From: Lactobacillus sp. CBA3606
Lineage (GTDB): Bacteria; Bacillota; Bacilli; Lactobacillales; Lactobacillaceae
Direction: 5' to 3'
Assembly: GCF_002970935.1 (NCBI RefSeq)
Contig: NZ_CP027194.1
Coordinates: 1,364,001 to 1,428,000 of the forward strand
Length of the DNA: 64,000 nt
This document shows, one piece after another, positions 1 to 64,000 of this stretch. The number at the start of each line of letters is the position of its first letter. The stretch's first letter is position 1. The notes beneath the pieces are model-generated. The model did no database searches. It saw only the letters and a program-made list of their open reading frames with translations, and had not been told where the DNA came from. The translations under genes and the position numbers were made by a program.

Positions 1-1
1 T

Positions 2-3000
2 TCACAGTGGAATACTAGTAATGTCACCACCATGTCCTATACATTCTATCGTAGCGGTGTAACCGATATTGTTGGAATTTCAAATTGGGATACTAGTAAT
101 GTTACTGACATGTCCTATATGTTTGGCAGAATGACAAAAATCATATCCTTATCGATAGGCAATTGGAATACTAGTAGTGTAACTAACATGAGCAACATGT
201 TTTTTCAGAACACCTCTCTAACATCACTCAACCTTGCTAACTGGGATACTAGCAATGTAACTAATATGTCTGGTATGTTTAGCAATGCTACTCGGCTACA
301 ATCACTTAACATTTCAAACTTTACAATATCTGATACGACCAACATTGTCGATATGTTGGCCAAAACTACTAAGCTTAATAAATTAGTTTTAGGTGCCAAC
401 GTCAAATTAACCAATAGTACCGGTAGCGTTAACTTACAACCTGTCACGACCACCAAGCCCTACACTGGTAACTGGATCAAAGATGGTGACTATACAACTT
501 ATCAGTCATCTGATGATTTGATGAAAAATTACGATGGCAGTGCTCCTGGCACTTATACTTGGCAAATTAGCTACGTTGACATAACCCTAACTAGTGACAC
601 CGAAACTATCATCGCTGGTGATAACTGGTCGGCAGAAACCAATTTTGCTTCTGCCACTAACGTTGACGGTTCAACCGTTAATTTCAAAGACATCACTGTC
701 ACTTATCAAAAAGATGGGCAACCTGTTGAGGGCATTACCACCGCCGGCGCCTATGTAGTCACCTATAGTTTTAATGACTCACTCGGCAATCCCCAATCTA
801 AAACCATTACGGTAACCGTTGCTGAAAATAAAGTCAGCATTGTTGCAAAGCCAGATTCTTCCATCGTTGCTGGATCAACTTGGAATTCAGCTGATAACTT
901 TGCATCAGCAGCTGATACTGATGGTACGGTTTTAACTGTTGCGGATATGAAGATTACCTATACCAAAGATGGTCAACCGGTTGATCAACTCGATACCAAA
1001 TCAGCTGGCACTTACGTAGTTACCTATAGTTTTATTGACCAACAAGGCAATTACCAAAGTGCTGCCAGCACGATTATTGTCACTAATGATGCTGGATTAA
1101 CTTTAAAGAATCCGACTGAAATTATCATTGCCGGCGATAAGTGGTCCGCAGAAACGAACTTTGATTCGGCCACTAATGTCGACGGTTCTAACGTTGATTT
1201 CTCTAAAGTCACTGTCACTTATAAAAAAGATGGCCAAACTGTTAGCGGAATTACCACCGCCGGTTCCTATGAAGTCACTTACAGCTTTTCTGACTCACTT
1301 GGCAAGACACAAGAGATAACCAGTACTGTGACTGTCAACGAAAATAAAGTTAGCATTGTTGCGAAACCAGATTCTTCCATTGTTGCTGGATCAACTTGGA
1401 ATTCGGCTGATAACCTTGTATCAGCAACTGATACTGATGGTACGGTTTTAACTGTTGCAGATATGAAGATTACCTATACCAAAGATGGCAAAGATGTTCC
1501 CAGCATTAATCCTAAGGAAGCTGGCAGCTATACCATCACTTACAGTTTCACCGATAAACAAGGGAACCTACAAAGTGCAACCAGTACGCTAACCATCACT
1601 AACGATGCTTCCATCAGTGTTAAAAATCCGACTGAAACCATCATTGCGGGTGATAACTGGTCGGCTGAAACTAACTTTGATTCGGCTACTAATGTCGACG
1701 GTTCTAACGTTAATTTTTCTGACGTCACCGTCACTTATACTAAAAATGGGCAACCGGTTAGCGGAATTACCACTGCCGGCACCTATGAAGTCACCTATAG
1801 TTTTACTGATTCACTTGGGAATAATCAATCTACAACCAGCATGGTGACTGTTGCTGAAAATCAGGTTAACATTACTGTAAAGCCAGATGATTCGATTGTC
1901 GCTGGCTCAACTTGGAAGCCAGCTGATAACTTTGCATCGGCGACTGATACTGATGGTTCAGTGTTAACTGTTTCAGACATGGAAATGACCTATACCAAAA
2001 ATGGAAAAACTGTTGATAGCATTAATCCCAACGAAGCTGGCGTTTATACCATCACTTACAGTTTTACTGATAAACAAGGTCGCTTACAAAGTGCTACCAG
2101 TACACTCACCATCACTAACGAGGCAGGATTAATCTTAAAGCAGCCAACTGAAAGCATCATTGCTGGCGATAACTGGTCGGCGGAAACTAACTTCGCTTCG
2201 GCCGCTAACGTTGATGGATCAAGCGTTAATTTCAAAGACATCACTGTCGCTTATCAAAAAGATGGGCAAGCTGTTAGTGGCATTACCACTGCCGGCACCT
2301 ATACCGTCACTTATAGCTTTACTGACTCACTTGGCAATCGCCAATCTACAACCAGTACAGTAATTGTCGCTAAAAACCAAGTCAGCATTACTGCTAAACC
2401 AGATTCTTCAATTGTTGCCGGAACTGACTGGTCTAAAGCAAATAGCTTTGACACTGCTCATGACGTTGATGGTTCAGTGGTAGCTTTAAAAGATTTGACC
2501 GTCACTTATACAAAAAATGGGCAACCAGTCGCTCAACTTGATACCAAATCAGCTGGCACTTACGTCGTGACCTATAGTTTCATTGACCAACAAGGCAATC
2601 GCCAAAGTGCGTCCAGTACCGTGATTGTTACCAATGCCGCTGACCTACAACTGGTTACCGATACCGAAACCATGGTTGCCGGTGATACTTGGTTAGCTGA
2701 AAATAATTTCAACACGGCAACTAATGTCGATGGTAGCGCCGTTGATTTTGCCAACGTGACGGTCACCTATACTAAAAACGGGCAACCTGTTAACGGCATT
2801 ACTACCGCTGGCACTTACCAGGTCACTTATAGTTTTGTTGATACCCTTGGTCATCGCCAAACCAAGACCAGTACCCTCATCGTGACGCGAAACCAGGTCA
2901 ATATCGTTGCGAAACCTGGAACTACCATCGTCGCTGGGTCAACTTGGTCCGCTCAAGATAACTTTGGCTTTGCCACCGATGTTGACGGCACCGATATCAC

Positions 3001-4093
3001 CTTAAAGGACCTGACAGTGACCTACATGAAAGATGGGCACTCAGTCACTCAGTTAGACCCTAATGTCGCTGGCACCTATGTGATTACCTACAGTTTCACG
3101 GATCAACGGGGTCAGTTACAACAGGCTAAGAGTACTGTCATTATCACAAATGACGCTAGTTTACAACTGACTAATAAGACCGAGACCATCATTGCTGGCG
3201 ATAACTGGTCTGCCAAAAATAACTTTAAATCCGCCACTAATATTGACGGTTCAACTGTGGCTTTTGCCAACATAACCGTGACTTATCTGCGCAACGGGCA
3301 AAGCGTCGCTGGAATTACTACTGTCGGCACCTATCAAGTCACCTACAGCTTTATTGATACACTCGGTAACCGGCAAACCCAGACCAGTACCGTCACGGTT
3401 GTAAACAGTCAAAGCCAACTTAAGGTTAAACCAACGACTGACTTAACCACCGGCGAAACTTGGCACCCGGTCGACAATCTGATTACGGCTAAGAATACGG
3501 ATGGCACTAACGTTGCGTTCCGACAATTAACTGTCACCATCAAGAATCAGGCGACTAATCAGTTGGTCACTGCCATTGATACTTCGAAAGCCGGCAGTTA
3601 TCTGGTCACCTATTACTTCATCGATCAACAAGGCCTGCGCCAAACTGCGCAAAGTATCATTACCGTTCTGGCTGAAGACGATCAAGCCGATCTCATTGTA
3701 ACCCCTGATACCGATAACTCGGTCGACGATTCTTGGCATGCTGAAGATGACTTTGTCAGCGGAACTGACTCGGATGGCACCGACGTTAGTTATGATAAAG
3801 TCAAGGTATCTGTCACAAAAAACGGCCAACCAGTGACTCAAGTAAACCGGCACTCGGCTGGCACTTATCAGGTCACTTACCAGTTCATGACTAAAAACGG
3901 TCACTTACAATCAGCTACCCGCACAATTACGATTAACGCCAAATCTGGTCACGGGTCACAAAACACCGAATCAACTTTGCCACAAACGGATGAAGCAACC
4001 TCGGCATCAACTGTGACCTTGGGAGCCATCTTATTAGCCCTAACTGGCCTAATTACTGGCTTTGGCAGAATCAAGCACAAACGGCAAGATTAA
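2..4093 (+). CDS. Sortase-anchored BspA/Ig-repeat surface protein, 5' end missing
   Basis: The frame is open from base 2, so the gene starts outside the window; the ATG at 32 lies inside a repeat and is not the start. The first 100 or so codons hold four BspA-type (DUF285) units of the pattern W-N/D-T-S-N-V-T-x-M-x-x-M-F. Thirteen bacterial Ig-like modules of 84-90 residues follow, in two alternating types, one with ITTAGTY and TDSLGN, the other with SAGTY and IDQQGN. The C-terminus is LPQTDE, a hydrophobic stretch and the tail KHKRQD, a sortase signal of the LPQTxE form known in L. plantarum. A wall-bound adhesin or stalk is the likely role; the ligand is unknown. Confidence 0.9.
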   Translation, partial: SQWNTSNVTTMSYTFYRSGVTDIVGISNWDTSNVTDMSYMFGRMTKIISLSIGNWNTSSVTNMSNMFFQNTSLTSLNLANWDTSNVTNMSGMFSNATRLQSLNISNFTISDTTNIVDMLAKTTKLNKLVLGANVKLTNSTGSVNLQPVTTTKPYTGNWIKDGDYTTYQSSDDLMKNYDGSAPGTYTWQISYVDITLTSDTETIIAGDNWSAETNFASATNVDGSTVNFKDITVTYQKDGQPVEGITTAGAYVVTYSFNDSLGNPQSKTITVTVAENKVSIVAKPDSSIVAGSTWNSADNFASAADTDGTVLTVADMKITYTKDGQPVDQLDTKSAGTYVVTYSFIDQQGNYQSAASTIIVTNDAGLTLKNPTEIIIAGDKWSAETNFDSATNVDGSNVDFSKVTVTYKKDGQTVSGITTAGSYEVTYSFSDSLGKTQEITSTVTVNENKVSIVAKPDSSIVAGSTWNSADNLVSATDTDGTVLTVADMKITYTKDGKDVPSINPKEAGSYTITYSFTDKQGNLQSATSTLTITNDASISVKNPTETIIAGDNWSAETNFDSATNVDGSNVNFSDVTVTYTKNGQPVSGITTAGTYEVTYSFTDSLGNNQSTTSMVTVAENQVNITVKPDDSIVAGSTWKPADNFASATDTDGSVLTVSDMEMTYTKNGKTVDSINPNEAGVYTITYSFTDKQGRLQSATSTLTITNEAGLILKQPTESIIAGDNWSAETNFASAANVDGSSVNFKDITVAYQKDGQAVSGITTAGTYTVTYSFTDSLGNRQSTTSTVIVAKNQVSITAKPDSSIVAGTDWSKANSFDTAHDVDGSVVALKDLTVTYTKNGQPVAQLDTKSAGTYVVTYSFIDQQGNRQSASSTVIVTNAADLQLVTDTETMVAGDTWLAENNFNTATNVDGSAVDFANVTVTYTKNGQPVNGITTAGTYQVTYSFVDTLGHRQTKTSTLIVTRNQVNIVAKPGTTIVAGSTWSAQDNFGFATDVDGTDITLKDLTVTYMKDGHSVTQLDPNVAGTYVITYSFTDQRGQLQQAKSTVIITNDASLQLTNKTETIIAGDNWSAKNNFKSATNIDGSTVAFANITVTYLRNGQSVAGITTVGTYQVTYSFIDTLGNRQTQTSTVTVVNSQSQLKVKPTTDLTTGETWHPVDNLITAKNTDGTNVAFRQLTVTIKNQATNQLVTAIDTSKAGSYLVTYYFIDQQGLRQTAQSIITVLAEDDQADLIVTPDTDNSVDDSWHAEDDFVSGTDSDGTDVSYDKVKVSVTKNGQPVTQVNRHSAGTYQVTYQFMTKNGHLQSATRTITINAKSGHGSQNTESTLPQTDEATSASTVTLGAILLALTGLITGFGRIKHKRQD
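577..3948 (+). repeat. Tandem Ig-module repeats in coding sequence, paired period about 516 bp
   Basis: Thirteen protein modules are encoded in tandem. Near-identical DNA recurs with a 516 bp period: the CCAGATTCTTCC segment at 851 returns at 1367. The unit of duplication is therefore a pair of modules (type A about 252 bp, type B about 264 bp). Similarity falls toward the 3' end, where modules 12 and 13 are the most diverged. Confidence 0.85.
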
Positions 4094-4104
4094 TTCTAAC
4101 TAGT

Positions 4105-4147
4105 GAAGCTTTCTGAATTAGATTTTTAATTCAGGAAGCTTTTTTAT
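4105..4147 (+). terminator. Intrinsic terminator of the surface-protein gene
   Basis: The 14-base arms 4106-4119 and 4128-4141 pair with one G-U, and a T-run follows, 12 bases after the stop codon. Confidence 0.85.
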
Positions 4148-4271
4148 TTAGTTATGCCAAACTTTTTTCAATCAACCTCTCCCTTACTCGCTACCGGATT
4201 TAATGGTGCTTTAGAACTCGACAAATATTACGGTATGCCTAAAAAACATTTCTATTTCAATTTATTTATTG

Positions 4272-4277
4272 TATAAT
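4272..4277 (+). promoter_or_regulatory. Probable -10 box of mntH
   Basis: TATAAT lies 45 bases before the GTG start. No good -35 box is seen, so the box is tentative. The RBS AAAGGTGGAG at 4306-4315 fixes the GTG at 4323. Confidence 0.45.
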
Positions 4278-4322
4278 TGCAACTGGTCATATTTATTGTC
4301 ACTAGAAAGGTGGAGTTTTTAA

Positions 4323-5915
4323 GTGAGTGAAGAAAATAAGGGGAATGGCCAAAAGCATAAGCTAATTGAATATGCGAATGGCCCATCGCTCGAAGAAATT
4401 AACGGCACCATCGAAGTACCGAAAAACCTAGGATTTTGGAAAATGTTATTCGCATATTCCGGTCCTGGTGCACTAGTTGCGGTTGGTTACATGGATCCAG
4501 GGAACTGGTCAACTTCAATTACTGGTGGTCAAAATTTCCAATACTTATTAATGTCTGTCATCTTGATGTCAAGTTTGATTGCGATGTTATTGCAATACAT
4601 GGCCGCTAAACTTGGTATCGTGAGTCAGATGGATTTGGCCCAAGCGATTCGGGCCCGCACCAGTAAATCATTGGGAATTGTCCTGTGGTTATTAACCGAA
4701 TTAGCCATTATGGCCACTGATATCGCTGAAGTTATCGGAGCTGCGATTGCCTTATATTTGTTATTTCATATTCCATTAATTATTGCGGTCTTTATTACCG
4801 TCTTTGATGTTTTATTATTGCTATTATTAACGAAAATTGGTTTCCGTAAAATTGAAGCCATCGTGGTTTGCTTGATTTTAGTTATCCTATTGGTATTTGC
4901 TTATCAAGTTGCACTTTCAAATCCTGATTGGGGTGGTGTCCTGAAAGGCTTAATCCCAACTACCGATACATTTTCAACTAGCCATGCTGTTGGTGGTATG
5001 ACCCCACTATCCGGAGCTTTAGGGATTATCGGGGCCACCGTCATGCCACATAATTTATATTTGCATTCTGCCATTTCACAAACTCGAAAAGTCGACCATA
5101 AAAATGAAAATGCCGTGGCACAAACGATCCGGTTTACCACTTGGGATTCCAACATTCAATTATCATTTGCATTTGTCGTTAACTCATTGTTACTCATCAT
5201 GGGTGTCGCCGTTTTCAAGACTGGCGCCGTTAAAGATCCCTCATTCTTTGGGCTCTTTGATGCGTTATCCAACACGTCGATGCTAAGCAATCCGGTTTTA
5301 ATCGGCGTTGCCAAATCCGGCGTTTTGTCCGTACTATTCGCGGTTGCCCTGTTAGCTTCCGGCCAAAATGCAACTATTACAGGAACCTTAACTGGGCAAG
5401 TTATCATGGAAGGCTTCGTCCACATGCGGATGCCACTCTGGTTGCGGCGTTTAGTCACCCGGTTAATCTCAGTAATTCCCGTTATCATCTGTGTTTTAAT
5501 GACGAGCGGCAAGAGTGCCATAGCCGAACATACGGCTCTGAATACCCTTATGAATAATTCGCAGGTCTTCTTGGCCTTTGCGCTCCCATTCTCGATGCTC
5601 CCGTTATTAATGTTAACGGACAGTCGTTCTGAAATGGGCGATCGGTTTAAAAATGCCATTTGGGTCAAACTATTCGGCTGGTTATCCGTTATTGGCCTAA
5701 CCTTCTTAAACTTAATCGGTTTACCAGATGCCATTTTAGCTTTCTTCGGTGACAACCCTTCGGCTGGCGCTCAAGATATTGCAACGACAATTTCTTACAT
5801 TTTAATTGCCGCCATTCTAGCTTTACTAGTCTGGGCAACCTACGACTTACATCGGGGTAATAAAGCCTATGCCAATAAGTTAGCTCTAGCGACCGGTACT
5901 AAAACTAAAAACTAA
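4323..5915 (+). CDS. mntH: Nramp-family Mn2+/divalent metal transporter MntH
   Basis: Proton-coupled divalent metal ion uptake (Mn2+ is the usual substrate in lactobacilli) across the cytoplasmic membrane. The 530-residue product has a 35-residue soluble N-terminus and about eleven membrane segments. Both Nramp signatures are present: DPGN at residues 58-61 in TM1 and MPHN in TM6, the residues that ligate the metal. The start is GTG, set by a strong RBS. The gene runs into a universal stress protein gene with about 13 bases between stop and start, so the two are probably one operon. I saw no clear MntR operator. Lactobacilli often carry several mntH paralogues, so which paralogue this is cannot be said. 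Confidence 0.93.
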   Translation: MSEENKGNGQKHKLIEYANGPSLEEINGTIEVPKNLGFWKMLFAYSGPGALVAVGYMDPGNWSTSITGGQNFQYLLMSVILMSSLIAMLLQYMAAKLGIVSQMDLAQAIRARTSKSLGIVLWLLTELAIMATDIAEVIGAAIALYLLFHIPLIIAVFITVFDVLLLLLLTKIGFRKIEAIVVCLILVILLVFAYQVALSNPDWGGVLKGLIPTTDTFSTSHAVGGMTPLSGALGIIGATVMPHNLYLHSAISQTRKVDHKNENAVAQTIRFTTWDSNIQLSFAFVVNSLLLIMGVAVFKTGAVKDPSFFGLFDALSNTSMLSNPVLIGVAKSGVLSVLFAVALLASGQNATITGTLTGQVIMEGFVHMRMPLWLRRLVTRLISVIPVIICVLMTSGKSAIAEHTALNTLMNNSQVFLAFALPFSMLPLLMLTDSRSEMGDRFKNAIWVKLFGWLSVIGLTFLNLIGLPDAILAFFGDNPSAGAQDIATTISYILIAAILALLVWATYDLHRGNKAYANKLALATGTKTKN

Positions 5916-5928
5916 GTGGGTGAATAAT

Positions 5929-6360
5929 ATGGAAACTAAATTTAAACGAATTTTGGTCGGTGTTGATGATTCTGCTGATGCCATGCTTGCTTTTGACTAT
6001 GCGATTCAACGTGCAAAAGAAACCACTGCTGAATTAGTCATTGTTTCAATTCTTGAAAATAACGATATGAACGTTTACGAAGCTTTAAACAAGGATTTCG
6101 TTCACGGTGAACGTTCAGCCTTAGAACAACACTTGCTAAAATACAAACAACAAGCTCAAGCGGCCGGGGTTAAAACGGTCAGCACCTTAATCGCTGAAGG
6201 CGAACCTGGTGAAACGATTGTTAAGAAGGTCATTCCGCAAGTCAAACCTGATATTTTAATTATCGGTTCCGAAGCTAAGAAAGGCCTTGCTCGTCATTTT
6301 GGTAGCCAAGCCGCTTACATGGCAAAGTATTCACCAATTTCAGTATTAGTTATTCGATAA
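5929..6360 (+). CDS. Universal stress protein (UspA family)
   Basis: Cytosolic Usp-fold protein of 143 residues. The N-terminus FKRILVGVDDS is the first Usp strand with its acidic ATP-proximal motif. The C-terminal part has the pattern IIGSEAKKGLARHFGSQAAYMAKYSPISVLVIR, reading like the G-x2-G-x9-G(S/T) nucleotide loop with the second Gly degraded, and ends in the usual S-V-L-V strand. A GTG at 5920 is in frame, but the GTGGGTG just before the ATG at 5929 fits a ribosome site for that ATG. It sits directly after mntH, which suggests co-expression with metal uptake. The ligand and exact role are unknown. Confidence 0.88.
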   Translation: METKFKRILVGVDDSADAMLAFDYAIQRAKETTAELVIVSILENNDMNVYEALNKDFVHGERSALEQHLLKYKQQAQAAGVKTVSTLIAEGEPGETIVKKVIPQVKPDILIIGSEAKKGLARHFGSQAAYMAKYSPISVLVIR

Positions 6361-6389
6361 GCTAATACATCTGTGGATAACTCAGCTCA

Positions 6390-6444
6390 ATCAAAAAAAC
6401 AGCCTTGTGGATAACTAACTTATCCACAAGGTTGTTTTTTTGAT
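6390..6444. terminator. Bidirectional terminator made of a 25-bp hairpin carrying DnaA-box sequences
   Basis: The arms 6390-6414 and 6420-6444 are complementary except for one G-U pair, with A/T tracts at both ends, between two convergent genes. Each arm contains TTATCCACA (6406-6414 as complement, 6420-6428), and a third copy lies just outside at 6372-6380. The 3' edge is a few bases from the convergent stop codon. Confidence 0.88.
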
Positions 6445-6448
6445 TTGA

Positions 6449-7159
6449 TTATTTCGCTTTAATACCACGCACCAGGTAGCTCATCTTAAACGGACCTGCC
6501 CACCAGCCGTTGATACCTAGTAGCTTAGATTCAGCAATCTGAACATTTTCACTTCGAAAAACATCCCGATACTGAGTTGCCCGATAATCAGTATCCACAA
6601 TTAGCAATTGACCACCCGGCTTTAAGACCCGAATTGCTTCATGCACAGCCTGTTCGCGTTGTTGATTGTTTTTAATTTGATGCAAGGCAAAACCACTTAC
6701 AATCACATCGAACTGGTTAGTTTCAAATGGTAATGTCGTTAATTTCCCAATCACTAAAGTGGCCCGATCCGCGACCCCTAACTCATCAAGATTTTTTTGC
6801 GTTGCCGCTGGCGTACCCCGATGCCACGAATCAATCCCGGTTACGTGGCTCGCACTCGTTAATTGCTTAGCGATTCGAGCTAATAACCCCCCCTGACCAC
6901 AGCCCAAATCTAAAACTTGTCCTGCAGAATCCAAGGGTATTTGCTGAACTAACTGGTCATAAATCACATATTTCCCCCGGATTGCGGTGTACAAGAAGCA
7001 GCTATTCTCTACTAATATCAATAACCCTATAAAAATATCAATTGCGACATTAACAGTTCCCCAATTAAAATAATCATAAATACCTAAAAAAATTATTGCG
7101 AAAAAAGACATCACTGGTAACCATGGTGTCTCAATCCCATAACGTCTAACATCCCTCAT
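6449..7159 (-). CDS. Membrane-anchored class I SAM-dependent methyltransferase
   Basis: The 236-residue protein starts with two hydrophobic segments (about residues 15-32 and 36-58), followed by a Rossmann methyltransferase domain. SAM motif I is VLDLGCGQGG at about residues 83-92, and motif post-I has an acidic residue in VTGIDSW. Later motifs DVIVSGFALHQI and VLKPGGQLLIVDTD are typical of the Methyltransf_11/25 group. The substrate is unknown; the two membrane helices suggest a lipid or membrane-linked substrate, which is inference. Start ATG with a G-rich RBS (TAGGGGGG) upstream. It is convergent to the usp gene and stands alone. Confidence 0.8.
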   Translation of the reverse strand: MRDVRRYGIETPWLPVMSFFAIIFLGIYDYFNWGTVNVAIDIFIGLLILVENSCFLYTAIRGKYVIYDQLVQQIPLDSAGQVLDLGCGQGGLLARIAKQLTSASHVTGIDSWHRGTPAATQKNLDELGVADRATLVIGKLTTLPFETNQFDVIVSGFALHQIKNNQQREQAVHEAIRVLKPGGQLLIVDTDYRATQYRDVFRSENVQIAESKLLGINGWWAGPFKMSYLVRGIKAK

Positions 7160-7252
7160 ATTGCCCCCCCTAATTATGAATCCTAATCAAAATTATCATA
7201 TCATAATTAGATTAGCACATTCAATGGGGGCTTACGCCTAACATTTGGGCCA

Positions 7253-7286
7253 ACAAAAAGGCGTCATCTATTAAAAGACGACGCCT
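7253..7286 (-). terminator. Intrinsic terminator of the catalase locus
   Basis: Arms 7259-7269 and 7276-7286 pair with one mismatch; the minus-strand T-run is at 7254-7258. Confidence 0.75.
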
Positions 7287-7356
7287 GAAAAATCGAGTTA
7301 ATTGAACCCATTATTATGAGTACAACTTTTAATGACAAGTTCTTAAAACCGAACGC

Positions 7357-8811
7357 TTAAAATGGATAAGCTTTAATTTCATCAACGTCAATTTCCAATC
7401 CTTTAGCAACTAATTCGCCATAGGTATGGTCAGCTTCATAAAATTGGGCTGCTTCCAAAACCTTGACCTGCCGATCCTTAACTTGGCCCAGGCTTGTCAC
7501 AATCGTCTCAACCAACCGGACTTGTTCATCTTTAGCCATTAACCGGAAGAGCTTGCCAGCTGGGAGACCATAGTCAGTATTGTAAGCATAATGTCCGGCT
7601 TCACCACTGACTGCATACGGTTTAATCCGACCCGCTGGATCCTCTACCGGACCATCTTTACTATTTGGTTCATAGTTGACCGCATCACCATCAGTTGCCG
7701 TTTGCATAAACCCATCGCGTTCATAATTGGCAGGCTGATGCTTGGGCCGATTGACGGGAAGTTGTTCATAGTTTGCACCTAAACGATACCGCGCAGCGTC
7801 TTTGTAGGCAAAGAGGCGTCCTTGTAAGAGTTTATCAAGTGAAGGTCCAATCCCAGGCACCAGGTTAGCTGGTGAAAAGGCCGCTTCTTCAACACCTTCA
7901 AAGTAATTCTCAGGATTGGCATTTAAGGTATAGGTTCCAATTTTAACGAGTGGATAATCCTTTTTAGAGACCACTTGGGTCACATCAAAAATATCATATT
8001 TATAATTAAGCCCGGCTTCATACGGCAAGATCTGAACACAGACATCCCAACTTGGATAATTTTTTTGTTCAATTGCATTAAACAAATCGGCCTGCAGAAA
8101 ATCAGGATTTTCACCAGCCACTTTAGTCGCTACTTCATTACTCAAATTCTTAATACCTTGCTTGGTAATAAAGTGGTATTTAATCCAGTATGCTTCACCT
8201 TGATCATTCACCCATTTATAAGTATGCGAACCATAGCCGTTCATTTCCCGATAAGAGGCTGGAATCCCACGGTCCCCCATTAAAATCGTAACTTGGTGCA
8301 CGGATTCTGGCGAGTGGGCCCAAAAGTCCCATTGCATCTCTTGTGACCGTTCATGAGTCTTAGGGTCACGTTTTTGAGAATGAATAAAATCCGGAAATTT
8401 CAACGGATCATTAATGAAAAAGACTGGCGTATTGTTGCCGACAATATCATAATTGCCTTCATCCGTATAGAATCGTAACGCATAGCCACGCACATCACGC
8501 ACCGTATCGGCGGACCCACTTTCTCCCGCTACTTGGGAAAACCGCGCTAACATTGGCACTTTTTTTCCAACTTCTGTAAAAATTTTAGCCTTGGTATAGG
8601 CGCGCATATCTTTGGTTAATTAAAAGTAACCTTTGGCACCCGCACCTTTAGCATGCACAACCCGTTCTGGAATTCGTTCACGGTCAAAATGAGCTAACTT
8701 TTCTAATAAATTATAGTCTTGAATTAAGACTGGTCCCCGAGCACCGGCAGTTAAGGAATGCTCATTATCACTCCACGCTTGGCCAGCTGCGTTTGTTAAT
8801 TTCTGATCCAA
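7357..8811 (-). pseudogene. katA: Haem catalase KatA interrupted by one in-frame stop codon
   Basis: Reads as a full 484-residue monofunctional haem catalase (2 H2O2 to 2 H2O + O2) apart from a TAA at codon 64 (8622-8620), between GAKGYF and LTKDMRAYTKAK. Catalases have a Glu or similar residue here, so a single base change (GAA to TAA) explains it; no frameshift is present. The essential distal His is residue 53 ([14 protein letters not shown]), so it lies in the short N-terminal piece, while the haem-ligand Tyr motif RLFAYKDA and the C-terminal half lie in the downstream piece, which has an ATG at 8607. Even if translation restarted, the long piece would lack the catalytic His. The gene start is TTG at 8811 behind an AGGGGGA site. 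A sequencing error cannot be excluded. Confidence 0.9.
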
Positions 8812-8984
8812 AATAATTTCCCCCTAAAATTAATGGTTAACACAGATATAAATATACAAAACTACTCACAACAACGCTGGTTTAGTGACTTATAACGTTT
8901 GTAATTATATTGAACAAAATCAATAATACGGCTGGTTGAGCTCATTTCATCACTGTTAATCTCACTTGATTCAGGGCATAACAA

Positions 8985-9026
8985 AACCGCTAAGATTGGC
9001 TTTTTATTAGCCCAATCTTGGCGGTT
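8985..9026 (-). terminator. Hairpin terminator after the NADP-binding oxidoreductase gene
   Basis: The arms AACCGCTAAGATTGG (8985-8999) and CCAATCTTGGCGGTT (9012-9026) pair with one wobble. A minus-strand T-run follows, and a T-rich tract lies on the plus side. Confidence 0.75.
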
Positions 9027-9053
9027 ATTTTAACTTTCATTATAAAATTACAG

Positions 9054-9626
9054 CTACTTCATTAAACCAAAACCACCGGTCCAACCAATCTTTTCGTTTG
9101 CCGCAAGCGTCATTTGTAAAAAGCCGACACTTTCCATTTCACGAGCCCGTTTAAGCGAACCGGCATCAACAAAAGCCACGCCACTATCAGTTAGCGCCGT
9201 TGCCAATTGTTGTTTGGCGACGTCAGAATCACTAGCTGCCAATACCGTAGTAGTGGCAGTACCGACTTTACGACTTTGTAAAGTCGCTGCAAAGGTCGTA
9301 TTGAAGGCTTTCACCACTTGTGCTGCTGGTAATAAAGCAGCAATTTCAGCGGCCGCTGAGCTATCCGCTGGCACAGCCAGTTCATCCCAAGTCTCATAAT
9401 TCAGTGGATTCGTAATATCAACCACCACTTTATGCGCTAAAGCCGCTTGGTTCGCTTTTGCAATACTAATTGCTGCCGGATATGGTACCGCCAAAACCAC
9501 GATATCGCCTAAATCCGTGACCGCATCATCATGACCCAAATACGTCACTTGGTTGCCACCCTGCTTAAAGACATCGCCAATCGCTTGCCCCATATTGCCC
9601 TTACCAATCATCGTTACCTTTGCCAT
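9054..9626 (-). CDS. NADP-binding oxidoreductase of the F420-dependent NADP reductase-like family
   Basis: The 190-residue protein begins with a Rossmann dinucleotide loop, VTMIGKGNMGQAIGDVF, then DIVVLAVPYPAA and VVDITNPLNYETW, the pattern of the F420_oxidored/NADPH-dependent reductase family. VVKAFNTTFAATL and VGFLQMTLAANEKIGWTGGFGLMK fit the small C-terminal part of these proteins. In lactobacilli without F420 these are general NADPH-linked reductases of unknown substrate. The ATG is set by a strong RBS, AGGAGGT (9640-9634). It is a single gene with its own terminator. Function beyond NADP binding is inference. Confidence 0.8.
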   Translation of the reverse strand: MAKVTMIGKGNMGQAIGDVFKQGGNQVTYLGHDDAVTDLGDIVVLAVPYPAAISIAKANQAALAHKVVVDITNPLNYETWDELAVPADSSAAAEIAALLPAAQVVKAFNTTFAATLQSRKVGTATTTVLAASDSDVAKQQLATALTDSGVAFVDAGSLKRAREMESVGFLQMTLAANEKIGWTGGFGLMK

Positions 9627-9755
9627 CTGACAAACCTCCTGATAAATTAATTTATTTTAAGATTAATTTCAACATACGGTTTTTAACGGCACAGGTCAAC
9701 TAATTAGCTTACTGATTTAGCAAACTAACCGAAAAATCAGGTTAATCCATCTAAA

Positions 9756-10091
9756 TTAGTGATCAACGATTTTTAATAATGTTTTTAAATTCGCCTGCTT
9801 ATTTAGCACGGTCACTAATTGACGCTGATTCCTATCATAAGTCATTGAATCAAAAACGTTTACGAGGAGCTTTGGGTCAGCACTGGTGCCCATCTGTAAC
9901 CCACTTAGTTTGCTGAAGACGTTAACGCTTGGATTAACATCAAAGATAGCAGCGACATCTGGTAGCATTTCGCCTAATGGCAGCTTATTCGTATAGTTGC
10001 CACTACTAAAATAAGCCCGCAAACAGAACATCAAAATTGCCCGTTCATACATTGATAACGCTGATAATTGCTTTTGTAAATCGGAATCCAT
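9756..10091 (-). CDS. Conserved hypothetical protein, 111 aa
   Basis: I do not recognise a family. The product is soluble, without signal peptide or membrane segment, with Leu-rich helical stretches (DLQKQLSALSMYERAILMFCLRAYF) near the N-terminus. It has an ATG start with AGGGTGG-type upstream purines, and codon use like its neighbours. It stands alone between the reductase gene and a hairpin at 10334-10389. A real gene is likely from length, codon use and RBS. Confidence 0.6.
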   Translation of the reverse strand: MDSDLQKQLSALSMYERAILMFCLRAYFSSGNYTNKLPLGEMLPDVAAIFDVNPSVNVFSKLSGLQMGTSADPKLLVNVFDSMTYDRNQRQLVTVLNKQANLKTLLKIVDH

Positions 10092-10451
10092 CTTTAAACG
10101 ACCACCCTATTAGTTTACTTCACAATTATCATAGCACATGCACCGGCTACCTTCATAAAACATACCACTTATAGCTACCGAAATTGGATAAATTTTAATT
10201 CATAGAATACAGATTGAAATCAAAATAAAACTGGCTGGCAAGTAGCGTAGATTCCGTGTCCAACTTTAAAGGTTCACTTCACTATATCTCTTTTTTTGCA
10301 CTTTTTTAATATACTATAAATAAAATACATACAAAAATATCTGCTGCCAGTAATCAAGTTCTCACCTAATTACCAACAACAGATATTTTAGAACCTAAAT
10401 TCCGGCATGTTATGCTTCTTTTATTTAAATTCTATGCTCAAGTCAATCTTT
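10092..10451. other. Intergenic region holding a long hairpin
   Basis: The 360 bases hold the upstream region of the 111-residue gene (A/T-rich, with TATACTATAAATA near 10308) and the hairpin described separately at 10334-10389. No further gene is seen. Confidence 0.5.
10334..10389 (-). terminator. Long stem-loop, probable terminator of the 81-residue gene
   Basis: The arms AAAATATCTGCTG (10334-10346) and CAACAGATATTTT (10377-10389) pair 12 of 13; an inner GTAAT/ATTAC pair extends the stem. Read on the minus strand the stem ends in a T-run. Confidence 0.6.
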
Positions 10452-10697
10452 TTACTTAGCAACGGCATGATTTTCATCCAACATATACTGGAATTCAATC
10501 GATCCGCTCAACAGGTCAGCTTTGAACAAGCCTTGCGTCCCATTATTTTCATCGGCCATCACAACAAAGTAACTGGCCCCTTCATCAGTCACATGTTGGA
10601 AACTGACATATTCACCTTTAAAACCATTCTTTCGGAACAATCCAATTAACCGAATCATTTCCCGTTGTGTTACCTCATTTGCTGCTGTTTCACTCAT
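10452..10697 (-). CDS. Hypothetical protein, 81 aa
   Basis: The start is the ATG at 10697 (MSETAANEV), placed about 7 bases after GGGGGA; the frame extends 7 codons further to a poorly placed ATG at 10718. The product is a small soluble acidic protein with alternating strand-like segments (EYVSFQHV, ASYFVVMAD, GSIEFQYML). I recognise no family. Downstream lies a long hairpin terminator; upstream is a stretch with several DnaA-box-like sequences, which makes its promoter region unusual. Confidence 0.65.
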   Translation of the reverse strand: MSETAANEVTQREMIRLIGLFRKNGFKGEYVSFQHVTDEGASYFVVMADENNGTQGLFKADLLSGSIEFQYMLDENHAVAK

Positions 10698-10761
10698 GCT
10701 TATTTCCCCCATAATCAATTTTTCTTTGTGTATAACTTTTATGCCGCAAAAGTTATTAACT

Positions 10762-10840
10762 TGTGGATAAGTTAATTTTCCACATTAATCCTTGTTTTTG
10801 TCCACTTATCCCCATAGGTCTTGCAACTTCCGGGGATAAG
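10762..10840. promoter_or_regulatory. Cluster of DnaA-box-like sequences upstream of the 81-residue gene
   Basis: TTATCCACA is present as complement at 10762-10770 (exact consensus) and TTTTCCACA at 10776-10784 (fits TTWTNCACA). TTATCCCCA at 10806-10814 has one mismatch. The last forms part of a 9-bp inverted repeat, CTTATCCCC (10805-10813) and GGGGATAAG (10832-10840). The cluster could be a DnaA-responsive promoter or titration site. Confidence 0.45.
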
Positions 10841-11037
10841 TCGAGCTATCTAACTTAATTAGTATCTGAATATGTCAATATGCTAATGCGGGCCCCATAA
10901 GTGCAGATTCCAGTACAACATCATTCACCCACACCTTAGTTTCCGTTATGCCCAATAGCGTCCGCTTCCCACCTAAAATTGACACAAATTGCCAACTTCA
11001 TCTCACGATAGCCAACACTAACTGTATTTTAGGCCAG

Positions 11038-11067
11038 AAAAAAGCACCCCCACAAGTGCGGGTGCTT
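11038..11067 (-). terminator. Intrinsic terminator of gpmA
   Basis: AAGCACCC (11042-11049) pairs with GGGTGCTT (11060-11067); the minus-strand T-run is at 11043-11038. Confidence 0.85.
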
Positions 11068-11095
11068 CTCCAAAAATCAGTAAATAATCAACCGA

Positions 11096-11788
11096 CTATT
11101 TGCCTAACTTTTCTTTACCCAAAACCTTTAACTTGTCATCGAAATCATAGACAACTGGTTCGCCAGTAGCCATTTCAAGATCCATGATGTCGTCATCAGA
11201 GATTTGTTCGATATACTTGCTTAAGGCCCGTAATGAATTACCATGGGCTGCGATGATGATGTTTTGACCATCAAGCAACTTAGGCGCGATTTGGTCTTCC
11301 CAGAAAGGCATAACCCGTTCCAAAGTAACCTTCAAGTTTTCACCACCAGGGATGATGTTAGGATCTAAGTCAGCGTAACGACGATCGTTAACAGCTGAAC
11401 CTTCATCGTCAGCACTCAATAGTGGAGGCAAAACATCATATGAACGACGCCAGATATGAACTTGATCGTCACCGTATTTTTCAGCGGTTTCCTTCTTGTT
11501 CAAACCTTGTAAAGCACCGTAATGACGTTCGTTTAAGCGCCATGATTTTGTTTCAGGAATCCAAAGTTGGTCAGATTCTTCAAGAACATAATGTAATGTC
11601 TTGATGGCACGTGTCAAAACAGAAGTGAAGGCATAGTCGAATTCTAAGCCAGCAGCTTTGATCTTTTGACCAGCCGCCTTTGCTTCTTCAACACCCTTTT
11701 CGCTTAAGTTAACATCAACCCAACCAGTGAATTGGTTGGATAGGTTCCATTCACTTTGACCGTGACGAATCAATACTAATTTTGCCAT
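11096..11788 (-). CDS. gpmA: 2,3-bisphosphoglycerate-dependent phosphoglycerate mutase
   Basis: Glycolytic interconversion of 3- and 2-phosphoglycerate in the cytosol. The product has 230 residues, the standard dPGM length, if it starts at the ATG at 11788 ([15 protein letters not shown]); the 14 in-frame codons upstream are not family sequence. The catalytic RHG with the phosphorylated His is at residues 8-10, with [26 protein letters not shown] and the second His in [15 protein letters not shown] ribosome site lies upstream. It has its own terminator and follows the AI-2E family gene by about 70 bases. Confident. Confidence 0.95.
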
Positions 11789-11860
11789 AGCAGTTAATGA
11801 CCTCTTTCTAAAATTATTTACTTTGTTCATTTTACACTGAAACCGCGAAAAATCAAAATA

Positions 11861-12946
11861 TTATCGGGGTTTATTTGCAGAATCAGCGGATGTAGGCGGA
11901 CTTTTTTTCAAATGAATTTTAGGTTTTAAGCCATGCACCGGTTTGACACCGATAATATCCAAAATAAAGTTAAAGATTGGGACGCCCACAATCAAGCCCC
12001 ATACCCCGAATAACCGTTCACTAACTAGTAAAACGACAAACGTATAAAAGATGGGCAATTCCGTCCGGCTCGCCATAAACTTGGGATTAAGCACATAAGC
12101 TTCTAATGCATGGACGACCATAATCATGAGCACCATATAAACGACATAACGTAAGCCCCCGACCGAGTAGGCAATCAAGCTTAAGGGGATTAACGAAATG
12201 ATCACGCCGGCCACTGGAATCAGACTGAGCAAGAAAATCATTAATCCTAAACTAATTAGTTGCGGCATCGCCAAGATTGCCATAAAAATCACCGTAATAA
12301 CTGTATTAACAATGGCAATTAAGAATTGCGCTTCTAACACCACCCCAAAACTATTGACGAATTTACGTGCAAAGTAGGCCACATCTTGGAAGAACCAACC
12401 AAAAGTACTCGTCAAAAACCGTTGTGAAAATAGTCGCATTTGGTGATCTTCAACTGTGAAGAAAAAGCTTAACACGAACGATAAAAAGAGCGTAACGCCC
12501 ATGTTACCAATAGTTGTAATGTACTTAAACACCACCGAAATACCACTTTTTAATTGTTTCAAAATATCTGAATCCTGAAAATATGATGTAATCCAAGTCA
12601 AAACCGTATTGGTATCGTTCGATGAATTCTGATAGAACCGATAGACTGAGCCAAAGGTTAAAAAGGTTTGTTTAATTAATTGTGGCAAATAGGTCGTCAC
12701 TGCAAAATACATCCCTAAAATAACCAGTGCGTAAATCACAATAACAATGACCGGGCTTGGAATTTTAACCCACCGGCGCACAAACCGGACTAGCCGCGTG
12801 ACCAAAAACGTGAAGATAAACGTCAATAAAATAATGCTCATCATGCTAGACGCTAAGTACAACCCAATAACAATCAAGATTAGCACACTCGTCCGCCGCA
12901 ACCGGACATTGTGGACAAACTGTGACCAAAGTTCCAAAAGACCCAC
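11861..12946 (-). CDS. AI-2E family (PerM/YdiK-type) membrane permease
   Basis: About 360 residues with an N-terminal pair of membrane segments (residues 17-55), a further segment at 62-82, a soluble loop, and a block of four to five C-terminal segments, the layout of the AI-2E_transport family. The characteristic GLRYVVYMVLMIMVVHALEAYVLNPKFMASR and LPIFYTFVVLLVSERLFGVWGLIVGVPIF match its conserved C-terminal region. Members are exporters or antiporters of poorly defined substrate; AI-2 export is shown only for few. The GTG at 12946 overlaps the purine-rich RBS (AAGGGAGTGG), so the TTG at 12937 (MELWSQFV) is the likelier start. Confidence 0.85.
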   Translation of the reverse strand: MGLLELWSQFVHNVRLRRTSVLILIVIGLYLASSMMSIILLTFIFTFLVTRLVRFVRRWVKIPSPVIVIVIYALVILGMYFAVTTYLPQLIKQTFLTFGSVYRFYQNSSNDTNTVLTWITSYFQDSDILKQLKSGISVVFKYITTIGNMGVTLFLSFVLSFFFTVEDHQMRLFSQRFLTSTFGWFFQDVAYFARKFVNSFGVVLEAQFLIAIVNTVITVIFMAILAMPQLISLGLMIFLLSLIPVAGVIISLIPLSLIAYSVGGLRYVVYMVLMIMVVHALEAYVLNPKFMASRTELPIFYTFVVLLVSERLFGVWGLIVGVPIFNFILDIIGVKPVHGLKPKIHLKKSPPTSADSANKPR

Positions 12947-13018
12947 TCCCTTATTATCCTTACCCCCATTCTAACTGAAAAGCTGGTTAATAAACATGAA
13001 AAGTCCACCGCAATCATG

Positions 13019-13067
13019 AAAAAAAACAAGCCACCTCACCCATCGATTGATGGCAAGATAACTTGTT
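13019..13067 (-). terminator. Probable terminator of the ROK regulator gene
   Basis: The arms begin AACAAG (13025-13030) and end CTTGTT (13062-13067), with a G-U rich interior and CATCGATTGATG at the loop. A run of A (T on the minus strand) precedes. Confidence 0.6.
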
Positions 13068-13081
13068 TTCATTCTAACCGG

Positions 13082-14236
13082 TTAAGAGAAATGCATTTTC
13101 AAACTTTCCAAACCAAGCGCTTGATGAATAATCTCTGACGCGCCACCAAGTAAAGCGGCTGATTGAACATTCTTAGTCGCCACGATTGGTACCTGACGGC
13201 TTGGTGATGACATCTTAGCTGTTGTCTCCCGAATATCCGTCAACAGCTGTGGCAAGATTTCTAACACACTAGTATTCAATACAACCACATCCGGTGCGAA
13301 GGCCGTTGAGACATTGGCAACTACCTTTGATAAATAGTAGATGAAATCATCAAAGACTTTTGTTACCGCAGGATCATGGTTAACGTAATCATGTTTGACC
13401 GTCGTTAAATCTAACCGATCCACATGTTTAATGGCCTTTAGCTTCGTCCATAAAAACTTTTCTGACGCACAGTCATTCGCCGATTCAAGGTGGTTCTCTG
13501 CATGCCGATCTTCCATTAAAGCTGTCCCAACTTCGCCAGCTTCACCCTCATGACCTGAATACAGCCGTGAATCAGCAACAATCCCCGCATGAATTTCATC
13601 GCGGATAACGACCGAAACCACATTATCAAAGATTTCATTGTTATGGAAATCTCGTTCAAAAATCGCCGTCAAGTTTGCTTTCTTTTCCAGCATAACTGGG
13701 ATACGCAGTTTATCGCGTAAATACTTCGCCAAATCAAAGTGTGCGAGACACTTAATTGGTGTCTTTAAAATTTTATTTTCATAAATGATGCCGTCCAAAG
13801 CAATTGCGACCCCCATCAAACCATGGACAGTACCATAATCATCAACATTTCTTAATTGATCCTCGATCAAATCAATCACGTCAGTTAACGTCATATCAGT
13901 GGTCTTAAAACTCTGAAAGTGCAAAATTTTACCATTCAACCGTGAATACATTAATTTCACTGAATCTGGGGATAAATCAATACTGGCGACAAAGCCATAA
14001 TTCACGTTCAGCTCGGCCATTACTGGTTTACGGCCCCCGTTTTTAGTACTAGCACCACAGCCAATTTCCTTGATAAACTGAGCCCGTAGTAATTGATTAT
14101 AAATGTCAGAAACCGTCACTTTATTCAAACTTAAGTTGCGAGAAATTTGACTACGACTAATTGGCCCCTCATTAATGACTTGCTGGAGCACTTGTTTTTC
14201 ATTGGTACTACGCATGACATGTTTATTAATAATCAT
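13082..14236 (-). CDS. ROK-family (NagC/XylR-type) transcriptional regulator
   Basis: The 384-residue protein has an N-terminal winged helix-turn-helix (NEKQVLQQVINEGPISRSQISRNLSLNKVTV, residues 13-43), the linker NGGRKP, then the two-lobed ROK domain starting FVASIDLSPDSVKL. GVAIALDGII and AGEVGTALM fit ROK repressors. The zinc motif CxCGxxGCxE of sugar kinases is not kept: the region reads HAENHLESANDCASEK with one Cys, so kinase activity is unlikely. The effector is probably a sugar or sugar phosphate, which cannot be named. No sugar operon is adjacent; cfa and surface-protein genes surround it, so it may act on distant genes or itself. Confidence 0.85.
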   Translation of the reverse strand: MIINKHVMRSTNEKQVLQQVINEGPISRSQISRNLSLNKVTVSDIYNQLLRAQFIKEIGCGASTKNGGRKPVMAELNVNYGFVASIDLSPDSVKLMYSRLNGKILHFQSFKTTDMTLTDVIDLIEDQLRNVDDYGTVHGLMGVAIALDGIIYENKILKTPIKCLAHFDLAKYLRDKLRIPVMLEKKANLTAIFERDFHNNEIFDNVVSVVIRDEIHAGIVADSRLYSGHEGEAGEVGTALMEDRHAENHLESANDCASEKFLWTKLKAIKHVDRLDLTTVKHDYVNHDPAVTKVFDDFIYYLSKVVANVSTAFAPDVVVLNTSVLEILPQLLTDIRETTAKMSSPSRQVPIVATKNVQSAALLGGASEIIHQALGLESLKMHFS

Positions 14237-14617
14237 ACTAAATTTCGGTGCCCGCTATCCGTCTAACTAATACGCTTAATTTGTCAAAAGTAACTTGACG
14301 CTGCCATGTATTTGCTAAATCCGACCGCACACCTTAACCCCCTAATTTGTTAATATTCTATAGCATCAAACTGGAATAGTACACAAAATGGTCATTTTTA
14401 TACCTATTTTGACATTGAGACGCGAAAAAAACGCCTAGCGTTGATATAAATTTGACCGCCCCCAATAAATCTACGACAACTCAAAGAACAAAAGATATCA
14501 GTCCTTACTCCTATATTTATAACAGTTTTTATAAAAAAATCACCGATTCACACTTAAAATTAAGCGTTTAATCGGCGATTGTTAAGTAAACTTCCATACT
14601 ACTATTAGTTACAGCAA
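14237..14617. other. Intergenic region between the ROK gene and the Ser/Thr-rich membrane protein gene
   Basis: It holds the ROK promoter region, where TATAGAATATT can be read on the minus strand near 14355, and the terminator at 14533-14580. I see nothing else. Confidence 0.45.
14533..14580 (-). terminator. Terminator of the membrane-anchored Ser/Thr-rich protein gene
   Basis: AATCACCGATT (14538-14548) pairs 10 of 11 with AATCGGCGATT (14570-14580); a T-run follows on the minus strand. Confidence 0.8.
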
Positions 14618-15574
14618 TTATTGTTGTAAATGTTTAGCTGCTTGAACTGGTGACGTGTGTTCAGTTGCGGCTTTTTGTAAAATCATTTGGATCTGTGCAT
14701 CACTGAAATCGCTCCCAGATAGACCAGCTTCTGATAGTTCAGCGCGAGTTGCTTGAATTTGCGCATCGCTATAATTAGACCCACTAGTAGCTGAGGAAGT
14801 GCTCGTTGTCATCTGACTACTGCTCGTTGCGGCCGTGCTGCTTTCAGCAGTGCCCGCAGTACTAGCTTGCGCCCCTGGTGTCGAGCTCATCTGATTACTA
14901 CCACTGGCACTGGCTGAATCACTCGCCGGCTGGCTGCTCTCACTGGTACTATTGGCACTAGTCGTTGCACTTTGAGTTGAATCATTGATGACTGGCGTTG
15001 ATCCGGTCAAGGCTTTCAAAGCGGCATTATTTTCTTTTCGTAATGCTTTGGCTTTTTTATAAATATCTTGATAATAATGTTGGCTGAAACGTTTGCTCTG
15101 GAATAAGACCGTTAAGATGCCATTGGAATCCGTAAAGTCATTCGTTTGATTCAACTTGGCAGCTTGGCGATACTTCGCTTGATAAGCCGTGCGGTGTTGC
15201 ATCACCGTCTTGATTAGGCTTAGCTTAGCCGTGGCACGCGTTACTAAAGTTGACGAACCATGCTTGGTTTGCTTAACCGTTGTAAAATCAGCTTTAGCGG
15301 TTGTAAATTGGCGTGCCTGTAACGCTTTTTTCGCTGAAACATACGTCTGGGTCTGTGACAAATACCGCTCGGCTACGGTATCACTGCCCTTAGTTCGACT
15401 TGCTTTAGTAAAGTAAGTTGTCGCTTTCGTGTACTGTTGATCCTTGATAGCTTGTTTCCCCGTCTTCATTTCCGACGCATAGGACCGTTCCTGTAGCTGG
15501 TGACGCGAATACGTATAGCCACCCACACCTAAGGCCACTACGACGATAACAATCATCCACACCCATTTTTTCAC
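14618..15574 (-). CDS. Membrane-anchored extracellular protein with TPR-like N-domain and Ser/Thr-rich linker
   Basis: The likely start is the GTG at 15574 (MKKWVWMIV) behind AUGGGGUG; the frame reaches 15583. One N-terminal membrane segment (about residues 4-22) is followed by helical TPR-like repeats (GKQAIKDQQYTKATTYFTKAS, KKALQARQFTTAKADFTTVK). A linker of about 75 residues is almost only Ser, Thr, Ala, Gln and Gly. A short C-terminal domain contains a duplicated motif, NYSDAQIQATRAELSEAG and DFSDAQIQMILQKA. The layout suggests a protein fixed in the membrane and reaching into the wall. Function unknown. Single gene with its own terminator. Confidence 0.8.
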   Translation of the reverse strand: MKKWVWMIVIVVVALGVGGYTYSRHQLQERSYASEMKTGKQAIKDQQYTKATTYFTKASRTKGSDTVAERYLSQTQTYVSAKKALQARQFTTAKADFTTVKQTKHGSSTLVTRATAKLSLIKTVMQHRTAYQAKYRQAAKLNQTNDFTDSNGILTVLFQSKRFSQHYYQDIYKKAKALRKENNAALKALTGSTPVINDSTQSATTSANSTSESSQPASDSASASGSNQMSSTPGAQASTAGTAESSTAATSSSQMTTSTSSATSGSNYSDAQIQATRAELSEAGLSGSDFSDAQIQMILQKAATEHTSPVQAAKHLQQ

Positions 15575-15641
15575 AAGTGACACCCCATTTCTTGATGCTT
15601 AATTATACCATGTTTACTCAAATTACCGAGAGGCATTGTGC

Positions 15642-15670
15642 TTACAAAACTGTTTTCATAGGCGTATAAT
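15642..15670 (+). promoter_or_regulatory. Promoter of cfa
   Basis: -10 TATAAT at 15665-15670; a weak -35 TTACAA at 15642-15647 with 17-bp spacing. RBS GAAAGGA at 15691-15697 precedes the ATG at 15709. Confidence 0.55.
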
Positions 15671-15708
15671 AACTATTGTATTTTTATTGAGAAAGGATCC
15701 TTATTGTA

Positions 15709-16899
15709 ATGCTAGAAAAGACTTTTTATCACACCTTTTTAAGCCGCTCATTCAATATACCTGTTCAGGTTAACTATTGGGACGGTAGTACTGAAACTTA
15801 TGGTGATGGCACACCCGAAGTAACAGTGACCTTTAAAGAAGCGATCCCCGTACGGGAAATCACGAAGAATGCTTCAATTGCCTTAGGCGAAGCCTACATG
15901 GATGGTCGCATTGAAATTGATGGCAGTATTCAAAAGCTGATTGAATCCGCTTATGAGTCCGCTGAAAGTTTCTTCAACGACTCGAAGCTCAAGCGCTTTA
16001 TGCCTAAGCAATCGCATTCCGAGAAAAAAAGCCAACAAGATATCCAAAGTCACTACGATGTCGGTAATGACTTCTACGAAATGTGGTTAGACCCTACGTT
16101 GACGTATTCTTGTGCCTATTTCCAAAACGCTGATGACAGCTTAGAAACTGCGCAAATCAACAAGGTCCATCACATTATCCAAAAGCTCAATCCTAAACCT
16201 GGTAAGACCCTATTAGATATCGGTTGTGGTTGGGGAACTTTGATGCTAACGGCTGCTAAAGAATACAACTTAAAAGTCGTCGGTATCACCCTTTCTCAAG
16301 AACAATATGACCTCGTTGCCAAACGCATCGAAGATGAAGGTTTGAGTGACGTTGCTGAAGTCCGGTTGGAAGATTACCGTGAACTAGGCGACGAACAGTA
16401 TGACTACATTACCAGTGTCGGTATGTTTGAACACGTTGGTAAGGATAACTTAGCGATGTATTTTGAACGCGTTAATCATTACCTTAAAGCTGATGGCGTG
16501 GCTTTATTGCACGGTATCACACGGCAACAAGGTGGCGCAACTAACGGTTGGTTAGATAAGTATATCTTCCCCGGTGGCTATGTCCCTGGGATGACTGAAA
16601 ACTTACAACATATCGTTGATAACGGCTTACAAGTTGATGATGTTGAAACCTTACGTCGCCATTACCAACGGACGACTGAATTATGGGATGAAAATTTCAA
16701 TGCTAAACGAGCTGCGATTGATGAAAAGATGGGTGTTCGGTTCTCACGGATGTGGGATTTATATCTCCAAGCCTGTGCCGCTTCATTCCAGTCCGGTAAC
16801 ATTGACGTCATGCAATACCTTGTCTCAAAAGGACCTTCTTCACAGAATCTCCCAATGACGCGGGAATACATGTACGAAGATAATACTGTTAAAGCTTAA
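15709..16899 (+). CDS. cfa: Cyclopropane-fatty-acyl-phospholipid synthase
   Basis: Transfers a methylene group from SAM to double bonds of membrane phospholipid acyl chains, giving cyclopropane (lactobacillic) fatty acids. The product has 396 residues. After the N-terminal lipid-binding part, [25 protein letters not shown] precedes the SAM-binding motif [13 protein letters not shown], and [23 protein letters not shown] and IFPGGYVPG complete the CFA synthase signature. It is monocistronic, with a promoter upstream and a strong terminator at 16909-16957. In lactobacilli the enzyme supports acid and stationary-phase membrane adaptation. Confidence 0.95.
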
Positions 16900-16908
16900 T
16901 AAAAATCT

Positions 16909-16957
16909 AAAACGAGCTAGTTATGACCACGATGTGATCTTAACTAGCTCGTTTTTT
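16909..16957. terminator. Bidirectional terminator between cfa and the TauE-type permease gene
   Basis: AAAACGAGCTAGTTA (16909-16923) is complementary to TAACTAGCTCGTTTT (16941-16955), with a T-run after it and A-rich sequence before it; the genes converge here. Confidence 0.9.
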
Positions 16958-16963
16958 GACACC

Positions 16964-17680
16964 TTAAAAACAAAGATAATATAACCCGCTCAACCCAATC
17001 AATGTATAAATACCGCGCCGAACCACTGGCATTGCTAATTTTGGGAGAATTTGCGTGGCAATTGCCGTCCCAACAATAGCCCCGGCCATCCCAATTAACA
17101 CTAACGGTAAAACTTTCACCGTTAAAATGCCACTCACCACGCGTACACTTGTAATATAAATAATATCAATCAGAAAAAAGGTTTGAAGATTCCCAATATA
17201 AGTCGCAGTCGTTTTTGAAATTGATAAAAAGTACAGTGCCATTAACGGACCACCAATCCCAAAAAGGCCATTGAAAAAACCTGATACAATCATAAATATT
17301 CCGGCCACGAACCAAGGATAAGGGCGTGTGCCGGCTTGTTTGGTCAACGTAAAGTACCCAGCAAGGCCAACCAATAAACCGCCTAATAGTCGCCGTAATA
17401 GCTGCACATCTAGAACTTGGCCTAATTGCACTGACCAGGCCGCAACACTCGCATAGACCAAAAAGGGAATGATCACCCGTTTTATCTGAACTTGGCGATG
17501 ATATCGAATGACCAATGTAATCACACTAGCAGCCATAATTAACCCCGCTACCCCAGCACTTTGATCCATCGGCAATAACATTGGCAAAAAAATCATCATC
17601 ATAATTGCCGCCCCAAATCCAGTTAACCCTTGCACTAACCCCGCTAAGAGTCCCGGTAAAAACACTAATAACCAGGTCAT
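16964..17680 (-). CDS. TauE/SafE-family sulfite exporter-like permease
   Basis: The 238-residue integral membrane protein has about eight hydrophobic segments. The N-terminal GLLAGLVQGLTGFGAAIMMMIFLPMLL and the later GFFNGLFGIGGPLMALYFL are the paired repeats typical of the TauE/SafE (DUF81) family. Family members export sulfite, sulfonates or organic acids; the substrate here cannot be told from sequence. The ATG lies 12 bases after AAAGGGG. Downstream of azlC-azlD on the same strand but with a 70-base gap, so co-transcription is uncertain. Confidence 0.85.
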   Translation of the reverse strand: MTWLLVFLPGLLAGLVQGLTGFGAAIMMMIFLPMLLPMDQSAGVAGLIMAASVITLVIRYHRQVQIKRVIIPFLVYASVAAWSVQLGQVLDVQLLRRLLGGLLVGLAGYFTLTKQAGTRPYPWFVAGIFMIVSGFFNGLFGIGGPLMALYFLSISKTTATYIGNLQTFFLIDIIYITSVRVVSGILTVKVLPLVLIGMAGAIVGTAIATQILPKLAMPVVRRGIYTLIGLSGLYYLCF

Positions 17681-17753
17681 GAATTAAGCCCCTTTCAATT
17701 CAGCCACAATAAAAAAAGAACCGGTCGCCCAGTTCCGCAGTACAGTAACGCTG

Positions 17754-18104
17754 TTAAATGTGCAATACCAGCACAAAAATCATCACCGAAATTAACCCAA
17801 TTACTACCGATAAGGTCATTGAACGGGTTCGGTAAGCAATCAAACCAACGATAATCGCAGAAATAATCATTCCGAGATTCCCGGTAGTAATCACTTGATA
17901 ATGGCTATCAATAAAGACACTTTTAACGACCAGCGCCGTAAATAATGAGACCGGCACAAATCGCATCCATTCATTAAACCATTCCGGTATTTTACGTTTA
18001 GTAAAGAAAAATAACGGAAAGAACCGTGGAATAAACGCCACGACGGCACAAAAGATGACCAACCATAAGTGGTCGATACTACTCATTGAACTGACTGATT
18101 GCAT
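17754..18104 (-). CDS. azlD: AzlD-like branched-chain amino acid exporter subunit
   Basis: The 116-residue membrane protein has about four hydrophobic helices and the AzlD features FIPRFFPLFFF and KRKIPEWFNEWMRFVPVSLFTALV near the N-terminus. AzlD is the small partner of AzlC in branched-chain amino acid export. It lies 20 bases after azlC on the same strand, so the pair is surely one operon. Substrate assignment follows the family (azaleucine resistance system) and is not proven for this copy. Confidence 0.88.
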   Translation of the reverse strand: MQSVSSMSSIDHLWLVIFCAVVAFIPRFFPLFFFTKRKIPEWFNEWMRFVPVSLFTALVVKSVFIDSHYQVITTGNLGMIISAIIVGLIAYRTRSMTLSVVIGLISVMIFVLVLHI

Positions 18105-18123
18105 AACTAAACCTCTCTAAGCC

Positions 18124-18888
18124 TTACTTATCAGACTCTTCCATCGCCGATTGACCCGTCGGATCGTGCACCTTATATAACAAATGACTTTCCGGTTTGT
18201 GTGCCAATAAATGCCGTTCAATAAAGTAACCCGTCAGTGACGCCAGTAAAGTTGCCACGACTAAGCCCAAAGTACTCTTCATTAAAACTAGGAAGAAAAT
18301 CGTTAAAACGCCTGATAACGCACACACTAAAATGGTTAGGCGACTCTTGGTTTGCATAATTGCCATATAAATAAACAGTGCTGTCAGGGCAAAATCAACT
18401 ACGCTCAAATTAATCGTCAAGGCACTGCCGATTAAACTCCCAATAATATTACTAACCGTCCAAAAGATTAACGAATAATGCTCCACCAACATCGCTTGAC
18501 TTGGCTTCCAATGCTTATCCGTCGCAAACTTCAAATAATTAACCGCATAGTTTTCATCATTCATCGAAAAAGCAAATAAGAAAATGAACGGTACCGACTG
18601 CCCTTTTAAATAGCGGGATAAACTCGACCCCAGCAGGGCATATCGTAGCTCTAAGAAAAACATCATCAAAATAATTGTGGTCATGGGTGCATTGATTGTC
18701 AACATCGATGCAATCAAAAACTGGGCACCACCGGAAAAGACCATGACTGAGATTAACGCTGTCAGTAAATGGTTGAACCCGGCTGCATGTAGTAAGACCC
18801 CACATGCTAACCCAATAGGAATATAGCTAAGCCCCAGTGGCATTACTGTTCGTAAAACCACTAACCAATTTGGCTCGTTCTTTTTCAC
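18124..18888 (-). CDS. azlC: AzlC-like branched-chain amino acid exporter subunit
   Basis: Large subunit of the AzlCD exporter: 254 residues if it starts at the GTG at 18888, which is 8 bases after the good RBS TGGAGG. The frame continues 15 codons up to an ATG at 18933, but that has no RBS and its sequence is not family-like. About seven membrane segments; PLGLSYIPIGLACGVLLHAAGF, VFSGGAQFLIASML and FFLELRYALLGSSLSRYLK are AzlC hallmarks. Upstream lie an inverted repeat (18940-18959) and a consensus cre site (19032-19045), so control by a dedicated repressor and by CcpA is plausible. Confidence 0.88.
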   Translation of the reverse strand: MKKNEPNWLVVLRTVMPLGLSYIPIGLACGVLLHAAGFNHLLTALISVMVFSGGAQFLIASMLTINAPMTTIILMMFFLELRYALLGSSLSRYLKGQSVPFIFLFAFSMNDENYAVNYLKFATDKHWKPSQAMLVEHYSLIFWTVSNIIGSLIGSALTINLSVVDFALTALFIYMAIMQTKSRLTILVCALSGVLTIFFLVLMKSTLGLVVATLLASLTGYFIERHLLAHKPESHLLYKVHDPTGQSAMEESDK

Positions 18889-18939
18889 CAATAATGCCTC
18901 CAGTACCGTACCAGTAAAGAATTCTAGCAACATTGTCTG

Positions 18940-18959
18940 ATGTCTATTTACTTAGACAT
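18940..18959 (-). promoter_or_regulatory. Inverted repeat upstream of azlC, possible operator
   Basis: ATGTCTA (18940-18946) and TAGACAT (18953-18959) form a perfect 7-bp palindrome with a 6-base spacer, about 50 bases before the azlC start and just after a TAAAAT -10-like box on the minus strand. Confidence 0.4.
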
Positions 18960-19031
18960 TCGGGTTTAATTTTAACATGTTTCTAGCGGCAATCCTACCT
19001 TTTACTAGCGATTGTTCGCTCATTCACGAGT

Positions 19032-19045
19032 TGTAAACGGTTACA
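19032..19045 (-). promoter_or_regulatory. Consensus CcpA cre site
   Basis: TGTAAACGGTTACA fits all fixed positions of TGWAANCGNTNWCA. It lies 144 bases upstream of the azlC start and just after the stop of the acetyltransferase gene. Confidence 0.65.
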
Positions 19046-19055
19046 TCACTAATTT

Positions 19056-19553
19056 CTAGTCAAAATGTTGTCCTAAAATAACTAAATCATTCGGGCGTTG
19101 GTTCAACTCTGCGACGGCCGGTAAAAAGCCCCATTGTTGATAGCCAAATTTTTCAAATAATTTGATACTTGGCAAATTACTTGAAAAAACATAGGCCAAT
19201 AACGTGGTTAAGCCAACTGCGGTTAACTTGGTCGGAACCATCGTCAAAACCTGACTGCCGATGCCTTGGCCCTGAACCGCTCGATCTAAGTAAATCGAAA
19301 TTTCGGCCGTTTTAGCATACGCAGCACGCCCGTAAAATGGCGAAAAACTTAGCCAGCCAACGACAGTCTCAGCTTGCAGAATCACCCACAATGGGTAATG
19401 ATCACCCGAATGCGCCAAAAACCACGGCCGGCGTTGATCCACCGTCACGGGTTCTAAATCGGCCGTGACCTGATGACTAGGAATCGTTTGGTTATAAATA
19501 TCAACAATCGTTGGTAAATCTGACATCGTTGCTAGCCGTAACGTCACACTCAT
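19056..19553 (-). CDS. GNAT-family N-acetyltransferase (phosphinothricin acetyltransferase-like)
   Basis: 165 residues from the ATG at 19553, 8 bases after GGAGGT; nine upstream in-frame codons are rejected. The sequence runs VTLRLATMSDLPTIVDIYNQTI, then EISIYLDRAVQGQGIGSQVL, which holds the acetyl-CoA loop Q-x-x-G-x-G/A as QGQGIGS, then the C-terminal NLPSIKLFEKFGYQQWGFLP. This order is that of the Pat/Bar-like GNAT subgroup, which acetylates amino groups of amino-acid-like compounds. The actual substrate is unknown. Single gene. Confidence 0.85.
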   Translation of the reverse strand: MSVTLRLATMSDLPTIVDIYNQTIPSHQVTADLEPVTVDQRRPWFLAHSGDHYPLWVILQAETVVGWLSFSPFYGRAAYAKTAEISIYLDRAVQGQGIGSQVLTMVPTKLTAVGLTTLLAYVFSSNLPSIKLFEKFGYQQWGFLPAVAELNQRPNDLVILGQHFD

Positions 19554-19651
19554 ATTATCGGACCTCCATCCAAGATACATTTTATAAGTTAGCTCTATTA
19601 TACAATTAATCGTTAATGGACAACATTTCTTTTTCGCATCAGTTTAGCAAT

Positions 19652-19691
19652 AAAAAAACGAGCCACGATTTTCATCATGACCCGTTCGTTT
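19652..19691 (-). terminator. Terminator of dacA
   Basis: AAACGA/TCGTTT at the outer end, GTCATGAT with ATCGTGGC (G-U pairs) at the inner end, then a minus-strand T-run. Confidence 0.7.
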
Positions 19692-19717
19692 GGTGATTTC
19701 AGTATGCCTAATCTTGA

Positions 19718-21052
19718 TTAATTGAACCAGCTCTTAACCCCACGCCACATTCTGACGAAGACATTAGCTTTTTCAATGGACTTCTTAGGCGTAACTTTCA
19801 ACGTTAACTGCTTACTTTGACTCCCATTAACAACCTTAATTGCGGTCTTGTTTAACTTCAAAGCAGCCGTCCCAACTGTTTTACCCTGTTTAACGGGTGC
19901 TTGCAGTTTACCAGCCGTCGTTGCTGACTTTTGCAAACTAGTCGTTCCGTTAATGGCACTCGCATCCATGCCGGTGGCTAAGTAAATCTTAGTAGCAGCG
20001 CTATTAGAAACTAATGCCGACGTTAACGCTTTCCCATCTTGAACTTGAACCGCCTTAGCACCCTTAATAGCACTGTTCTTCGTTAGTGTGGTCGTTGTAA
20101 AGTTATGATAAACATATGACATAATTGCAGCAGTCTGCGTGAAACGCTCAGTACCACTATCATTAGCGGCGCCGGCATGCATGACTACCGTAATAATCCG
20201 ATTACCATTACTGAACTTAACGGTCCCAGTAAAGGCATTCCCGGCCTTAGTGGACGTCCCCGTCTTCAAGCCATCGACTGGTAATGCCGAATAGTGCTTA
20301 ACGAGCCCTTTCAACATGTAGTTTCGATTGTCCATCTTCGTGGCAGAACTCGTGCCTTTTTCAAACCAAGCATGAGCAATGCTAGATGTTTTAAGTACTT
20401 CTGGGTACTTACTCAATAGCTTTTGGGCCACTGTGGCAACGTCTTGCGCTGACATTTCGTTTTCAGCGGTAGCCGCTACATTACTATACCCAATCGTACT
20501 ACCGACTTCTTTATTCGTTAAACCAGATGCATTAATGATAGTCGCATCCGTAATTCCGAAAGATTTAGCCGTTTTCCGCATCAACGTTACAAACTGATGT
20601 GGTGAACCCGCCACCGCATCACCTAGCGCAGTAATGGCCGCATTCGCTGAATAAATTTCAGTCGCATTATACAATTGCCGGACCGAATAAGTCTTGGTTG
20701 ATAATAATGGCACATTCGCATAGTCAGTGTTCTGGCTCATTTTAGCAACTGCCTTGCTAACACTGATCTTTTGATCCCAAGATAACTTACCTTCATGAAT
20801 CGCTTGTAAAACTAAGTATGTACTCAGCATTTTCGTCATTGACGCAATCGCCATTGGCTTGGTACTATTCTTATCGTATAAAATCTGTCCCGTATTGGCA
20901 TCCACAGCAATCGCAGCCTTGGCTGAAATAGCTGGCGTTGTCGCAGCTTGAGCGTCGATGGTCGCCCCCGCAATACCCAATCCAGTCGTGGTAAACGTCA
21001 CTGCCGCTACCAACGTGATCATAATTTTCTTTAACTTTCCCGCAACTCTCAT
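19718..21052 (-). CDS. dacA: D-alanyl-D-alanine carboxypeptidase (PBP5-type, peptidase S11)
   Basis: Trims the terminal D-Ala of peptidoglycan pentapeptides outside the membrane. The 444-residue protein has a signal peptide (cleavage near AQA, residue 36), then the active-site triad of S11 enzymes: S71-M-T-K74, S135-A-N137 and K263-T-G. A C-terminal PBP5_C domain ends in the amphipathic stretch NVFVRMWRGVKSWFN, the membrane anchor of PBP5 enzymes. It lies 65 bases downstream of a VanS-like sensor kinase on the same strand, so control by that system is likely. An own terminator follows. Confidence 0.93.
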   Translation of the reverse strand: MRVAGKLKKIMITLVAAVTFTTTGLGIAGATIDAQAATTPAISAKAAIAVDANTGQILYDKNSTKPMAIASMTKMLSTYLVLQAIHEGKLSWDQKISVSKAVAKMSQNTDYANVPLLSTKTYSVRQLYNATEIYSANAAITALGDAVAGSPHQFVTLMRKTAKSFGITDATIINASGLTNKEVGSTIGYSNVAATAENEMSAQDVATVAQKLLSKYPEVLKTSSIAHAWFEKGTSSATKMDNRNYMLKGLVKHYSALPVDGLKTGTSTKAGNAFTGTVKFSNGNRIITVVMHAGAANDSGTERFTQTAAIMSYVYHNFTTTTLTKNSAIKGAKAVQVQDGKALTSALVSNSAATKIYLATGMDASAINGTTSLQKSATTAGKLQAPVKQGKTVGTAALKLNKTAIKVVNGSQSKQLTLKVTPKKSIEKANVFVRMWRGVKSWFN

Positions 21053-21117
21053 CTTTCAATTATCCCTTTCCTGACTGTCCTAATTTCAGTTTAAATAATA
21101 ATGGTACTCGAAACAAG

Positions 21118-22278
21118 TTAATTCGTGATTTTTTGCTTAGTTTTCGTCAGTGGTTGATCATGCTTGACTGGGAGATGCATCACAAAACTCGTTAATTCAT
21201 CATCACTCTGGGCATAAATGTAGCCACCATGGTGCGTAACAATGCTTTGGGCAATCGCTAAGCCGAGCCCTGAACCGCCCGTTGCTTTCGAACGTGATTC
21301 CTCGACCCGATAAAACCGTTCAAATAAAAGGCCTAAAGAATCGGCTGGAATCCGTTTACCATCATTAGTCACATGAATCACCACTTCTGGACCACGTTGT
21401 TCCGCTTGTAAAATAACTTTTTTAGCCCCATCACCGTATTTAAAAGCATTCGTAATCAAGTTATTAAAGACTCGTCCTAATTTTTCCGCATCCGCTTCCA
21501 GATAGATGGGCGCCGGCCCCGTTTCAACACTAATCGTTAATTGTTTCTTATTAGCTTCTAACTCAAAACTAGCCGCCAACTGTTCCAGCATCGCCGTTAG
21601 ATTCAACCGGCTAATATTTAATGGCGTTTCAGTCTGCCGAACCTTGGTGTACTCGAATAAATCTTCCACTAAGGACTTCATCTGCGTCGCTTTAGTATAG
21701 GCAATGTGCGTGTATTTTATCAGATCAGCTTCTGATTGATACTGGTGATTTTCAATCAAGCCGAGATACCCAATAATCGACGTTAACGGTGTGCGGATAT
21801 CATGACTCACATTGGTAATTAACGCATCTTTCGACCGTTCAATTTCTCGTTCTTCGTCCATCGAATGAATCGCCGAATCAACAAGCGCATTCACGCTTTC
21901 AACCACTCGTTGCGTATCACCAGTCAAATTAAAATTAATTCGGTGATCAAAATGGCCCGCAGCAATATAATGTAACTCACTGATAATATGCCGTAATTGC
22001 ATTTGTTTATAGCGCCGAATCAGCCGCCAATATAAGACAAATCCATCGGCAATGACCATTAAAGCAATGAATAGATTCTCATAGCTCCATAATTGATAAT
22101 TCGTCGGTCCGATTTTAATCGAGCGTTTTATCTGAAAAATCCCGCTCTGTAAGCCGGGATTATGCGCAATCGCACTATTAATCAACACCACAATTGACAA
22201 GTTTAAAAGGAGTAGCAAAATAACGGTCACTACTCCTTCAAAGAATAATTCACTTTTTTCACGTCCTGTTAATTTCAA
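21118..22278 (-). CDS. Sensor histidine kinase, VanS-like
   Basis: The 386-residue membrane kinase has TM1 at about 14-36 and TM2 at about 67-86, with only a short outer loop of some 30 residues. A HAMP-like linker is followed by the H-box ITNVSHDIRTPLTSIIGYLG (phospho-acceptor His159), N-box NNLITNAFKYGDG and G-box GGSGLGLAIAQSIV. The H-box surroundings resemble VanS and other cell-wall sensors. Start TTG with a GAGG site upstream, 15 bases after the response-regulator gene; dacA follows. Signal unknown; a cell-wall related stimulus is inferred from the neighbour. Confidence 0.9.
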   Translation of the reverse strand: MKLTGREKSELFFEGVVTVILLLLLNLSIVVLINSAIAHNPGLQSGIFQIKRSIKIGPTNYQLWSYENLFIALMVIADGFVLYWRLIRRYKQMQLRHIISELHYIAAGHFDHRINFNLTGDTQRVVESVNALVDSAIHSMDEEREIERSKDALITNVSHDIRTPLTSIIGYLGLIENHQYQSEADLIKYTHIAYTKATQMKSLVEDLFEYTKVRQTETPLNISRLNLTAMLEQLAASFELEANKKQLTISVETGPAPIYLEADAEKLGRVFNNLITNAFKYGDGAKKVILQAEQRGPEVVIHVTNDGKRIPADSLGLLFERFYRVEESRSKATGGSGLGLAIAQSIVTHHGGYIYAQSDDELTSFVMHLPVKHDQPLTKTKQKITN

Positions 22279-22293
22279 AAGTTAACCTCGCTC

Positions 22294-22983
22294 TTAACGT
22301 GATTCAATCTTATAACCAACGCCCCAGACAGTTTGAATGACTTTTTCTCCATCCGTTGCCTCTTCGATTTTATCGCGCAAATGACTCACATGGACCATGA
22401 CCGTTTTGGCGGACACGATACTCTCTTGTTGCCAAACCCGTTCAAAAATATCATCCGCTGAAAAGACCCGGTTAGGATGACTAGCCAAGAGATATAAAAT
22501 ACCAAATTCCAAGGCAGTTAACTGAATATCCTTGCCAGTCAGTGTCTTAACTTCGTGTGAATCTTTATTAATCGTCAACGGCCCAATGTCTAAAACATCC
22601 GGTTCATTAGTCGTCACATTATTTTCTGACCGTCGTAATAATGATTTGACCCGCGCCATAATTTCTAGCGGATTGAATGGCTTCGTCACATAATCATCGG
22701 CCCCGGTAATTAAGCCTTGAATTTTATCCATATCGCCGGTTTTAGCGGATAACACTAAGATGGGTAATTGGGAGTCTTTACGGACTTCTTTAATGACTTC
22801 AATCCCGTCCATTTCAGGCATCATAATATCCAAAATCATTAACGCAATGTCTGGATTCGTATTTAATTTCGTCAGGGCTTCTTTCCCGTTGTAAGCACTG
22901 ATTGGTTCATAACCTTCATTTTTGATATAAATCTCTAATAGTTGTGCAATTTCTTTATCGTCATCGACTACCAAAATTTTCAT
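22294..22983 (-). CDS. OmpR/PhoB-family response regulator
   Basis: 229 residues from the ATG at 22983; an ATG two codons earlier is too close to the RBS GAGGAGA. Receiver domain with acidic pocket VVDDD (7-9), phospho-acceptor Asp52 in MILDIMMP and Lys in TKPFNPLE, then a winged-helix DNA-binding domain ending VWGVGYKIESR. It forms an operon with the VanS-like kinase gene downstream, and probably dacA. Likely regulates cell-wall genes including dacA; this is inference from gene order. Confidence 0.92.
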   Translation of the reverse strand: MKILVVDDDKEIAQLLEIYIKNEGYEPISAYNGKEALTKLNTNPDIALMILDIMMPEMDGIEVIKEVRKDSQLPILVLSAKTGDMDKIQGLITGADDYVTKPFNPLEIMARVKSLLRRSENNVTTNEPDVLDIGPLTINKDSHEVKTLTGKDIQLTALEFGILYLLASHPNRVFSADDIFERVWQQESIVSAKTVMVHVSHLRDKIEEATDGEKVIQTVWGVGYKIESR

Positions 22984-23110
22984 ATTCATTTCTCCTCATA
23001 TTAATTCTATTTATATTCTACCAAAAAGTATTAATCAACGGGGTATTCAAGGTGCTATTTAGAGAAAACGCAAAGATTGTTCGGGTTAATCATTGACGCC
23101 GGCTACCATA

Positions 23111-23147
23111 TTGCAAAAAAAAGCTCAATTCAGCATTGAATTGAGCT
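23111..23147 (-). terminator. Terminator of guaB
   Basis: AGCTCAATTCA (23122-23132) is a perfect complement of TGAATTGAGCT (23137-23147); eight T follow on the minus strand. Confidence 0.9.
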
Positions 23148-23183
23148 CGTTTGAACCAATCAAAGATTGGCTGGTTTAGTTCA

Positions 23184-24341
<1,158 letters not shown>

Positions 24342-24393
24342 TTAGCTCCTTGTGGTTTTATTTTTATCTGTAAAGGTAACAAAACATCGCCAT

Positions 24394-24417
24394 AAATGCA
24401 AGGTGAAACTTGCATTT
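24394..24417 (-). terminator. Stem-loop in the DUF1129-guaB gap
   Basis: AAATGCAAG (24394-24402) pairs perfectly with CTTGCATTT (24409-24417). It lies about 60 bases before guaB, so it may be a terminator or a leader structure. Confidence 0.45.
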
Positions 24418-24441
24418 TCAGCAATTTTTCATTTAGATGGC

Positions 24442-24476
24442 TTAAAACGGATTCGATTTTCTCGAATCCGTTTTAA
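24442..24476 (-). terminator. Terminator-like hairpin after the DUF1129 gene
   Basis: TTAAAACGGATTCGA (24442-24456) is an exact complement of TCGAATCCGTTTTAA (24462-24476); the stem ends in UUUUAA on the minus strand. Confidence 0.65.
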
Positions 24477-24494
24477 CTTAAATGCTGTATTTAA

Positions 24495-25214
24495 CTAAAA
24501 TAAACTCGTGGTGATATGGTAACGCCGCTTCAACCACATCCGTAAGAAGAAGACAATCACTGCCATAACCAAATAAACAATCGCTGGCAAGGCTGGGTTC
24601 AAGCTCGTTGGTAATGAAGCTGCGGTCGTAAAGATTAACATCCAAACAATCACTGCCATGACGGACCATAAAATCTTACGCCACATGGCAACTTTTTTGT
24701 TTTTACCTGGTGCCAAGTATTCAAATAACTTCGCTACCCCGAGACCACCAATCGCTGACGTGACGACAATTGCCGTAATCCCGTTGGCACCGGCTGAGCC
24801 CTTGGTTGCATTGGAACCAAAGAACCCAATCGCACCATACATCAAGCAGAAAATCATGAATAACATCAATCCATTATCCAACGCCGTAATCCAGTAATTA
24901 GCGTGAGCTTGATCAGCAGGATCTTTCTTAGGCCCATCAATAATGGCCTGCGTTTGTTCTTGGACGGTGCCATACAACTGACGCGCAGTGGTCCCTTTAT
25001 GTTGTTCAGCCAGCAACGTCGCTAGCATCTCATCCAGGGCAGCTTTCTGCTTGTCACTTGATAAAGTTGTAGCACTCAAGGACTTGCGCATTTGGCGCAT
25101 GTATTCGTCATTACGCTTCGTTAATTCCGTTGCATCACGTAATGGTTGTTCGGCTGCTTGGATTTGCTTAGCACCCGCTTGCGCATTCCGTGGTTCTTTC
25201 GATGATTCACTCAC
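24495..25214 (-). CDS. DUF1129-family membrane protein
   Basis: The 239-residue protein has a soluble charged N-terminal half (residues 1-105, helical, coiled-coil-like around TELTKRNDEYMRQMRKSL) and four membrane segments in the second half, the pattern of DUF1129 proteins found next to ychF in lactobacilli. Start GTG behind GAGGGGGA. It lies 25 bases downstream of ychF and is probably the last gene of that operon. Function unknown. Confidence 0.8.
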   Translation of the reverse strand: MSESSKEPRNAQAGAKQIQAAEQPLRDATELTKRNDEYMRQMRKSLSATTLSSDKQKAALDEMLATLLAEQHKGTTARQLYGTVQEQTQAIIDGPKKDPADQAHANYWITALDNGLMLFMIFCLMYGAIGFFGSNATKGSAGANGITAIVVTSAIGGLGVAKLFEYLAPGKNKKVAMWRKILWSVMAVIVWMLIFTTAASLPTSLNPALPAIVYLVMAVIVFFLRMWLKRRYHITTSLF

Positions 25215-25238
25215 GAATAGTTCCCCCTCTTGGCTTAA

Positions 25239-26339
25239 TTAGACGTTGAATCGGAATTCGACGATGTCACCATCTTGCATGACGTAGTCTTTACCTTCAA
25301 GTCGTAGCTTACCATTTTCTTTGACTTTGGCTTCACTGCCGGCCGCATCTAAGTCGGCAAACGACATTACTTCGGCCCGAATAAACCCACGTTCAAAATC
25401 AGAATGAATAATTCCAGCTGCTTGAGGCGCCTTTGTTCCGCGTTTAAAGGTCCAAGCACGTGTTTCCTTGCCACCAGCGGTAAAGAACGTTTCAAGGCCT
25501 AAGAGCTTATAAGAAGCCCGAATTAACCGATTCAAGCCGGGTTCTTCGACACCTTCAGCGGCTAAAAAGTCTGCTTTGTCAGCATCATCAAGTTCCGCAA
25601 TTTCTTCTTCAGTTTCAGCAGCGACCCCAATTGCTTGGGCGCCCTCTTTTTTAGCATAATCGGCCACAACCTGATAATATTTTGAGCTTTCAGGGTCAGC
25701 CATATCATCTTCGGCAATGTTAGCGACATATAACACTGGCTTCGACGTCAGTAAGAATAAGCCCTTAACAATGAGTTGGTCATCTTCATTAAAGGTTAAC
25801 GACCGCACTGGCTTACCAGCTTCCAGGGCTGGCTTGATCGTTTCCAGCACGGCCAATTCAGCTTTAGCTTCCTTATCGCTCCCTTTGGCTGCACGTTGGA
25901 CCTTAGCCAAACGCTTGTCAACAGTCTCTAAGTCAGCCAAGCTTAATTCCAAGTTAATCGTTTCGATATCATCTTGAGGATCGACTTTACCCGTCACATG
26001 CGTGATATTATCATCATCAAAGGCTCGGACAACGTGGACAATCGCATCAACTTGGCGAATATTTTCAAGGAATTTATTCCCTAACCCTTCACCCTTACTA
26101 GCGCCCTTAACAATCCCGGCAATATCTGTAAATTCAAAGGTCGTTGAAACGACTTTTTTGGCGGGAATAACTGCTTGAATCCGATCTAAACGTTGATCAG
26201 GAACTTCAACCATCCCAACGTTTGGGTCAATGGTCGCGAACGGGTAGTTGGCCATTTCGGCGCCCGCCTTCGTAATTGCGTTAAATAATGTTGATTTACC
26301 AACGTTTGGTAACCCAACGATACCTGCTGTAAGTGCCAT
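25239..26339 (-). CDS. ychF: Redox-regulated ATPase/GTPase YchF (Obg-like)
   Basis: TRAFAC-class P-loop ATPase that binds the ribosome and takes part in stress responses. The 366-residue product has the G1 loop GLPNVGKST at residues 9-17, G2/G3 at TFEFTDIAGIVKGASKGEGLGNKFL, an A-domain coiled coil, and the C-terminal TGS domain ending KDYVMQDGDIVEFRFNV. G4 is the NxxE-type variant of the family, consistent with ATP preference. Located between DUF951 and DUF1129 genes, as in other lactobacilli. Confidence 0.95.
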   Translation of the reverse strand: MALTAGIVGLPNVGKSTLFNAITKAGAEMANYPFATIDPNVGMVEVPDQRLDRIQAVIPAKKVVSTTFEFTDIAGIVKGASKGEGLGNKFLENIRQVDAIVHVVRAFDDDNITHVTGKVDPQDDIETINLELSLADLETVDKRLAKVQRAAKGSDKEAKAELAVLETIKPALEAGKPVRSLTFNEDDQLIVKGLFLLTSKPVLYVANIAEDDMADPESSKYYQVVADYAKKEGAQAIGVAAETEEEIAELDDADKADFLAAEGVEEPGLNRLIRASYKLLGLETFFTAGGKETRAWTFKRGTKAPQAAGIIHSDFERGFIRAEVMSFADLDAAGSEAKVKENGKLRLEGKDYVMQDGDIVEFRFNV

Positions 26340-26375
26340 ATTGATTATTCACTCTTCCTTTTAAAGTAATTAAGC

Positions 26376-26561
26376 TTAGTCGGCTTTCTTTTCGAGCATC
26401 TTTTTCATTTTTTTATCAAACTCACGGCGCGGCAACATGACGATATGACCGCAGCCCGTGCATTTGATCTTAATATCAGCGCCCATCCGGGTAATCTCCC
26501 AACGGTTGACCCCACAGGGATGCGCTTTTTTCATTTCGACAATATCACCTAAATCGTACAT
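26376..26561 (-). CDS. DUF951 family zinc-ribbon-like small protein
   Basis: 61 residues starting at the ATG at 26561, 8 bases after GGAG; an in-frame TTG two codons earlier is too near the RBS. MYDLGDIVEMKKAHPCGVNRWEITRMGADIKIKCTGCGHIVMLPR has the conserved K-x-H-P-C-G and C-x-x-C-G positions of DUF951, which may bind zinc. It is located between parB and ychF on the same strand, 36 and 20 bases from them, so it is part of the segregation-ychF operon. Function unknown. Confidence 0.88.
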   Translation of the reverse strand: MYDLGDIVEMKKAHPCGVNRWEITRMGADIKIKCTGCGHIVMLPRREFDKKMKKMLEKKAD

Positions 26562-26581
26562 GTGCAACGCTCCTTTAAGGT

Positions 26582-27475
26582 TTAATTTAAATCAATTTGT
26601 AAAATTTCTAAAATCCGATTTAAGTCATCATTTGATAAGTATGGGATTTCGATTTTACCTTGTTCTTTTTTATTTTGCTTGGTTTGAATGGAAACTGCTG
26701 TCCCAAACTTTTCTTGCAATTGTTCCTCGCTAGCGCGAATATACGGTGATTTTTTGACGACTACCGGTTTAGGCGCTTGCTTTTGTTCGCCATTATAGCG
26801 CGCCACAATCTGCTCTAACTGGCGGACCGTTAACTGGGCTTTAATCGCCTTTTTAGCCAATGGGACTAATTGGGTCTTATCCTTTAAAGACAATAACGTC
26901 CGTGCCTGACCCATGGACAATTGGCCCTTTTGAATCAGTTGTTTAACCCCAGTTGGCAAGCCTAATAGACGCAGATAGTTGGCAATATAGGGCCGACTTT
27001 TACCGAGGCGTTTGGAGACTTCAGCTTGGGTCAACTTAAGCTTATCCATCAATGATGCATACGCTTCGGCCTCTTCTAACGCAGTTAAATCTTCACGTTG
27101 TAGATTTTCTAAAACCCCAATTTCCATCATCTGAGCTTCGGTAACATCCCGGACAATTGCTGGAATGGTCTTCTGCTTAGCTAATTTTGAGGCACGAAAA
27201 CGACGTTCACCAGCAATTAACTCGTACTTTTTAATTTCAGCATCCGGTTGCCGGACAATGATAGGCTGAAAGACACCTGATTTTTCAATCGAACTGGCGA
27301 GTTCTTTTAAAGCCGTTGCATCAAATTTTCGCCGTGGTTGATAGGGATTAACTCGAATATCAGTTAGTGCGAGTTCCGCAACCATTTCTTCATTGGTTGG
27401 TTCATCAGCATCGGCAAACAAGGCATCAATGCCACGGCCTAATGCTTTATTTTGCGCTTTTTCTTTACTTGCCAT
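26582..27475 (-). CDS. parB: Chromosome partitioning protein ParB (Spo0J)
   Basis: CTPase DNA clamp that loads at parS and spreads, acting with ParA and SMC in origin segregation. The 297-residue product has the N-terminal CTP-binding domain with GERRFRASKLA, the HTH region LTQAEVSKRLGKSRPYIANYLRLLGLP and a C-terminal dimerisation domain. It overlaps the end of parA by 11 bases. The second ParB-like gene 5' of parA is assigned as noc. Confidence 0.92.
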   Translation of the reverse strand: MASKEKAQNKALGRGIDALFADADEPTNEEMVAELALTDIRVNPYQPRRKFDATALKELASSIEKSGVFQPIIVRQPDAEIKKYELIAGERRFRASKLAKQKTIPAIVRDVTEAQMMEIGVLENLQREDLTALEEAEAYASLMDKLKLTQAEVSKRLGKSRPYIANYLRLLGLPTGVKQLIQKGQLSMGQARTLLSLKDKTQLVPLAKKAIKAQLTVRQLEQIVARYNGEQKQAPKPVVVKKSPYIRASEEQLQEKFGTAVSIQTKQNKKEQGKIEIPYLSNDDLNRILEILQIDLN

Positions 27476-28232
27476 GAGCCGCCAACACTTCCTTTGCTAA
27501 TGCTAAGTAGACTTGCGCCCCTTTTGAACGAATGTCGTAATCAACGATTGAGAGACCATGACTAGGCGCCTCTGACAACCGCACATTGCGGGGAATAATC
27601 GTCTTATAAACGGCATCCTTAAAGTATTTGCGCACTTCTTCATTAACCTGGGCCCCTAGATTGGTCCGGGCATCATACATCGTTAATAACACCCCTTCAA
27701 TTCGAAGTTGTCGATTGAAGTGTTTTTGGACTAACTTAACGGTATTCAATAATTGGCTTAACCCTTCCAAAGCATAATATTCACTTTGCACCGGAATTAA
27801 GATTGAATCACAAGCCGTAAAGGCATTGATCGTTAGCAGGCCTAGCGAGGGTGGACAGTCAATCAAAATAAAGTCATAAGCGTCCCTGACGTCATCAATG
27901 GCATCCCGCAAACGCGTTTCACGAGCCATCATTGGCGTTAGCTCAATCTCCGCACCCGATAATTGAATCGTGGCTGGGACAATGTCCAACCCCTCATGAC
28001 TCGTTGGAATAATTGTATCTTTAATTGGGGTATCATTAATTAAGACATCATAAATTTCACGTTCAATCGTTGATTTTTGAATGCCCAAGCCGCTCGTCGC
28101 ATTTCCTTGCGCATCCGTATCAATTAATAGTACCTTTTGACCTTGTTCTACGAGACTTGCACCTAAATTGATGCTTGTCGTTGTCTTACCAACGCCACCT
28201 TTTTGGTTGGCGAGTGCAATTACGGCTCCCAT
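27465..28232 (-). CDS. parA: Chromosome partitioning ATPase ParA (Soj)
   Basis: The 255-residue protein has the deviant Walker A KGGVGKTTT at about residues 11-19, Walker A' VLLIDTDAQGN, and Walker B FILIDCPPSLG. It binds DNA non-specifically as an ATP dimer and moves ParB-parS complexes. The ATG is preceded by AAGGGGTGG. It lies 2 bases after noc and overlaps parB, so translation is probably coupled. Confidence 0.94.
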   Translation of the reverse strand: MGAVIALANQKGGVGKTTTSINLGASLVEQGQKVLLIDTDAQGNATSGLGIQKSTIEREIYDVLINDTPIKDTIIPTSHEGLDIVPATIQLSGAEIELTPMMARETRLRDAIDDVRDAYDFILIDCPPSLGLLTINAFTACDSILIPVQSEYYALEGLSQLLNTVKLVQKHFNRQLRIEGVLLTMYDARTNLGAQVNEEVRKYFKDAVYKTIIPRNVRLSEAPSHGLSIVDYDIRSKGAQVYLALAKEVLAAHGK

Positions 28233-28234
28233 AA

Positions 28235-29083
28235 TTATTGACCACCCCTTGCTTGATTTTTCGGGATTTCAATCGTGATACGGTAACTGTCACCAGTGTC
28301 TTCTTCATGCGACTGCACTGACAAGCCAGCGGCCGTCACCATCTTAATTGATTTTTTAATCGTATTGACCGCAATGCGGGTATCTCCCGTTAATCCCCGC
28401 GGTCGTTTTTGTTTTGGTTTTGGTGGCACCTGTATTTTTTGTACCACTTGTTCCGTTTCTTTAACGGTTAACTGCTGGTCCAACACTTGAGCTAACACGG
28501 TGGCTTGCTGATCCACTGATAAATTCAAGAGGGCCCGGCCATGCCGTTCGCTGATTTGGCGTTTTAATAAGGCTTGTTGCACGGCTGGCGCTAACTTTAA
28601 TAACCGCAACTTGTTCGCCACAAACGACTGACTTTTACCGAGTTCTTTCGCCAGCGCCACTTGTGTCAGCGTATTTAAGGTCATTAATTCTTGATAGGCC
28701 GTCGCTTCTTCAATGACCGTTAAGTCTTGGCGTTGTAAATTTTCAATCAACGCCATTGAAGCCGTTTCGCCATCATCCATTTTTTGAATAATTGCTGGCG
28801 CTTGGGCCCAATGCAAAGAACAAATCGCACGAAAACGTCGTTCACCAGCAATGATTTCGTATTTTTTAGGCGCATATTCTCGCAATACAATCGGTTGCAA
28901 TAAGCCATGTGCCGCAATCGTGGCTGCTAATTCATCAATCCCGGCTGTCTCAAAAACTTGCCGTGGCTGAAACCGATTCGGAACAATCGCTGTCACCGGA
29001 ATCTGCACGATTTGTTGTTGGGGATTCGCTGTTTCAGCATCCTTATTTTTATCACGATTACCACCGAATAAGGAAAATGCCAT
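28235..29083 (-). CDS. noc: Nucleoid occlusion protein Noc (ParB paralogue)
   Basis: 282 residues. ParB fold with GERRFRAICSLHWAQAPAI and the HTH LTQVALAKELGKSQSFVANKLRLLKLAP. The first residues MAFSLFGGNRDKN form a short amphipathic stretch like the membrane-targeting peptide of Noc. Gene order rsmG-noc-parA-parB is the one seen in Bacillus and lactobacilli. Noc binds its own sites and blocks division over the nucleoid. RBS GGGAGGT. It could be called ParB1, but the N-terminus and position favour Noc. Confidence 0.88.
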   Translation of the reverse strand: MAFSLFGGNRDKNKDAETANPQQQIVQIPVTAIVPNRFQPRQVFETAGIDELAATIAAHGLLQPIVLREYAPKKYEIIAGERRFRAICSLHWAQAPAIIQKMDDGETASMALIENLQRQDLTVIEEATAYQELMTLNTLTQVALAKELGKSQSFVANKLRLLKLAPAVQQALLKRQISERHGRALLNLSVDQQATVLAQVLDQQLTVKETEQVVQKIQVPPKPKQKRPRGLTGDTRIAVNTIKKSIKMVTAAGLSVQSHEEDTGDSYRITIEIPKNQARGGQ

Positions 29084-29100
29084 CTCAATTACCTCCCACT

Positions 29101-29835
29101 TTAGTCATGGGCCGTTAACGGCTGTTTAGCAGGCGTCCCCGGCTTACGTGGATAGCGCTTAGGCGTCGGCCGCTTTTTAGCCACAATAATAATATGCCGC
29201 GGGTCACCTGTTTGTGGTAAAGTCAACGCTTCATCACGCACTAATTGACCACCTAATTGTTGAATCGCATAAGCACCTTCAGCTGTTTCAGTCCGAGCAT
29301 TAGCGGCCTTTAGCGCCACCATCTGACCACCGACTTTTACAAGTGGCAAACACAATTCGCTTAACACCGATAAGCGGGCCACCGCTCGGGCTGTGACTAA
29401 ATCATATTGCTCGCGATGACCGGATTTTTTGCCCGCAAAGGTTTCAGCCCGATCATGAAAAGCTTGCACATCACTTAATCCCAAAGCGCTAATGAGTGCT
29501 TGCAAAAAATTAATCCGTTTATTTAACGAATCCACAATCGTCACTTGTAACTGGGGGAACACGATTTTTAATGGTAGCGACGGAAAGCCAGCTCCCGCAC
29601 CAACATCACAGATGGTTAACGGTTGTTCGCGCAACGCTGCCACATAAAAAGCGGGCGTAATTGAATCATAAAAATGCTTCAAATACACTTCGGGCTGAGC
29701 TGTGATCGTCGTTAAATTGAATTGGCGATTGGTTTCAATCAGCAACTTAAAGTACGTTGCGAATTGAGCCATTTGCTGATCACTTAGTCTAATATCGTGA
29801 CTCGCCAAAGCTTGTTTAAATTCTTCTGGATTCAT
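29101..29835 (-). CDS. rsmG: 16S rRNA (guanine527-N7)-methyltransferase RsmG (GidB)
   Basis: Methylates G527 of 16S rRNA, using SAM. The 244-residue product carries the GidB sequence [32 protein letters not shown] (SAM motif), [14 protein letters not shown] and [26 protein letters not shown]. The C-terminus is basic and Pro-rich ([11 protein letters not shown]). First gene of the segregation operon; RBS AAGGAGC. A repeat of parS half-sites lies just upstream. Confidence 0.95.
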
Positions 29836-29875
29836 GAAAAAGCTCCTTAATTAAGGTCGCATTTGCCTTACAGTT

Positions 29876-29898
29876 GTGAAACAACTTGAATGTTTCAC
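29876..29898. promoter_or_regulatory. Inverted repeat of two parS half-sites in swapped order
   Basis: GTGAAACA (29876-29883) and TGTTTCAC (29891-29898) are the two halves of parS (TGTTTCAC-GTGAAACA) in reversed order with a 7-base spacer, 41 bases upstream of the rsmG start. The second half extends to TGTTTCACGT. Confidence 0.4.
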
Positions 29899-30051
29899 GT
29901 CACCTCATAACTTTAACTTAAAATCAAGGCAAAATCAATGCTCGAGCTTGGATTATTACCCCGTGTAACCCTTGAAAAATCACGATTTCGCTTCATTTAG
30001 CCAGAACCGATTTTTTTGCATCTATCCCACTGGATTTTAGCAGATTTTTAG

Positions 30052-30094
30052 AAAAATAGACGGCCTTTCAGCTAGTTGCTGAAAAGTCGCCTAT
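30052..30094 (-). terminator. Terminator of the nucleoside transporter gene
   Basis: The arms 30056-30072 and 30078-30094 pair through CTTTCAGC/GCTGAAAA and ATAG/CTAT, with G-U pairs; a T-run follows on the minus strand. Confidence 0.65.
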
Positions 30095-30116
30095 CGTTTA
30101 TTTTATATTTAGTTGC

Positions 30117-31400
30117 TTACCAAACGAATAACCCAACTACGCCGGCGGATAAGAGGGAAACTAAAATCCCAGATAAAAGTAAATAGCCCACGTTACGTGA
30201 AATCAAGTCATTCTTTTCACGACTCACAATCCCCTTGAATGCCCCAATAATCATCCCAACAGTTGAGAAGTTGGCAAATGATGTCAAGAAGACCGTCAAA
30301 ACTGCTCTAAAATGGGGGGCAAAATCGTTAACTTTACCCGTAACTTCACCCATGACCACGAATTCATTCGTGACCAACTTGGTCCCCATGTAAGAGGCCA
30401 TTTGGAAGGCATCGTGAGCATTGAAACCCAGTAACCAAGCAAATGGGAACATGATTACCCCAAAGATATTTTCAAGTGAAAGGTTCGTGTTGATTAAGCC
30501 TAACAACTTATCAATTAACTTCGCTAACGCCACAAAGGCAATAACGTTGGCCGCGATAATCAAGATTAACTTACCAGCGCCAAGAATGGAGTCACCTAAG
30601 AAAGAGAAGAATGGTTCGCGCACTGGCTTAGCTGCTTGAACTTGTTCATCTGCCAAGGTTTCAGAGCCACTAGTTTCAGTTGTTGCCGTCGTTTCTTCAA
30701 CGGCAGCACTACTGCCAACTTTGGCAATGGTATCTTCTTCTGGTTTAACATCGACCGGATTTAAGATGGCCGTAATAATGGCCGCATTTAAGACATTCAT
30801 TGGCACCGCCGTCAAAATAAATTGACCAGGCATCATCTTAATATACGCGCCCAGAATGGAGGCCGTCACACAACTCATCGACATCATCGCAATGGTCAAG
30901 TTTCGTTGAGCTTTCATCTGTTTCAATTGTAATTGCGAAACAGCAAGCGCTTCGGTATTACCTAAAAACATCATTTCAACAACGAAAAATGATTCGAATT
31001 TTGGTTGACCGGTAATATAAGCCAAACCACGACCGACCCATTTAATAATCCATGGTAAAACGCCGATATATGTCAAAATATCAAATAATGGCACAATTAA
31101 TAAAATTGGTAACAATGAACTGGTAACGAAATCCATTTGTTTGACATTGACCCAACTAGCCAACGCAAATGCAATCCCATCGTATGAAACATCAACCAGC
31201 CAAGTAAAGCCATCAGCTGCTGCTTTAACCGCGTCAACCCCGACTTGTGAACCGGTTAAGAACCATGCTAACAATAATTCCAAAACCAACATAACACCGA
31301 TTGAACGCCAATGAATCGCGTGTTTTTGCTTGGAGAATACGTAGGCAATTGCAATGAAGACCACAATCCCAATAATATTAACCACCAAGTTAAATACCAT
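30117..31400 (-). CDS. Concentrative nucleoside transporter (NupC/CNT family)
   Basis: The 427-residue membrane protein shows the CNT layout with the N-terminal segment, LLPILLIVPLFDILTYIGVLPWIIKWVGRGLA, the conserved FVVEMMFLGNTEALAVSQLQLKQMK, and the C-terminal NEFVVMGEV region that contacts nucleoside in the family. It imports nucleosides with H+ or Na+. An internal low-complexity stretch rich in Thr, Glu and Ala lies at about residues 220-255. Its 5' region holds a small-transcript/terminator unit, described separately. Specific substrate (uridine, inosine, etc.) cannot be told. Confidence 0.9.
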   Translation of the reverse strand: MVFNLVVNIIGIVVFIAIAYVFSKQKHAIHWRSIGVMLVLELLLAWFLTGSQVGVDAVKAAADGFTWLVDVSYDGIAFALASWVNVKQMDFVTSSLLPILLIVPLFDILTYIGVLPWIIKWVGRGLAYITGQPKFESFFVVEMMFLGNTEALAVSQLQLKQMKAQRNLTIAMMSMSCVTASILGAYIKMMPGQFILTAVPMNVLNAAIITAILNPVDVKPEEDTIAKVGSSAAVEETTATTETSGSETLADEQVQAAKPVREPFFSFLGDSILGAGKLILIIAANVIAFVALAKLIDKLLGLINTNLSLENIFGVIMFPFAWLLGFNAHDAFQMASYMGTKLVTNEFVVMGEVTGKVNDFAPHFRAVLTVFLTSFANFSTVGMIIGAFKGIVSREKNDLISRNVGYLLLSGILVSLLSAGVVGLFVW

Positions 31401-31545
31401 GTGAATATTCCTTCTTCCCTATAGATGTTGTCAAACCAATAAAAAACAATTAAGAAAAAACTACCTTTATTAATTTACCATTTCCGCTAACGTTATGGTA
31501 GCTAAATTTTAAGGAATCATTAAGGAATTGTGTGCTGACGCCACT
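31401..31545 (-). promoter_or_regulatory. Leader of the nucleoside transporter gene
   Basis: 145 bases between an upstream minus-strand terminator (31546-31580) and the ATG. TTGACA is read on the minus strand close to the start (31432-31437) but without a usable -10 box. The RBS is GGGAAGAAGGA. No known riboswitch pattern was found. Confidence 0.4.
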
Positions 31546-31641
31546 AAAAAAGCGACTTAACTTAAGAATCATTAAGTCGCCAATTAAAACCCAATCATCA
31601 ACTGAACTGATGACGAGCCCCTGCCAAGGACTTTTATTATA
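31546..31641 (-). ncRNA. Short minus-strand transcript or attenuator upstream of the nucleoside transporter
   Basis: A TATAAT -10 box on the minus strand (31641-31636) is followed by about 85 bases with a hairpin (TCATCA/TGATGA near 31605) and then a strong terminator: GCGACTTAA pairs with TTAAGTCGC (31552-31580) and a T-run follows. The -35 is weak. Either an sRNA of about 85 nt or a leader attenuating the nucleoside transporter, whose gene starts 146 bases further on. Confidence 0.5.
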
Positions 31642-31671
31642 CCGCGTTTTATCAGACACCGAACCAATTAG

Positions 31672-31700
31672 TTGACCCACCGCTTAGATGAGCGTAAGCT
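31672..31700 (+). promoter_or_regulatory. Possible promoter of the 19-codon small ORF
   Basis: TTGACC (31672-31677), 17-bp spacing, TAAGCT (31695-31700). The -10 is poor. Confidence 0.35.
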
Positions 31701-31732
31701 ACAAACAATTAAACGAAAGGGGGTGATGCTTT

Positions 31733-31792
31733 TTGAGTACCAATCGTAAGCTTAAAGCATCAGTCTCTGCTCTACTTGGAGCACTGAACTGA
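31733..31792 (+). CDS. Small ORF, 19-residue basic/hydrophobic peptide
   Basis: TTG start about 8 bases after the very strong RBS AAAGGGGGTGA (31717-31727); the stop is TGA at 31790. The peptide has a basic N-terminal half (MSTNRKLKAS) and a hydrophobic C-terminal half (VSALLGALN). The RBS-proximal TGATGCTTT is complementary to AAAGCATCA inside the ORF, so translation may be controlled by that hairpin. A perfect intrinsic terminator follows 8 bases later, so this is a complete one-gene unit of about 140 nt. No family is recognised. It could be a signalling or regulatory peptide, a type I toxin-like peptide, or a dual-function RNA. Confidence 0.55.
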   Translation: MSTNRKLKASVSALLGALN

Positions 31793-31799
31793 TTGCTTT

Positions 31800-31841
31800 A
31801 AAGGTATCTAAGACTACGGTCTTGGATGCCTTTATTTTTTT
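31800..31841 (+). terminator. Terminator of the small-ORF unit
   Basis: AAAGGTATCTAAGAC (31800-31814) pairs with GTCTTGGATGCCTTT (31819-31833) with two G-U pairs, then a T-run at 31835-31841. Confidence 0.88.
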
Positions 31842-31916
31842 GCGTCACGGTTCTCCTAGCACCCCTTAAGACTTTACGGGTGGTCACTAAAACCAAGCGG
31901 CGCACTTAATCATTAA

Positions 31917-32819
31917 CTAGCGCGATCGCCACAACATTTCGTTTGGATATTCAGTCGTCAAAAATTGTTTGATTGCTCGAATCATCATTGCGGTCGACGG
32001 CGCTGTGGCCTGCGTTTTATTGGCAACCAATGCAATCTCTCGATTATAGGGTTCCGCAAACGGATACGTATTGACATCCCCTGTTAATTTTTTCAACGCT
32101 AACTTCGGCAAAATCCCCATTCCCAAACCAGATTCCACCATCGAAATGATGGATTGGTCATCAATCGAAAACCGCAAAAAATTATTCGTTACATGATAAT
32201 GATCCAAAGCCAGCTTCGTATCACGGTCATAATCACTCTGCTGCAAAATGAAATTTTGATCCATGACATCCGCTTTCGTCATATACTGACCGTTAGCGGG
32301 GACAAAACCGGCGGGGGTCACACAATAGATTGGATCATTAATCAAAGCATGCGCTAATAAATTATCATTAACGGGGAGCGACGTGAATCCCACATCAATC
32401 GTCCCAATTTTCGCCCACTTAGTAATCTCATTGAAATTCCCTTGAACGACTGAAATTTCAATATCGGGATATTCATGGTTAAAGCGCCGAATAATGCGAG
32501 GCAACCAATTGATGCAAACACTACTGAAGCCGCCAATTCGCACGGAACCAGAATGTAATCCTTGGATATTATCGGCTACTTGACGCAGATTACTTTCAGT
32601 ATTCAAGATTTCCTGGACGTAAGGCAGGACTTGCTGCCCATCACTGGTAAGTTCAACCCCCGAACGGTTACGAATAAATAACGGAAAGCCAAGTGCCTTT
32701 TCCAGTTGGTTCACAGAATGACTGACCGCACTGGGCGTCACATTCAAGGTTGCAGCCGCTTGATAGAAGGTTTTCTGCGCCACAACAGTTGCAAAAACTT
32801 CATACGCAAAATTTGCCAT
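31917..32819 (-). CDS. LysR-family transcriptional regulator
   Basis: 300 residues. N-terminal winged HTH FAYEVFATVVAQKTFYQAAATLNVTPSAVSHSVNQLEKALGFPLFIRN, linker helix, then a periplasmic-binding-protein-like effector domain (SVRIGGFSSVCINWLPRIIRRF). Divergent from the aminotransferase gene with 139 bases between, the classical LysR arrangement, so it probably controls that gene and itself through the inverted repeat at 32848-32867. The effector is unknown. Confidence 0.9.
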   Translation of the reverse strand: MANFAYEVFATVVAQKTFYQAAATLNVTPSAVSHSVNQLEKALGFPLFIRNRSGVELTSDGQQVLPYVQEILNTESNLRQVADNIQGLHSGSVRIGGFSSVCINWLPRIIRRFNHEYPDIEISVVQGNFNEITKWAKIGTIDVGFTSLPVNDNLLAHALINDPIYCVTPAGFVPANGQYMTKADVMDQNFILQQSDYDRDTKLALDHYHVTNNFLRFSIDDQSIISMVESGLGMGILPKLALKKLTGDVNTYPFAEPYNREIALVANKTQATAPSTAMMIRAIKQFLTTEYPNEMLWRSR

Positions 32820-32847
32820 ACTGATGATTTACTCCTTAGATGAATTG

Positions 32848-32867
32848 TTTTCATTTATAATTGAAAA
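32848..32867. promoter_or_regulatory. LysR-type inverted repeat overlapping a -10 box in the divergent promoter region
   Basis: TTTTCA (32848-32853) and TGAAAA (32862-32867) flank TATAAT (32856-32861); this fits the T-N11-A style of LysR sites. Confidence 0.45.
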
Positions 32868-32958
32868 AGTTGAACTTTACTAAACTGCTCCCCCATTTTA
32901 TCATATTAATAATCAAACCAGTCAATGACACTTAAAAAAATCAAGTGGGGGCCACATC

Positions 32959-34194
32959 ATGAAAAAACTATTTGCGAATCGCGTCTTAACTAATGACACA
33001 ACTGATCTTGATAATATTTTCAAAAATAGCGCCAATCCGGAAAACATTTCCTTTGCTGGCGGGTTTCCCGATGTCCGCTTATTTCCCGAACAGGCTTTGC
33101 AACAAGCCTATCATGACGCAATTAACCAACAGGGACCGGCCATTTTTCAATATCAATCCACCCAAGGCCCGCTGGCGCTGCGGCAAAAATTAGCGACACG
33201 CATGGTCCAACAGGCCGGCGTGACAACCACTGCAGCAAATATCTTGCTTACCCAAGGCGGGCAGCAAGCCATCGACTTGGTCGCTAAATTACTCTTAAAT
33301 CATGGCGATGCCATGGTCGTTGAGGGCCCGACTTACATGGGCGCCTTAGCTGCATTTGATACCTACGAACCCACCTATTATGAAGTGCCAGTCGATCAAG
33401 ATGGCATGAACTTACGCCGGTTACAGCAGACGCTTAAAGCGCATCCCGAAATCAAACTCATCTATACAATTCCTGATTTTCATAATCCAACTGGGACAAC
33501 GCTCACTGCAAAACGGCGACAGGCAATGGTGGCCTTAGCTAATCAATACAATGTCATCATTTTAGAGGACAGCCCTTATCGCGACCTGCGTTACAGCGGA
33601 CAAACCATTCCCGCAATTAAGCACTATGATACTGAAGGTCGGGTAATCTTCATTTCCAGCTTTTCTAAAATTCTATCACCCGCTTTACGAACCGGCTGGT
33701 TAGTTGCTGACGACACCCTGATGACCCAATTAGTTGGGTTAAAATCAGCCGTCGATGTTCAATCACCGAATGTGACTTTAGCAGCAATTAATGCTTATTT
33801 GGATCAAAATGACTTAGATGCTCACATCGCAACCCTTAACCAAGCCTATCAAGTTAAGCGCGATGCCATGTTGCAAGCCTTAGATCGTTATTTTCCTAAA
33901 AATGTGACTTATACACGTCCAGCTGGTGGGTTCTTCATCTGGGTCACGTTACCTGCAACCATCGATGCGCAGCAATTGTTAACCGACGTTGTTTTACCAC
34001 AAGCGCATGTCGCCTACGTCCCTTCGGCTTGTCAATTCGCTAGTCGCACCGTTAAAAACGGTCTCCGACTAAACTTCACCAGTCTCGATCCAACGACAAT
34101 TACAGCCGGCATTCGGCGCTTAGGTCAGTTACTCCAACCCGCGCCCGTCACAACCACCACTAAGCCACGGCTAAAAACCAGTTTTCAATTTTGA
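32959..34194 (+). CDS. PLP-dependent aminotransferase class I/II (2-aminoadipate/aromatic type)
   Basis: The 411-residue fold-type I aminotransferase has the MocR-like catalytic domain without the HTH. NISFAGGFPDVRLFP is the N-terminal substrate segment, YQSTQGPLALRQKLA and LTQGGQQAIDLVAKLLLNHGD bind the cofactor phosphate, FHNPTGTTL holds the conserved Asn, and ISSFSKILSPALRTGW contains the PLP Lys. It probably transaminates aromatic, branched or 2-aminoadipate-type amino acids to 2-oxo acids; the substrate is not decided by sequence. It is divergent from a LysR gene and lies upstream of the T-box amino-acid transporter. Confidence 0.88.
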   Translation: MKKLFANRVLTNDTTDLDNIFKNSANPENISFAGGFPDVRLFPEQALQQAYHDAINQQGPAIFQYQSTQGPLALRQKLATRMVQQAGVTTTAANILLTQGGQQAIDLVAKLLLNHGDAMVVEGPTYMGALAAFDTYEPTYYEVPVDQDGMNLRRLQQTLKAHPEIKLIYTIPDFHNPTGTTLTAKRRQAMVALANQYNVIILEDSPYRDLRYSGQTIPAIKHYDTEGRVIFISSFSKILSPALRTGWLVADDTLMTQLVGLKSAVDVQSPNVTLAAINAYLDQNDLDAHIATLNQAYQVKRDAMLQALDRYFPKNVTYTRPAGGFFIWVTLPATIDAQQLLTDVVLPQAHVAYVPSACQFASRTVKNGLRLNFTSLDPTTITAGIRRLGQLLQPAPVTTTTKPRLKTSFQF

Positions 34195-34212
34195 TAATAG
34201 CAACTAGTTCGT

Positions 34213-34242
34213 TTGATTATGAGAAAACGATTTGACTATCAT
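34213..34242 (+). promoter_or_regulatory. Promoter of the T-box leader, with a degenerate cre-like site
   Basis: TTGATT (34213-34218), 18-bp spacing, TATCAT (34237-34242). AGAAAACGATTTGA at 34222-34235 matches cre in 12 of 14 positions. Confidence 0.5.
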
Positions 34243-34247
34243 TAGAG

Positions 34248-34528
34248 AACGCGGTAAACTTACGCTAAATAATCAACATTTTGATGAGATGAGTACGTTA
34301 TTTGATTCAGTCCAGCGAGCTGTGGTGCGATGAAAAGCAGCCTGAATCCTAACCGAAGATGGTCTCTAAATGGTGTCGGTAAGCGTTAGTGAACCGATGA
34401 CGGGGTCGTACTCGTTAACGTACGCGAGTTAAGCTTAACTCACAGAGTTGGACCGAGTGATCGGTTCAAGCACAAAGGTGGCACCACGATCAACAATCGT
34501 CCTTTTATTAGGAAGATTGTTTTTTTTC
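34248..34528 (+). ncRNA. T-box riboswitch leader of the amino-acid ABC transporter operon
   Basis: The leader ends in the T-box AAGGTGGCACCACG (34475-34488), followed by a terminator stem ACAATCGTCCT (34493-34503)/AGGAAGATTGT (34510-34520) and eight T. The alternative antiterminator pairs AAAGG (34474-34478) with CCTTT (34501-34505). Stem I has the AGTA (34292-34295) and GAA (34355-34357) elements and an apical AGCGAGC...GGTGCGA...GCAGC hairpin. The UGGC of the T-box calls for a tRNA with discriminator G73 (Asp, Asn, Glu, Gln, Ser or Trp in bacteria). I cannot fix the specifier codon; GAT (Asp) just after GAA and TCT (Ser) are candidates. Confidence 0.88.
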
Positions 34529-34559
34529 GGCAAAAAATCAATGAAGGAGCTAAAATATA

Positions 34560-35369
34560 ATGAAAAAATGGATCAAACAATTAGGACTAGCTATTTTAGG
34601 CCTCACCCTCGCAATTACCCTTACCGCTTGTAGCCAAAAGACACATTCAACGACTACCCGCGCAACCACTAACTTGCATTTGCAACAAGCTGGTACTTTG
34701 ACCATCGGACTAGAAGGAACATTTCAACCTTACAGTTATCGCAAGAACGGCCAATTAACCGGCTTTGAAGTTGACCTAGGTCGCGCCATTGCCAAAAAAA
34801 TGGGCTTAAAGGCTAAGTTTGTGCCAACTAAATTTGATGCGTTAATTGCTGGTTTAGCAGTCAACAAATACGATGTCGTCATTAATGATATTGCCGAAAC
34901 ACCACAACGTCAGCAAAAATATTTATTTTCAACGCCTTACATTTATTCAAAATCGCAATTGGCCGTTAAAAAGAACGCCACGATTACGCAACTGACCGCG
35001 ATTAAAGGGCAAAAGGTGGCCCAGACAACCACCAGTAATAATGCCGCCGATGCTAAGCGTTTGGGCGCAACCGTCGTCCCCACTGACGGCTTTGAACAAT
35101 CAATTGCACTCGTGACCCAAGGACGGGTCAGTGGGACCATTAATTCACGCGAAGCTTTCTACGCTTACTTCAAACAAAATCCGACCGCTCATTTAAAGCT
35201 AATCGCTACGGGTAATGCAATTAAAACGCAAAAAATCGGCGCTATTGTCACTAAAAAGCACGCCAAGTTACAACAACGCTTATCAACTGCCATCCGGGCA
35301 TTACGCCAAGATGGCACGCTCACGAAACTCTCAAAGCGCTACTTTGGTGGTGACGTGACCAAGCCTTAG
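34560..35369 (+). CDS. Amino-acid ABC transporter substrate-binding lipoprotein (copy 1)
   Basis: The 269-residue SBP_bac_3 family lipoprotein has a signal peptide with lipobox LTAC (Cys at about residue 21), then LTIGLEGTFQPYSYRKNGQLTGFEVDLGRAIAKKMG, the opening of polar amino-acid binding proteins, and KYDVVINDIAETPQRQQKYLFSTPY. It binds a polar amino acid outside the membrane and delivers it to the permease encoded downstream. Directly under T-box control. It is about 75 percent alike to the next gene by eye, so the pair arose by duplication. Confidence 0.92.
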   Translation: MKKWIKQLGLAILGLTLAITLTACSQKTHSTTTRATTNLHLQQAGTLTIGLEGTFQPYSYRKNGQLTGFEVDLGRAIAKKMGLKAKFVPTKFDALIAGLAVNKYDVVINDIAETPQRQQKYLFSTPYIYSKSQLAVKKNATITQLTAIKGQKVAQTTTSNNAADAKRLGATVVPTDGFEQSIALVTQGRVSGTINSREAFYAYFKQNPTAHLKLIATGNAIKTQKIGAIVTKKHAKLQQRLSTAIRALRQDGTLTKLSKRYFGGDVTKP

Positions 35370-35472
35370 CCCGAGCGAGACGCCCGTTAATTTTTCTAGC
35401 CTCACTTATTCCCAGTGAATTTTAGGTATCATGATTGAAACTGGTTCGCTATAATAATAGAGTGCTTATTTT

Positions 35473-35501
35473 TTGTCAGTTAACTTAGTTTCAATTATGA
35501 T
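35473..35501 (+). promoter_or_regulatory. Internal promoter before the second binding-protein gene
   Basis: TTGTCA (35473-35478), 17-bp spacing, TATGAT (35496-35501). It can express copy 2, permease and ATPase independently of the T-box. Confidence 0.65.
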
Positions 35502-35542
35502 ATGACTAGTGTCTAAAAAATTTAGGGAGTGTTGAGTAAATT

Positions 35543-36352
35543 ATGAAAAGTGTTATTAAACGACTAAGTCTAGCCGTTTTCGGGGTAGCCTTGGCAGTGG
35601 TCTTAACTGCTTGTGGTAATAGTTCCAGTCAATCCAGCAGTGCCAGTTCTGACCTTGGATTACAGACGCCGGGGACGTTGACCGTGGGTCTAGAAGGAAC
35701 TTTCAAACCATATAGTTATCGCAAAGACGGTAAGTTGACCGGGTTTGAAGTCGATTTAGCTCGCGCCGTTGCTAAAAAGATGGGCGTTAAAGTCAAATTT
35801 GTGCCAACCAAGTTTGACTCGTTGATTGCTGGCTTGGATGTCAACAAATACGATATCGTCATTAATAATATTTCTCAAAATAAGCAACGGGAAAAGAAAT
35901 ATCTCTTTTCGACCCCTTATATCTATTCAAAGTCACAATTAGCGGTTAAGAAGTCGAACAAAGCCATTAAAAAGATTACTGATATCAAGGGTCAAAAAGT
36001 GGCTGAAACGACAACTAGTAACAATGCTACCGATGCCAAACGCTTAGGCGCTACGATTACACCAACTGATGGCTTCCAACAGTCCATTGATCTCGTTGAA
36101 CAAGGTCGCGCCGCCGGAACGATTAACTCCGGTGAATCGTTCTACGCTTACTTGAAACAACAACCTAACGCTAATATTCGTTTAATTAGTGCTGGTGACG
36201 AGATTGCCACGCAAAAAATTGGCGCCATTGTCACTAAGAAACACGCTAAATTACAGAAAAAAGTTTCTAAAGCGATTCGTGACTTACGTCAAGATGGCAC
36301 TTTAACGAAGCTTTCCAAACAATATTTTGGCGCTGACGTCACTAACAACTAA
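35543..36352 (+). CDS. Amino-acid ABC transporter substrate-binding lipoprotein (copy 2)
   Basis: 269 residues, paralogue of the preceding gene. Lipobox LTAC near residue 24, Ser-rich tether, then the SBP_bac_3 domain from LTVGLEGTFKPYSYRKDGKLTGFEVDLARAVAKKMGVKVKFVP. The ligand-contact regions (EGTF.PYSYR, FDSLIAGL, TTSNNA) are the same in both copies, so similar ligands are expected. A promoter lies in the 170-base gap before it. Ligand likely an acidic or amide amino acid, inferred from family and the G73 requirement of the T-box. Confidence 0.92.
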   Translation: MKSVIKRLSLAVFGVALAVVLTACGNSSSQSSSASSDLGLQTPGTLTVGLEGTFKPYSYRKDGKLTGFEVDLARAVAKKMGVKVKFVPTKFDSLIAGLDVNKYDIVINNISQNKQREKKYLFSTPYIYSKSQLAVKKSNKAIKKITDIKGQKVAETTTSNNATDAKRLGATITPTDGFQQSIDLVEQGRAAGTINSGESFYAYLKQQPNANIRLISAGDEIATQKIGAIVTKKHAKLQKKVSKAIRDLRQDGTLTKLSKQYFGADVTNN

Positions 36353-36440
36353 CCGTTAGACCACTTTAAGCGCAATTACACCAAGCGTCGAGCCTGACTC
36401 TCGGCGCATACATACATTTTATTTTCACAGGAGGTCCCGC

Positions 36441-37148
36441 ATGGAATCCATTTGGCATATTATTGTTACTTCAACGCCCCAAATCGCCTTGGCTGGCTTA
36501 AAATATACGATTCCGATTGCCCTAATTTCATTTATCTTGGGCCTAATCTTAGCCGTATTGACCGCATTAACTAAGCTATCACCTCGCCATGGTTGGTTTT
36601 CAATTCTGAAAGCCATTGCTTACTTTTATGTTTGGCTCTTTCGGAGCACCCCGTTATTAGTGCAATTATTCATTGTTTACTTTGGCCTGCCCTACTTGAA
36701 GATCAAAGGTCTCTTCCCGAATGGGATTCAACTTGATCCGTGGACGGCTGGTATTACAACTTTCTCACTCAATACCGGTGCCTATTGCGCCGAAACTATT
36801 CGGGCGTCAATCTTGTCTATCTCACAGGGCCAATGGGAAGCCGCTTATTCTATCGGAATGACTAAGCCACAAGTCTTGCGTCGGATTATTTTGCCACAAG
36901 CAGCTCGCGTCTCGTTGCCACCACTAGCCAATAGTTTTATTGGCCTCGTCAAAGATACTTCCTTGGCCGCCTCAATTACCATTATTGAAATGTTTGAAGT
37001 GAGTCAACAGATTGCTGCTGAAAACTACCAGCCATTGGTCATGTATGCGTTAGTTGCCGCCCTTTATGCCGTCTTGTGTTCAATTCTTAGTTACTTACAA
37101 GGCTATCTTGAAAGACGGACCTCACGTTACATTAGTCCCATTAATTAG
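36441..37148 (+). CDS. Amino-acid ABC transporter permease
   Basis: The 235-residue HisM/GlnP-type permease has about five membrane segments. The N-terminal TPQIALAGLKYTIPIALISFILGLILAVLTAL, the YVWLFRSTPLLVQLFIVYFGLPYL segment and the cytoplasmic EAA loop EAAYSIGMTKPQVLRRIILPQAARVSLPPLANSF are diagnostic. One permease gene only, so it must form a homodimer. Starts 88 bases after copy 2 of the binding protein; RBS AGGAGG. Confidence 0.92.
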   Translation: MESIWHIIVTSTPQIALAGLKYTIPIALISFILGLILAVLTALTKLSPRHGWFSILKAIAYFYVWLFRSTPLLVQLFIVYFGLPYLKIKGLFPNGIQLDPWTAGITTFSLNTGAYCAETIRASILSISQGQWEAAYSIGMTKPQVLRRIILPQAARVSLPPLANSFIGLVKDTSLAASITIIEMFEVSQQIAAENYQPLVMYALVAALYAVLCSILSYLQGYLERRTSRYISPIN

Positions 37149-37160
37149 GAGGGATCACCT

Positions 37161-37922
37161 GTGATTAAATTTGAACACGTCAATAAAACTTTTGGTGAGC
37201 ACCCCGCTTTAATCGATATTAATACTGAATTTAAAGCACACCAAACCACGGTCATCGTTGGGCCTTCTGGGTCCGGCAAATCAACTTTATTACGATCGCT
37301 TAACTTATTAGAACATCCTGAAAGCGGTCAGTATCACTTCAATGATTTAACCATTGATTTCGCTAAGCCCTTGACCAATAAAACCATTTTAACGTTACGG
37401 CGCAAAACCGGGATGGTATTTCAAGGCTATAACCTCTTCCCACATTTAACCGTCATTAAAAATGTGATGGAAGGTCCTGTTCAAGTTTTGAAACAACCTG
37501 TGGCAACTGCTCAAAAGTCGGCGTTAGACTTGCTAACGAAGGTTGGCCTAGCTGATAAGGCTGATGCTTTTCCTAGCCAACTTTCTGGCGGGCAACAGCA
37601 ACGCGTGGCGATTGCCCGCTCGCTAGCGATGAACCCGGAGTATATTCTCCTCGATGAACCCACCAGTGCCTTGGACCCCGAACTAGAAGCCGGCGTGTTA
37701 CGAGTACTCCTAGATTTGGCCCGTGAAAAAGACTCGATGGTCATTGTGACGCATAACTTAGAATTTGCCCGCGCGGTTGCCGATAAGATTCTCTTCGTTG
37801 AAAATGGAAAAATCTTATTTGATGGCACCCCGGCCGAATTCTTTAAAGAACCGACCCAACGAATCTCCGATTTCTTAGCTGCTATGACTTTTACCACCAT
37901 TTCTGATAAAGCTAACCAATAA
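37161..37922 (+). CDS. Amino-acid ABC transporter ATP-binding protein
   Basis: 253 residues. Walker A GPSGSGKST at about residues 34-42, Q-loop VFQGYNLFPHLTV, signature LSGGQQQRVAIARSL, Walker B YILLDEPTSALDPE, H-loop VTHNLEFAR. GlnQ/HisP type. The start is GTG, 8 bases after AGGAGGG. It lies 12 bases from the permease gene; a terminator closes the operon. Energises uptake of the polar amino acid bound by the two lipoproteins. Confidence 0.94.
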   Translation: MIKFEHVNKTFGEHPALIDINTEFKAHQTTVIVGPSGSGKSTLLRSLNLLEHPESGQYHFNDLTIDFAKPLTNKTILTLRRKTGMVFQGYNLFPHLTVIKNVMEGPVQVLKQPVATAQKSALDLLTKVGLADKADAFPSQLSGGQQQRVAIARSLAMNPEYILLDEPTSALDPELEAGVLRVLLDLAREKDSMVIVTHNLEFARAVADKILFVENGKILFDGTPAEFFKEPTQRISDFLAAMTFTTISDKANQ

Positions 37923-37932
37923 TAATTAGTCT

Positions 37933-37980
37933 AAAAAGAGTACTGCGAGAATTGTTAACTTCTTGCGGCACTCTTTTTTT
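37933..37980 (+). terminator. Terminator of the amino-acid transporter operon
   Basis: AAAAAGAGTACTGCGAGAA (37933-37951) pairs with 37960-37978 with G-U pairs; T-run to 37980. Confidence 0.85.
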
Positions 37981-38009
37981 GCTAGCAGTCGCCTTTTATC
38001 GCCCCAACC

Positions 38010-38039
38010 TTGACAGGAATTGATCAATCACGCTATACT
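38010..38039 (+). promoter_or_regulatory. Promoter of the padR operon
   Basis: TTGACA (38010-38015), 18-bp spacing, TATACT (38034-38039). Confidence 0.75.
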
Positions 38040-38052
38040 ATTAATCGAACGA

Positions 38053-38071
38053 TACTATACGACGTATAATA
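38053..38071 (+). promoter_or_regulatory. Inverted repeat, likely PadR autoregulatory operator
   Basis: TACTATAC (38053-38060) and GTATAATA (38064-38071) are complementary in 7 of 8 positions with a 3-base spacer, between the promoter and the RBS AGGAGG of the padR gene. Confidence 0.5.
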
Positions 38072-38088
38072 TAGCAGGAGGAATAGCG

Positions 38089-38406
38089 ATGGCGATTCAA
38101 ATTAGCTCCGAACTGTTGGACGGCTGCGTCTTAGCCCTTTTACAAACAGAAGATTATTACGGTTACGCCTTAACGCAACGATTACAAGCATCCGTTTCAG
38201 TCTCTGAATCAACGCTATATCCAGTTTTGCGGCGCCTTAAAAAAAATGAGTGGGTCACAACTTATGATCAGGCTTATCAAGGCCGTAACCGACGCTACTA
38301 TCAGATTACAGCCGCTGGGACAGCACAACTCACCATCATCCAACAAGACTGGCAGACTTACAATCAGGCCATTAATACATTACTAAAGGGGGAAGCATCT
38401 TCATGA
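38089..38406 (+). CDS. PadR-family transcriptional regulator
   Basis: 105 residues from the ATG at 38089, set by GCAGGAGGAATAGCG. Compact winged HTH: ELLDGCVLALLQTEDYYGYALTQRL, SESTLYPVLRRLKKNEWV, then the wing YQGRNRRYYQITAAGTAQL. PadR proteins of this size (PadR-s1, like LmrR or the DUF1700-linked type) repress their own operon. The next two genes encode a DUF1700 membrane protein and a DUF4097 protein, a combination tied to envelope stress in Gram-positives. The stop codon overlaps the next start (ATGA). Confidence 0.9.
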   Translation: MAIQISSELLDGCVLALLQTEDYYGYALTQRLQASVSVSESTLYPVLRRLKKNEWVTTYDQAYQGRNRRYYQITAAGTAQLTIIQQDWQTYNQAINTLLKGEASS

Positions 38407-39038
38407 CAGACTATCTAGATAAATTCACCGCCTTACTGGTCCAATTACAAGCGGATGAGCGAGACGAAGTAATCGAATTTTATCGCGAATATTTATTAGA
38501 CGCTGACATTCAAACTTATGCTGATTGCGTTGCCGAACTGGGAGCGCCGAAGCAGCTTGCACGCAAGGTTTTGGCCGATTATTCAATCCGCTTCAATGAA
38601 AATCTCAACGCCAATACCTCGAAACATCAAAAATCTAAAGCCGGGATGCGCGCAATTTGGTGGGTTATCTTAGCGCTCCTCTCCACGCCGATTACAATTC
38701 CAGCATTATTAGTCATTATGGGCGTCTTACTAACATTAGCTATTATGATATTCGCCATGGCTGTCGTTATCGTTGTGGGCTTTGTCACTGTGACCATCTT
38801 GGCCTTAACCATGATTACTGCCGGTATTGGTATCTTCATGCAATCGTTGGCGACCGCCCTCTTCTATCTGGGCGTTGGTCTGGCACTGCTTGGCATTGAA
38901 TTGCTGATTCTGCCGTTAGTCCTCTGGTTTATCGGCCTGATTATCCAAGGCGTTTCCACCATTATCCAGCGACTCTACCAACGCTTCGTGACCCGTAATC
39001 GTGCCGAAAGGGGGCAACGTCATGAAAAAAACCATTAA
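38403..39038 (+). CDS. DUF1700 family membrane protein
   Basis: 211 residues. The N-terminal soluble helix bundle DYLDKFTALLVQLQADERDEVIEFYREYLLDA and the ELGAPKQLARKVLADY motif are DUF1700 features; three to four membrane segments follow (about residues 82-185), very rich in Ile, Leu and Val. It overlaps the padR stop by 4 bases, so it is coupled to it. Function unknown; the family goes with PadR regulators and DUF4097 proteins. Confidence 0.88.
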   Translation: MTDYLDKFTALLVQLQADERDEVIEFYREYLLDADIQTYADCVAELGAPKQLARKVLADYSIRFNENLNANTSKHQKSKAGMRAIWWVILALLSTPITIPALLVIMGVLLTLAIMIFAMAVVIVVGFVTVTILALTMITAGIGIFMQSLATALFYLGVGLALLGIELLILPLVLWFIGLIIQGVSTIIQRLYQRFVTRNRAERGQRHEKNH

Positions 39039-39945
39039 AATCGGCTTTGGCTTATTAATTCTAGGTGCCATCCTCATTATCTTTGGCATCGCCAATAATG
39101 GGATTCAGTCAGTCTATTGGCACAATGGCTTTCACGTGTTAAAGCAGACGACACGGACTTATCATCCCAAAACCATTAAAACAATCACGTTAGCGACTGC
39201 GAACAATGTCATTATTCGACGTGGCGATACGACTAAAATTCAAGTCACAGCTAGTCATCATCGACCAACAATTACGACCGATCACGGCCACGTCACGATT
39301 AAATCTACGGCAGCTAACACGACCGGCTTTTTACTACACTCAGCGACCGATGTGACCGTTATTACGTTGCCACAAACCGCCAAATTAACCACCGTCACGG
39401 CGACGGCGAATCAAGTTGGTAATTTACGCCTGCATCATCTGAACATCGACCGCTTAAAGCTAAGTGGTCAGGGCGCCGTTAATCTGAGTCAAGTCACCGT
39501 AACGCAACCATTAACGTTGGCTACGACCGATGATGTTCAGCTCACTAAAGTTCAAGCGCCAAGCTTAACCATTGGGGCTGAGGCTGATGATATTCATATT
39601 ACTCAAAGTCAATTTACGAAAGCCGCTTCAAATCTCAAAACAACCGATGGTGACATTACCGTTCACCAAACGACTTTTAAAAGTGGTCACATTAGCAGTG
39701 ATGAGGGTGATATTGCCTTACGTGATAATCACTTACAACAACGACTCACGGTTAATGCGACCGATGGTGATATTACTGTTCGAGCTCCCCATCAAGTTGG
39801 CATTAACGCCACGACTAGCGAAGGTGATCTCTCAATCTTTGATTGGAAAAATGATGACCAGAACCACTATCAAGTCCATACCGACGCCACTAGTCAATAT
39901 GACTTAACCACTACTGAAGGCGATATTACGGTCACCGCTGCCTAA
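39022..39945 (+). CDS. DUF4097 family beta-strand repeat protein, membrane-anchored
   Basis: 307 residues from the ATG at 39022 after AAAGGGGG; it overlaps the DUF1700 gene by 17 bases. One N-terminal membrane segment (MKKTIKIGFGLLILGAILIIFGIA), then an extracellular domain of short beta repeats with the recurring pattern T-T-x-G-D-I-x-V (TTDGDITV, ATDGDITVRAP, TTEGDITVTAA), which is the DUF4097 right-handed beta-helix. Probably a surface part of an envelope-stress module with PadR and DUF1700; the mechanism is not known. Confidence 0.88.
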   Translation: MKKTIKIGFGLLILGAILIIFGIANNGIQSVYWHNGFHVLKQTTRTYHPKTIKTITLATANNVIIRRGDTTKIQVTASHHRPTITTDHGHVTIKSTAANTTGFLLHSATDVTVITLPQTAKLTTVTATANQVGNLRLHHLNIDRLKLSGQGAVNLSQVTVTQPLTLATTDDVQLTKVQAPSLTIGAEADDIHITQSQFTKAASNLKTTDGDITVHQTTFKSGHISSDEGDIALRDNHLQQRLTVNATDGDITVRAPHQVGINATTSEGDLSIFDWKNDDQNHYQVHTDATSQYDLTTTEGDITVTAA

Positions 39946-39957
39946 TTACTGACCTAT

Positions 39958-40010
39958 CAAAAAAGCCGCATTAACCTGCTTAATTCATAGCAGATTAATG
40001 CGGCTTTTAA
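39958..40010. terminator. Bidirectional terminator between DUF4097 and GGDEF genes
   Basis: AAAAGCCGCATTAACCTGCT (39961-39980) and the stretch 39989-40008 are complementary with one bulge; A/T tracts on both sides. Confidence 0.88.
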
Positions 40011-40028
40011 AATTAGTTACCGCTCAAA

Positions 40029-41222
40029 TTACGATAAAGTGACCGTTTGACCTTCAATGGTCATGCGATTACGACCGGCAGTCTTCGATTGATACAAGTA
40101 TTGATCAACACGTTCAAACCAATCAGTAAAGGTAGCATCCGTCGTCTGTAGTTCTGAGACCCCAAATGAAACAGTGACCATTAATTTTTGCGTTTCAAAA
40201 TCAATGGGCGTTTGTTGTAGGCTGTCACGAATGGTAGTCATAATCTGTTGGGCATCCGTTGCCGAACGACCCCGGAAAATGATAACAAATTCTTCACCGC
40301 CATACCGGAACAATTGTCCCCGCGTCTTGGCCTGAAATAAAGCTTGATCAAAATGCTGCGCCACATGCTTTAGCACCGCATCGCCCGTCGTATGACCATA
40401 CTGATCATTAAACTGCTTAAAATGGTCAATATCAAACATCGCCATTGTTACTGGCACGTTAGTCCGTTTTTGATAAACCTCAAAAACTTCACGCGTCACC
40501 GTATCAAAGCTGAACCGGTTACGAACCCCAGTTAATTCATCATAATTCGCTTTTTGATCCAGTTGGGTAAATCGGTCAATTAATCGCCCTACTCGTTGCA
40601 CGCAGAAACGAACGATCCACATATAAGCGACAAACACGATTAAAATATTAATCGTGTACGCCAATTGAAACCGGTGCACCGACCAAATAATGAACCACCA
40701 AGTCCCACCATAAACCAGTTGTAACGCAAGGTACCGCCACTGTGAACTCATCATACTGGTTTGATGATGCGAAATATAAATGATTGTCCCAGACAATAAG
40801 ACCGTCATGGTAATAAAGACTGCGACAAAATGAGCGCCGTGCCCCATATACATCCCTTGCGCATAGAAAAAAATGAGCATTAAAATATTAATAATTTCGA
40901 CCATTAAATTCCTCATGGTATAGAGACTAAAGAGTAGCACCGTTAATTGAGCCGTAGCATATGCCCAACTGACCACACTGCCAGAATTGACGGTCCAAAA
41001 TATCTGCCGCAGTAAAACCATACTTAACACGACGCTACCAGCTTCAATTCCATGAACTAAAAAAGTAAATCGCCGACGCCGTATTTTTAACGCTTGGTGC
41101 TCTAAACTATAAGTTAATAAGGTCATGATCGTAATCAGACCCGTCATAATCAAAATCGTAATAACTGTTTTCATATTAAAAAAATCGTTAACAAATAAAT
41201 TCAATAAATTATCTAGTTGCAT
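40029..41222 (-). CDS. Membrane GGDEF-domain protein, putative diguanylate cyclase
   Basis: 397 residues from the ATG at 41222 behind GGAGTG. About seven membrane segments occupy residues 1-200; the C-terminal GGDEF domain reads MFDIDHFKQFNDQYGHTTGDAVLKHVA and then RYGGEEFVIIFRG. The GGEEF signature and the metal-binding Asp are intact, so synthesis of cyclic di-GMP from GTP is possible. The inhibitory RxxD site five residues before GGEEF is not present (RGQLF). No EAL, HD-GYP or PilZ gene lies in this window. An inverted repeat AAAGGA/TCCTTT sits upstream (41249-41264). Confidence 0.85.
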   Translation of the reverse strand: MQLDNLLNLFVNDFFNMKTVITILIMTGLITIMTLLTYSLEHQALKIRRRRFTFLVHGIEAGSVVLSMVLLRQIFWTVNSGSVVSWAYATAQLTVLLFSLYTMRNLMVEIINILMLIFFYAQGMYMGHGAHFVAVFITMTVLLSGTIIYISHHQTSMMSSQWRYLALQLVYGGTWWFIIWSVHRFQLAYTINILIVFVAYMWIVRFCVQRVGRLIDRFTQLDQKANYDELTGVRNRFSFDTVTREVFEVYQKRTNVPVTMAMFDIDHFKQFNDQYGHTTGDAVLKHVAQHFDQALFQAKTRGQLFRYGGEEFVIIFRGRSATDAQQIMTTIRDSLQQTPIDFETQKLMVTVSFGVSELQTTDATFTDWFERVDQYLYQSKTAGRNRMTIEGQTVTLS

Positions 41223-41248
41223 ATTTATCACTCCGGACACATATGTTC

Positions 41249-41264
41249 AAAGGAATTGTCCTTT
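41249..41264 (-). promoter_or_regulatory. Palindrome upstream of the GGDEF gene
   Basis: AAAGGA-ATTG-TCCTTT, perfect 6-bp arms, about 30 bases before the start; possible operator. Confidence 0.3.
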
Positions 41265-41466
41265 AAATAGTACCATGAAGTACCCCCGACTGTTAACCAC
41301 TTGTTTCTGAAAAGAAGCGGTTTCACAAGGCTAACGATCCCGAATGAAAGCTAATCATTGCTCGCAAAAGTCACTTATATCAAGGCTTTAGCCGTTCATA
41401 CACAACCTGATTTTGACCGTTTATTTGGGGCAAAACTTTTTTTAGCACAATTTATTTTTCTCAGAC

Positions 41467-42576
41467 CTAATGCCCCGTTGCAATCGTCACCCAGACGATT
41501 CCTAACGATAAAATAGCCAAACCAAGCACTGCTAAAGCATGCCACCACTTATGTTGAGCAAAAATCGCCAAATATTCGCGGATAATAGCATCTGGCAAGA
41601 AGAACCGTGCCGTTCGTGACCCAATCCCATCAGCCTTTAATCCGGCTGCTTTAGCAAAGATACCAGCTCTAAACGTGTGGTAATTGTTGGTCACGAAGAT
41701 TGTCCGTGGGTGCTTAATGGAACCTTGGTCAATGAGTCGCTTGCTAAATTGCATATTTTCTAAAGTCGTAGTGGCTTGCGTTTCGGCCCAGCCAGCCGTC
41801 GCGGGTAATCCCTGGGCGCGTGCATAAGCCAACATAGCTTGGCCTTCCGGTAAGGTCTCATCACTGCCCTGACCACCTGAAAAGATTAAGATCGCTGGAT
41901 GTTGCGTTTTTCGTTGTTGACGTTGATAAAACGCCAACCCGCGCCTAATCCGTTGCGCCAATAATGGGGACACTTGATTACCATGTAGCAAGCCCGCTCC
42001 CAACACGATAATATAGTCTTGGCGATACCGTGGTCGATTAAACTGATATAACACGAGCATCGTCAAATAATTGTAAAACCAAAAAACAACATAAAAAATA
42101 ACGAGACTTGGAAAAATAAGCATAAAGTCACGCACCGAACGCGTCACATGTTGACTAATCACGTGACTGATCAGTGGTAACACCAAGATTCCTAATCCTA
42201 AGTATAGCGTCAACATATTCGCTAACGTATGGCTTTCGTGCCGCCAGACAATCCACGCATTCCATAATAGCAAAAATGCTTGTAACGAAAATAATAGCCC
42301 AATTAATAGTAAGAAACTTACAAAAATAACACTGCAAACCAAGATTAAGTGCCGATGGTTGGTCGCCAAAATAGTCCAAGCTAGTAGAATCAAAAACGTA
42401 TAAAACCATAGCGAAAACCAAATACCATTACTCAACCGAACCTTATCATGGCGATACCGCCAAATAAAAATAAGCCCTAACACCACTGGTATCAACCAGC
42501 AACTAGCTGGTTCGGCTGGCATCAGATTGGTCGTATTAGCCAAACTCCCCACCTCCGATAAAATCCTATTTATCAT
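41467..42576 (-). CDS. YdcF/SanA-like (DUF218) membrane protein
   Basis: 369 residues. Roughly five membrane segments in the first 185 residues, then a DUF218 domain: YIIVLGAGLLHGNQVSPLLAQRIRRGLAFY, ILIFSGGQGSDETLPEGQAMLAYARAQG, ETQATTTLENMQFSKRLI, TIFVTNNYHTFRAGIFAKAAG. A final membrane segment closes the protein. The family acts in envelope or vancomycin-related functions (SanA, ElyC); the biochemical reaction is unclear. Standalone gene. The 240-base gap upstream of GGDEF, downstream of this gene's start side, shows nothing else. Confidence 0.85.
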   Translation of the reverse strand: MINRILSEVGSLANTTNLMPAEPASCWLIPVVLGLIFIWRYRHDKVRLSNGIWFSLWFYTFLILLAWTILATNHRHLILVCSVIFVSFLLLIGLLFSLQAFLLLWNAWIVWRHESHTLANMLTLYLGLGILVLPLISHVISQHVTRSVRDFMLIFPSLVIFYVVFWFYNYLTMLVLYQFNRPRYRQDYIIVLGAGLLHGNQVSPLLAQRIRRGLAFYQRQQRKTQHPAILIFSGGQGSDETLPEGQAMLAYARAQGLPATAGWAETQATTTLENMQFSKRLIDQGSIKHPRTIFVTNNYHTFRAGIFAKAAGLKADGIGSRTARFFLPDAIIREYLAIFAQHKWWHALAVLGLAILSLGIVWVTIATGH

Positions 42577-42612
42577 AGCATAGTTCGGCCGCAGCGATGG
42601 TGGCGTTACCGG

Positions 42613-42765
42613 AGTTGTTTTTGCTCATTGTGAACTACTCGGCCATGAATGACTGAGCTTCTGAGAACACTGCCAACTTACACAATAGTGACTAGCACTA
42701 TGCCCAGCGGTTACAGCTATTTATCACGGCTCGTTCCGAGCCTAGTTAGTCTTTTCTTTTCTTTA
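42613..42765 (-). ncRNA. Candidate omega-RNA region and right end of the tnpB element
   Basis: Downstream of tnpB on its strand lie hairpins GGCTCG/CGAGCC (42728-42742), TAGTG/CACTA (42686-42700) and a subterminal CTCGGCCA/TGACTGAG hairpin (42638-42657), followed by TAGTTCAC (42637-42630), then flanking DNA. This fits an IS200/IS605 right end, where TnpB-bound omega-RNA spans the 3' end and takes its guide from the flank. The guide would start near 42629 on the minus strand. The exact ends are inference. Confidence 0.5.
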
Positions 42766-43902
42766 AGCATTCAATATGTTCTTGGCGGCATTAATATCCC
42801 GATCATGGTTAATGCCACATTTTGGACATGTCCATTGCCGGATAGCTAGCCCATGCTTACCGTCATCGTAACCACAGTCAGCACAGATTTGACTAGTTTT
42901 TCTAGGGTTCACAGTGACCAGCTGTTTACCATACCAAGCACATTTATATTCAAGCTGAGTGCGTAGTTCACGCCAAGCTTGATTGGCAATCGCCCGAGCG
43001 AGCCGATGATTGCTAAGGAGATTTTTGGTTTTCAAATCTTCGATTTTAATCACATCGTACAGCGTTACCAGTTTCTTGGTAAGCTGATTCAAATAATTAC
43101 TACGTTGATTAGCGATTTTTTCGTTATATTTGGCAACCATGAGACGCGCCTTGCGATAATTACTGAAATCCGTTAATTCACGGGGTTCTAATACTTGATT
43201 GTGTTTATCCCAAGCAATTTCTTTCAAGGCTTGTAACCGACGTCGGGCTAGCCGTTTTTCCCAATAATGTTTCTTTTGCGATAAGACTTTATCAAAGCGA
43301 ATAGTAGGATATTTGACACCCTCGCTGGTAATCATTAGATCCGCTACGCCCATATCAATCCCAACCGATTGCTTAGTTTCAGGCAGTTCTTGCACATCAT
43401 TATCGACTAACACAATGGCGTAATATTTGCCGGTAGCGGATAACCGGATTGTGACATTCTTAATTTTACCGGTGAGTTGTCGGCCAGATTTAAATTCAAT
43501 ACAGCCTAATTTTGGGATTTTGATATAGTGTTGATTGATTTGAATAACGTTGTGATTGACGGCACTAGACTGATAACTCTGTTTAGGAAATTTTCGTGAT
43601 TTGAACTTCGGAAAACCACTGTGTTCCTTGAACAATTTCTGAAAAGCGTGATGTAAATCACGACTAACATGTAAAAGACTGGTTGATTCCGCTTGCTTTA
43701 AGAAAGGGTATTCCTGTTTGAGACACTTGATCAGATAATTCATGCCAAATTCGTTGACGTAGGCGCCACCGTTATTATGGCGTTCAATCTGCATACTTAA
43801 TAGTTGGTTCCAAACGAAACGACAGCAACCAAAATTGTTAATGATTTTTTCTTGTTGGTCAATTTGAGGATAAATTCTTGTTTTAATCGCCCGCAGCGTC
43901 AT
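42763..43902 (-). CDS. tnpB: IS200/IS605-family TnpB RNA-guided nuclease
   Basis: 379 residues, full length. N-terminal AIKTRIYPQIDQQEKIINNFGCCRFVWNQLL, then the RuvC-like domain: Asp183 in GIDMGVADLM, Glu288 in IKIEDL, Asp in HDRDINAAKN (366-374), and a zinc finger Cys340/343/359/362. All catalytic residues are present. TnpB proteins cut DNA guided by omega-RNA from the element's right end. Its start overlaps by 20 bases the C-terminal remnant of a tnpA gene, the usual tnpA-tnpB order, but tnpA is ruined, so the element is immobile by itself. Confidence 0.95.
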   Translation of the reverse strand: MTLRAIKTRIYPQIDQQEKIINNFGCCRFVWNQLLSMQIERHNNGGAYVNEFGMNYLIKCLKQEYPFLKQAESTSLLHVSRDLHHAFQKLFKEHSGFPKFKSRKFPKQSYQSSAVNHNVIQINQHYIKIPKLGCIEFKSGRQLTGKIKNVTIRLSATGKYYAIVLVDNDVQELPETKQSVGIDMGVADLMITSEGVKYPTIRFDKVLSQKKHYWEKRLARRRLQALKEIAWDKHNQVLEPRELTDFSNYRKARLMVAKYNEKIANQRSNYLNQLTKKLVTLYDVIKIEDLKTKNLLSNHRLARAIANQAWRELRTQLEYKCAWYGKQLVTVNPRKTSQICADCGYDDGKHGLAIRQWTCPKCGINHDRDINAAKNILNA

Positions 43903-44085
43903 CTATATGCCCCTCTTTTATTCGTTGGTCATCGATATACTTAACAACTGCTTGCTGGTTAGTAGTGCCAATAACTTTTGCGGTACATTAATTAATAAAT
44001 GGCTACAATCGTCGTGACCAATTTCCATCTGTTCAATACTAAATCCGTATTTTGAACCGATTTCTATTAAATAGACGCTACTTAC
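43883..44085 (-). pseudogene. tnpA: Remnant of Y1 transposase tnpA
   Basis: Two pieces of an IS200-type HUH transposase are left. The first, from 44085, reads YLIEIGSKYGFSIEQMEIGHDD and then CSHLLINVPQK, matching the region around the HUH motif, although the first His is Cys here. After about 43970 the frame shifts and the true C-terminal end appears, GTTNQQAVVKYIDDQRIK and EGHIDDAAGD, with its stop at 43883, overlapping tnpB. The N-terminal half and the central part with the catalytic Tyr are missing. Confidence 0.7.
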
Positions 44086-44089
44086 AAAA

Positions 44090-44135
44090 CAAAAGGCGAT
44101 TCATCACGTTCTTAAAGGAACGTGTTTCCTCGCCT
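44090..44135 (-). terminator. Terminator directly after truncated fetB
   Basis: AGGCGA...CACGTTC (44094-44111) pairs with GAACGTG...TCGCCT (44118-44135), and a T-rich tract follows on the minus strand. It begins 4 bases from the fetB stop. Confidence 0.8.
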
Positions 44136-44138
44136 AAT

Positions 44139-44363
44139 TTAAAAAATAATAAATACCATCATCGCCATAGTTAACCATAATTCATCAACCCGAAAGATAT
44201 ACTTCAGTAAATAACCAACAACTACTAATTGGACAACGGCCCGAACTACACCAACCACAATATCTTTATCGAGTCCTAGCTGTTGCCATAAACTAATCCC
44301 CAGCGCGACCAAAACAAGCATCGCCGCCAAAAACAATGAGGTATTATTCACAACTAGCTTCAT
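44139..44363 (-). pseudogene. fetB: Truncated FetB/YbbM-like metal exporter permease
   Basis: 74 codons matching only the N-terminal part of the UPF0014 permease: two to three membrane segments, VVGVVRAVVQLVVVGYLLKYIF and the start of the next helix MAMMVFIIF, where the family continues with N-A-A and some 170 more residues. A TAA follows and then a terminator, so about two thirds of the gene is gone, and the IS remnant begins just beyond. It overlaps the fetA stop (ATGA), the original operon arrangement. The product can hardly work as a permease. Confidence 0.78.
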
Positions 44364-45010
44364 TTAACATCCTCCAAACGACCGGCAACGATCCGCAGTA
44401 GCTGATCTGCGGCCGCAACTTCAGTCACATCATGGGTGACGAATATTGTTGTCACCTGCTGTTCAACATTTAATTGACGTAACCACTGATGAATGATTGC
44501 TTTGTTAGCCTCATCCAAGCCAGCCGTAACTTCATCTAATAACAAAATTTTAGGTAAGAATAAAATGTTACGAATCAATGCAATTCGTTGGCGTTCGCCC
44601 CCAGACAAGGTCCCAACAGATTCTGTCAGCATCGTCGTTGGTAACCCAACGTTAGCTAACGCCATCTTAATATGCGCCCAGTCAGGGGTCCGCTGCCGAA
44701 TTTGATAAGGAAATGCTAAATTGTCAGCGACAGTCTCACCAAACAACGTTGGCTGCTGAAAACAATAAGAGACTTGTCGGCGATATTCAATCGGATCGTA
44801 ACTCATCAGCGGCTGGCCGGCAAAAGTTAAGGTGCCACTGGTTTTAGAAATCATCGCAGCCATTAGCCGGAGTAAGGTACTTTTACCGCTACCGGAAGGC
44901 CCCGTCATGGTATAATGCGCGCCAACTGGAATCGTTAAATTAATCGCTTTTAGAATCTGCTTTGTCCCGACTTGATAACTTAAATCTTGCATTGTCATGA
45001 TCGCTGTCAT
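44360..45010 (-). CDS. fetA: FetA/YbbL-like ABC ATP-binding protein
   Basis: 216 residues from the ATG at 45010, 8 bases after GGAGG; an ATG 5 codons upstream overlaps that RBS. Walker A GPSGSGKST, signature LSGGERQRIALIRN, Walker B ILLLDEVTAGLDEANK (Glu-Val in place of Glu-Pro, as in YbbL/FetA), H-loop VTHD. FetA works with FetB in iron export and peroxide tolerance in E. coli. Here the partner permease is truncated, so the ATPase is an orphan unless another permease exists elsewhere. Confidence 0.82.
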   Translation of the reverse strand: MTAIMTMQDLSYQVGTKQILKAINLTIPVGAHYTMTGPSGSGKSTLLRLMAAMISKTSGTLTFAGQPLMSYDPIEYRRQVSYCFQQPTLFGETVADNLAFPYQIRQRTPDWAHIKMALANVGLPTTMLTESVGTLSGGERQRIALIRNILFLPKILLLDEVTAGLDEANKAIIHQWLRQLNVEQQVTTIFVTHDVTEVAAADQLLRIVAGRLEDVK

Positions 45011-45192
45011 GTCACACGCCTCCATTTGATTGTGTACAATTCATTCTAGCATAATCAGGCGCTAGTTTATAATTATTATCACTCACAATCACCCTTAATT
45101 GGCGCCCAACCAAACACTTTGGGTCCCTGGTCCTTACCATGCTATAATAACGTGAACGTAGTCAACAGAAAACGAGGTTAGTTAAAGCTAAT

Positions 45193-46617
45193 ATGACACA
45201 ATTTAATCAACATCATTACCAGCCCCGAACCCGGCCGGCTGAAAAGGTTCAAGCTGAGGTTCAACTTGGACAACGGTTTCCTTTAACCATTCACCGGTTA
45301 GGTATTAACGGTGAAGGCATCGGTTATTACAAACATGTCATCACTTTTGTGAAAGGCGCTTTGCCAGACGAAGTCGTCGTTGCCGAAGTCACTGCCGTTC
45401 ATCCGCGTTACTTAGAAGCGAAAATACACAAATTACGTCAGGCCAGCCCTGATCGAGTTGCTCCCCGCGACGCTTATGCAGGCCACGTCGGCGGTTTTGA
45501 ATTAGAGCATCTCGCCTACCCAGCCCAATTGCGTTTTAAACAAGACTTAATTCGGCAAGCTTTAGAAAAATATCGGCCAGCCGATTACCAACATTACGAT
45601 GTTCGCCCCACAATCGGCATGGAAAATCCTTATGGTTATCGTAATAAGGCACAATTCCAAGTACGCGTCATTGATGGTCATGTTGCGGCGGGTCTTTACC
45701 AAGAAAATAGTCATGACTTAGTTGATTTACCCACTTGTTCCGTCCAGATGCCAGTGACAATGACCGTGATGCGAAAAATCGTCCAATGGCTTGAAGAACT
45801 AGCCGTGCCAATTTATGACGAAGCTAGTAATTCCGGGATTGTTAAAACTATCGTTGTCCGGGCTGCAGCCGCCACGGATGACGTCCAATTGGTCTTGATT
45901 ACGAATACGCCCAAATTACCGAAAAAGCATCAATTACTCATGAAAATTGCGGCCGAATTACCGATGGTCGTTTCCGTGATGCAAAATGTTAATATTGGTA
46001 AAACTTCCCTAATTTGGGGTGATCAGACCACCTTATTAGCGGGTAAGACCACGATTACTGAAGAACTCGACGGCTTAACATTTGAGCTATCCGCCCGAGC
46101 CTTCTTCCAATTGAATCCGGAACAAACCCAGAAGCTGTACAGCTTAACCCGTACGGCACTTGATTTAGCACCGCATGAAACATTAGTCGATGCCTATTCT
46201 GGCGTGGGGACCATTGGCTTATCCTTAGCCGATGTGGCTTACGAAGTCCGCGGGATGGATACGATTCCAGCTGCGGTAACCGATGCCAACGAAAATGCCA
46301 AACGCAATCACATTACCAACGCCCAATATACCGTTGGGGCTGCTGAAACGTTACTCCCACAATGGTTAGCTAGTGGTTTTGAACCAGATGCGATGGTTGT
46401 TGATCCACCACGAACCGGTTTAGATGATGTCTTACTTGATACGATTTTACAAAGTGCCCCTGAAAAGTTGGTTTATATTTCATGTAATCCGTCTACCTTG
46501 GCACAAGATTTACGTCAATTAACCCGCGGTTACCAAGTTGATTACATCCAATCAATTGATATGTTTCCACAAACGGCGCGGTGTGAAGCGGTCGTCCGGT
46601 TCACCAAGCGTCACTAA
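45193..46617 (+). CDS. 23S rRNA (uracil-5-)-methyltransferase, RumA/RlmCD type
   Basis: 474 residues. N-terminal TRAM domain (residues 25-80, FPLTIHRLGINGEGIGYYKHVITFVKGALPDEVV), central inserted region, then the SAM domain ARAFFQLNPEQTQKLY, LVDAYSGVGTIGLSLADVA, VVDPPRTGLDD and the catalytic Cys in YISCNPSTLAQDL. It methylates U747 and/or U1939 of 23S rRNA; Firmicutes usually have RlmCD doing both. Which sites cannot be decided here. A small unknown gene follows 12 bases later, so the two form an operon. Confidence 0.92.
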   Translation: MTQFNQHHYQPRTRPAEKVQAEVQLGQRFPLTIHRLGINGEGIGYYKHVITFVKGALPDEVVVAEVTAVHPRYLEAKIHKLRQASPDRVAPRDAYAGHVGGFELEHLAYPAQLRFKQDLIRQALEKYRPADYQHYDVRPTIGMENPYGYRNKAQFQVRVIDGHVAAGLYQENSHDLVDLPTCSVQMPVTMTVMRKIVQWLEELAVPIYDEASNSGIVKTIVVRAAAATDDVQLVLITNTPKLPKKHQLLMKIAAELPMVVSVMQNVNIGKTSLIWGDQTTLLAGKTTITEELDGLTFELSARAFFQLNPEQTQKLYSLTRTALDLAPHETLVDAYSGVGTIGLSLADVAYEVRGMDTIPAAVTDANENAKRNHITNAQYTVGAAETLLPQWLASGFEPDAMVVDPPRTGLDDVLLDTILQSAPEKLVYISCNPSTLAQDLRQLTRGYQVDYIQSIDMFPQTARCEAVVRFTKRH

Positions 46618-46629
46618 GGAGTTGCAGTT

Positions 46630-47073
46630 ATGGCAACAGCTGATAGTCAAATTTCATTAGTGATGACCAGTACCTTACGGCCACCCTTTAAAACTCATTT
46701 TTTATTATTAAAAGATTATATTGCGGATGTACGACTCCCAACAAGGGACGGTCGCTTAACCACCTTGATTGCGAAAAACATTCCCTTATCACCAGCCTTA
46801 TCGGAATTAAAGACCATTTTTGATGATACAAAAAATCCAGTTTATTGGCGGCTACACGATCAGGCAATCCAAGAATTCTTTGCTGCGTATCCTGAAAAAC
46901 GGCCAGTATTACCGTTAGATCTCTTGCAGGTTGTGCTCAACACGTTAGCTGAACAAGGGCTAACTGATGCCCAATTAATGCAGATTATGACCCAAATCTT
47001 TGAGCGGTTACAAACCAACGACTTTAATGGTCGGGCTGCACAACGCATTTTAACTGAATTTATCCATGATTAA
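46630..47073 (+). CDS. Conserved hypothetical protein, 147 aa
   Basis: Located 12 bases after the rRNA methyltransferase gene with RBS AAGGAG, so translated from the same mRNA. Soluble, mixed alpha/beta, with segments such as STLRPPFKTHFLLLKDYIADVRLPTRDGRLTTLIAKNIPLSPALSELKTIFDD. I recognise no catalytic motif or family. It has a standard LAB codon use. A strong bidirectional terminator follows. Confidence 0.7.
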   Translation: MATADSQISLVMTSTLRPPFKTHFLLLKDYIADVRLPTRDGRLTTLIAKNIPLSPALSELKTIFDDTKNPVYWRLHDQAIQEFFAAYPEKRPVLPLDLLQVVLNTLAEQGLTDAQLMQIMTQIFERLQTNDFNGRAAQRILTEFIHD

Positions 47074-47075
47074 AT

Positions 47076-47115
47076 AAAAACGTCGCTACGAGAATTTCCT
47101 CGTAACGACGTTTTT
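47076..47115. terminator. Bidirectional terminator
   Basis: AAAAACGTCGCTACGAG (47076-47092) pairs with CTCGTAACGACGTTTTT (47099-47115) between convergent genes. Confidence 0.9.
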
Positions 47116-47126
47116 TAGCATTAATT

Positions 47127-47570
47127 TTAGGGCTTAGCTTTTAAAATAAACTTGGTCTGATCATCAACCAACGTCACAAATAGCTCTTGGCTTGGATTAG
47201 GATCGAATGGCCCTAAATCAACCATGAGCTGACCATCATCGCCGACTTCAAATCCCTGATACCGGTCGAACAACATGTGATACATCGTCTGCGCCGGTCG
47301 CATTCGCTCATCAACTTGGGTGGCAGCGGCTTTCAACGTATAGCCGGCCGCAAGTAAATTACTCATTGCGGCTGCTTTAATCACCATCTTCATCGTATAG
47401 ATGCGCGCCCGTCCCGGTTCATCTTGGTTTTTAGGAATAATATACCCCTTTTTTTGCCAATACCGTAGCTGGCGTGGCGAGACACCAGTCATCTTACTCA
47501 GTTCACTAATGCCAATCGTCAATTGACCACGTCGAAACATCGTACGAAAATCTGGCATACCATCAATCAT
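47127..47570 (-). CDS. MerR-family transcriptional regulator
   Basis: 147 residues. N-terminal MerR HTH LTIGISELSKMTGVSPRQLRYWQKKGYIIPKNQDEPGRARIYTMKMV, then a C-terminal part of about 80 residues without Cys, so metal sensing of the classical type is unlikely. ATG preceded by GGAGGGGG at an 8-base distance. It lies 90 bases downstream of the NmrA-type gene on the same strand. Effector and targets are unknown. Confidence 0.88.
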   Translation of the reverse strand: MIDGMPDFRTMFRRGQLTIGISELSKMTGVSPRQLRYWQKKGYIIPKNQDEPGRARIYTMKMVIKAAAMSNLLAAGYTLKAAATQVDERMRPAQTMYHMLFDRYQGFEVGDDGQLMVDLGPFDPNPSQELFVTLVDDQTKFILKAKP

Positions 47571-47660
47571 CCTGATGCCCCCTCCACGGAAACTATAATT
47601 ACCTTAAATTATAGCATGGATTGGCAGCGAACTTATGCCTTTATGCTTAATTTTAGGCCG

Positions 47661-48518
47661 TTAAGTCAAGTGTGTTTGTAAGAAAGCCGGCAAAGATTGT
47701 GCTGGTTGCCCCATAATCAGCTCATAGTCCGCACTAACTTCACTTAACAAACCTTGTGCACCACCAGCATACATGGAAGCCAACATTGACCCCTCGTTAT
47801 TTTGATTATAAAGCGCCGCAAATTCCGCTAATGGTAGTGGTTGATACCCAATTTCATGCCCACTTACTGCCGATAAGACGGTTGCTAAGGCTGGCATCGT
47901 ATAGGATTGCGCCTGCGTTAAGGTATAAATACGGCCGGTTTGTAATAATTGGGGCGTCGTCGCAACTTTAGCAAAGGCCGCCGCACTATCCGCTTGGCTA
48001 ATAAAGCTCAAAGCTTGATCTCCCATCGGATAAATGACATTTTTCCGCGCAATTAACTCAGGCAGATACGGCACCAATGGATCGGCGTACAACGCATTGC
48101 GAATAATCGTATAGTCCAATTGCGACGCAGCTAATCGACGGGGAACGTACCCATAAAAAGCGGACAAATCAAATGGATTGTTCACTTGATCAGCAATAAA
48201 GCCCATCACCAAGAGGTGCTTAACGCCACTAGTTTCAGCGGCATGCACCACATTTTCAAATTCACTAACCCGACTATAAGCGTCATGACTTTTACTTGGA
48301 ACGTAAATAAAAACATCACTCGCTGCTAAAACCCCTGCCAAGCTGGCGGGATTTTGATAATCAATAGCCGTTACCGTGAGGCCTTGTTGTTGAAACCCTT
48401 GGGCTTTACGTAATGTGTGTACCCCTAAATTCAATTGTTCCACTGGAACCAGCTTGATTAACGCCTGTACAATCTGCGTCCCTAACTTCCCAGTAGCACC
48501 AGTAATCGTATATTTCAT
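47661..48518 (-). CDS. NmrA-like NAD(P)-binding protein (quinone oxidoreductase 2-like)
   Basis: 285 residues from the ATG at 48518 (MKYTITGATGKLG); the frame runs 18 codons further upstream but without family sequence, and GAGAGGGCG is placed for the inner start. The Rossmann loop TGATGKLGTQIVQAL, ASDVFIYVPSK and LLVMGFIADQ match the NmrA/QOR2 group of atypical short-chain dehydrogenases. Such proteins reduce quinones or sense NADP(H) redox state. The adjacent MerR gene may be its regulator. Confidence 0.85.
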   Translation of the reverse strand: MKYTITGATGKLGTQIVQALIKLVPVEQLNLGVHTLRKAQGFQQQGLTVTAIDYQNPASLAGVLAASDVFIYVPSKSHDAYSRVSEFENVVHAAETSGVKHLLVMGFIADQVNNPFDLSAFYGYVPRRLAASQLDYTIIRNALYADPLVPYLPELIARKNVIYPMGDQALSFISQADSAAAFAKVATTPQLLQTGRIYTLTQAQSYTMPALATVLSAVSGHEIGYQPLPLAEFAALYNQNNEGSMLASMYAGGAQGLLSEVSADYELIMGQPAQSLPAFLQTHLT

Positions 48519-48579
48519 ATGGTCAGCGCCCTCTCTTGTAACTTTATTAGTTACATTAAAGCAGTGCCACATACATTTG

Positions 48580-49230
48580 TCAATTTAAACGCAAGCGTTG
48601 CCCGCCCAAAAAGGACTGCTGAAAATCCGCCTGCGTTTTGACTTGTTTCCCAAAATCAACAATCTGTGCGTGCCATTCACGAGCCTGAACAAAATCATAA
48701 GTCCAATTGGCGTCAATCAGGGCTTGGGCACGTCCATATTGTGCGGGTAATGGTTGGCCTAACCACGTGAATAGTCGCCGTAAATACGTATCGACAATAA
48801 TCGTTGGTTGGTCAAACACGTACATCGAAAAATAATCCGCCGTTTCATTGCCAATTCCTTTTAACGCTAACAATTCCGAACGTAATCGTGCTGCCGGTAA
48901 CGCACGCATGATCGCCAAATCAAACGAATATTGGCTACTCCAAGCAGCTAAAGCGCGTAAAGTCGGCACTTTTCGTGTATAGAAACCAGCGGGTTTGACC
49001 AACGTTGTTAATTCCGTAACCGACAACGCTAGAATAGCTTGTGGTCGAAATTGGGTAGCATGCTTTAGATTAGCTAAGGCATAGTCGACATTGCGCCAAT
49101 TCGTATTTTGGACCAGGACGCCACCCCACAAAATCTCCCAAGGCGTTTCAGCCGGTGGCACGCCGGGTTCCAACCAATGCCGAGGCCCTAAATTAGTGGC
49201 TAAACTTTGATATAAATCAGCAATTTGCAT
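48580..49230 (-). CDS. HhH-GPD DNA glycosylase, endonuclease III-like
   Basis: 216 residues. The helix-hairpin-helix LLALKGIGNETADYFSMYVFDQPTIIVDTYLRRLFTWLG carries the catalytic Asp (VDTYLRR) of the HhH-GPD superfamily. The Lys that makes EndoIII bifunctional (GxGxKTA) is Glu here (GIGNETAD), and no four-Cys iron-sulfur loop is present at the C-terminus. This fits monofunctional 3-methyladenine-type (MagIII-like) glycosylases rather than Nth. Acts in base-excision repair. RBS GGAGGCGG. Confidence 0.85.
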   Translation of the reverse strand: MQIADLYQSLATNLGPRHWLEPGVPPAETPWEILWGGVLVQNTNWRNVDYALANLKHATQFRPQAILALSVTELTTLVKPAGFYTRKVPTLRALAAWSSQYSFDLAIMRALPAARLRSELLALKGIGNETADYFSMYVFDQPTIIVDTYLRRLFTWLGQPLPAQYGRAQALIDANWTYDFVQAREWHAQIVDFGKQVKTQADFQQSFLGGQRLRLN

Positions 49231-49265
49231 GCATCATCCGCCTCCTCAAAACTGACTGCTGTTGT

Positions 49266-49297
49266 CAAAAAAAGGAGCTTGGTTTTTACCAAGCTCA
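49266..49297 (-). terminator. Terminator of the 80-residue gene
   Basis: GAGCTTGGT (49275-49283) and ACCAAGCTC (49288-49296), perfect stem, minus-strand T-run of seven. Confidence 0.88.
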
Positions 49298-49320
49298 CTT
49301 CTTAATTAAGTTAGTACTGA

Positions 49321-49563
49321 TTAACTCCGTTTTACCGTTAACACAATATCAGCTTTACGATTTTCTGGTTTGACCTTTTCTTGGAAGTCTAAACCTGCAT
49401 CCTTAAATAGTGCTTGGATTTCAGTATTTACTAATGGTAACTCACGTGGATCGCCGGCTTGTTGGCGAATATAAACCACATATTCAGCTGGTAGTTCTTC
49501 CAAATCATATTCGACATCTTCATCATTTAAAATGACGTAAATTAATTTCCGTTCTTTATTCAT
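49321..49563 (-). CDS. Hypothetical protein, 80 aa, acidic
   Basis: Small soluble protein with many Glu and Asp in its first half (LNDEDVEYDLEELPAEYV) and a C-terminal beta-like end (ADIVLTVKRS). Start ATG after GAGGGG, own terminator 20 bases downstream. It lies 31 bases after the FMN reductase gene on the same strand, so the pair may be co-transcribed. No family recognised. Confidence 0.72.
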   Translation of the reverse strand: MNKERKLIYVILNDEDVEYDLEELPAEYVVYIRQQAGDPRELPLVNTEIQALFKDAGLDFQEKVKPENRKADIVLTVKRS

Positions 49564-49594
49564 ACGAAATTACCCCTCAACTATTTTTTAATCT

Positions 49595-50152
49595 TTATTG
49601 CGCAGTGATTGGCCGTGACTGTTGCACAAACTCAAGATAGTCCTGCACACAATGATCCAACCAATCAATCGTTGGTTGATCGATCAGTTGACCGGCAGCA
49701 TCGAATTTAGTTTGAACGAGGCCTAATAAAAATTCGTCGCCCGGTAAAACTCGGGCTGCCACGCCTGGTGAATCCAGAATTTGTCGCAAGTGACCTTGGG
49801 CACGCACGGTCCCTAATGGCCCCATTGTCGCACCAAGAATCATTACCGGCTTATTCTTCAATGGATGTTCGACGCGCGACAACCAATCAATGGCATTTTC
49901 TAAAACGCCGGAAATACTATGATTATATTCCGGCGTGACAAAAATAACCCCATCTGCCGCTAATACCGCCTGTTTTAAAGTTTGGACACTTGCGGGCGCA
50001 GTTAGCTCAATATCTTGATCATAAAACGGTAAGGTCTTGAGGGCTGGAATCGTCACAGTTAGTTGATCAGCATAGCGTTTTTGCACGTATTCAGCTAGTT
50101 TTTGATTATATGAGGCTTGCCGAACACTCCCCACCAGGGCAACAATTTTCAT
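49595..50152 (-). CDS. NADPH-dependent FMN reductase family protein
   Basis: 185 residues. Flavodoxin-like fold with the phosphate loop GSVRQASYNQKLAEYV, TLPFYDQDIE and the family signature VTPEYNHSISGVLENAIDWLSRV. It reduces FMN, quinones or azo compounds at the cost of NAD(P)H. RBS AAAGGAGT. The promoter carries a near-consensus cre site. Similar to the N-terminal domain of the 784-residue fusion protein at 57.4-59.7 kb, so the two are distant paralogues. Confidence 0.9.
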   Translation of the reverse strand: MKIVALVGSVRQASYNQKLAEYVQKRYADQLTVTIPALKTLPFYDQDIELTAPASVQTLKQAVLAADGVIFVTPEYNHSISGVLENAIDWLSRVEHPLKNKPVMILGATMGPLGTVRAQGHLRQILDSPGVAARVLPGDEFLLGLVQTKFDAAGQLIDQPTIDWLDHCVQDYLEFVQQSRPITAQ

Positions 50153-50538
50153 TAGTGTAAGACTCCTTTAAGTTGTGTTTGTCTTTAGTATACGCCTTTT
50201 TTACGCCCTCAGCGAAACCGGTTACAACTATTCCGGCCTAATTCGGCCAAAATCAACCGCCGAATTTAAACTTTCGCCTAACGTACCGTTGCGTTCAAAC
50301 CAGGCCTCATTTATCTGAATGCCGTTAGTAAACCGGACAAAAACCAGGTTGCTTAGTTATAATTAACTTTAATTAATCCGGCTAATGATGCCAACACTGA
50401 ACAGCGCCTCAACCGGTTGATATCCCCAGTAGTCAATCTGGTTTATTAACTTTTTTCAAAACCCAGCATCTCACGCATCCCAACCATAGCTAGTCTGTTA
50501 TACTAATTGTTAGAGAATTTGATCGGAGGTTTTGGCTT
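50153..50538. other. Intergenic region between the divergent FMN reductase and condensation-like genes
   Basis: It holds the cre-bearing promoter described separately and, at 50499-50504, a TATACT box that could serve the plus-strand gene. Between them I see only A/T-rich sequence with scattered CCGG motifs. Confidence 0.45.
50187..50226 (-). promoter_or_regulatory. Promoter with near-consensus cre site upstream of the FMN reductase gene
   Basis: -10 TATACT on the minus strand at 50192-50187; CGAAACCGGTTACA at 50213-50226 matches cre in 13 of 14 positions and overlaps the expected -35 region (TTCGCT). Confidence 0.55.
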
Positions 50539-51801
50539 GTGTATTATCGTGGTGAAGTCCTAGATTTTGTGAACATGCTACTCACGGATGAAACCGTGCC
50601 CTTAATGCGTTCACGCTTAGTTTTTTCTAGTAAAATTAATGTCGAGCGCCTCAAAGCTGCTGTGCTAGCTTCGGCGCAAATTGTCCCTGAAATCTTTGCC
50701 AGTTATCAGGCCGATCGTAATCGTTTTGAGGTCGTTCATCAACAAGTTGATGACATTGTCATTGAAGCTCAAAGCCCTTATAGTCCTGAAAACGTTGAAT
50801 TTAATTTTAACAACGGCCCGCAATTACAGCTTTTCGTGATTCATCACGACCAATATGATGTCTTGCAAGCCTTTATGAGCCATCTGTTAACCGATAGTGT
50901 CGGTTTTAAAGAATACCTCTATCTACTCGTCCAAGCCTACAATTATGACGACTTATCTCATTTTAGTAACGAACGGCGGTTACGGCCCGTCATGTCACAA
51001 TTACAACGGCAATTTAAAAAAACACATGCCCATGGTGACGCCCACTTCAGTACCGTTCGCTTGCCCCATTACCAAGGCATCAGCTTACGCCATATCGGTC
51101 ATATTATGCTAACAAGTGATCAGTTCAGACGTGTTCGTCGGGTTGCTAAGGCGCAAGATATCGGCATCAGTGAGGCTATTCTAGCTGCCTATGCCAAAGC
51201 ATTACAAGTGCTAACTGGACACACCACTATTACCTTACCTTGTCCCGTTAACTTCCGGCGCCTGACCACTGATCAGCCTAATATCACGCAAATTGCGAAT
51301 CTAACCGGCACCGTTTACCTAAATATAAAAGTCGATGTCGATGCACCTTTTTCAGTCTTAGTTCAACAGGTCCATGATTTATTGGCAGCGGAACACACTC
51401 GCGCAGCTTTCTTATATCGGTTGACTAATTTACAAAAAATGAATCACACCATGCCAATTGGGTTAATGCGCAAAATTGCGAAGCGTTGGTTAGCACAACA
51501 ACCACTCACCTATACTAATTTTGGCACGATTGATCAAGCCCGCCTTAAGTTCCACGGTTTAACGGTCGTTAATTGCGTTTTTTCAGGCGCTTTTCGAACC
51601 ACGCCGACTATGGAAATTGCAGCGAGCACCTTTGCTGGCACTTGTACGTTAAGCTTTAACAGTATCGGTTCCGAGCGTGATTATCAGCTTGGCATGAAGA
51701 TTCTAGAGAATATTCAAGCCCAATTACTGGTTTGGGCGCAAACAGCCCCCACCCCACAAGTCGCACCGACCAAAGCCACATTTTCTATCAAAGAATCCTA
51801 A
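50539..51801 (+). CDS. Stand-alone condensation/acyltransferase-like protein (CAT-fold)
   Basis: 420 residues resembling the condensation-domain/PapA-like superfamily of CoA-dependent acyltransferases. The N-terminal half reads MYYRGEVLDFVNMLL...LVFSSKINVERLKAAVLASAQIVPEI, and the active-site motif HHxxxDG appears as SHLLTDS (residues 116-121), keeping the second His and the Asp. A C-terminal segment LTYTNFGTID corresponds to the DFG-like latch. No adenylation, carrier or other NRPS gene is adjacent. Possibly transfers an acyl group between a carrier or CoA and an alcohol or amine. Start GTG, RBS GGAGG. Substrate unknown. Confidence 0.7.
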   Translation: MYYRGEVLDFVNMLLTDETVPLMRSRLVFSSKINVERLKAAVLASAQIVPEIFASYQADRNRFEVVHQQVDDIVIEAQSPYSPENVEFNFNNGPQLQLFVIHHDQYDVLQAFMSHLLTDSVGFKEYLYLLVQAYNYDDLSHFSNERRLRPVMSQLQRQFKKTHAHGDAHFSTVRLPHYQGISLRHIGHIMLTSDQFRRVRRVAKAQDIGISEAILAAYAKALQVLTGHTTITLPCPVNFRRLTTDQPNITQIANLTGTVYLNIKVDVDAPFSVLVQQVHDLLAAEHTRAAFLYRLTNLQKMNHTMPIGLMRKIAKRWLAQQPLTYTNFGTIDQARLKFHGLTVVNCVFSGAFRTTPTMEIAASTFAGTCTLSFNSIGSERDYQLGMKILENIQAQLLVWAQTAPTPQVAPTKATFSIKES

Positions 51802-51804
51802 ACG

Positions 51805-51835
51805 AACGGCTCACTCTTACACTGAGTCGTTTTTA
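51805..51835 (+). terminator. Terminator of the condensation-like gene
   Basis: AACGGCTCACT (51805-51815) and ACTGAGTCGTT (51821-51831), imperfect stem, then T-run. Confidence 0.75.
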
Positions 51836-51945
51836 TGTGTGACCACTTATTTTAGTCAATTTTTCTTAATAATGGTTCTAAGCTGGAATCCCGTTCACAA
51901 ATGTGGTTTAATAGGGTTGAATCTTAATAAAGGAGGCCTCACGCC

Positions 51946-52431
51946 ATGGCAGCGGATATGTTAACGCAAGCCTTACAACAATTAAAAGATCATAAAATCC
52001 GGGTAACCCCGCAACGTCAGATAATTTTGACTTATTTAGTGACCCATCACAATCATCCTTCTGTAGAAACAATTTATCAGGCCTTGGCCGCACAGCTACC
52101 TAATTTAAGTCTAGCAACGGTTTATAACACGCTCAAGCTCTTTGTCGATTTAGGCCTAGTGATTGAATTACAAAATGGGGATGCCGGTACCCATTACGAC
52201 TTTTTTGGGCGGCCTCATTATCATGTTGTTTGCGAAAATTGCGGTAAAATTACCGACGTCTTTGAACCTGATTTGAGTCTGGTTGAAACCAAAGCCGCCA
52301 AAATTTCGGGCTATCTAGTTACTGGTCACAATATGGAAGTCTACGGCCTTTGCCCCGATTGTCAAAAGCAACTCAACGTCACGAAAGTTGCGGATTTAAA
52401 ACGCCTGCACTTAAAAGATGACGCTGACTAA
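51946..52431 (+). CDS. Fur-family regulator, PerR-like
   Basis: 161 residues. N-terminal HTH (LTQALQQLKDHKIRVTPQRQIILTYLVTHHNHPSVETIYQAL, then LATVYNTLKLFVDLGLVIEL), metal-binding HYHVVCENCGKITDV and the second CxxC (CPDC) for structural zinc. DGAGTHYDFFGRPHYH resembles the PerR regulatory site. PerR represses peroxide and metal genes and is inactivated by H2O2 oxidation of its His ligands. In this window katA (broken) and mntH are plausible targets, but I see no clear PerR box. Fur or Zur cannot be ruled out from sequence. RBS AAAGGAGG. Confidence 0.85.
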   Translation: MAADMLTQALQQLKDHKIRVTPQRQIILTYLVTHHNHPSVETIYQALAAQLPNLSLATVYNTLKLFVDLGLVIELQNGDAGTHYDFFGRPHYHVVCENCGKITDVFEPDLSLVETKAAKISGYLVTGHNMEVYGLCPDCQKQLNVTKVADLKRLHLKDDAD

Positions 52432-52447
52432 AAAAACTGCAATCAAA

Positions 52448-52493
52448 AAATAGTCACTGCAAGAATTTACAAAAATTCTTGCAGTGACTATTT
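52448..52493. terminator. Long perfect hairpin between the PerR-like and PLDc_N genes
   Basis: 20-bp arms 52448-52467 and 52474-52493 with a 6-base loop. A run of A precedes, so it terminates minus-strand transcription best and probably acts both ways. Confidence 0.85.
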
Positions 52494-52544
52494 AGTCTCG
52501 GCCAACAAAGATGCCGTAATGTGGGAAAACTCGCTTGCTTCTGC

Positions 52545-52766
52545 TTACCCTTTAGTTTGACCAAATTTAAAATATAGCCAAGGTCCAATTGGCTGAACCA
52601 ATGTTAACACTAACCATCCCAGCTTATGCCCCCGACGCACTGATTTAGCTCGGATAATATCAATCATTGCGATACTGGTCGCAACCAACTCGAATGCCAC
52701 AAAGGGCGCGATTTGTTGCCGGCCGTGCCGTGATAACTGACGCTTTTTGTGCCAATTTTTACCCAT
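52545..52766 (-). CDS. Small membrane protein with PLDc_N-like domain
   Basis: 73 residues. Basic N-terminus (MGKNWHKKRQLSRHGRQQI), a membrane segment (APFVAFELVATSIAMIDIIRA) and a second one, LGWLVLTLVQPIGPWLYFKFG, which has the phospholipase-D N-terminal (PLDc_N) pattern seen in small membrane proteins. RBS GGAGGGGG. Promoter TATAAT at 52800-52795 with a perfect cre just upstream; likely CcpA-controlled. Function unknown. Confidence 0.75.
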   Translation of the reverse strand: MGKNWHKKRQLSRHGRQQIAPFVAFELVATSIAMIDIIRAKSVRRGHKLGWLVLTLVQPIGPWLYFKFGQTKG

Positions 52767-52794
52767 TTTGAACCCCCTCCTTCAATTATTTACT

Positions 52795-52826
52795 ATTATA
52801 CGCTGCTTAAATTGAAAACGCTAACA
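52795..52826 (-). promoter_or_regulatory. CcpA-controlled promoter of the PLDc_N gene
   Basis: -10 TATAAT (52800-52795, minus) and TGAAAACGCTAACA (52813-52826), which fits the cre consensus at every fixed position and covers the expected -35. Confidence 0.7.
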
Positions 52827-53666
52827 GGATAATGAGGCTAATGGTGATGGTGTCAAGAACCGCGCATTAGCCACCTGAATCGTATCAATCACTGCTGGCC
52901 GATACAATAATTGCCGAGTGGTAACGCCCACCTGCCCGCGTTCCACCGTAATCACTTGATAGCCACTGCTCTCGTGCACGAGATGCATCTGCGGATTAGC
53001 GCAATCAATGCCATATGCCGCTGACTCCGCCACCGCATTTAAGATATGATCACCGACCAGATAAGTCGTGGCGAAATGCACATGGCCGGTAAAAACACCG
53101 CCAATATTATGCCCCCGTAAGACGGATAACAAGGCCGGTGTATTTTGAAGAATAGCGTAGTGCATGTTCTGCATGGTCGGTCCGTCTAACGGATGGTGTA
53201 GAAAAAGGAAGGCCCGTTTCGTTGGTGCCTGACGTAAATGTTTTCCTAACCATTGCAACTGTTTTAACGCTAATTCACCAGCTTCAAAGCCAGCCACTTT
53301 TGAATCTAAAAAATAAAAGTCATTCTGTCCAATCCGCATCCGACTTGTATAATAAGGGCCAGGATTTGCCGGTAAATAACCCGCATAAAAGGCCGCACGA
53401 TTATCATGATTCCCCAAAATCACCCGGACATGACATTGAAATTCTGCTTTCATCTGATGAACCACGGCATGTAACCGCTGATAATCAGTCGCACTACCGT
53501 CGTGAATCAGGTCACCTGTTAAGACGATTAAATCCGGTTGCATGGGTAAGGTCCGAATATCTTGAATAATCGTCGCTAACTTATGCCAAGGATCGAGCTG
53601 TTGATGATGAACCGGTATTTGACCACGCGGTGTCAAATGCAAATCGGAAATCTGAATAATATGCAA
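52821..53666 (-). CDS. Calcineurin-like metallophosphoesterase
   Basis: 281 residues if it starts at the TTG at 53666 (MHIIQISDLHL), which is 8 bases after AGGGTG; the frame extends to a GTG at 53684. Metal ligand motifs in order: DxH in QISDLHL, GDLIHDG, GNHDNR, and H in GVFTGHVHFAT. This is the order of the cAMP phosphodiesterase CpdA-like family, which act on phosphomono- or diesters; the substrate here is not known. Its end overlaps the cre of the next gene. Confidence 0.88.
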   Translation of the reverse strand: MHIIQISDLHLTPRGQIPVHHQQLDPWHKLATIIQDIRTLPMQPDLIVLTGDLIHDGSATDYQRLHAVVHQMKAEFQCHVRVILGNHDNRAAFYAGYLPANPGPYYTSRMRIGQNDFYFLDSKVAGFEAGELALKQLQWLGKHLRQAPTKRAFLFLHHPLDGPTMQNMHYAILQNTPALLSVLRGHNIGGVFTGHVHFATTYLVGDHILNAVAESAAYGIDCANPQMHLVHESSGYQVITVERGQVGVTTRQLLYRPAVIDTIQVANARFLTPSPLASLSC

Positions 53667-53848
53667 ACATTGCACCCTAATCACTTCTCTACGCTAGTAT
53701 TCACCAAATGGTTACCCTTAACATACTAAGCGGACGTAAATTTTCACCAAGTTATCCTGTAAAATAACTGTAAATATTCTGTTAGTAGTGCTCAGCAATC
53801 AATTGAGCTATGATAAGACTACTTAAGTTAATAAGTGAGGGAATTTAC

Positions 53849-54400
53849 ATGAAGAATATTTTAGCTGGTCCACGCATCGTTTTAGCGGTACCACAACCTG
53901 AAGACTTTGATGAAATTAGCGATTGGTACACTGCTGGTAGCTTTGGCCGTAACCTAGACACCTTACCGGCCCGACCACTATCAGGTGAAGAACTTGAACA
54001 AACCTATCGTAATCTTAGTCGCGATACCGAATTCTACTTCCACATTCGTACCGCTGACGATGATCGCTTACTAGGCTTTGTCACGCTGTTCAACATTGAA
54101 TGGAATAATCAAATCGGACAATTAGCCATTGCGATTGGTGACCCAACTGATCGTGGTCAAGGTTATGGGACGGAAGCCTTAAACCTCATGCTTAATTATG
54201 GTTTTAATGAATTAAACTTATATAAAGTTCGTTTGGACGTTATTGCAACTAACCAAGCAGCCATCGCGGTTTATCAAAATAGTGGCTTTGAATTTGAAGG
54301 CACGAATAAGCTCGCCGTCAAGCGTGACGGGCAACGCCATGACTTATATAACATGGGCTTATTTGCCGCTGATTTTCAACCCCGCATCAACCTGGATTAA
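53849..54400 (+). CDS. GNAT-family N-acetyltransferase (RimJ/RimL-like)
   Basis: 183 residues from the ATG at 53849, after GTGAGGGA. Starts GPRIVLAVPQPEDFDEISDWY, typical of Acetyltransf_3, with the acetyl-CoA loop DRGQGYGTEALNLMLNYGFNELNLYKVRLDVIATNQAAIAVYQNSGFEFEG. These enzymes acetylate protein N-termini, polyamines or other amines. The upstream 13 in-frame codons are not family-like. Target unknown. The sRNA-A promoter begins 18 bases after its stop. Confidence 0.88.
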   Translation: MKNILAGPRIVLAVPQPEDFDEISDWYTAGSFGRNLDTLPARPLSGEELEQTYRNLSRDTEFYFHIRTADDDRLLGFVTLFNIEWNNQIGQLAIAIGDPTDRGQGYGTEALNLMLNYGFNELNLYKVRLDVIATNQAAIAVYQNSGFEFEGTNKLAVKRDGQRHDLYNMGLFAADFQPRINLD

Positions 54401-54417
54401 ACAATCAGCGCAATTAG

Positions 54418-54446
54418 TTGCAGTCAATATGGTTTGCAATTATAAT
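54418..54446 (+). promoter_or_regulatory. Promoter of sRNA-A
   Basis: TTGCAG (54418-54423), 17-bp spacing, TATAAT (54441-54446). A second TATAAT at 54511-54516 could start a shorter RNA. Confidence 0.65.
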
Positions 54447-54452
54447 AGTCGC

Positions 54453-54657
54453 AGATTGATAGAAAAGACTTTGTCGCTATCAATCATTAATATTCTTTAG
54501 TCTTTTAGATTATAATAGGCATTGCTGCCATAATGTCGATTATTAATCATTTTCATTCATAGACTCCCCCAAGTCTTATGAATGGGGTGCATCAAAGCCC
54601 CCACTTTGATGTTGCCTACTCCTTGACCACTACATCCCTGATGTGGTGGCTTTTTTG
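54453..54657 (+). ncRNA. Candidate small RNA A, C-rich-loop family
   Basis: About 205 nt (or 135 nt from the second -10). 5' hairpin GATTGATAG (54454-54462)/CTATCAATC (54477-54485); its loop AAAAGACT (54463-54470) can pair with AGTCTTTT (54499-54506), a possible pseudoknot. Then two hairpins with identical loops CCCCCA: 54554-54584 and 54590-54611. A single-stranded CTACTCCTT follows, then the terminator stem CCACTACATC/GATGTGGTGG (54627-54649) and six T. No open reading frame fits. The exposed C-rich loops and ACTCCTT are complementary to Shine-Dalgarno sequences, so it probably pairs with mRNA starts. Confidence 0.65.
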
Positions 54658-54736
54658 TGTGTCCAATATGGGTTAACTTGGGTTGGTGCATGATCTATGC
54701 GTTTATAAATCGTTCACCAATTCAACCTAACTGAAA

Positions 54737-55159
54737 TTAATCCTCTTCGACCGGCGAATTCGACCGACGATCTTGTAACCACGTTTTAGCTTGGACCAAG
54801 ACCCAGGCAATGCCAGCGGTAAAAAGTAACAACATCAGCGTCGATAAAATAATAACCACGATAATTTGTAGCCCTTCGGCTTTCAAAACATCTAACTTCG
54901 TCGCCAATGCAACCCCAGACGGAATAAAAATCAAACTGATAATTTGCACGAAGAAGTTACTAACGCCTTCAACCTGTTCTAGTTTAACCAGCTTAAACGT
55001 TAATAGACCGTATAACATAATCATCCCGATTAAAGCTGGTGGCATGGGGAAGTCCGGCCAGAGCTGGGCCATTAGTTCTGAAATCAAACTACTTGCTAAT
55101 AAAATTGCGCCATAAATCATAATTTGTCTAATAAACGACCATTTGTGTTTAGGTTTCAT
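54737..55159 (-). CDS. lrgA: LrgA/CidA-family holin-like protein
   Basis: 140 residues, four hydrophobic segments: IMIYGAILLASSLISELM, FPMPPALIGMIMLYGLLTFKLVKLEQVEGVSNFFVQIISLIFIPSGVALATKLDVLK (LrgA/CidA core), and a final helix VVIILSTLMLLLFTAGIAWVLVQ. Family members act in murein hydrolase control or, with LrgB, in export of pyruvate or similar organic acids. It lies 12 bases after the lrgB-like gene. The order is lrgB then lrgA, the reverse of the usual one. Confidence 0.85.
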   Translation of the reverse strand: MKPKHKWSFIRQIMIYGAILLASSLISELMAQLWPDFPMPPALIGMIMLYGLLTFKLVKLEQVEGVSNFFVQIISLIFIPSGVALATKLDVLKAEGLQIIVVIILSTLMLLLFTAGIAWVLVQAKTWLQDRRSNSPVEED

Positions 55160-55171
55160 TAAAAGTCCTCC

Positions 55172-55900
55172 TTAACCGAGACCGACTAACCGGGCAAAGA
55201 CTGGTACCATAAAGTTAACTAGTATTCCAGCAATCACAAAGGCAATCGCGCCAGTTGCGCCAGCAGCCTCACTAACTTCAATCGCTTTAGTTGCGCCAAC
55301 TGCATTGCCAGCAATTCCAAACCCTAAGCCGGCACCTAACGGGTTCTTATGTAACTTGAACCAACGAATAAAGTGGTCACCTAAAGCATAAATCAAGACT
55401 GAGTTTAGAATAACCGCAAATGCCGCAATGGCTTGGTCACCACCAACTGATTCCGCAACTGGTAAGGCAATCGCCGTTGTTGCAGCCTGAACTAACATGG
55501 CACCTAAGGCTTCATCCGTCAGATTGAGTGCGCGGGATACCCCATAAATTCCGAATAACGAGAACAATAGTCCTAAAAATAACGCTATTAAAATCACATC
55601 CCAATGCTTCTTAAAAATATCATTACGTTTATATAGAGGGACCGCAAATGAAACGGTGGCAGGCGCAACTAGCCAAAATAGCCAATCGCCGCCAATTTGA
55701 TAAGCCTGATAAACTTTGTGCAGCGGTGCTTGCAGGGCTGACGCAATCAATACCAGTAAACCAATCCCGAGTAACATTCCAAAGAACAATGGCTGGAATA
55801 AGACAAATCGATTCGTTTTATGATACAAATACTCGCCAATCCCATAAACTAACACGGTCAAACCGATGCCAAAGAATGGATTATTGAGAAGATAATTCAA
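55172..55900 (-). CDS. lrgB: LrgB/CidB-family membrane protein
   Basis: 242 residues with about six membrane segments. FSLFGIYGVSRALNLTDEALGAMLVQAATTAIALPVAESVGGDQAIAAFAVILNSVLIYALGDHF contains the conserved T-T-x-x-A-x-P LrgB core, followed by LHKNPLGAGLGFGIAGNAVGATKAIEVSEAAGATGAIAFVIAGILVNF. Works with LrgA. The start TTG at 55900 has only a weak RBS (GTTGGA). Transcription from the TATAAT boxes near 56020-56030 must pass a leader peptide gene and a terminator, so attenuation is likely. Confidence 0.85.
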   Translation of the reverse strand: MNYLLNNPFFGIGLTVLVYGIGEYLYHKTNRFVLFQPLFFGMLLGIGLLVLIASALQAPLHKVYQAYQIGGDWLFWLVAPATVSFAVPLYKRNDIFKKHWDVILIALFLGLLFSLFGIYGVSRALNLTDEALGAMLVQAATTAIALPVAESVGGDQAIAAFAVILNSVLIYALGDHFIRWFKLHKNPLGAGLGFGIAGNAVGATKAIEVSEAAGATGAIAFVIAGILVNFMVPVFARLVGLG

Positions 55901-55918
55901 ATAAGTTCCAACTTTCTT

Positions 55919-55975
55919 TTAGGGGGTGAAAGTGACAAAAAAGCGCCCCACTCCGGGTCTAGTCATCATTTGCAT
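55919..55975 (-). CDS. Leader peptide ORF upstream of lrgB, 18 aa
   Basis: ATG at 55975, stop at 55919. The peptide, MQMMTRPGVGRFFVTFTP, lies across the terminator-like hairpin, so its translation would cover one arm. I see no strong Shine-Dalgarno upstream (AACCACC only). A leader peptide is the simplest reading, and its amino acid content gives no obvious sensor. Confidence 0.4.
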   Translation of the reverse strand: MQMMTRPGVGRFFVTFTP

Positions 55976-56000
55976 GGTGGTTAGGCTCAGAGCAGTGCGC
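55937..56000 (-). terminator. Attenuator-like terminator in the lrgB leader
   Basis: GAGCAGTGCGC (55990-56000) pairs with GCGCCCCACTC (55943-55953), with one mismatch and two G-U pairs; six T follow on the minus strand (55942-55937). It lies 37 bases before the lrgB start and 20-30 bases downstream of TATAAT boxes. Confidence 0.6.
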
Positions 56001-56075
56001 TAACACGACTCCAAATATTATATACTTATTATAGCAAGCTATAGATTTAATTAATAGTATTTAGCCTCCGGCGGT

Positions 56076-56915
56076 TTAATCAACCACTTGAAACATCAAC
56101 GCATAGGCACCGGTACCCGTATGCGTCGCAATAATCGGACTCGTTCGGGCAACTAATAAATCTGCTTGTGGCGCTACTTTTTGCATCAAAGCCTGTGGGG
56201 CCTGCGCCACTGTTTCAGCACCGACATACGAGATACCGGCGGATTCAACCCGGCTAACATCCGCTAATTCCGCTAAAATCTGCGTTTGTGCTTTAATTAG
56301 TGCTTTTTTTCCACGTCCCCGCGTATACAGTTTTAGCTTGCCTTCAACCAATTCAAACACAAACTTTAATTTGATTAAATTAGTCACGACCCCTGCAATT
56401 TTGGGAACTCGACCACCCTTGACTAGGTTATCTAAGGTATCCACAAACAGATAAACGTGCGTCTGTTGTCGAATGACCGCAATCTTAGCCAGAATTGCAT
56501 TCAAATCAGCGCCCGCATGCGCCATGCGCGCAGCAGTCAATACTTGAAAGGCCATCCCCCGATCAGCGGACTGCGTATCAATAACCGTCACCTGGCCGGC
56601 CGCCAGCTTAGCAGCTTGACGCGCAGCATTCACGGTCCCACTTAAGGTTTCAGTGAGATGCAGTGACAACACTTGACTCCCATCCGCAGTCAACGCATTG
56701 TAGCACGTTACAAAATCACCGATTGGCGGTTGGCTAGTCGTTGGTAATTTCGGATTGGTCGTCATTTCACGATCAAAGTCAGCTCGTGAAACCGTGGTAT
56801 CAGCCACCAAATCACCATTAAAGCCCACCAGCAACGAAACAATGTTAATATCATATTGGTCAATTTCGGCCGCGGTTAATTGGACCGATGAATCAGTGAC
56901 GATTTTAATTGTCAT
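56076..56915 (-). CDS. DegV family fatty-acid-binding protein
   Basis: 279 residues from the ATG at 56915 (MTIKIVTDSSVQLTA); the frame runs 39 codons further but only the inner start gives a normal DegV. Motifs: IVTDSS, TTSQPPIGDF, SLHLTETLSGTVNAARQAAKLA, VIDTQSADRGMAFQV, FVDTLDNLVKGGRVPKIAG. DegV/FakB-type proteins bind fatty acids and hand them to the FakA kinase. Several paralogues are usual in lactobacilli. Single gene here. Confidence 0.9.
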   Translation of the reverse strand: MTIKIVTDSSVQLTAAEIDQYDINIVSLLVGFNGDLVADTTVSRADFDREMTTNPKLPTTSQPPIGDFVTCYNALTADGSQVLSLHLTETLSGTVNAARQAAKLAAGQVTVIDTQSADRGMAFQVLTAARMAHAGADLNAILAKIAVIRQQTHVYLFVDTLDNLVKGGRVPKIAGVVTNLIKLKFVFELVEGKLKLYTRGRGKKALIKAQTQILAELADVSRVESAGISYVGAETVAQAPQALMQKVAPQADLLVARTSPIIATHTGTGAYALMFQVVD

Positions 56916-57369
56916 AACAAGAACCACGCTTTCAACTAAGTTGGTTGCAATTATAGCATTCACATTTTCGTCACCTTTATGAAAGCTTACTACGACTGCC
57001 TTTTGCGGCATTGGCGGTATTAAATCGGTCACGATGTAGTTATAAAGTTTGTAAAATTAGGCTAAGTCGCCATGACTAAGTTGTTTTTTCAAAATGAGAT
57101 CACGTTTTTAGCCTTTAGCCGTCACACTTTCTTCAAGGAACGTGGCTATACTATGTTTATGGTCATTGAGGAACTCCCCATTCCTTAACGACAGCCCTAA
57201 ATTAAATTCAATTACCTCCCCAAGTAATGAATTTGTGTGTGTGTAACAACCTAACTTAATTTACTTCCCTTTTCCACCGTATTCCCCGATACGGTGGTTT
57301 TTTGTGTCACCGCTGGGTTATTCCAAAAAGACATCCGCCATAATCCAGCAGATGTCTTTTAGCCTTATT
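56916..57369. other. Intergenic region holding the DegV promoter side and sRNA-B
   Basis: Besides sRNA-B (57159-57304), the section 56920-57140 holds only A/T-rich sequence in which I see no gene. Confidence 0.5.
57159..57304 (+). ncRNA. Candidate small RNA B, C-rich-loop family
   Basis: -10 TATACT at 57147-57152, -35 unclear. Hairpin TTGAGGAA/TTCCTTAA (57166-57188) with loop CTCCCCA; hairpin 57205-57233 with loop CTCCCCAA; single-stranded ACTTCCC; terminator CCACCGTAT (57274-57282)/ATACGGTGG (57289-57297), loop TCCCCG, and T-run. The terminator stem and loop are identical to those of sRNA-C. No ORF fits. About 145 nt. Confidence 0.65.
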
Positions 57370-59724
57370 TTACTTAACTTGCTTTAAAGCATCCTTCACG
57401 GCCTCTTTAATCGCGCGACTCGAAGCCGAAGCCCCGGAAATCGCATCAACATCGGTGGAATTCGCCGCAACCATTGCTTTTGGTAATTGATCAACCGCTA
57501 TTAAACCAACATCTTCGCTTTCATGATGTTGCATAACCTCTACCTTTTCTAGCTGATGATGCCGATAAGTGACGCGCACCACGACCTTGCCACCAAGCCC
57601 ACTATTGGAACTACCTAGATATTGATCAGTCCCTAAATCAATCTTAGTCGTCTGCTCAATAGCCACAATATCATTAATGCCATTAACATCATTGGCCCTA
57701 ACGTCATCAGCATCATCTTTAGCAGCTGCTGCATTTTCACCAGCTAGTTTTCCAAAGATGAGGCATTCAGCTAAGTTACCACCACCTTGATAGCAATTAG
57801 CCACAATCCCACCTAGTTCACCGGCACCAAACAAATGTGGAATGGGATTATTATTAATATCTAGAATTTGGGCCGCTTCATTGCGTTCTGGTCCGCCTTG
57901 CGTGTTTAAAACGTCATTAGCAACCGCAATGGCATAATAGGGGCCGTCATCAAAACAACGCATGCTTGCCGAATCTCGTCCAAATTCATAATCTTGACCT
58001 AAGCGCTTAAACTGATTAAAGCTTGCCACTGTACTTTCAAGCTTGGCAGTTGGCACAGCTAATTTTTCGGCTAATTGCGCTAGTGAAGCTGCCGAAACTA
58101 ACTTCTGCATGAATTCTGGATAAGGCAACTGACCCTTTTGTGCTAGTTCTTGCTTGAACTCATCGTATTGCGTTTGATCAAACACTAAATACGGATGCTG
58201 ATTTTTCATCGGAATTAACCAAGAACCATGCATCTTAATATGCCCATGACGATGTGGTGCATCCTCTGGAAAATAACGCGTCCCGTCATCAGCAATCACT
58301 AGAATACTGCCTTGCTTCAACTTAGGCCATTCTAGCTGACGACCACGTTCATTATCAGCTTCCTTAAAAGTTAATCCGGGCAGAATACCATGTGACTCAT
58401 AATTAGTCATATGCCACATCTTAGCGCCAACTGCTTGCGCCATTTTGATGCCATCACCACGATTGAATAAGGTCCCTAGTGGGGTTAATCGTTGACTGTG
58501 CAAATAGGTTTGAACTAGTTCTGGATTATTTTCAAACCCACCCATGGCTAAAACAACCCCATTTTTGGCATGCACATTGCACAATTGACCTTGCCGTTTA
58601 ATCTGGACACCACGAACAATTCCAGTACCAGGGTCTTGAATCAAAGATTGTGCCCGTGAGTCTAGCCAAACATCAATCTGATCGGCTCGGTCTAATACCT
58701 TTTGTCGCAGGAGTTTCCATAAACCAGCATCTTTATCACGCTTATGGACTAGTGCAAAATCAACGGTTTGACTTCCCTTTAGTTCTGGATATTCGGCCAT
58801 CGTTTTTTTTATTGCGACAGCATCCCCAGGTTTAATATCGTGTTTCCAGCTAACTGCCGGAATGCCCAAGTATTGCTTGAAATACTCGGGCATTTGATGC
58901 ATCCCCGATAAATAAGCCTGTAATGTCTTTTCTGGCATCGCAAACGGCGCATTTAACGCATGATAATAATCAGTTAAATCAGTCAAGCTGTCACCCATTA
59001 CGACGTGTTGCGCTGAATAACGGGTATTACCACCTTCACGCCCATATGGCGCCGCCTCAACTACCAACACATGCGCGCCATTATCGGCTGCAAACCGGGC
59101 TGCAGAGGCCCCAGCCCCGCCAAATCCTAATACAATCACATCATAATTTCCTTGCCACTTAACGGTTAAAGCCGGGCCGTTAATTTGAGATTTTACGAGT
59201 TGTGTAAAATTGGCAAAACACCTTTCCAAAAAATTAACCGTATGTGGATCAACTAAACTGCCTTGTTCATTAAACGCCTTTGGTGCAAAGCTTAACATGA
59301 ATTCATTACCGGGCAGTACAGTTGCCCCAACTCCTGGTGCATTCAAAATCAACCGTAATTCATCTTGTGCGCGCGAGGTGCCTTGAATCCCCAATGAAGT
59401 TCCCACAATCATGAGTGGCTTCCCCACAAATGGGTGGACACGGTATGATAACCATTCAATCACACTTTTAAGTGCTGCCGGCACGGCATGGTCATATTCT
59501 GGAACACCAATGATGACACCATCGGCTACTTGAATTTGATCAGCTAACGTTTTTACTGACGCTGGTAATTCAACAGTTGCATTACATTCTTTAAACAATG
59601 GTATTTGATCAATCTCTGCAATCTGCATCGTGACATTTTCACTAAAGTGCTGCTTCATATACTGTAATAAGTCTCGATTATAAGATTTTTCAGCATTGGT
59701 CCCAACGATTGCAACTAATTTCAT
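57370..59724 (-). CDS. Three-domain flavoprotein: FMN reductase, fumarate-reductase-type FAD domain, FMN-binding domain
   Basis: 784 residues. Residues 1-180 form an NADPH-dependent FMN reductase (GTNAEKSYNRDLLQYM, VIIGVPEYDHAVPAALKSVIEWLSY). Residues about 190-670 are a FAD_binding_2 (flavocytochrome c/fumarate or urocanate reductase) domain with the dinucleotide loop VIVLGFGGAGASAARFAADNGAHVLVVEAAPYGREGGNTRYS and NTQGGPERNEAAQ. The last 85 residues form an FMN_bind domain with VDAISGASASS, in the place where ApbE links FMN to Thr or Ser; here the residue is Ser. A fused NAD(P)H:acceptor reductase is the likely role; acceptor may be fumarate or an acrylate. No signal peptide, so cytosolic. 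A Rex-like sequence lies at 59770-59787. Confidence 0.85.
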   Translation of the reverse strand: MKLVAIVGTNAEKSYNRDLLQYMKQHFSENVTMQIAEIDQIPLFKECNATVELPASVKTLADQIQVADGVIIGVPEYDHAVPAALKSVIEWLSYRVHPFVGKPLMIVGTSLGIQGTSRAQDELRLILNAPGVGATVLPGNEFMLSFAPKAFNEQGSLVDPHTVNFLERCFANFTQLVKSQINGPALTVKWQGNYDVIVLGFGGAGASAARFAADNGAHVLVVEAAPYGREGGNTRYSAQHVVMGDSLTDLTDYYHALNAPFAMPEKTLQAYLSGMHQMPEYFKQYLGIPAVSWKHDIKPGDAVAIKKTMAEYPELKGSQTVDFALVHKRDKDAGLWKLLRQKVLDRADQIDVWLDSRAQSLIQDPGTGIVRGVQIKRQGQLCNVHAKNGVVLAMGGFENNPELVQTYLHSQRLTPLGTLFNRGDGIKMAQAVGAKMWHMTNYESHGILPGLTFKEADNERGRQLEWPKLKQGSILVIADDGTRYFPEDAPHRHGHIKMHGSWLIPMKNQHPYLVFDQTQYDEFKQELAQKGQLPYPEFMQKLVSAASLAQLAEKLAVPTAKLESTVASFNQFKRLGQDYEFGRDSASMRCFDDGPYYAIAVANDVLNTQGGPERNEAAQILDINNNPIPHLFGAGELGGIVANCYQGGGNLAECLIFGKLAGENAAAAKDDADDVRANDVNGINDIVAIEQTTKIDLGTDQYLGSSNSGLGGKVVVRVTYRHHQLEKVEVMQHHESEDVGLIAVDQLPKAMVAANSTDVDAISGASASSRAIKEAVKDALKQVK

Positions 59725-59769
59725 AACTAACAGTCCCTTTTATTTTTAATTGTGAAAATTCAAAAAGTA

Positions 59770-59787
59770 TCGTGTGGTTGTTCACAA
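59770..59787 (-). promoter_or_regulatory. Rex-like sequence upstream of the flavoprotein gene
   Basis: TCGTG-N8-TTCACAA resembles the Rex operator TTGTGAA-N4-TTCACAA; the right half is perfect, the left half has two mismatches. It lies in the spacer of a weak minus-strand promoter. Confidence 0.3.
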
Positions 59788-60107
59788 GGCCAATATACGC
59801 ACTTTTAAAAAAAAGACAATGTTAGCATTCAGAAAAATCAGCTGGAAGCCTGCTATCATCGGCTAAACGGCGTACTACTTTTTATATTTAGCCAATAATT
59901 AGGCTAGGTCGCACTCATTTTTGCCGAAAAAATAGTTTGACTTTCATAAATAAAATTAATGATTATCACTTTAAAATCTGCTGATAGCCTAGTTATTTCA
60001 TCCACTGATTGACTTGTTAGTCGTGTTTGCTCTGATACAATTCCCTACAGTGGTACCTTTTAAGGCGCTATTTAACCTATTCGTGTCATTCGCTAAAAAA
60101 TAGCACG

Positions 60108-60135
60108 TTGACAATTCAAAAATAAAAGTTATGCT
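60108..60135 (+). promoter_or_regulatory. Promoter of the DASS carrier gene
   Basis: TTGACA (60108-60113), 16-bp spacing, TATGCT (60130-60135); the leader to the ATG is about 130 nt. Confidence 0.65.
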
Positions 60136-60271
60136 ACGGATGAAGATTTAGGAAGTTACTAGTTTAACTAATCATGTGATGTTTTTTTCAATGGTGATGG
60201 TTGCACCATTGATAGTCACGCCTATCATCATCTTTTTTGCAATCAGTGAATCATATAAAGGGGTACCCATT

Positions 60272-61687
60272 ATGACTAATAAAATTAATTGGAAAGCTTT
60301 TATTTTACCCTTAGTACTGGGGATTGGACTTTGGTTACTCACACCAGTTAAGCCTGCAGCGATTAGTCCAACTGCCTGGCATCTATTCGCTATCTTCGTT
60401 GCTACTATCATTGCCTGTGTGACTAAACCGTTACCAATGATGGCGACCACCTTAATCGGTATCACGGTCGCCACGCTAACTGGCATTTTCACTATGGACG
60501 AGGTCACCGCCGGATTTGGCAATTCCACCGCTTGGATGGTTGCCATGTGTATGTTTATGGCAGCTGGCTTTATTAAGTCCGGCTTAGGCAAAAGAATTGC
60601 TTACTTATTTGTCAAATTATTTGGTAAACACACTTTAGGGTTAGCCTATGCTTTGTCTGCGGTCGATACCGTCTTAGCAATTGGTATCCCCAGCAATAAT
60701 GCTCGGGTCAACGGCATTATGTATCCGATTATTGATAACCTTTCTCATGAAATGGGTTCCGATCCCAAGCAAGGAACGCAACGTAAATTAGGGTCATTTC
60801 TAATTTTTAACGAATATGAAATTAATAACGTTACTTCTGGGCTATTTTTAACCGGCTTAGCAGGCAACATGGTGGCCTTAGGACTGGCAAAAACCCAAGG
60901 CATCACAATTTCTTGGTTGCAGTGGTTTACTGCGGCCAGTGTACCAGGACTGATTTCACTATTGGTCATTCCTTTCATCCTATATAAAGTTTATCCGCCT
61001 GAGATTAAAGCAACCCCGAATGCACGTGTTTGGGCAGATAAACGCCTTAATGAACTTGGCAAAATGGCCATCAGTGAAAAAATCATGTTACTCACTTTCT
61101 TACTTGCGATTATTTTATGGTTGGTCGGCACAAGTATCGGTATCGATGCGACGACAGTTAGCTTTATTGCCGTAGTCATCTTGTTACTTACTGGGGTCAT
61201 CACAACTAAAGACCTATTAAATGAAAGTTTCGCCTGGAATATTCTAGTTTGGCTATCCATCATTATGTTGATGTCAAAAAAATTAATGACGCTCGGCTTC
61301 TTCCCTTGGTTCTCAAGTACATTAGGCCATTCACTCCATGGCATGAATTGGATTCTAGTTCTAATTATTTTATTCTTGGCTTACTTCTATTTACATTACA
61401 TGTTTCCCAGTGTTTCAACCCAGATTTCAGCCCTCTATGCTGGTTTTCTTTCAGTAGCCATTGGTGCTGGCGTCCCCACTACTTTGGCTGCCCTAATGTT
61501 AGCCTTTTGTGGTTCTATCTATTTATCAACAACACCATACTCTGCTGGCCCGGCAGCCTTGCTTTCCGGTACCGGCTATGTGACCAATAAAGAATGGTGG
61601 CAATTAAGTGCACTCATCGGACTTGTCTTCAATATCATTTGGCTGGGAGGCGGCCTACTGTGGACTAAGGTGCTTGGCCTTTGGTGA
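60272..61687 (+). CDS. DASS-family anion (di/tricarboxylate) transporter
   Basis: 471 residues from the ATG at 60272, about 9 bases after AAAGGGG; the frame upstream to 60176 has no RBS and lies in the leader. About 12 membrane segments; the SNT-like motif IGIPSNNARVNGIMYPI and the C-terminal VGAGVPTTLAALMLAFCGSIYLSTTPYSAGPAALLSGTGY are DASS (CitT/2-oxoglutarate-malate) signatures. It could supply fumarate, malate or a related acid to the flavoprotein reductase encoded divergently; that pairing is inference. Confidence 0.88.
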   Translation: MTNKINWKAFILPLVLGIGLWLLTPVKPAAISPTAWHLFAIFVATIIACVTKPLPMMATTLIGITVATLTGIFTMDEVTAGFGNSTAWMVAMCMFMAAGFIKSGLGKRIAYLFVKLFGKHTLGLAYALSAVDTVLAIGIPSNNARVNGIMYPIIDNLSHEMGSDPKQGTQRKLGSFLIFNEYEINNVTSGLFLTGLAGNMVALGLAKTQGITISWLQWFTAASVPGLISLLVIPFILYKVYPPEIKATPNARVWADKRLNELGKMAISEKIMLLTFLLAIILWLVGTSIGIDATTVSFIAVVILLLTGVITTKDLLNESFAWNILVWLSIIMLMSKKLMTLGFFPWFSSTLGHSLHGMNWILVLIILFLAYFYLHYMFPSVSTQISALYAGFLSVAIGAGVPTTLAALMLAFCGSIYLSTTPYSAGPAALLSGTGYVTNKEWWQLSALIGLVFNIIWLGGGLLWTKVLGLW

Positions 61688-61726
61688 GCCCTACCATTAT
61701 TTAAAAATCACGTTGCCAGCTCTAAT

Positions 61727-61759
61727 TAAACTAATTTACGTTATACTTAAATTAGTTTA
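61727..61759 (+). promoter_or_regulatory. Perfect inverted repeat around the -10 box of the LysR gene
   Basis: TAAACTAATTT (61727-61737) and AAATTAGTTTA (61749-61759), 11-bp arms, flank TATACT (61742-61747). Likely autoregulatory operator. Confidence 0.55.
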
Positions 61760-61773
61760 AAGGGAGGCTTTTT

Positions 61774-62661
61774 ATGAACGAGCGTGATTTAAAATACTTT
61801 TGTAGCTTAGTCGAAACTGGTAATTACACTGCGACTGCTAAACAATTTCAGGTAACGCAACCGGCGATTTCAGTTGCACTCAAACGACTTGAGACCAAAT
61901 ATGCCACTAAACTATTAACCCAGTCTAATCACCGGGCACGCTTAGTTACCACCTCAGCTGGACAGGTTTTATATATTAAAGCTCGTCACCTAATTAAAGA
62001 ATTTACCCAGATTGAATTAGAAGTGCAACATGCTGGTGATCAAAAAGTTAGACTTGGCTTTTCACATATTGCTGGCGGGATTTGGCTACCGCGCGTCATT
62101 GAAACCTTCGCCCACCATCACTTATTGGCCTCTGTCACGACAGAAGTTGCCATTTCTGAACAACTACTCGAACAGTTGCGTCATCATAAGTTAGATGCCG
62201 CTATTTTTTCAACACTACAGCCAATGCAATCAGATGACTTGCAAGTATTTCAATTAGAAACCCACCCTTTATGTGTACTGGCTAACATTCAGCAACCAAT
62301 CAGTCGCTTACAGATGGTTGAAGCAACTGACTTACAACAGTTGCCCATCATTGCCCGTTTACCACATTCACTACCAAGAACAGCGTTAACTCGCTATTGT
62401 AGTCGTAGTAACGTTCGACCAAAAATCATCTATGAAGCTCATTCTAATCAGCTAGTTGAAAGCTTAGTTGCTCGCAATTTAGGCATCGGTTTTGTCATTA
62501 ACGGGTCCGTTGCTTTGAGCCCCAATGTTGTTAAGATTCCACTCAAGCCTAGTCAATCAATTGATTGCTACATGCAACTGGCGGTTCGAAAATCCTTCCT
62601 ACCAAACGCTTATCAAACCCGTTGCATTGACTTGCTAAAAGAAATTAAGGTTCAAGAGTAA
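61774..62661 (+). CDS. LysR-family transcriptional regulator
   Basis: 295 residues. HTH MNERDLKYFCSLVETGNYTATAKQFQVTQPAISVALKRLETKYATKLLT, then effector domain (KVRLGFSHIAGGIWLPRVIETFA). It lies 86 bases after the DASS carrier on the same strand, RBS AAAGGGAGG. Probably controls the carrier and the divergent flavoprotein reductase, with a carboxylate as effector; this is inference from gene order. Its terminator resembles that of sRNA-B and sRNA-C. Confidence 0.9.
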   Translation: MNERDLKYFCSLVETGNYTATAKQFQVTQPAISVALKRLETKYATKLLTQSNHRARLVTTSAGQVLYIKARHLIKEFTQIELEVQHAGDQKVRLGFSHIAGGIWLPRVIETFAHHHLLASVTTEVAISEQLLEQLRHHKLDAAIFSTLQPMQSDDLQVFQLETHPLCVLANIQQPISRLQMVEATDLQQLPIIARLPHSLPRTALTRYCSRSNVRPKIIYEAHSNQLVESLVARNLGIGFVINGSVALSPNVVKIPLKPSQSIDCYMQLAVRKSFLPNAYQTRCIDLLKEIKVQE

Positions 62662-62675
62662 TTGACTGCCCTTTG

Positions 62676-62705
62676 CCACTGTATTCCCCACTACGGTGGT
62701 TTTTT
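62676..62705 (+). terminator. Terminator of the LysR gene with a CCCC loop
   Basis: CCACTGTA (62676-62683)/TACGGTGG (62692-62699), loop with TTCCCC, then six T; it is a variant of the sRNA-B/C terminator. Confidence 0.85.
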
Positions 62706-62796
62706 GTGCACTGGCTAGCAACTAGTCCCCCTAGGCAAAGTTAGTCATATCTGCTAAACTAGCTCTTAATATTTAACCATTAAGGAAGACTTACAC

Positions 62797-63495
62797 GTGT
62801 TTTACTCACTATTTGATCCAACCTATTTTTTGGTCATCATTGGTTTAATCATCTCAATGGCCGCTTCAAGCTATATCAATCGGACTTTCAAACACTACGA
62901 TACCTATCGAAGTCAATCTAATACGACGGGAACTGCAGCGGCGCAGTTTATTTTGACCCAAACGGGGATTAACGACGTGGGCGTTCAAGCCATCAGTGGC
63001 GATTTAACCGACAACTATAATGGACAAACTAAAGTCCTTAGTCTGTCCGCTTCAACAGCACAATCCACGTCGGTCGCCGCCATCGGGGTCGCTGCGCATG
63101 AATGTGGTCACGCTGTACAAGATCACGTGAACTACTGGCCTATGCGGCTCCGAACAGCCCTCGTTCCAGCAGCCAACCTCGGGTCAACGCTATCTTTACC
63201 CATTATTATTGTGGGGGTCTTACTCAGTTACAATCAGACCTTAATTCATATTGGCATTTTGCTATTCTCATTAGCCTTACTATTTCAACTCGTGACTTTA
63301 CCCGTTGAATTCAATGCTTCTAGCCGCGCCTTAAAGATTTTAGCGAGTGGCGGCGTTCTGACGCCGGCAGAAGTTCCGCTAGTCCGCAAAGTGCTTATCG
63401 CCGCAGCATTAACTTACGTGGCGGCTGCGTTAGCCACTTTCTTACAGTTGCTGCGACTAATCATCCTATTTGGCGGTAATCGCGACAATGATTAG
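62797..63495 (+). CDS. YugP-like zinc metallopeptidase (Zn_peptidase_2)
   Basis: 232 residues, start GTG with AAGGAAG upstream. N-terminal membrane segment, then SISGDLTDNYNGQTKVLSLSASTAQSTSVAAIGVAAHECGHAVQDH with the HExxH zinc site, and a later PVEFNASSRALKIL whose Glu is the third ligand in this family. Three C-terminal membrane segments. Neutral zinc metallopeptidase of unknown substrate, membrane bound. The tandem sRNA-C and sRNA-D follow. Confidence 0.88.
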   Translation: MFYSLFDPTYFLVIIGLIISMAASSYINRTFKHYDTYRSQSNTTGTAAAQFILTQTGINDVGVQAISGDLTDNYNGQTKVLSLSASTAQSTSVAAIGVAAHECGHAVQDHVNYWPMRLRTALVPAANLGSTLSLPIIIVGVLLSYNQTLIHIGILLFSLALLFQLVTLPVEFNASSRALKILASGGVLTPAEVPLVRKVLIAAALTYVAAALATFLQLLRLIILFGGNRDND

Positions 63496-63531
63496 GGGCT
63501 TAATAAAGGCTTAGTGAATTCTTCACCACAT

Positions 63532-63583
63532 CGGCTGGATTCGTTCACATATTCTTCACACCGGCTCGGTATGATAGTATCAT
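63532..63583 (+). promoter_or_regulatory. TTCACA direct repeats and promoter of sRNA-C
   Basis: TTCACC (63532-63537), TTCACA (63544-63549), TTCACA (63555-63560) recur every 11-12 bases, the style of a Pho box. The last can be a -35 with TATCAT (63578-63583) at 17-bp spacing; TATGAT (63570-63575) is an alternative -10. Confidence 0.4.
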
Positions 63584-63588
63584 AGCAA

Positions 63589-63737
63589 TTGAGGAACAAC
63601 CTCAACTAGCTACAACACAACCTAAAATTTTTCATTTACTCCTCCAAAGTAATGAAATTCATAGTAACATGCGACCCCCCATCGCATGTTTACCCTACTC
63701 CTTTTTCCACCGTATTCCCCGATACGGTGGTTTTTTG
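63589..63737 (+). ncRNA. Candidate small RNA C, C-rich-loop family
   Basis: 5' hairpin TTGAGG/CCTCAA (63589-63605); hairpin 63630-63657 with loop CCTCCAA (63641-63647); hairpin AACATGCGA/TCGCATGTT (63666-63690) with loop CCCCCCA; single-stranded CCCTACTCCTTTTT; terminator CCACCGTAT (63707-63715)/ATACGGTGG (63722-63730), loop TCCCCG, then six T. About 148 nt, no ORF. Its CCTCC loop is the exact complement of GGAGG. Confidence 0.68.
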
Positions 63738-63767
63738 ATGCTAAATCATTGCCCTTTGAGCAAGCTA

Positions 63768-63797
63768 TTTACTTTTTATGCCATAAATCGTTATACT
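63768..63797 (+). promoter_or_regulatory. Promoter of sRNA-D
   Basis: TTTACT (63768-63773), 18-bp spacing, TATACT (63792-63797). Confidence 0.5.
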
Positions 63798-63803
63798 GGT
63801 AGC

Positions 63804-63940
63804 ATGGTAGTTGAATTTGTCACTCAACTGCTATACCTTTTCATTTACTCCTCCAAAGTTAATGAAAATAGTCTTGTTAGGTCCTCCAACCTAACAAAAT
63901 GAACACTCCTTTTGCCGTCGCGTAAAGCGATGGTTTTTTA
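63804..63940 (+). ncRNA. Candidate small RNA D, C-rich-loop family
   Basis: 5' hairpin AGTTGA/TCAACT (63809-63829); hairpin 63838-63868 with loop CCTCCAA, in which 21 bases (loop and both flanks) are the same as in sRNA-C; hairpin TTGTTAGG/CCTAACAA (63874-63897) with loop TCCTCCAA; single-stranded ACACTCCTTTT; terminator CCGTCGC (63915-63921)/GCGATGG (63927-63933) and six T. About 136 nt, no ORF. Confidence 0.68.
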
Positions 63941-64000
63941 TTTTCTGAAAATTTGCATTTTTAAAAGCTGGGGGCGTATCATAATAAGGTTGATATTAAG

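What the first reader, a model, noticed from the sequence alone, without database searches (positions are those of the whole stretch)
54453..63940. Four-member family of small RNAs with anti-Shine-Dalgarno C-rich loops
Four intergenic plus-strand units (54453-54657, 57159-57304, 63589-63737, 63804-63940) share one plan: hairpin, one or two hairpins with loops CCCCCA, CTCCCCA, CCTCCAA or TCCTCCAA, a single-stranded CTCCTT or CTTCCC, and an intrinsic terminator. Stems differ in sequence but keep pairing, so the structure is conserved while the loops stay C-rich. The loops are complementary to GGAGG, so base pairing to ribosome-binding sites is the simplest role. CU-rich sRNAs such as Listeria LhrC and staphylococcal RsaE act this way; I know of no description of this family.
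Basis: partly seen in the sequence, partly recalled or inferred. Interest (0 to 1): 0.85.

Follow-up and report, generated by a model that had tools for sequence, protein, structure and literature searches.

The report
Multicopy ribosome-site-blocking small RNAs in lactobacilli
A lactobacillus carries at least six sibling small RNAs whose exposed C-rich loops match the sequences where ribosomes land on messages; related RNAs, usually with a similar promoter switch, occur across lactic acid bacteria and resemble Listeria's stress RNAs (LhrC), so one stress-control system may be shared by the whole order.

Summary
All four intergenic units fold far better than shuffles (z -3.75 to -7.2) and end in terminators. 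The genome has at least two more copies outside the window (U5, U6). U3, U5 and U6 occur in 21 of 21 Lactiplantibacillus genomes. Stems covary (7 of 41 pairs in U3 and 11 of 39 in U4 have double changes; 37 of 41 in a cross-genus set), whereas hairpin P2, UUUUCAUUUACUCCUCCAAAGU..., is almost letter-for-letter fixed: it complements a whole start region (GGAGG-N5-AUG-AAA). A covariance model hits 161 of 378 family genomes and five other families of the order. One such locus passes Rfam's LhrC threshold, another Ref84's. A direct repeat, TTCACA-N5-TTCACA, exact in U3 and U6 and near-exact in U2 and U5, sits at the -35; 28 of 35 distant relatives have a similar box, which suggests one response regulator. 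The only other exact copy in the genome lies upstream of prsA. Best reading: an LhrC-like, probably envelope-stress-induced family of translation-blocking sRNAs. Transcription, regulator and targets are inferred. The window's RNAs fail Rfam's LhrC cut-off, so they are a new branch, not LhrC itself.

The parts
54418..54446 (+). U1 promoter: TTGCAG, 17 nt, TATAAT (plain sigma-A type, no TTCACA box)
   Evidence: Sequence; -10 and start region kept in 9 of 9 genomes looked at
54453..54657 (+). U1 sRNA: 5' hairpin, upstream hairpin, P2 (loop CCCCCA, about 54554-54584), P3 (loop GCCCCCA, about 54585-54616), UACUCCUUG, terminator 54627-54649
   Evidence: Fold z -5.6; terminator; R1 hit 54508-54655, 36 bits, E 7.6e-7
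57088..57104 (+). U2 upstream half-site TTCAAA-N5-ATCACG, 33 bp above the next box
   Evidence: Sequence; similar TTCAAA..ATCAC stretches upstream of several U2-type copies in relatives
57121..57137 (+). U2 box GTCACA-CTTTC-TTCAAG at the -35 (near-form of the repeat); -10 TATACT at 57147-57152
   Evidence: Sequence; GTCAYACTTTCTTCA-like in U2-type copies of relatives
57158..57304 (+). U2 sRNA: P1, P2 57203-57235 (loop CTCCCCA), single-stranded UACUUCCCUUUU, terminator 57274-57297
   Evidence: Fold z -3.75; R1 hit 57158-57303, 58 bits, E 2e-12
63544..63560 (+). U3 box TTCACA-TATTC-TTCACA (exact direct repeat, 11-bp phase) at the -35; -10 TATGAT at 63570-63575
   Evidence: Only 3 exact copies in the 2.56 Mb genome, both strands; kept with small changes in the genus
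63581..63737 (+). U3 sRNA: P1 from 63583, P2 63630-63657 (UUUUCAUUUACUCCUCCAAAGUAAUGAAA), P3 63664-63693 (loop CCCCCCA), single-stranded CCCUACUCCUUUUU 63694-63706, terminator 63707-63730 (loop CCCC)
   Evidence: Fold z -7.2; 21 of 21 genus genomes; 7 of 41 pairs with double changes, P2 pairs never vary in 19 distinct rows
63792..63797 (+). U4 -10 TATACT; no TTCACA box upstream (best 7 of 12)
63803..63940 (+). U4 sRNA: P1 63804-63834, P2 63838-63868 (same loop as U3), P3 63874-63897 (loop CCUCCA), single-stranded ACACUCCUUUU, terminator 63914-63934
   Evidence: Fold z -7.2; 18 orthologs aligned, 11 of 39 pairs with double changes

Best explanation
These are at least six paralogous trans-acting small RNAs. 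SHOWN by sequence: intergenic units with promoter-like elements and terminators; conserved structure with compensating changes (counted for U3, U4 and a cross-genus set); nearly invariant C-rich unpaired sites; a TTCACA-N5-TTCACA box, exact in U3 and U6 and near-exact in U2 and U5, absent from U1 and U4. INFERRED: an OmpR-type response regulator, perhaps of the CovR/ArlR/LisR kind, binds the box during envelope or secretion stress and switches on most of the set, while U1 and U4 are driven otherwise. The loops CUCCUCC and CUCCCC and the single-stranded ACUCCUUUU touch the Shine-Dalgarno sequence of target mRNAs. The P2 stem then opens, so that its 5' arm (UUUUCAU) covers the start codon, blocking the 30S subunit. 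The mode is the one described for Listeria LhrC. Several redundant sites and several copies give broad, dose-dependent repression, most plausibly of exported or membrane proteins.
For: Folding; family in the genus and beyond; the 39 aligned U3/U4 orthologs fold, judged by eye, on the same plan; covariation; P2 loop pairs with 57 crude window start regions better than with coding windows, 0 of 60 loop shuffles as good, likewise the UACUCCUUUU site, U6's P2 loop and U2's loop; box shared and rare; third exact box upstream of prsA; Rfam LhrC passed in L290 and Ref84 in L298 at places that our model also finds; LhrC mode from PMC4132741.
Against: No RNA or proteome data. The P3 loop, U6 P3 loop, U2 single-stranded site and U5 extra loop pair with start regions no better than shuffled loops of the same make-up (15 to 18 of 60 shuffles as good), and starts in that test were picked partly by their SD. 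Searches for long unique targets gave little. With one mismatch allowed the box is hardly commoner than its reversed control (14 against 10). No box was found around any of the 7 OmpR-type regulators, so the regulator is unidentified. The prsA box runs opposite to the gene and its conservation was not tested. U1 and U4 lack the box. 217 of 378 family genomes gave no hit.
Confidence: 0.75

Rival explanations
1. The loops do not act on mRNAs but as decoys: they mimic the 3' end of 16S rRNA and titrate a protein or G-rich RNA, such as a cold-shock protein or another sRNA (sponge).
For: UACUCCUUUU and CUCCUCC resemble the 16S anti-SD (recalled); several redundant copies fit titration; the frozen P2 stem and loop would also fit a protein site.
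Against: P2 complements an ordered SD-spacer-AUG-AAA, which a decoy does not need; the similar LhrC acts on mRNAs (PMC4132741).
Confidence: 0.12
2. The units are antisense halves of type I toxin-antitoxin pairs: the opposite strand has a perfect ribosome-binding site and ATG-AAA from P2, in U5 opening a 54-aa hydrophobic frame.
For: Opposite strand reads ACTTTGGAGGAGTAAATGAAA; U5 frame MKRMLIVIVV....
Against: Of 21 genomes the frame is 54 aa in one, 37 aa or less in the other 20, and 16 aa in 15; U3 and U4 give frames of under 10 codons in this genome (by eye); the plus strand carries terminators and covarying hairpins.
Confidence: 0.02
3. They are leaders or attenuators (riboswitch-like) of downstream genes.
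For: Structured, with terminators.
Against: U1 and U2 face genes on the other strand; U3 is followed by U4; each unit has its own promoter-like element; no Rfam match. What follows U4 lies outside the window and was not looked at.
Confidence: 0.02
4. A repeat or mobile element with terminator hairpins, spread without function.
For: Hit number varies (4 to 11 per genus genome at E <= 0.1, U5 at times counted twice); closely spaced copies in G003 and G005.
Against: U3, U5 and U6 present in 21 of 21 species, with compensating changes counted in U3 and U4 and frozen unpaired sites.
Confidence: 0.03

Closest known systems
Listeria LhrC family (LhrC1-5, Rli22, Rli33-1; Rfam RF00616)
   Same: Multicopy; hairpin with CU-rich loop whose stem pairs with the start codon, CU-rich single-stranded stretch, CU-rich terminator loop; control by a two-component system (PMC4132741: section 20 part 1 and passages; PMC5880928: passages).
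   Different: Window U3 scores only 24 bits against a cut-off of 110; loop CUCCUCC rather than CUCCC; additional hairpins P1 and P3; U5 has an extra, nearly invariant hairpin; regulator here unknown.
Streptococcal csRNAs (CiaR-dependent)
   Same: Multicopy, complementary to SD and AUG, direct repeat with N5 at the promoter (PMC3091779, passages read).
   Different: CiaR box is TTTAAG-N5-TTTAAG; SD complementarity lies in the unpaired region between two stem-loops; here it is in loops as well.
Enterococcus Ref84 (RF02846)
   Same: L298 passes RF02846 (86 bits, cut-off 52) and is found by R1 (31 bits) at the same place.
   Different: Window U3 scores 28 bits, below the cut-off; none of the 11 papers listed for the word concerns an sRNA, by title.
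Staphylococcal RsaE / Bacillus RoxS
   Same: C-rich single-stranded motif that pairs with start regions (recalled).
   Different: No Rfam match in the window.

Membership tests
LhrC (RF00616) | Covariance model score at or above the gathering threshold (110 bits) | tested here: not met
   Window U3 24.1 bits, E 4.2
LhrC (RF00616) | Three redundant CU-rich sites: loop, single-stranded stretch, terminator loop | tested here: met
   U3: CCUCCAA loop, CCCUACUCCUUUUU, terminator loop CCCC
LhrC (RF00616) | Multicopy siblings in one genome | tested here: met
   6 in G000; 4 to 11 hits per genus genome at E <= 0.1
LhrC (RF00616) | LisR-dependent transcription | tested here: inconclusive
   Shared TTCACA-N5-TTCACA-like box; regulator not identified
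LhrC (RF00616) | Binding to SD region of mRNAs | not testable with these tools
   Only complementarity tested
csRNA | CiaR box TTTAAG-N5-TTTAAG | tested here: not met
   U2, U3, U5, U6 promoters read (T/G)(T/C)CACA-N5-TTCA by eye; box of csRNAs from PMC3091779
Ref84 (RF02846) | Score at or above gathering threshold (52 bits) | tested here: not met
   Window U3 28.3 bits
RsaE/RoxS | Rfam match | tested here: not met
   0 families reach threshold in the window
Any sRNA family in Rfam 15 | Rfam match at gathering threshold | tested here: not met
   0 families in the window; nothing relevant at E up to 0.1 in L003, L006, L238, L239, L189, L190, L191, L254

The most novel reading that the evidence does not exclude
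LhrC of Listeria, Ref84 of Enterococcus and this set are branches of one ancient order-wide sRNA regulon, switched on by one response regulator through TTCACA-N5-TTCACA. Duplicated RNA copies of the ribosome's own anti-SD would act as a general brake on translation of exported proteins under envelope stress.
Probability: 0.35. Interest if true: 0.8.

Novelty: new variant of a known kind. Interest (0 to 1): 0.62.

Why it matters
Lactobacilli are widely used food and gut bacteria, and I found no report of a conserved stress sRNA family of this kind in them (searches, open-licence papers only, some lists capped). If right, the finding gives lactobacilli a ready-made post-transcriptional stress system, turns LhrC from a Listeria peculiarity into one branch of an order-wide family, and supplies a DNA box and a model (R1) with which the regulator and targets can be found in harmless laboratory strains.

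Tried and rejected
Antisense toxin frame: rejected, because the U5 opposite-strand frame is short in 20 of 21 genomes. An alternative U1 start near 54517 (a TATAAT at 54511 and the R1 hit from 54508): rejected, because that -10 is not kept in most of the relatives looked at while the one at 54441 is kept in 9 of 9. Long unique target of P2 (10 sites with up to 3 mismatches against 2 for the reversed control; 3 of the 10 are the sRNAs' own antisense; the best other site is the start region of a DUF998 membrane protein, 2 mismatches), of U6 P2 (7, one of them U6 itself, against 5: no excess) and of the U5 extra hairpin (4 against 0, one being U5 itself; another is a DUF1093 secreted protein). 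The DUF1093 start region has GGGGG in 18 of 19 orthologs looked at, but GGGGG precedes possible starts in 7 of 57 window genes by a loose rule, so I do not claim a target. First joint alignment of U3 and U4 (A4) misaligned P3 and was not used for counting. A first pair count on A6 used a structure string shifted by one column and was redone. NCBIfam models reached their cut-off for only one of the seven regulators (YycF) among the best 25 shown for each. A search of the Enterococcus transcript paper PMC7724050 for six terms gave none, and the passage of PMC6305404 shown held no LisR site.
Full report
WHAT IS THERE. The window is G000:C1:1364001-1428000 of a 2.56-Mb genome. Its nearest named relatives in a protein search are Lactiplantibacillus garii and L. 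fabifermentans, whose loci give the same model scores as genomes G006 and G005 of the genus searched, so the genus is Lactiplantibacillus. The four units lie between genes, on the plus strand, each with an intrinsic terminator. Each folds better than all of 200 dinucleotide shuffles (z -5.6, -3.75, -7.2, -7.2). Rfam has no match in the window at its thresholds.

MORE MEMBERS. A DNA search of the whole genome with U3 (63560-63740) found a fifth copy, U5 (fold z -8.2). A pattern search with the direct repeat in U3's promoter, TTCACA-N5-TTCACA, found exactly three copies in the genome on both strands. One is U3's own. One sits in front of a sixth C-rich sRNA, U6, that I had not known (fold z -4.4). 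One lies about 100 bp upstream of prsA, in the opposite orientation (PPIase domains). With one mismatch allowed, the pattern is hardly commoner than its reversed control (14 against 10), so only the exact form is informative.

CONSERVATION IN THE GENUS. U3 is found in 21 of 21 genus genomes held. I aligned 18 U4 orthologs from 21 genomes. U5 is in 21 of 21 and U6 in 21 of 21, 20 fetched plus the own copy. The 39 aligned U3 and U4 sequences, folded one by one, show the same plan of P1, P2, P3 and terminator by eye, with P1 re-paired in some and the terminator different in some U4 copies. In U3, 7 of 41 pairs show double changes (shuffled mean 2.4) and P2 pairs never vary in 19 distinct rows. 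In U4, 11 of 39 pairs show double changes (shuffled mean 7.2; 3 of 500 shuffles reach it) and 9 of 11 P2 pairs never vary. So P1, P3 and terminator are kept as structures, while P2 is kept almost letter for letter, stem included. In U6 the box TTCACANNNTCTTCACA, a TATAAT-like -10 and nearly the whole RNA are kept in all 21, except the terminator loop. U5 has a further hairpin, GGCATGTGAACGTCCCCCCGCTTATATGAATAAACG, with single changes in three of the 21 genomes.

BEYOND THE GENUS. A covariance model R1, built from the 21 U3 sequences, finds 4 to 11 hits at E <= 0.1 in each genus genome, U5 at times counted twice. In the own genome it finds U1 to U6 plus one weak hit (E 0.04) that is only the terminator behind the LysR gene. 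At E <= 0.01 it hits 161 of 378 genomes of the family, the 21 of the genus included, in 19 of 40 genera, and 94 of 395 genomes of the order in 25 of 80 genera, five families besides its own (the two sets share family members). About 4 chance hits would be expected in each search if the rough E-values are right. On 80 named loci of up to about 20 kb it finds strong hits in L. garii (4) and L. fabifermentans (7) and a weak one in Enterococcus ureilyticus (E 0.0023); the other named lactobacillus loci gave nothing below E 4, and the clostridial loci nothing better than E 0.5. In a structure-fitted alignment of 36 matches from 25 loci that I chose from those held, 37 of 41 pairs show double changes; covariation score 0.566 against 0.147 in shuffles and at most 0.095 when slid. 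That alignment leans towards the structure by construction.

LINK TO LhrC AND Ref84. I fetched 20 stretches around R1 hits in other families; 18 of them have no Rfam match at threshold. In L290 (genome G537) Rfam's LhrC model passes its threshold twice (111.2 and 110.7 bits, cut-off 110) and finds two further copies at 90.8 and 72.9. R1 scores the same four copies at 12.7, 33.3, 36.9 and not at all, in that order, so the two models agree on two or three of four. In L298 (G599) Ref84 passes (86.1, cut-off 52) at the place of an R1 hit of 31.3 bits. Window U3 itself scores 24.1 for LhrC and 28.3 for Ref84, far below the cut-offs. I therefore call the set LhrC-like, probably related, and not LhrC; convergence is not excluded.

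THE PROMOTER BOX. U3 and U6 have the exact repeat, and U2 and U5 a near-form of it (9 of 12 positions in each), around the -35. U3 and U2 have further half-sites upstream in 11-bp phase. In the 35 loci from other genera and families that the searches returned as loci (L189-L197, L253-L278, all of them used), 28 have a match to TCACANNNTCTTCACA at p <= 0.05 against simple 2-mer shuffles, mostly near -37; several of these loci come from one genus and are not independent. U1 instead has TTGCAG-17-TATAAT, and U4 has neither. Of seven OmpR-type regulators, the one at 293771 matches solved regulators that include ArlR and the CovR DNA-binding domain; that it is the LisR/CovR counterpart is my recollection of such sequences. 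None has the box in its fetched surroundings.

HOW IT PROBABLY WORKS. The P2 arm and loop, UUUUCAUUUACUCCUCCAAAGU, is the complement of ACUUUGGAGGAGUAAAUGAAAA, an ideal ribosome-binding site with start codon and second codon AAA. Against 57 crude start regions of the window, the P2 loop and the single-stranded UACUCCUUUU bind more strongly than any of 60 shuffled versions do, relative to coding windows. U6's P2 loop and U2's loop do so too, and U1's loop with 1 of 60. P3, U6's P3, U2's single-stranded site and U5's extra loop do not stand out. The starts in that test were chosen partly by their SD, so it shows fit, not targets. LhrC4 binds lapB through CUCCC sites in two loops and a single-stranded stretch, and its loop-A stem opens and covers -2 to +7 of the mRNA (PMC4132741, section 20 part 1). 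LhrC1-5 need LisR (same paper, passages). csRNAs have a CiaR repeat with N5 and complementarity to SD and AUG (PMC3091779, passages). The same mode explains why both stem and loop of P2 are frozen here.

WHAT IS NOT SHOWN. There is no transcript evidence, no identified regulator and no target. Candidate targets (a DUF998 membrane protein, a DUF1093 secreted protein) are exploratory only. Novelty rests on Rfam and on searches of an open-licence library (result listings only, except that PMC7724050 was also searched for six terms, with none found).

Noticed in passing
window 62659-62708: The terminator behind the LysR gene is 88% identical over 50 nt to the 3' end of U2; perhaps a decayed sRNA copy captured as a gene terminator, or the donor of such ends.
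   Followed up: partly
L238 (G003:C17:43500-61000) and L239 (G005:C77:26000-36500): U2-type copies have multiplied: R1 finds 8 hits in L238 (one looks like a LysR-type terminator only) and 7 in L239; four in each are U2-type, some only about 0.4 kb apart, so the cluster is a site of sRNA gene duplication.
   Followed up: partly
L003 1515-1680 (plus strand), opposite U5: A 54-aa hydrophobic frame with a perfect ribosome-binding site starts from the complement of P2; it is shorter in the other 20 species.
   Followed up: yes
G000:C1:921037-921426 (L310): A DUF1093 secreted-protein gene has an unusual GGGGGA Shine-Dalgarno, kept as GGGGG in 18 of 19 orthologs looked at, and could pair with U5's extra hairpin.
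   Followed up: partly
window 22294-22989: A VanR-like response regulator gene next to a sensor kinase gene (21118-22278); best NCBIfam models are VanR families, below their cut-offs (260 bits against 460 and 350).
   Followed up: no
L254, L256, L257, L196: In one genus (g16) these copies have a longer P2 loop, ACTCCTCCTCCCC, so the anti-SD site can expand.
   Followed up: no
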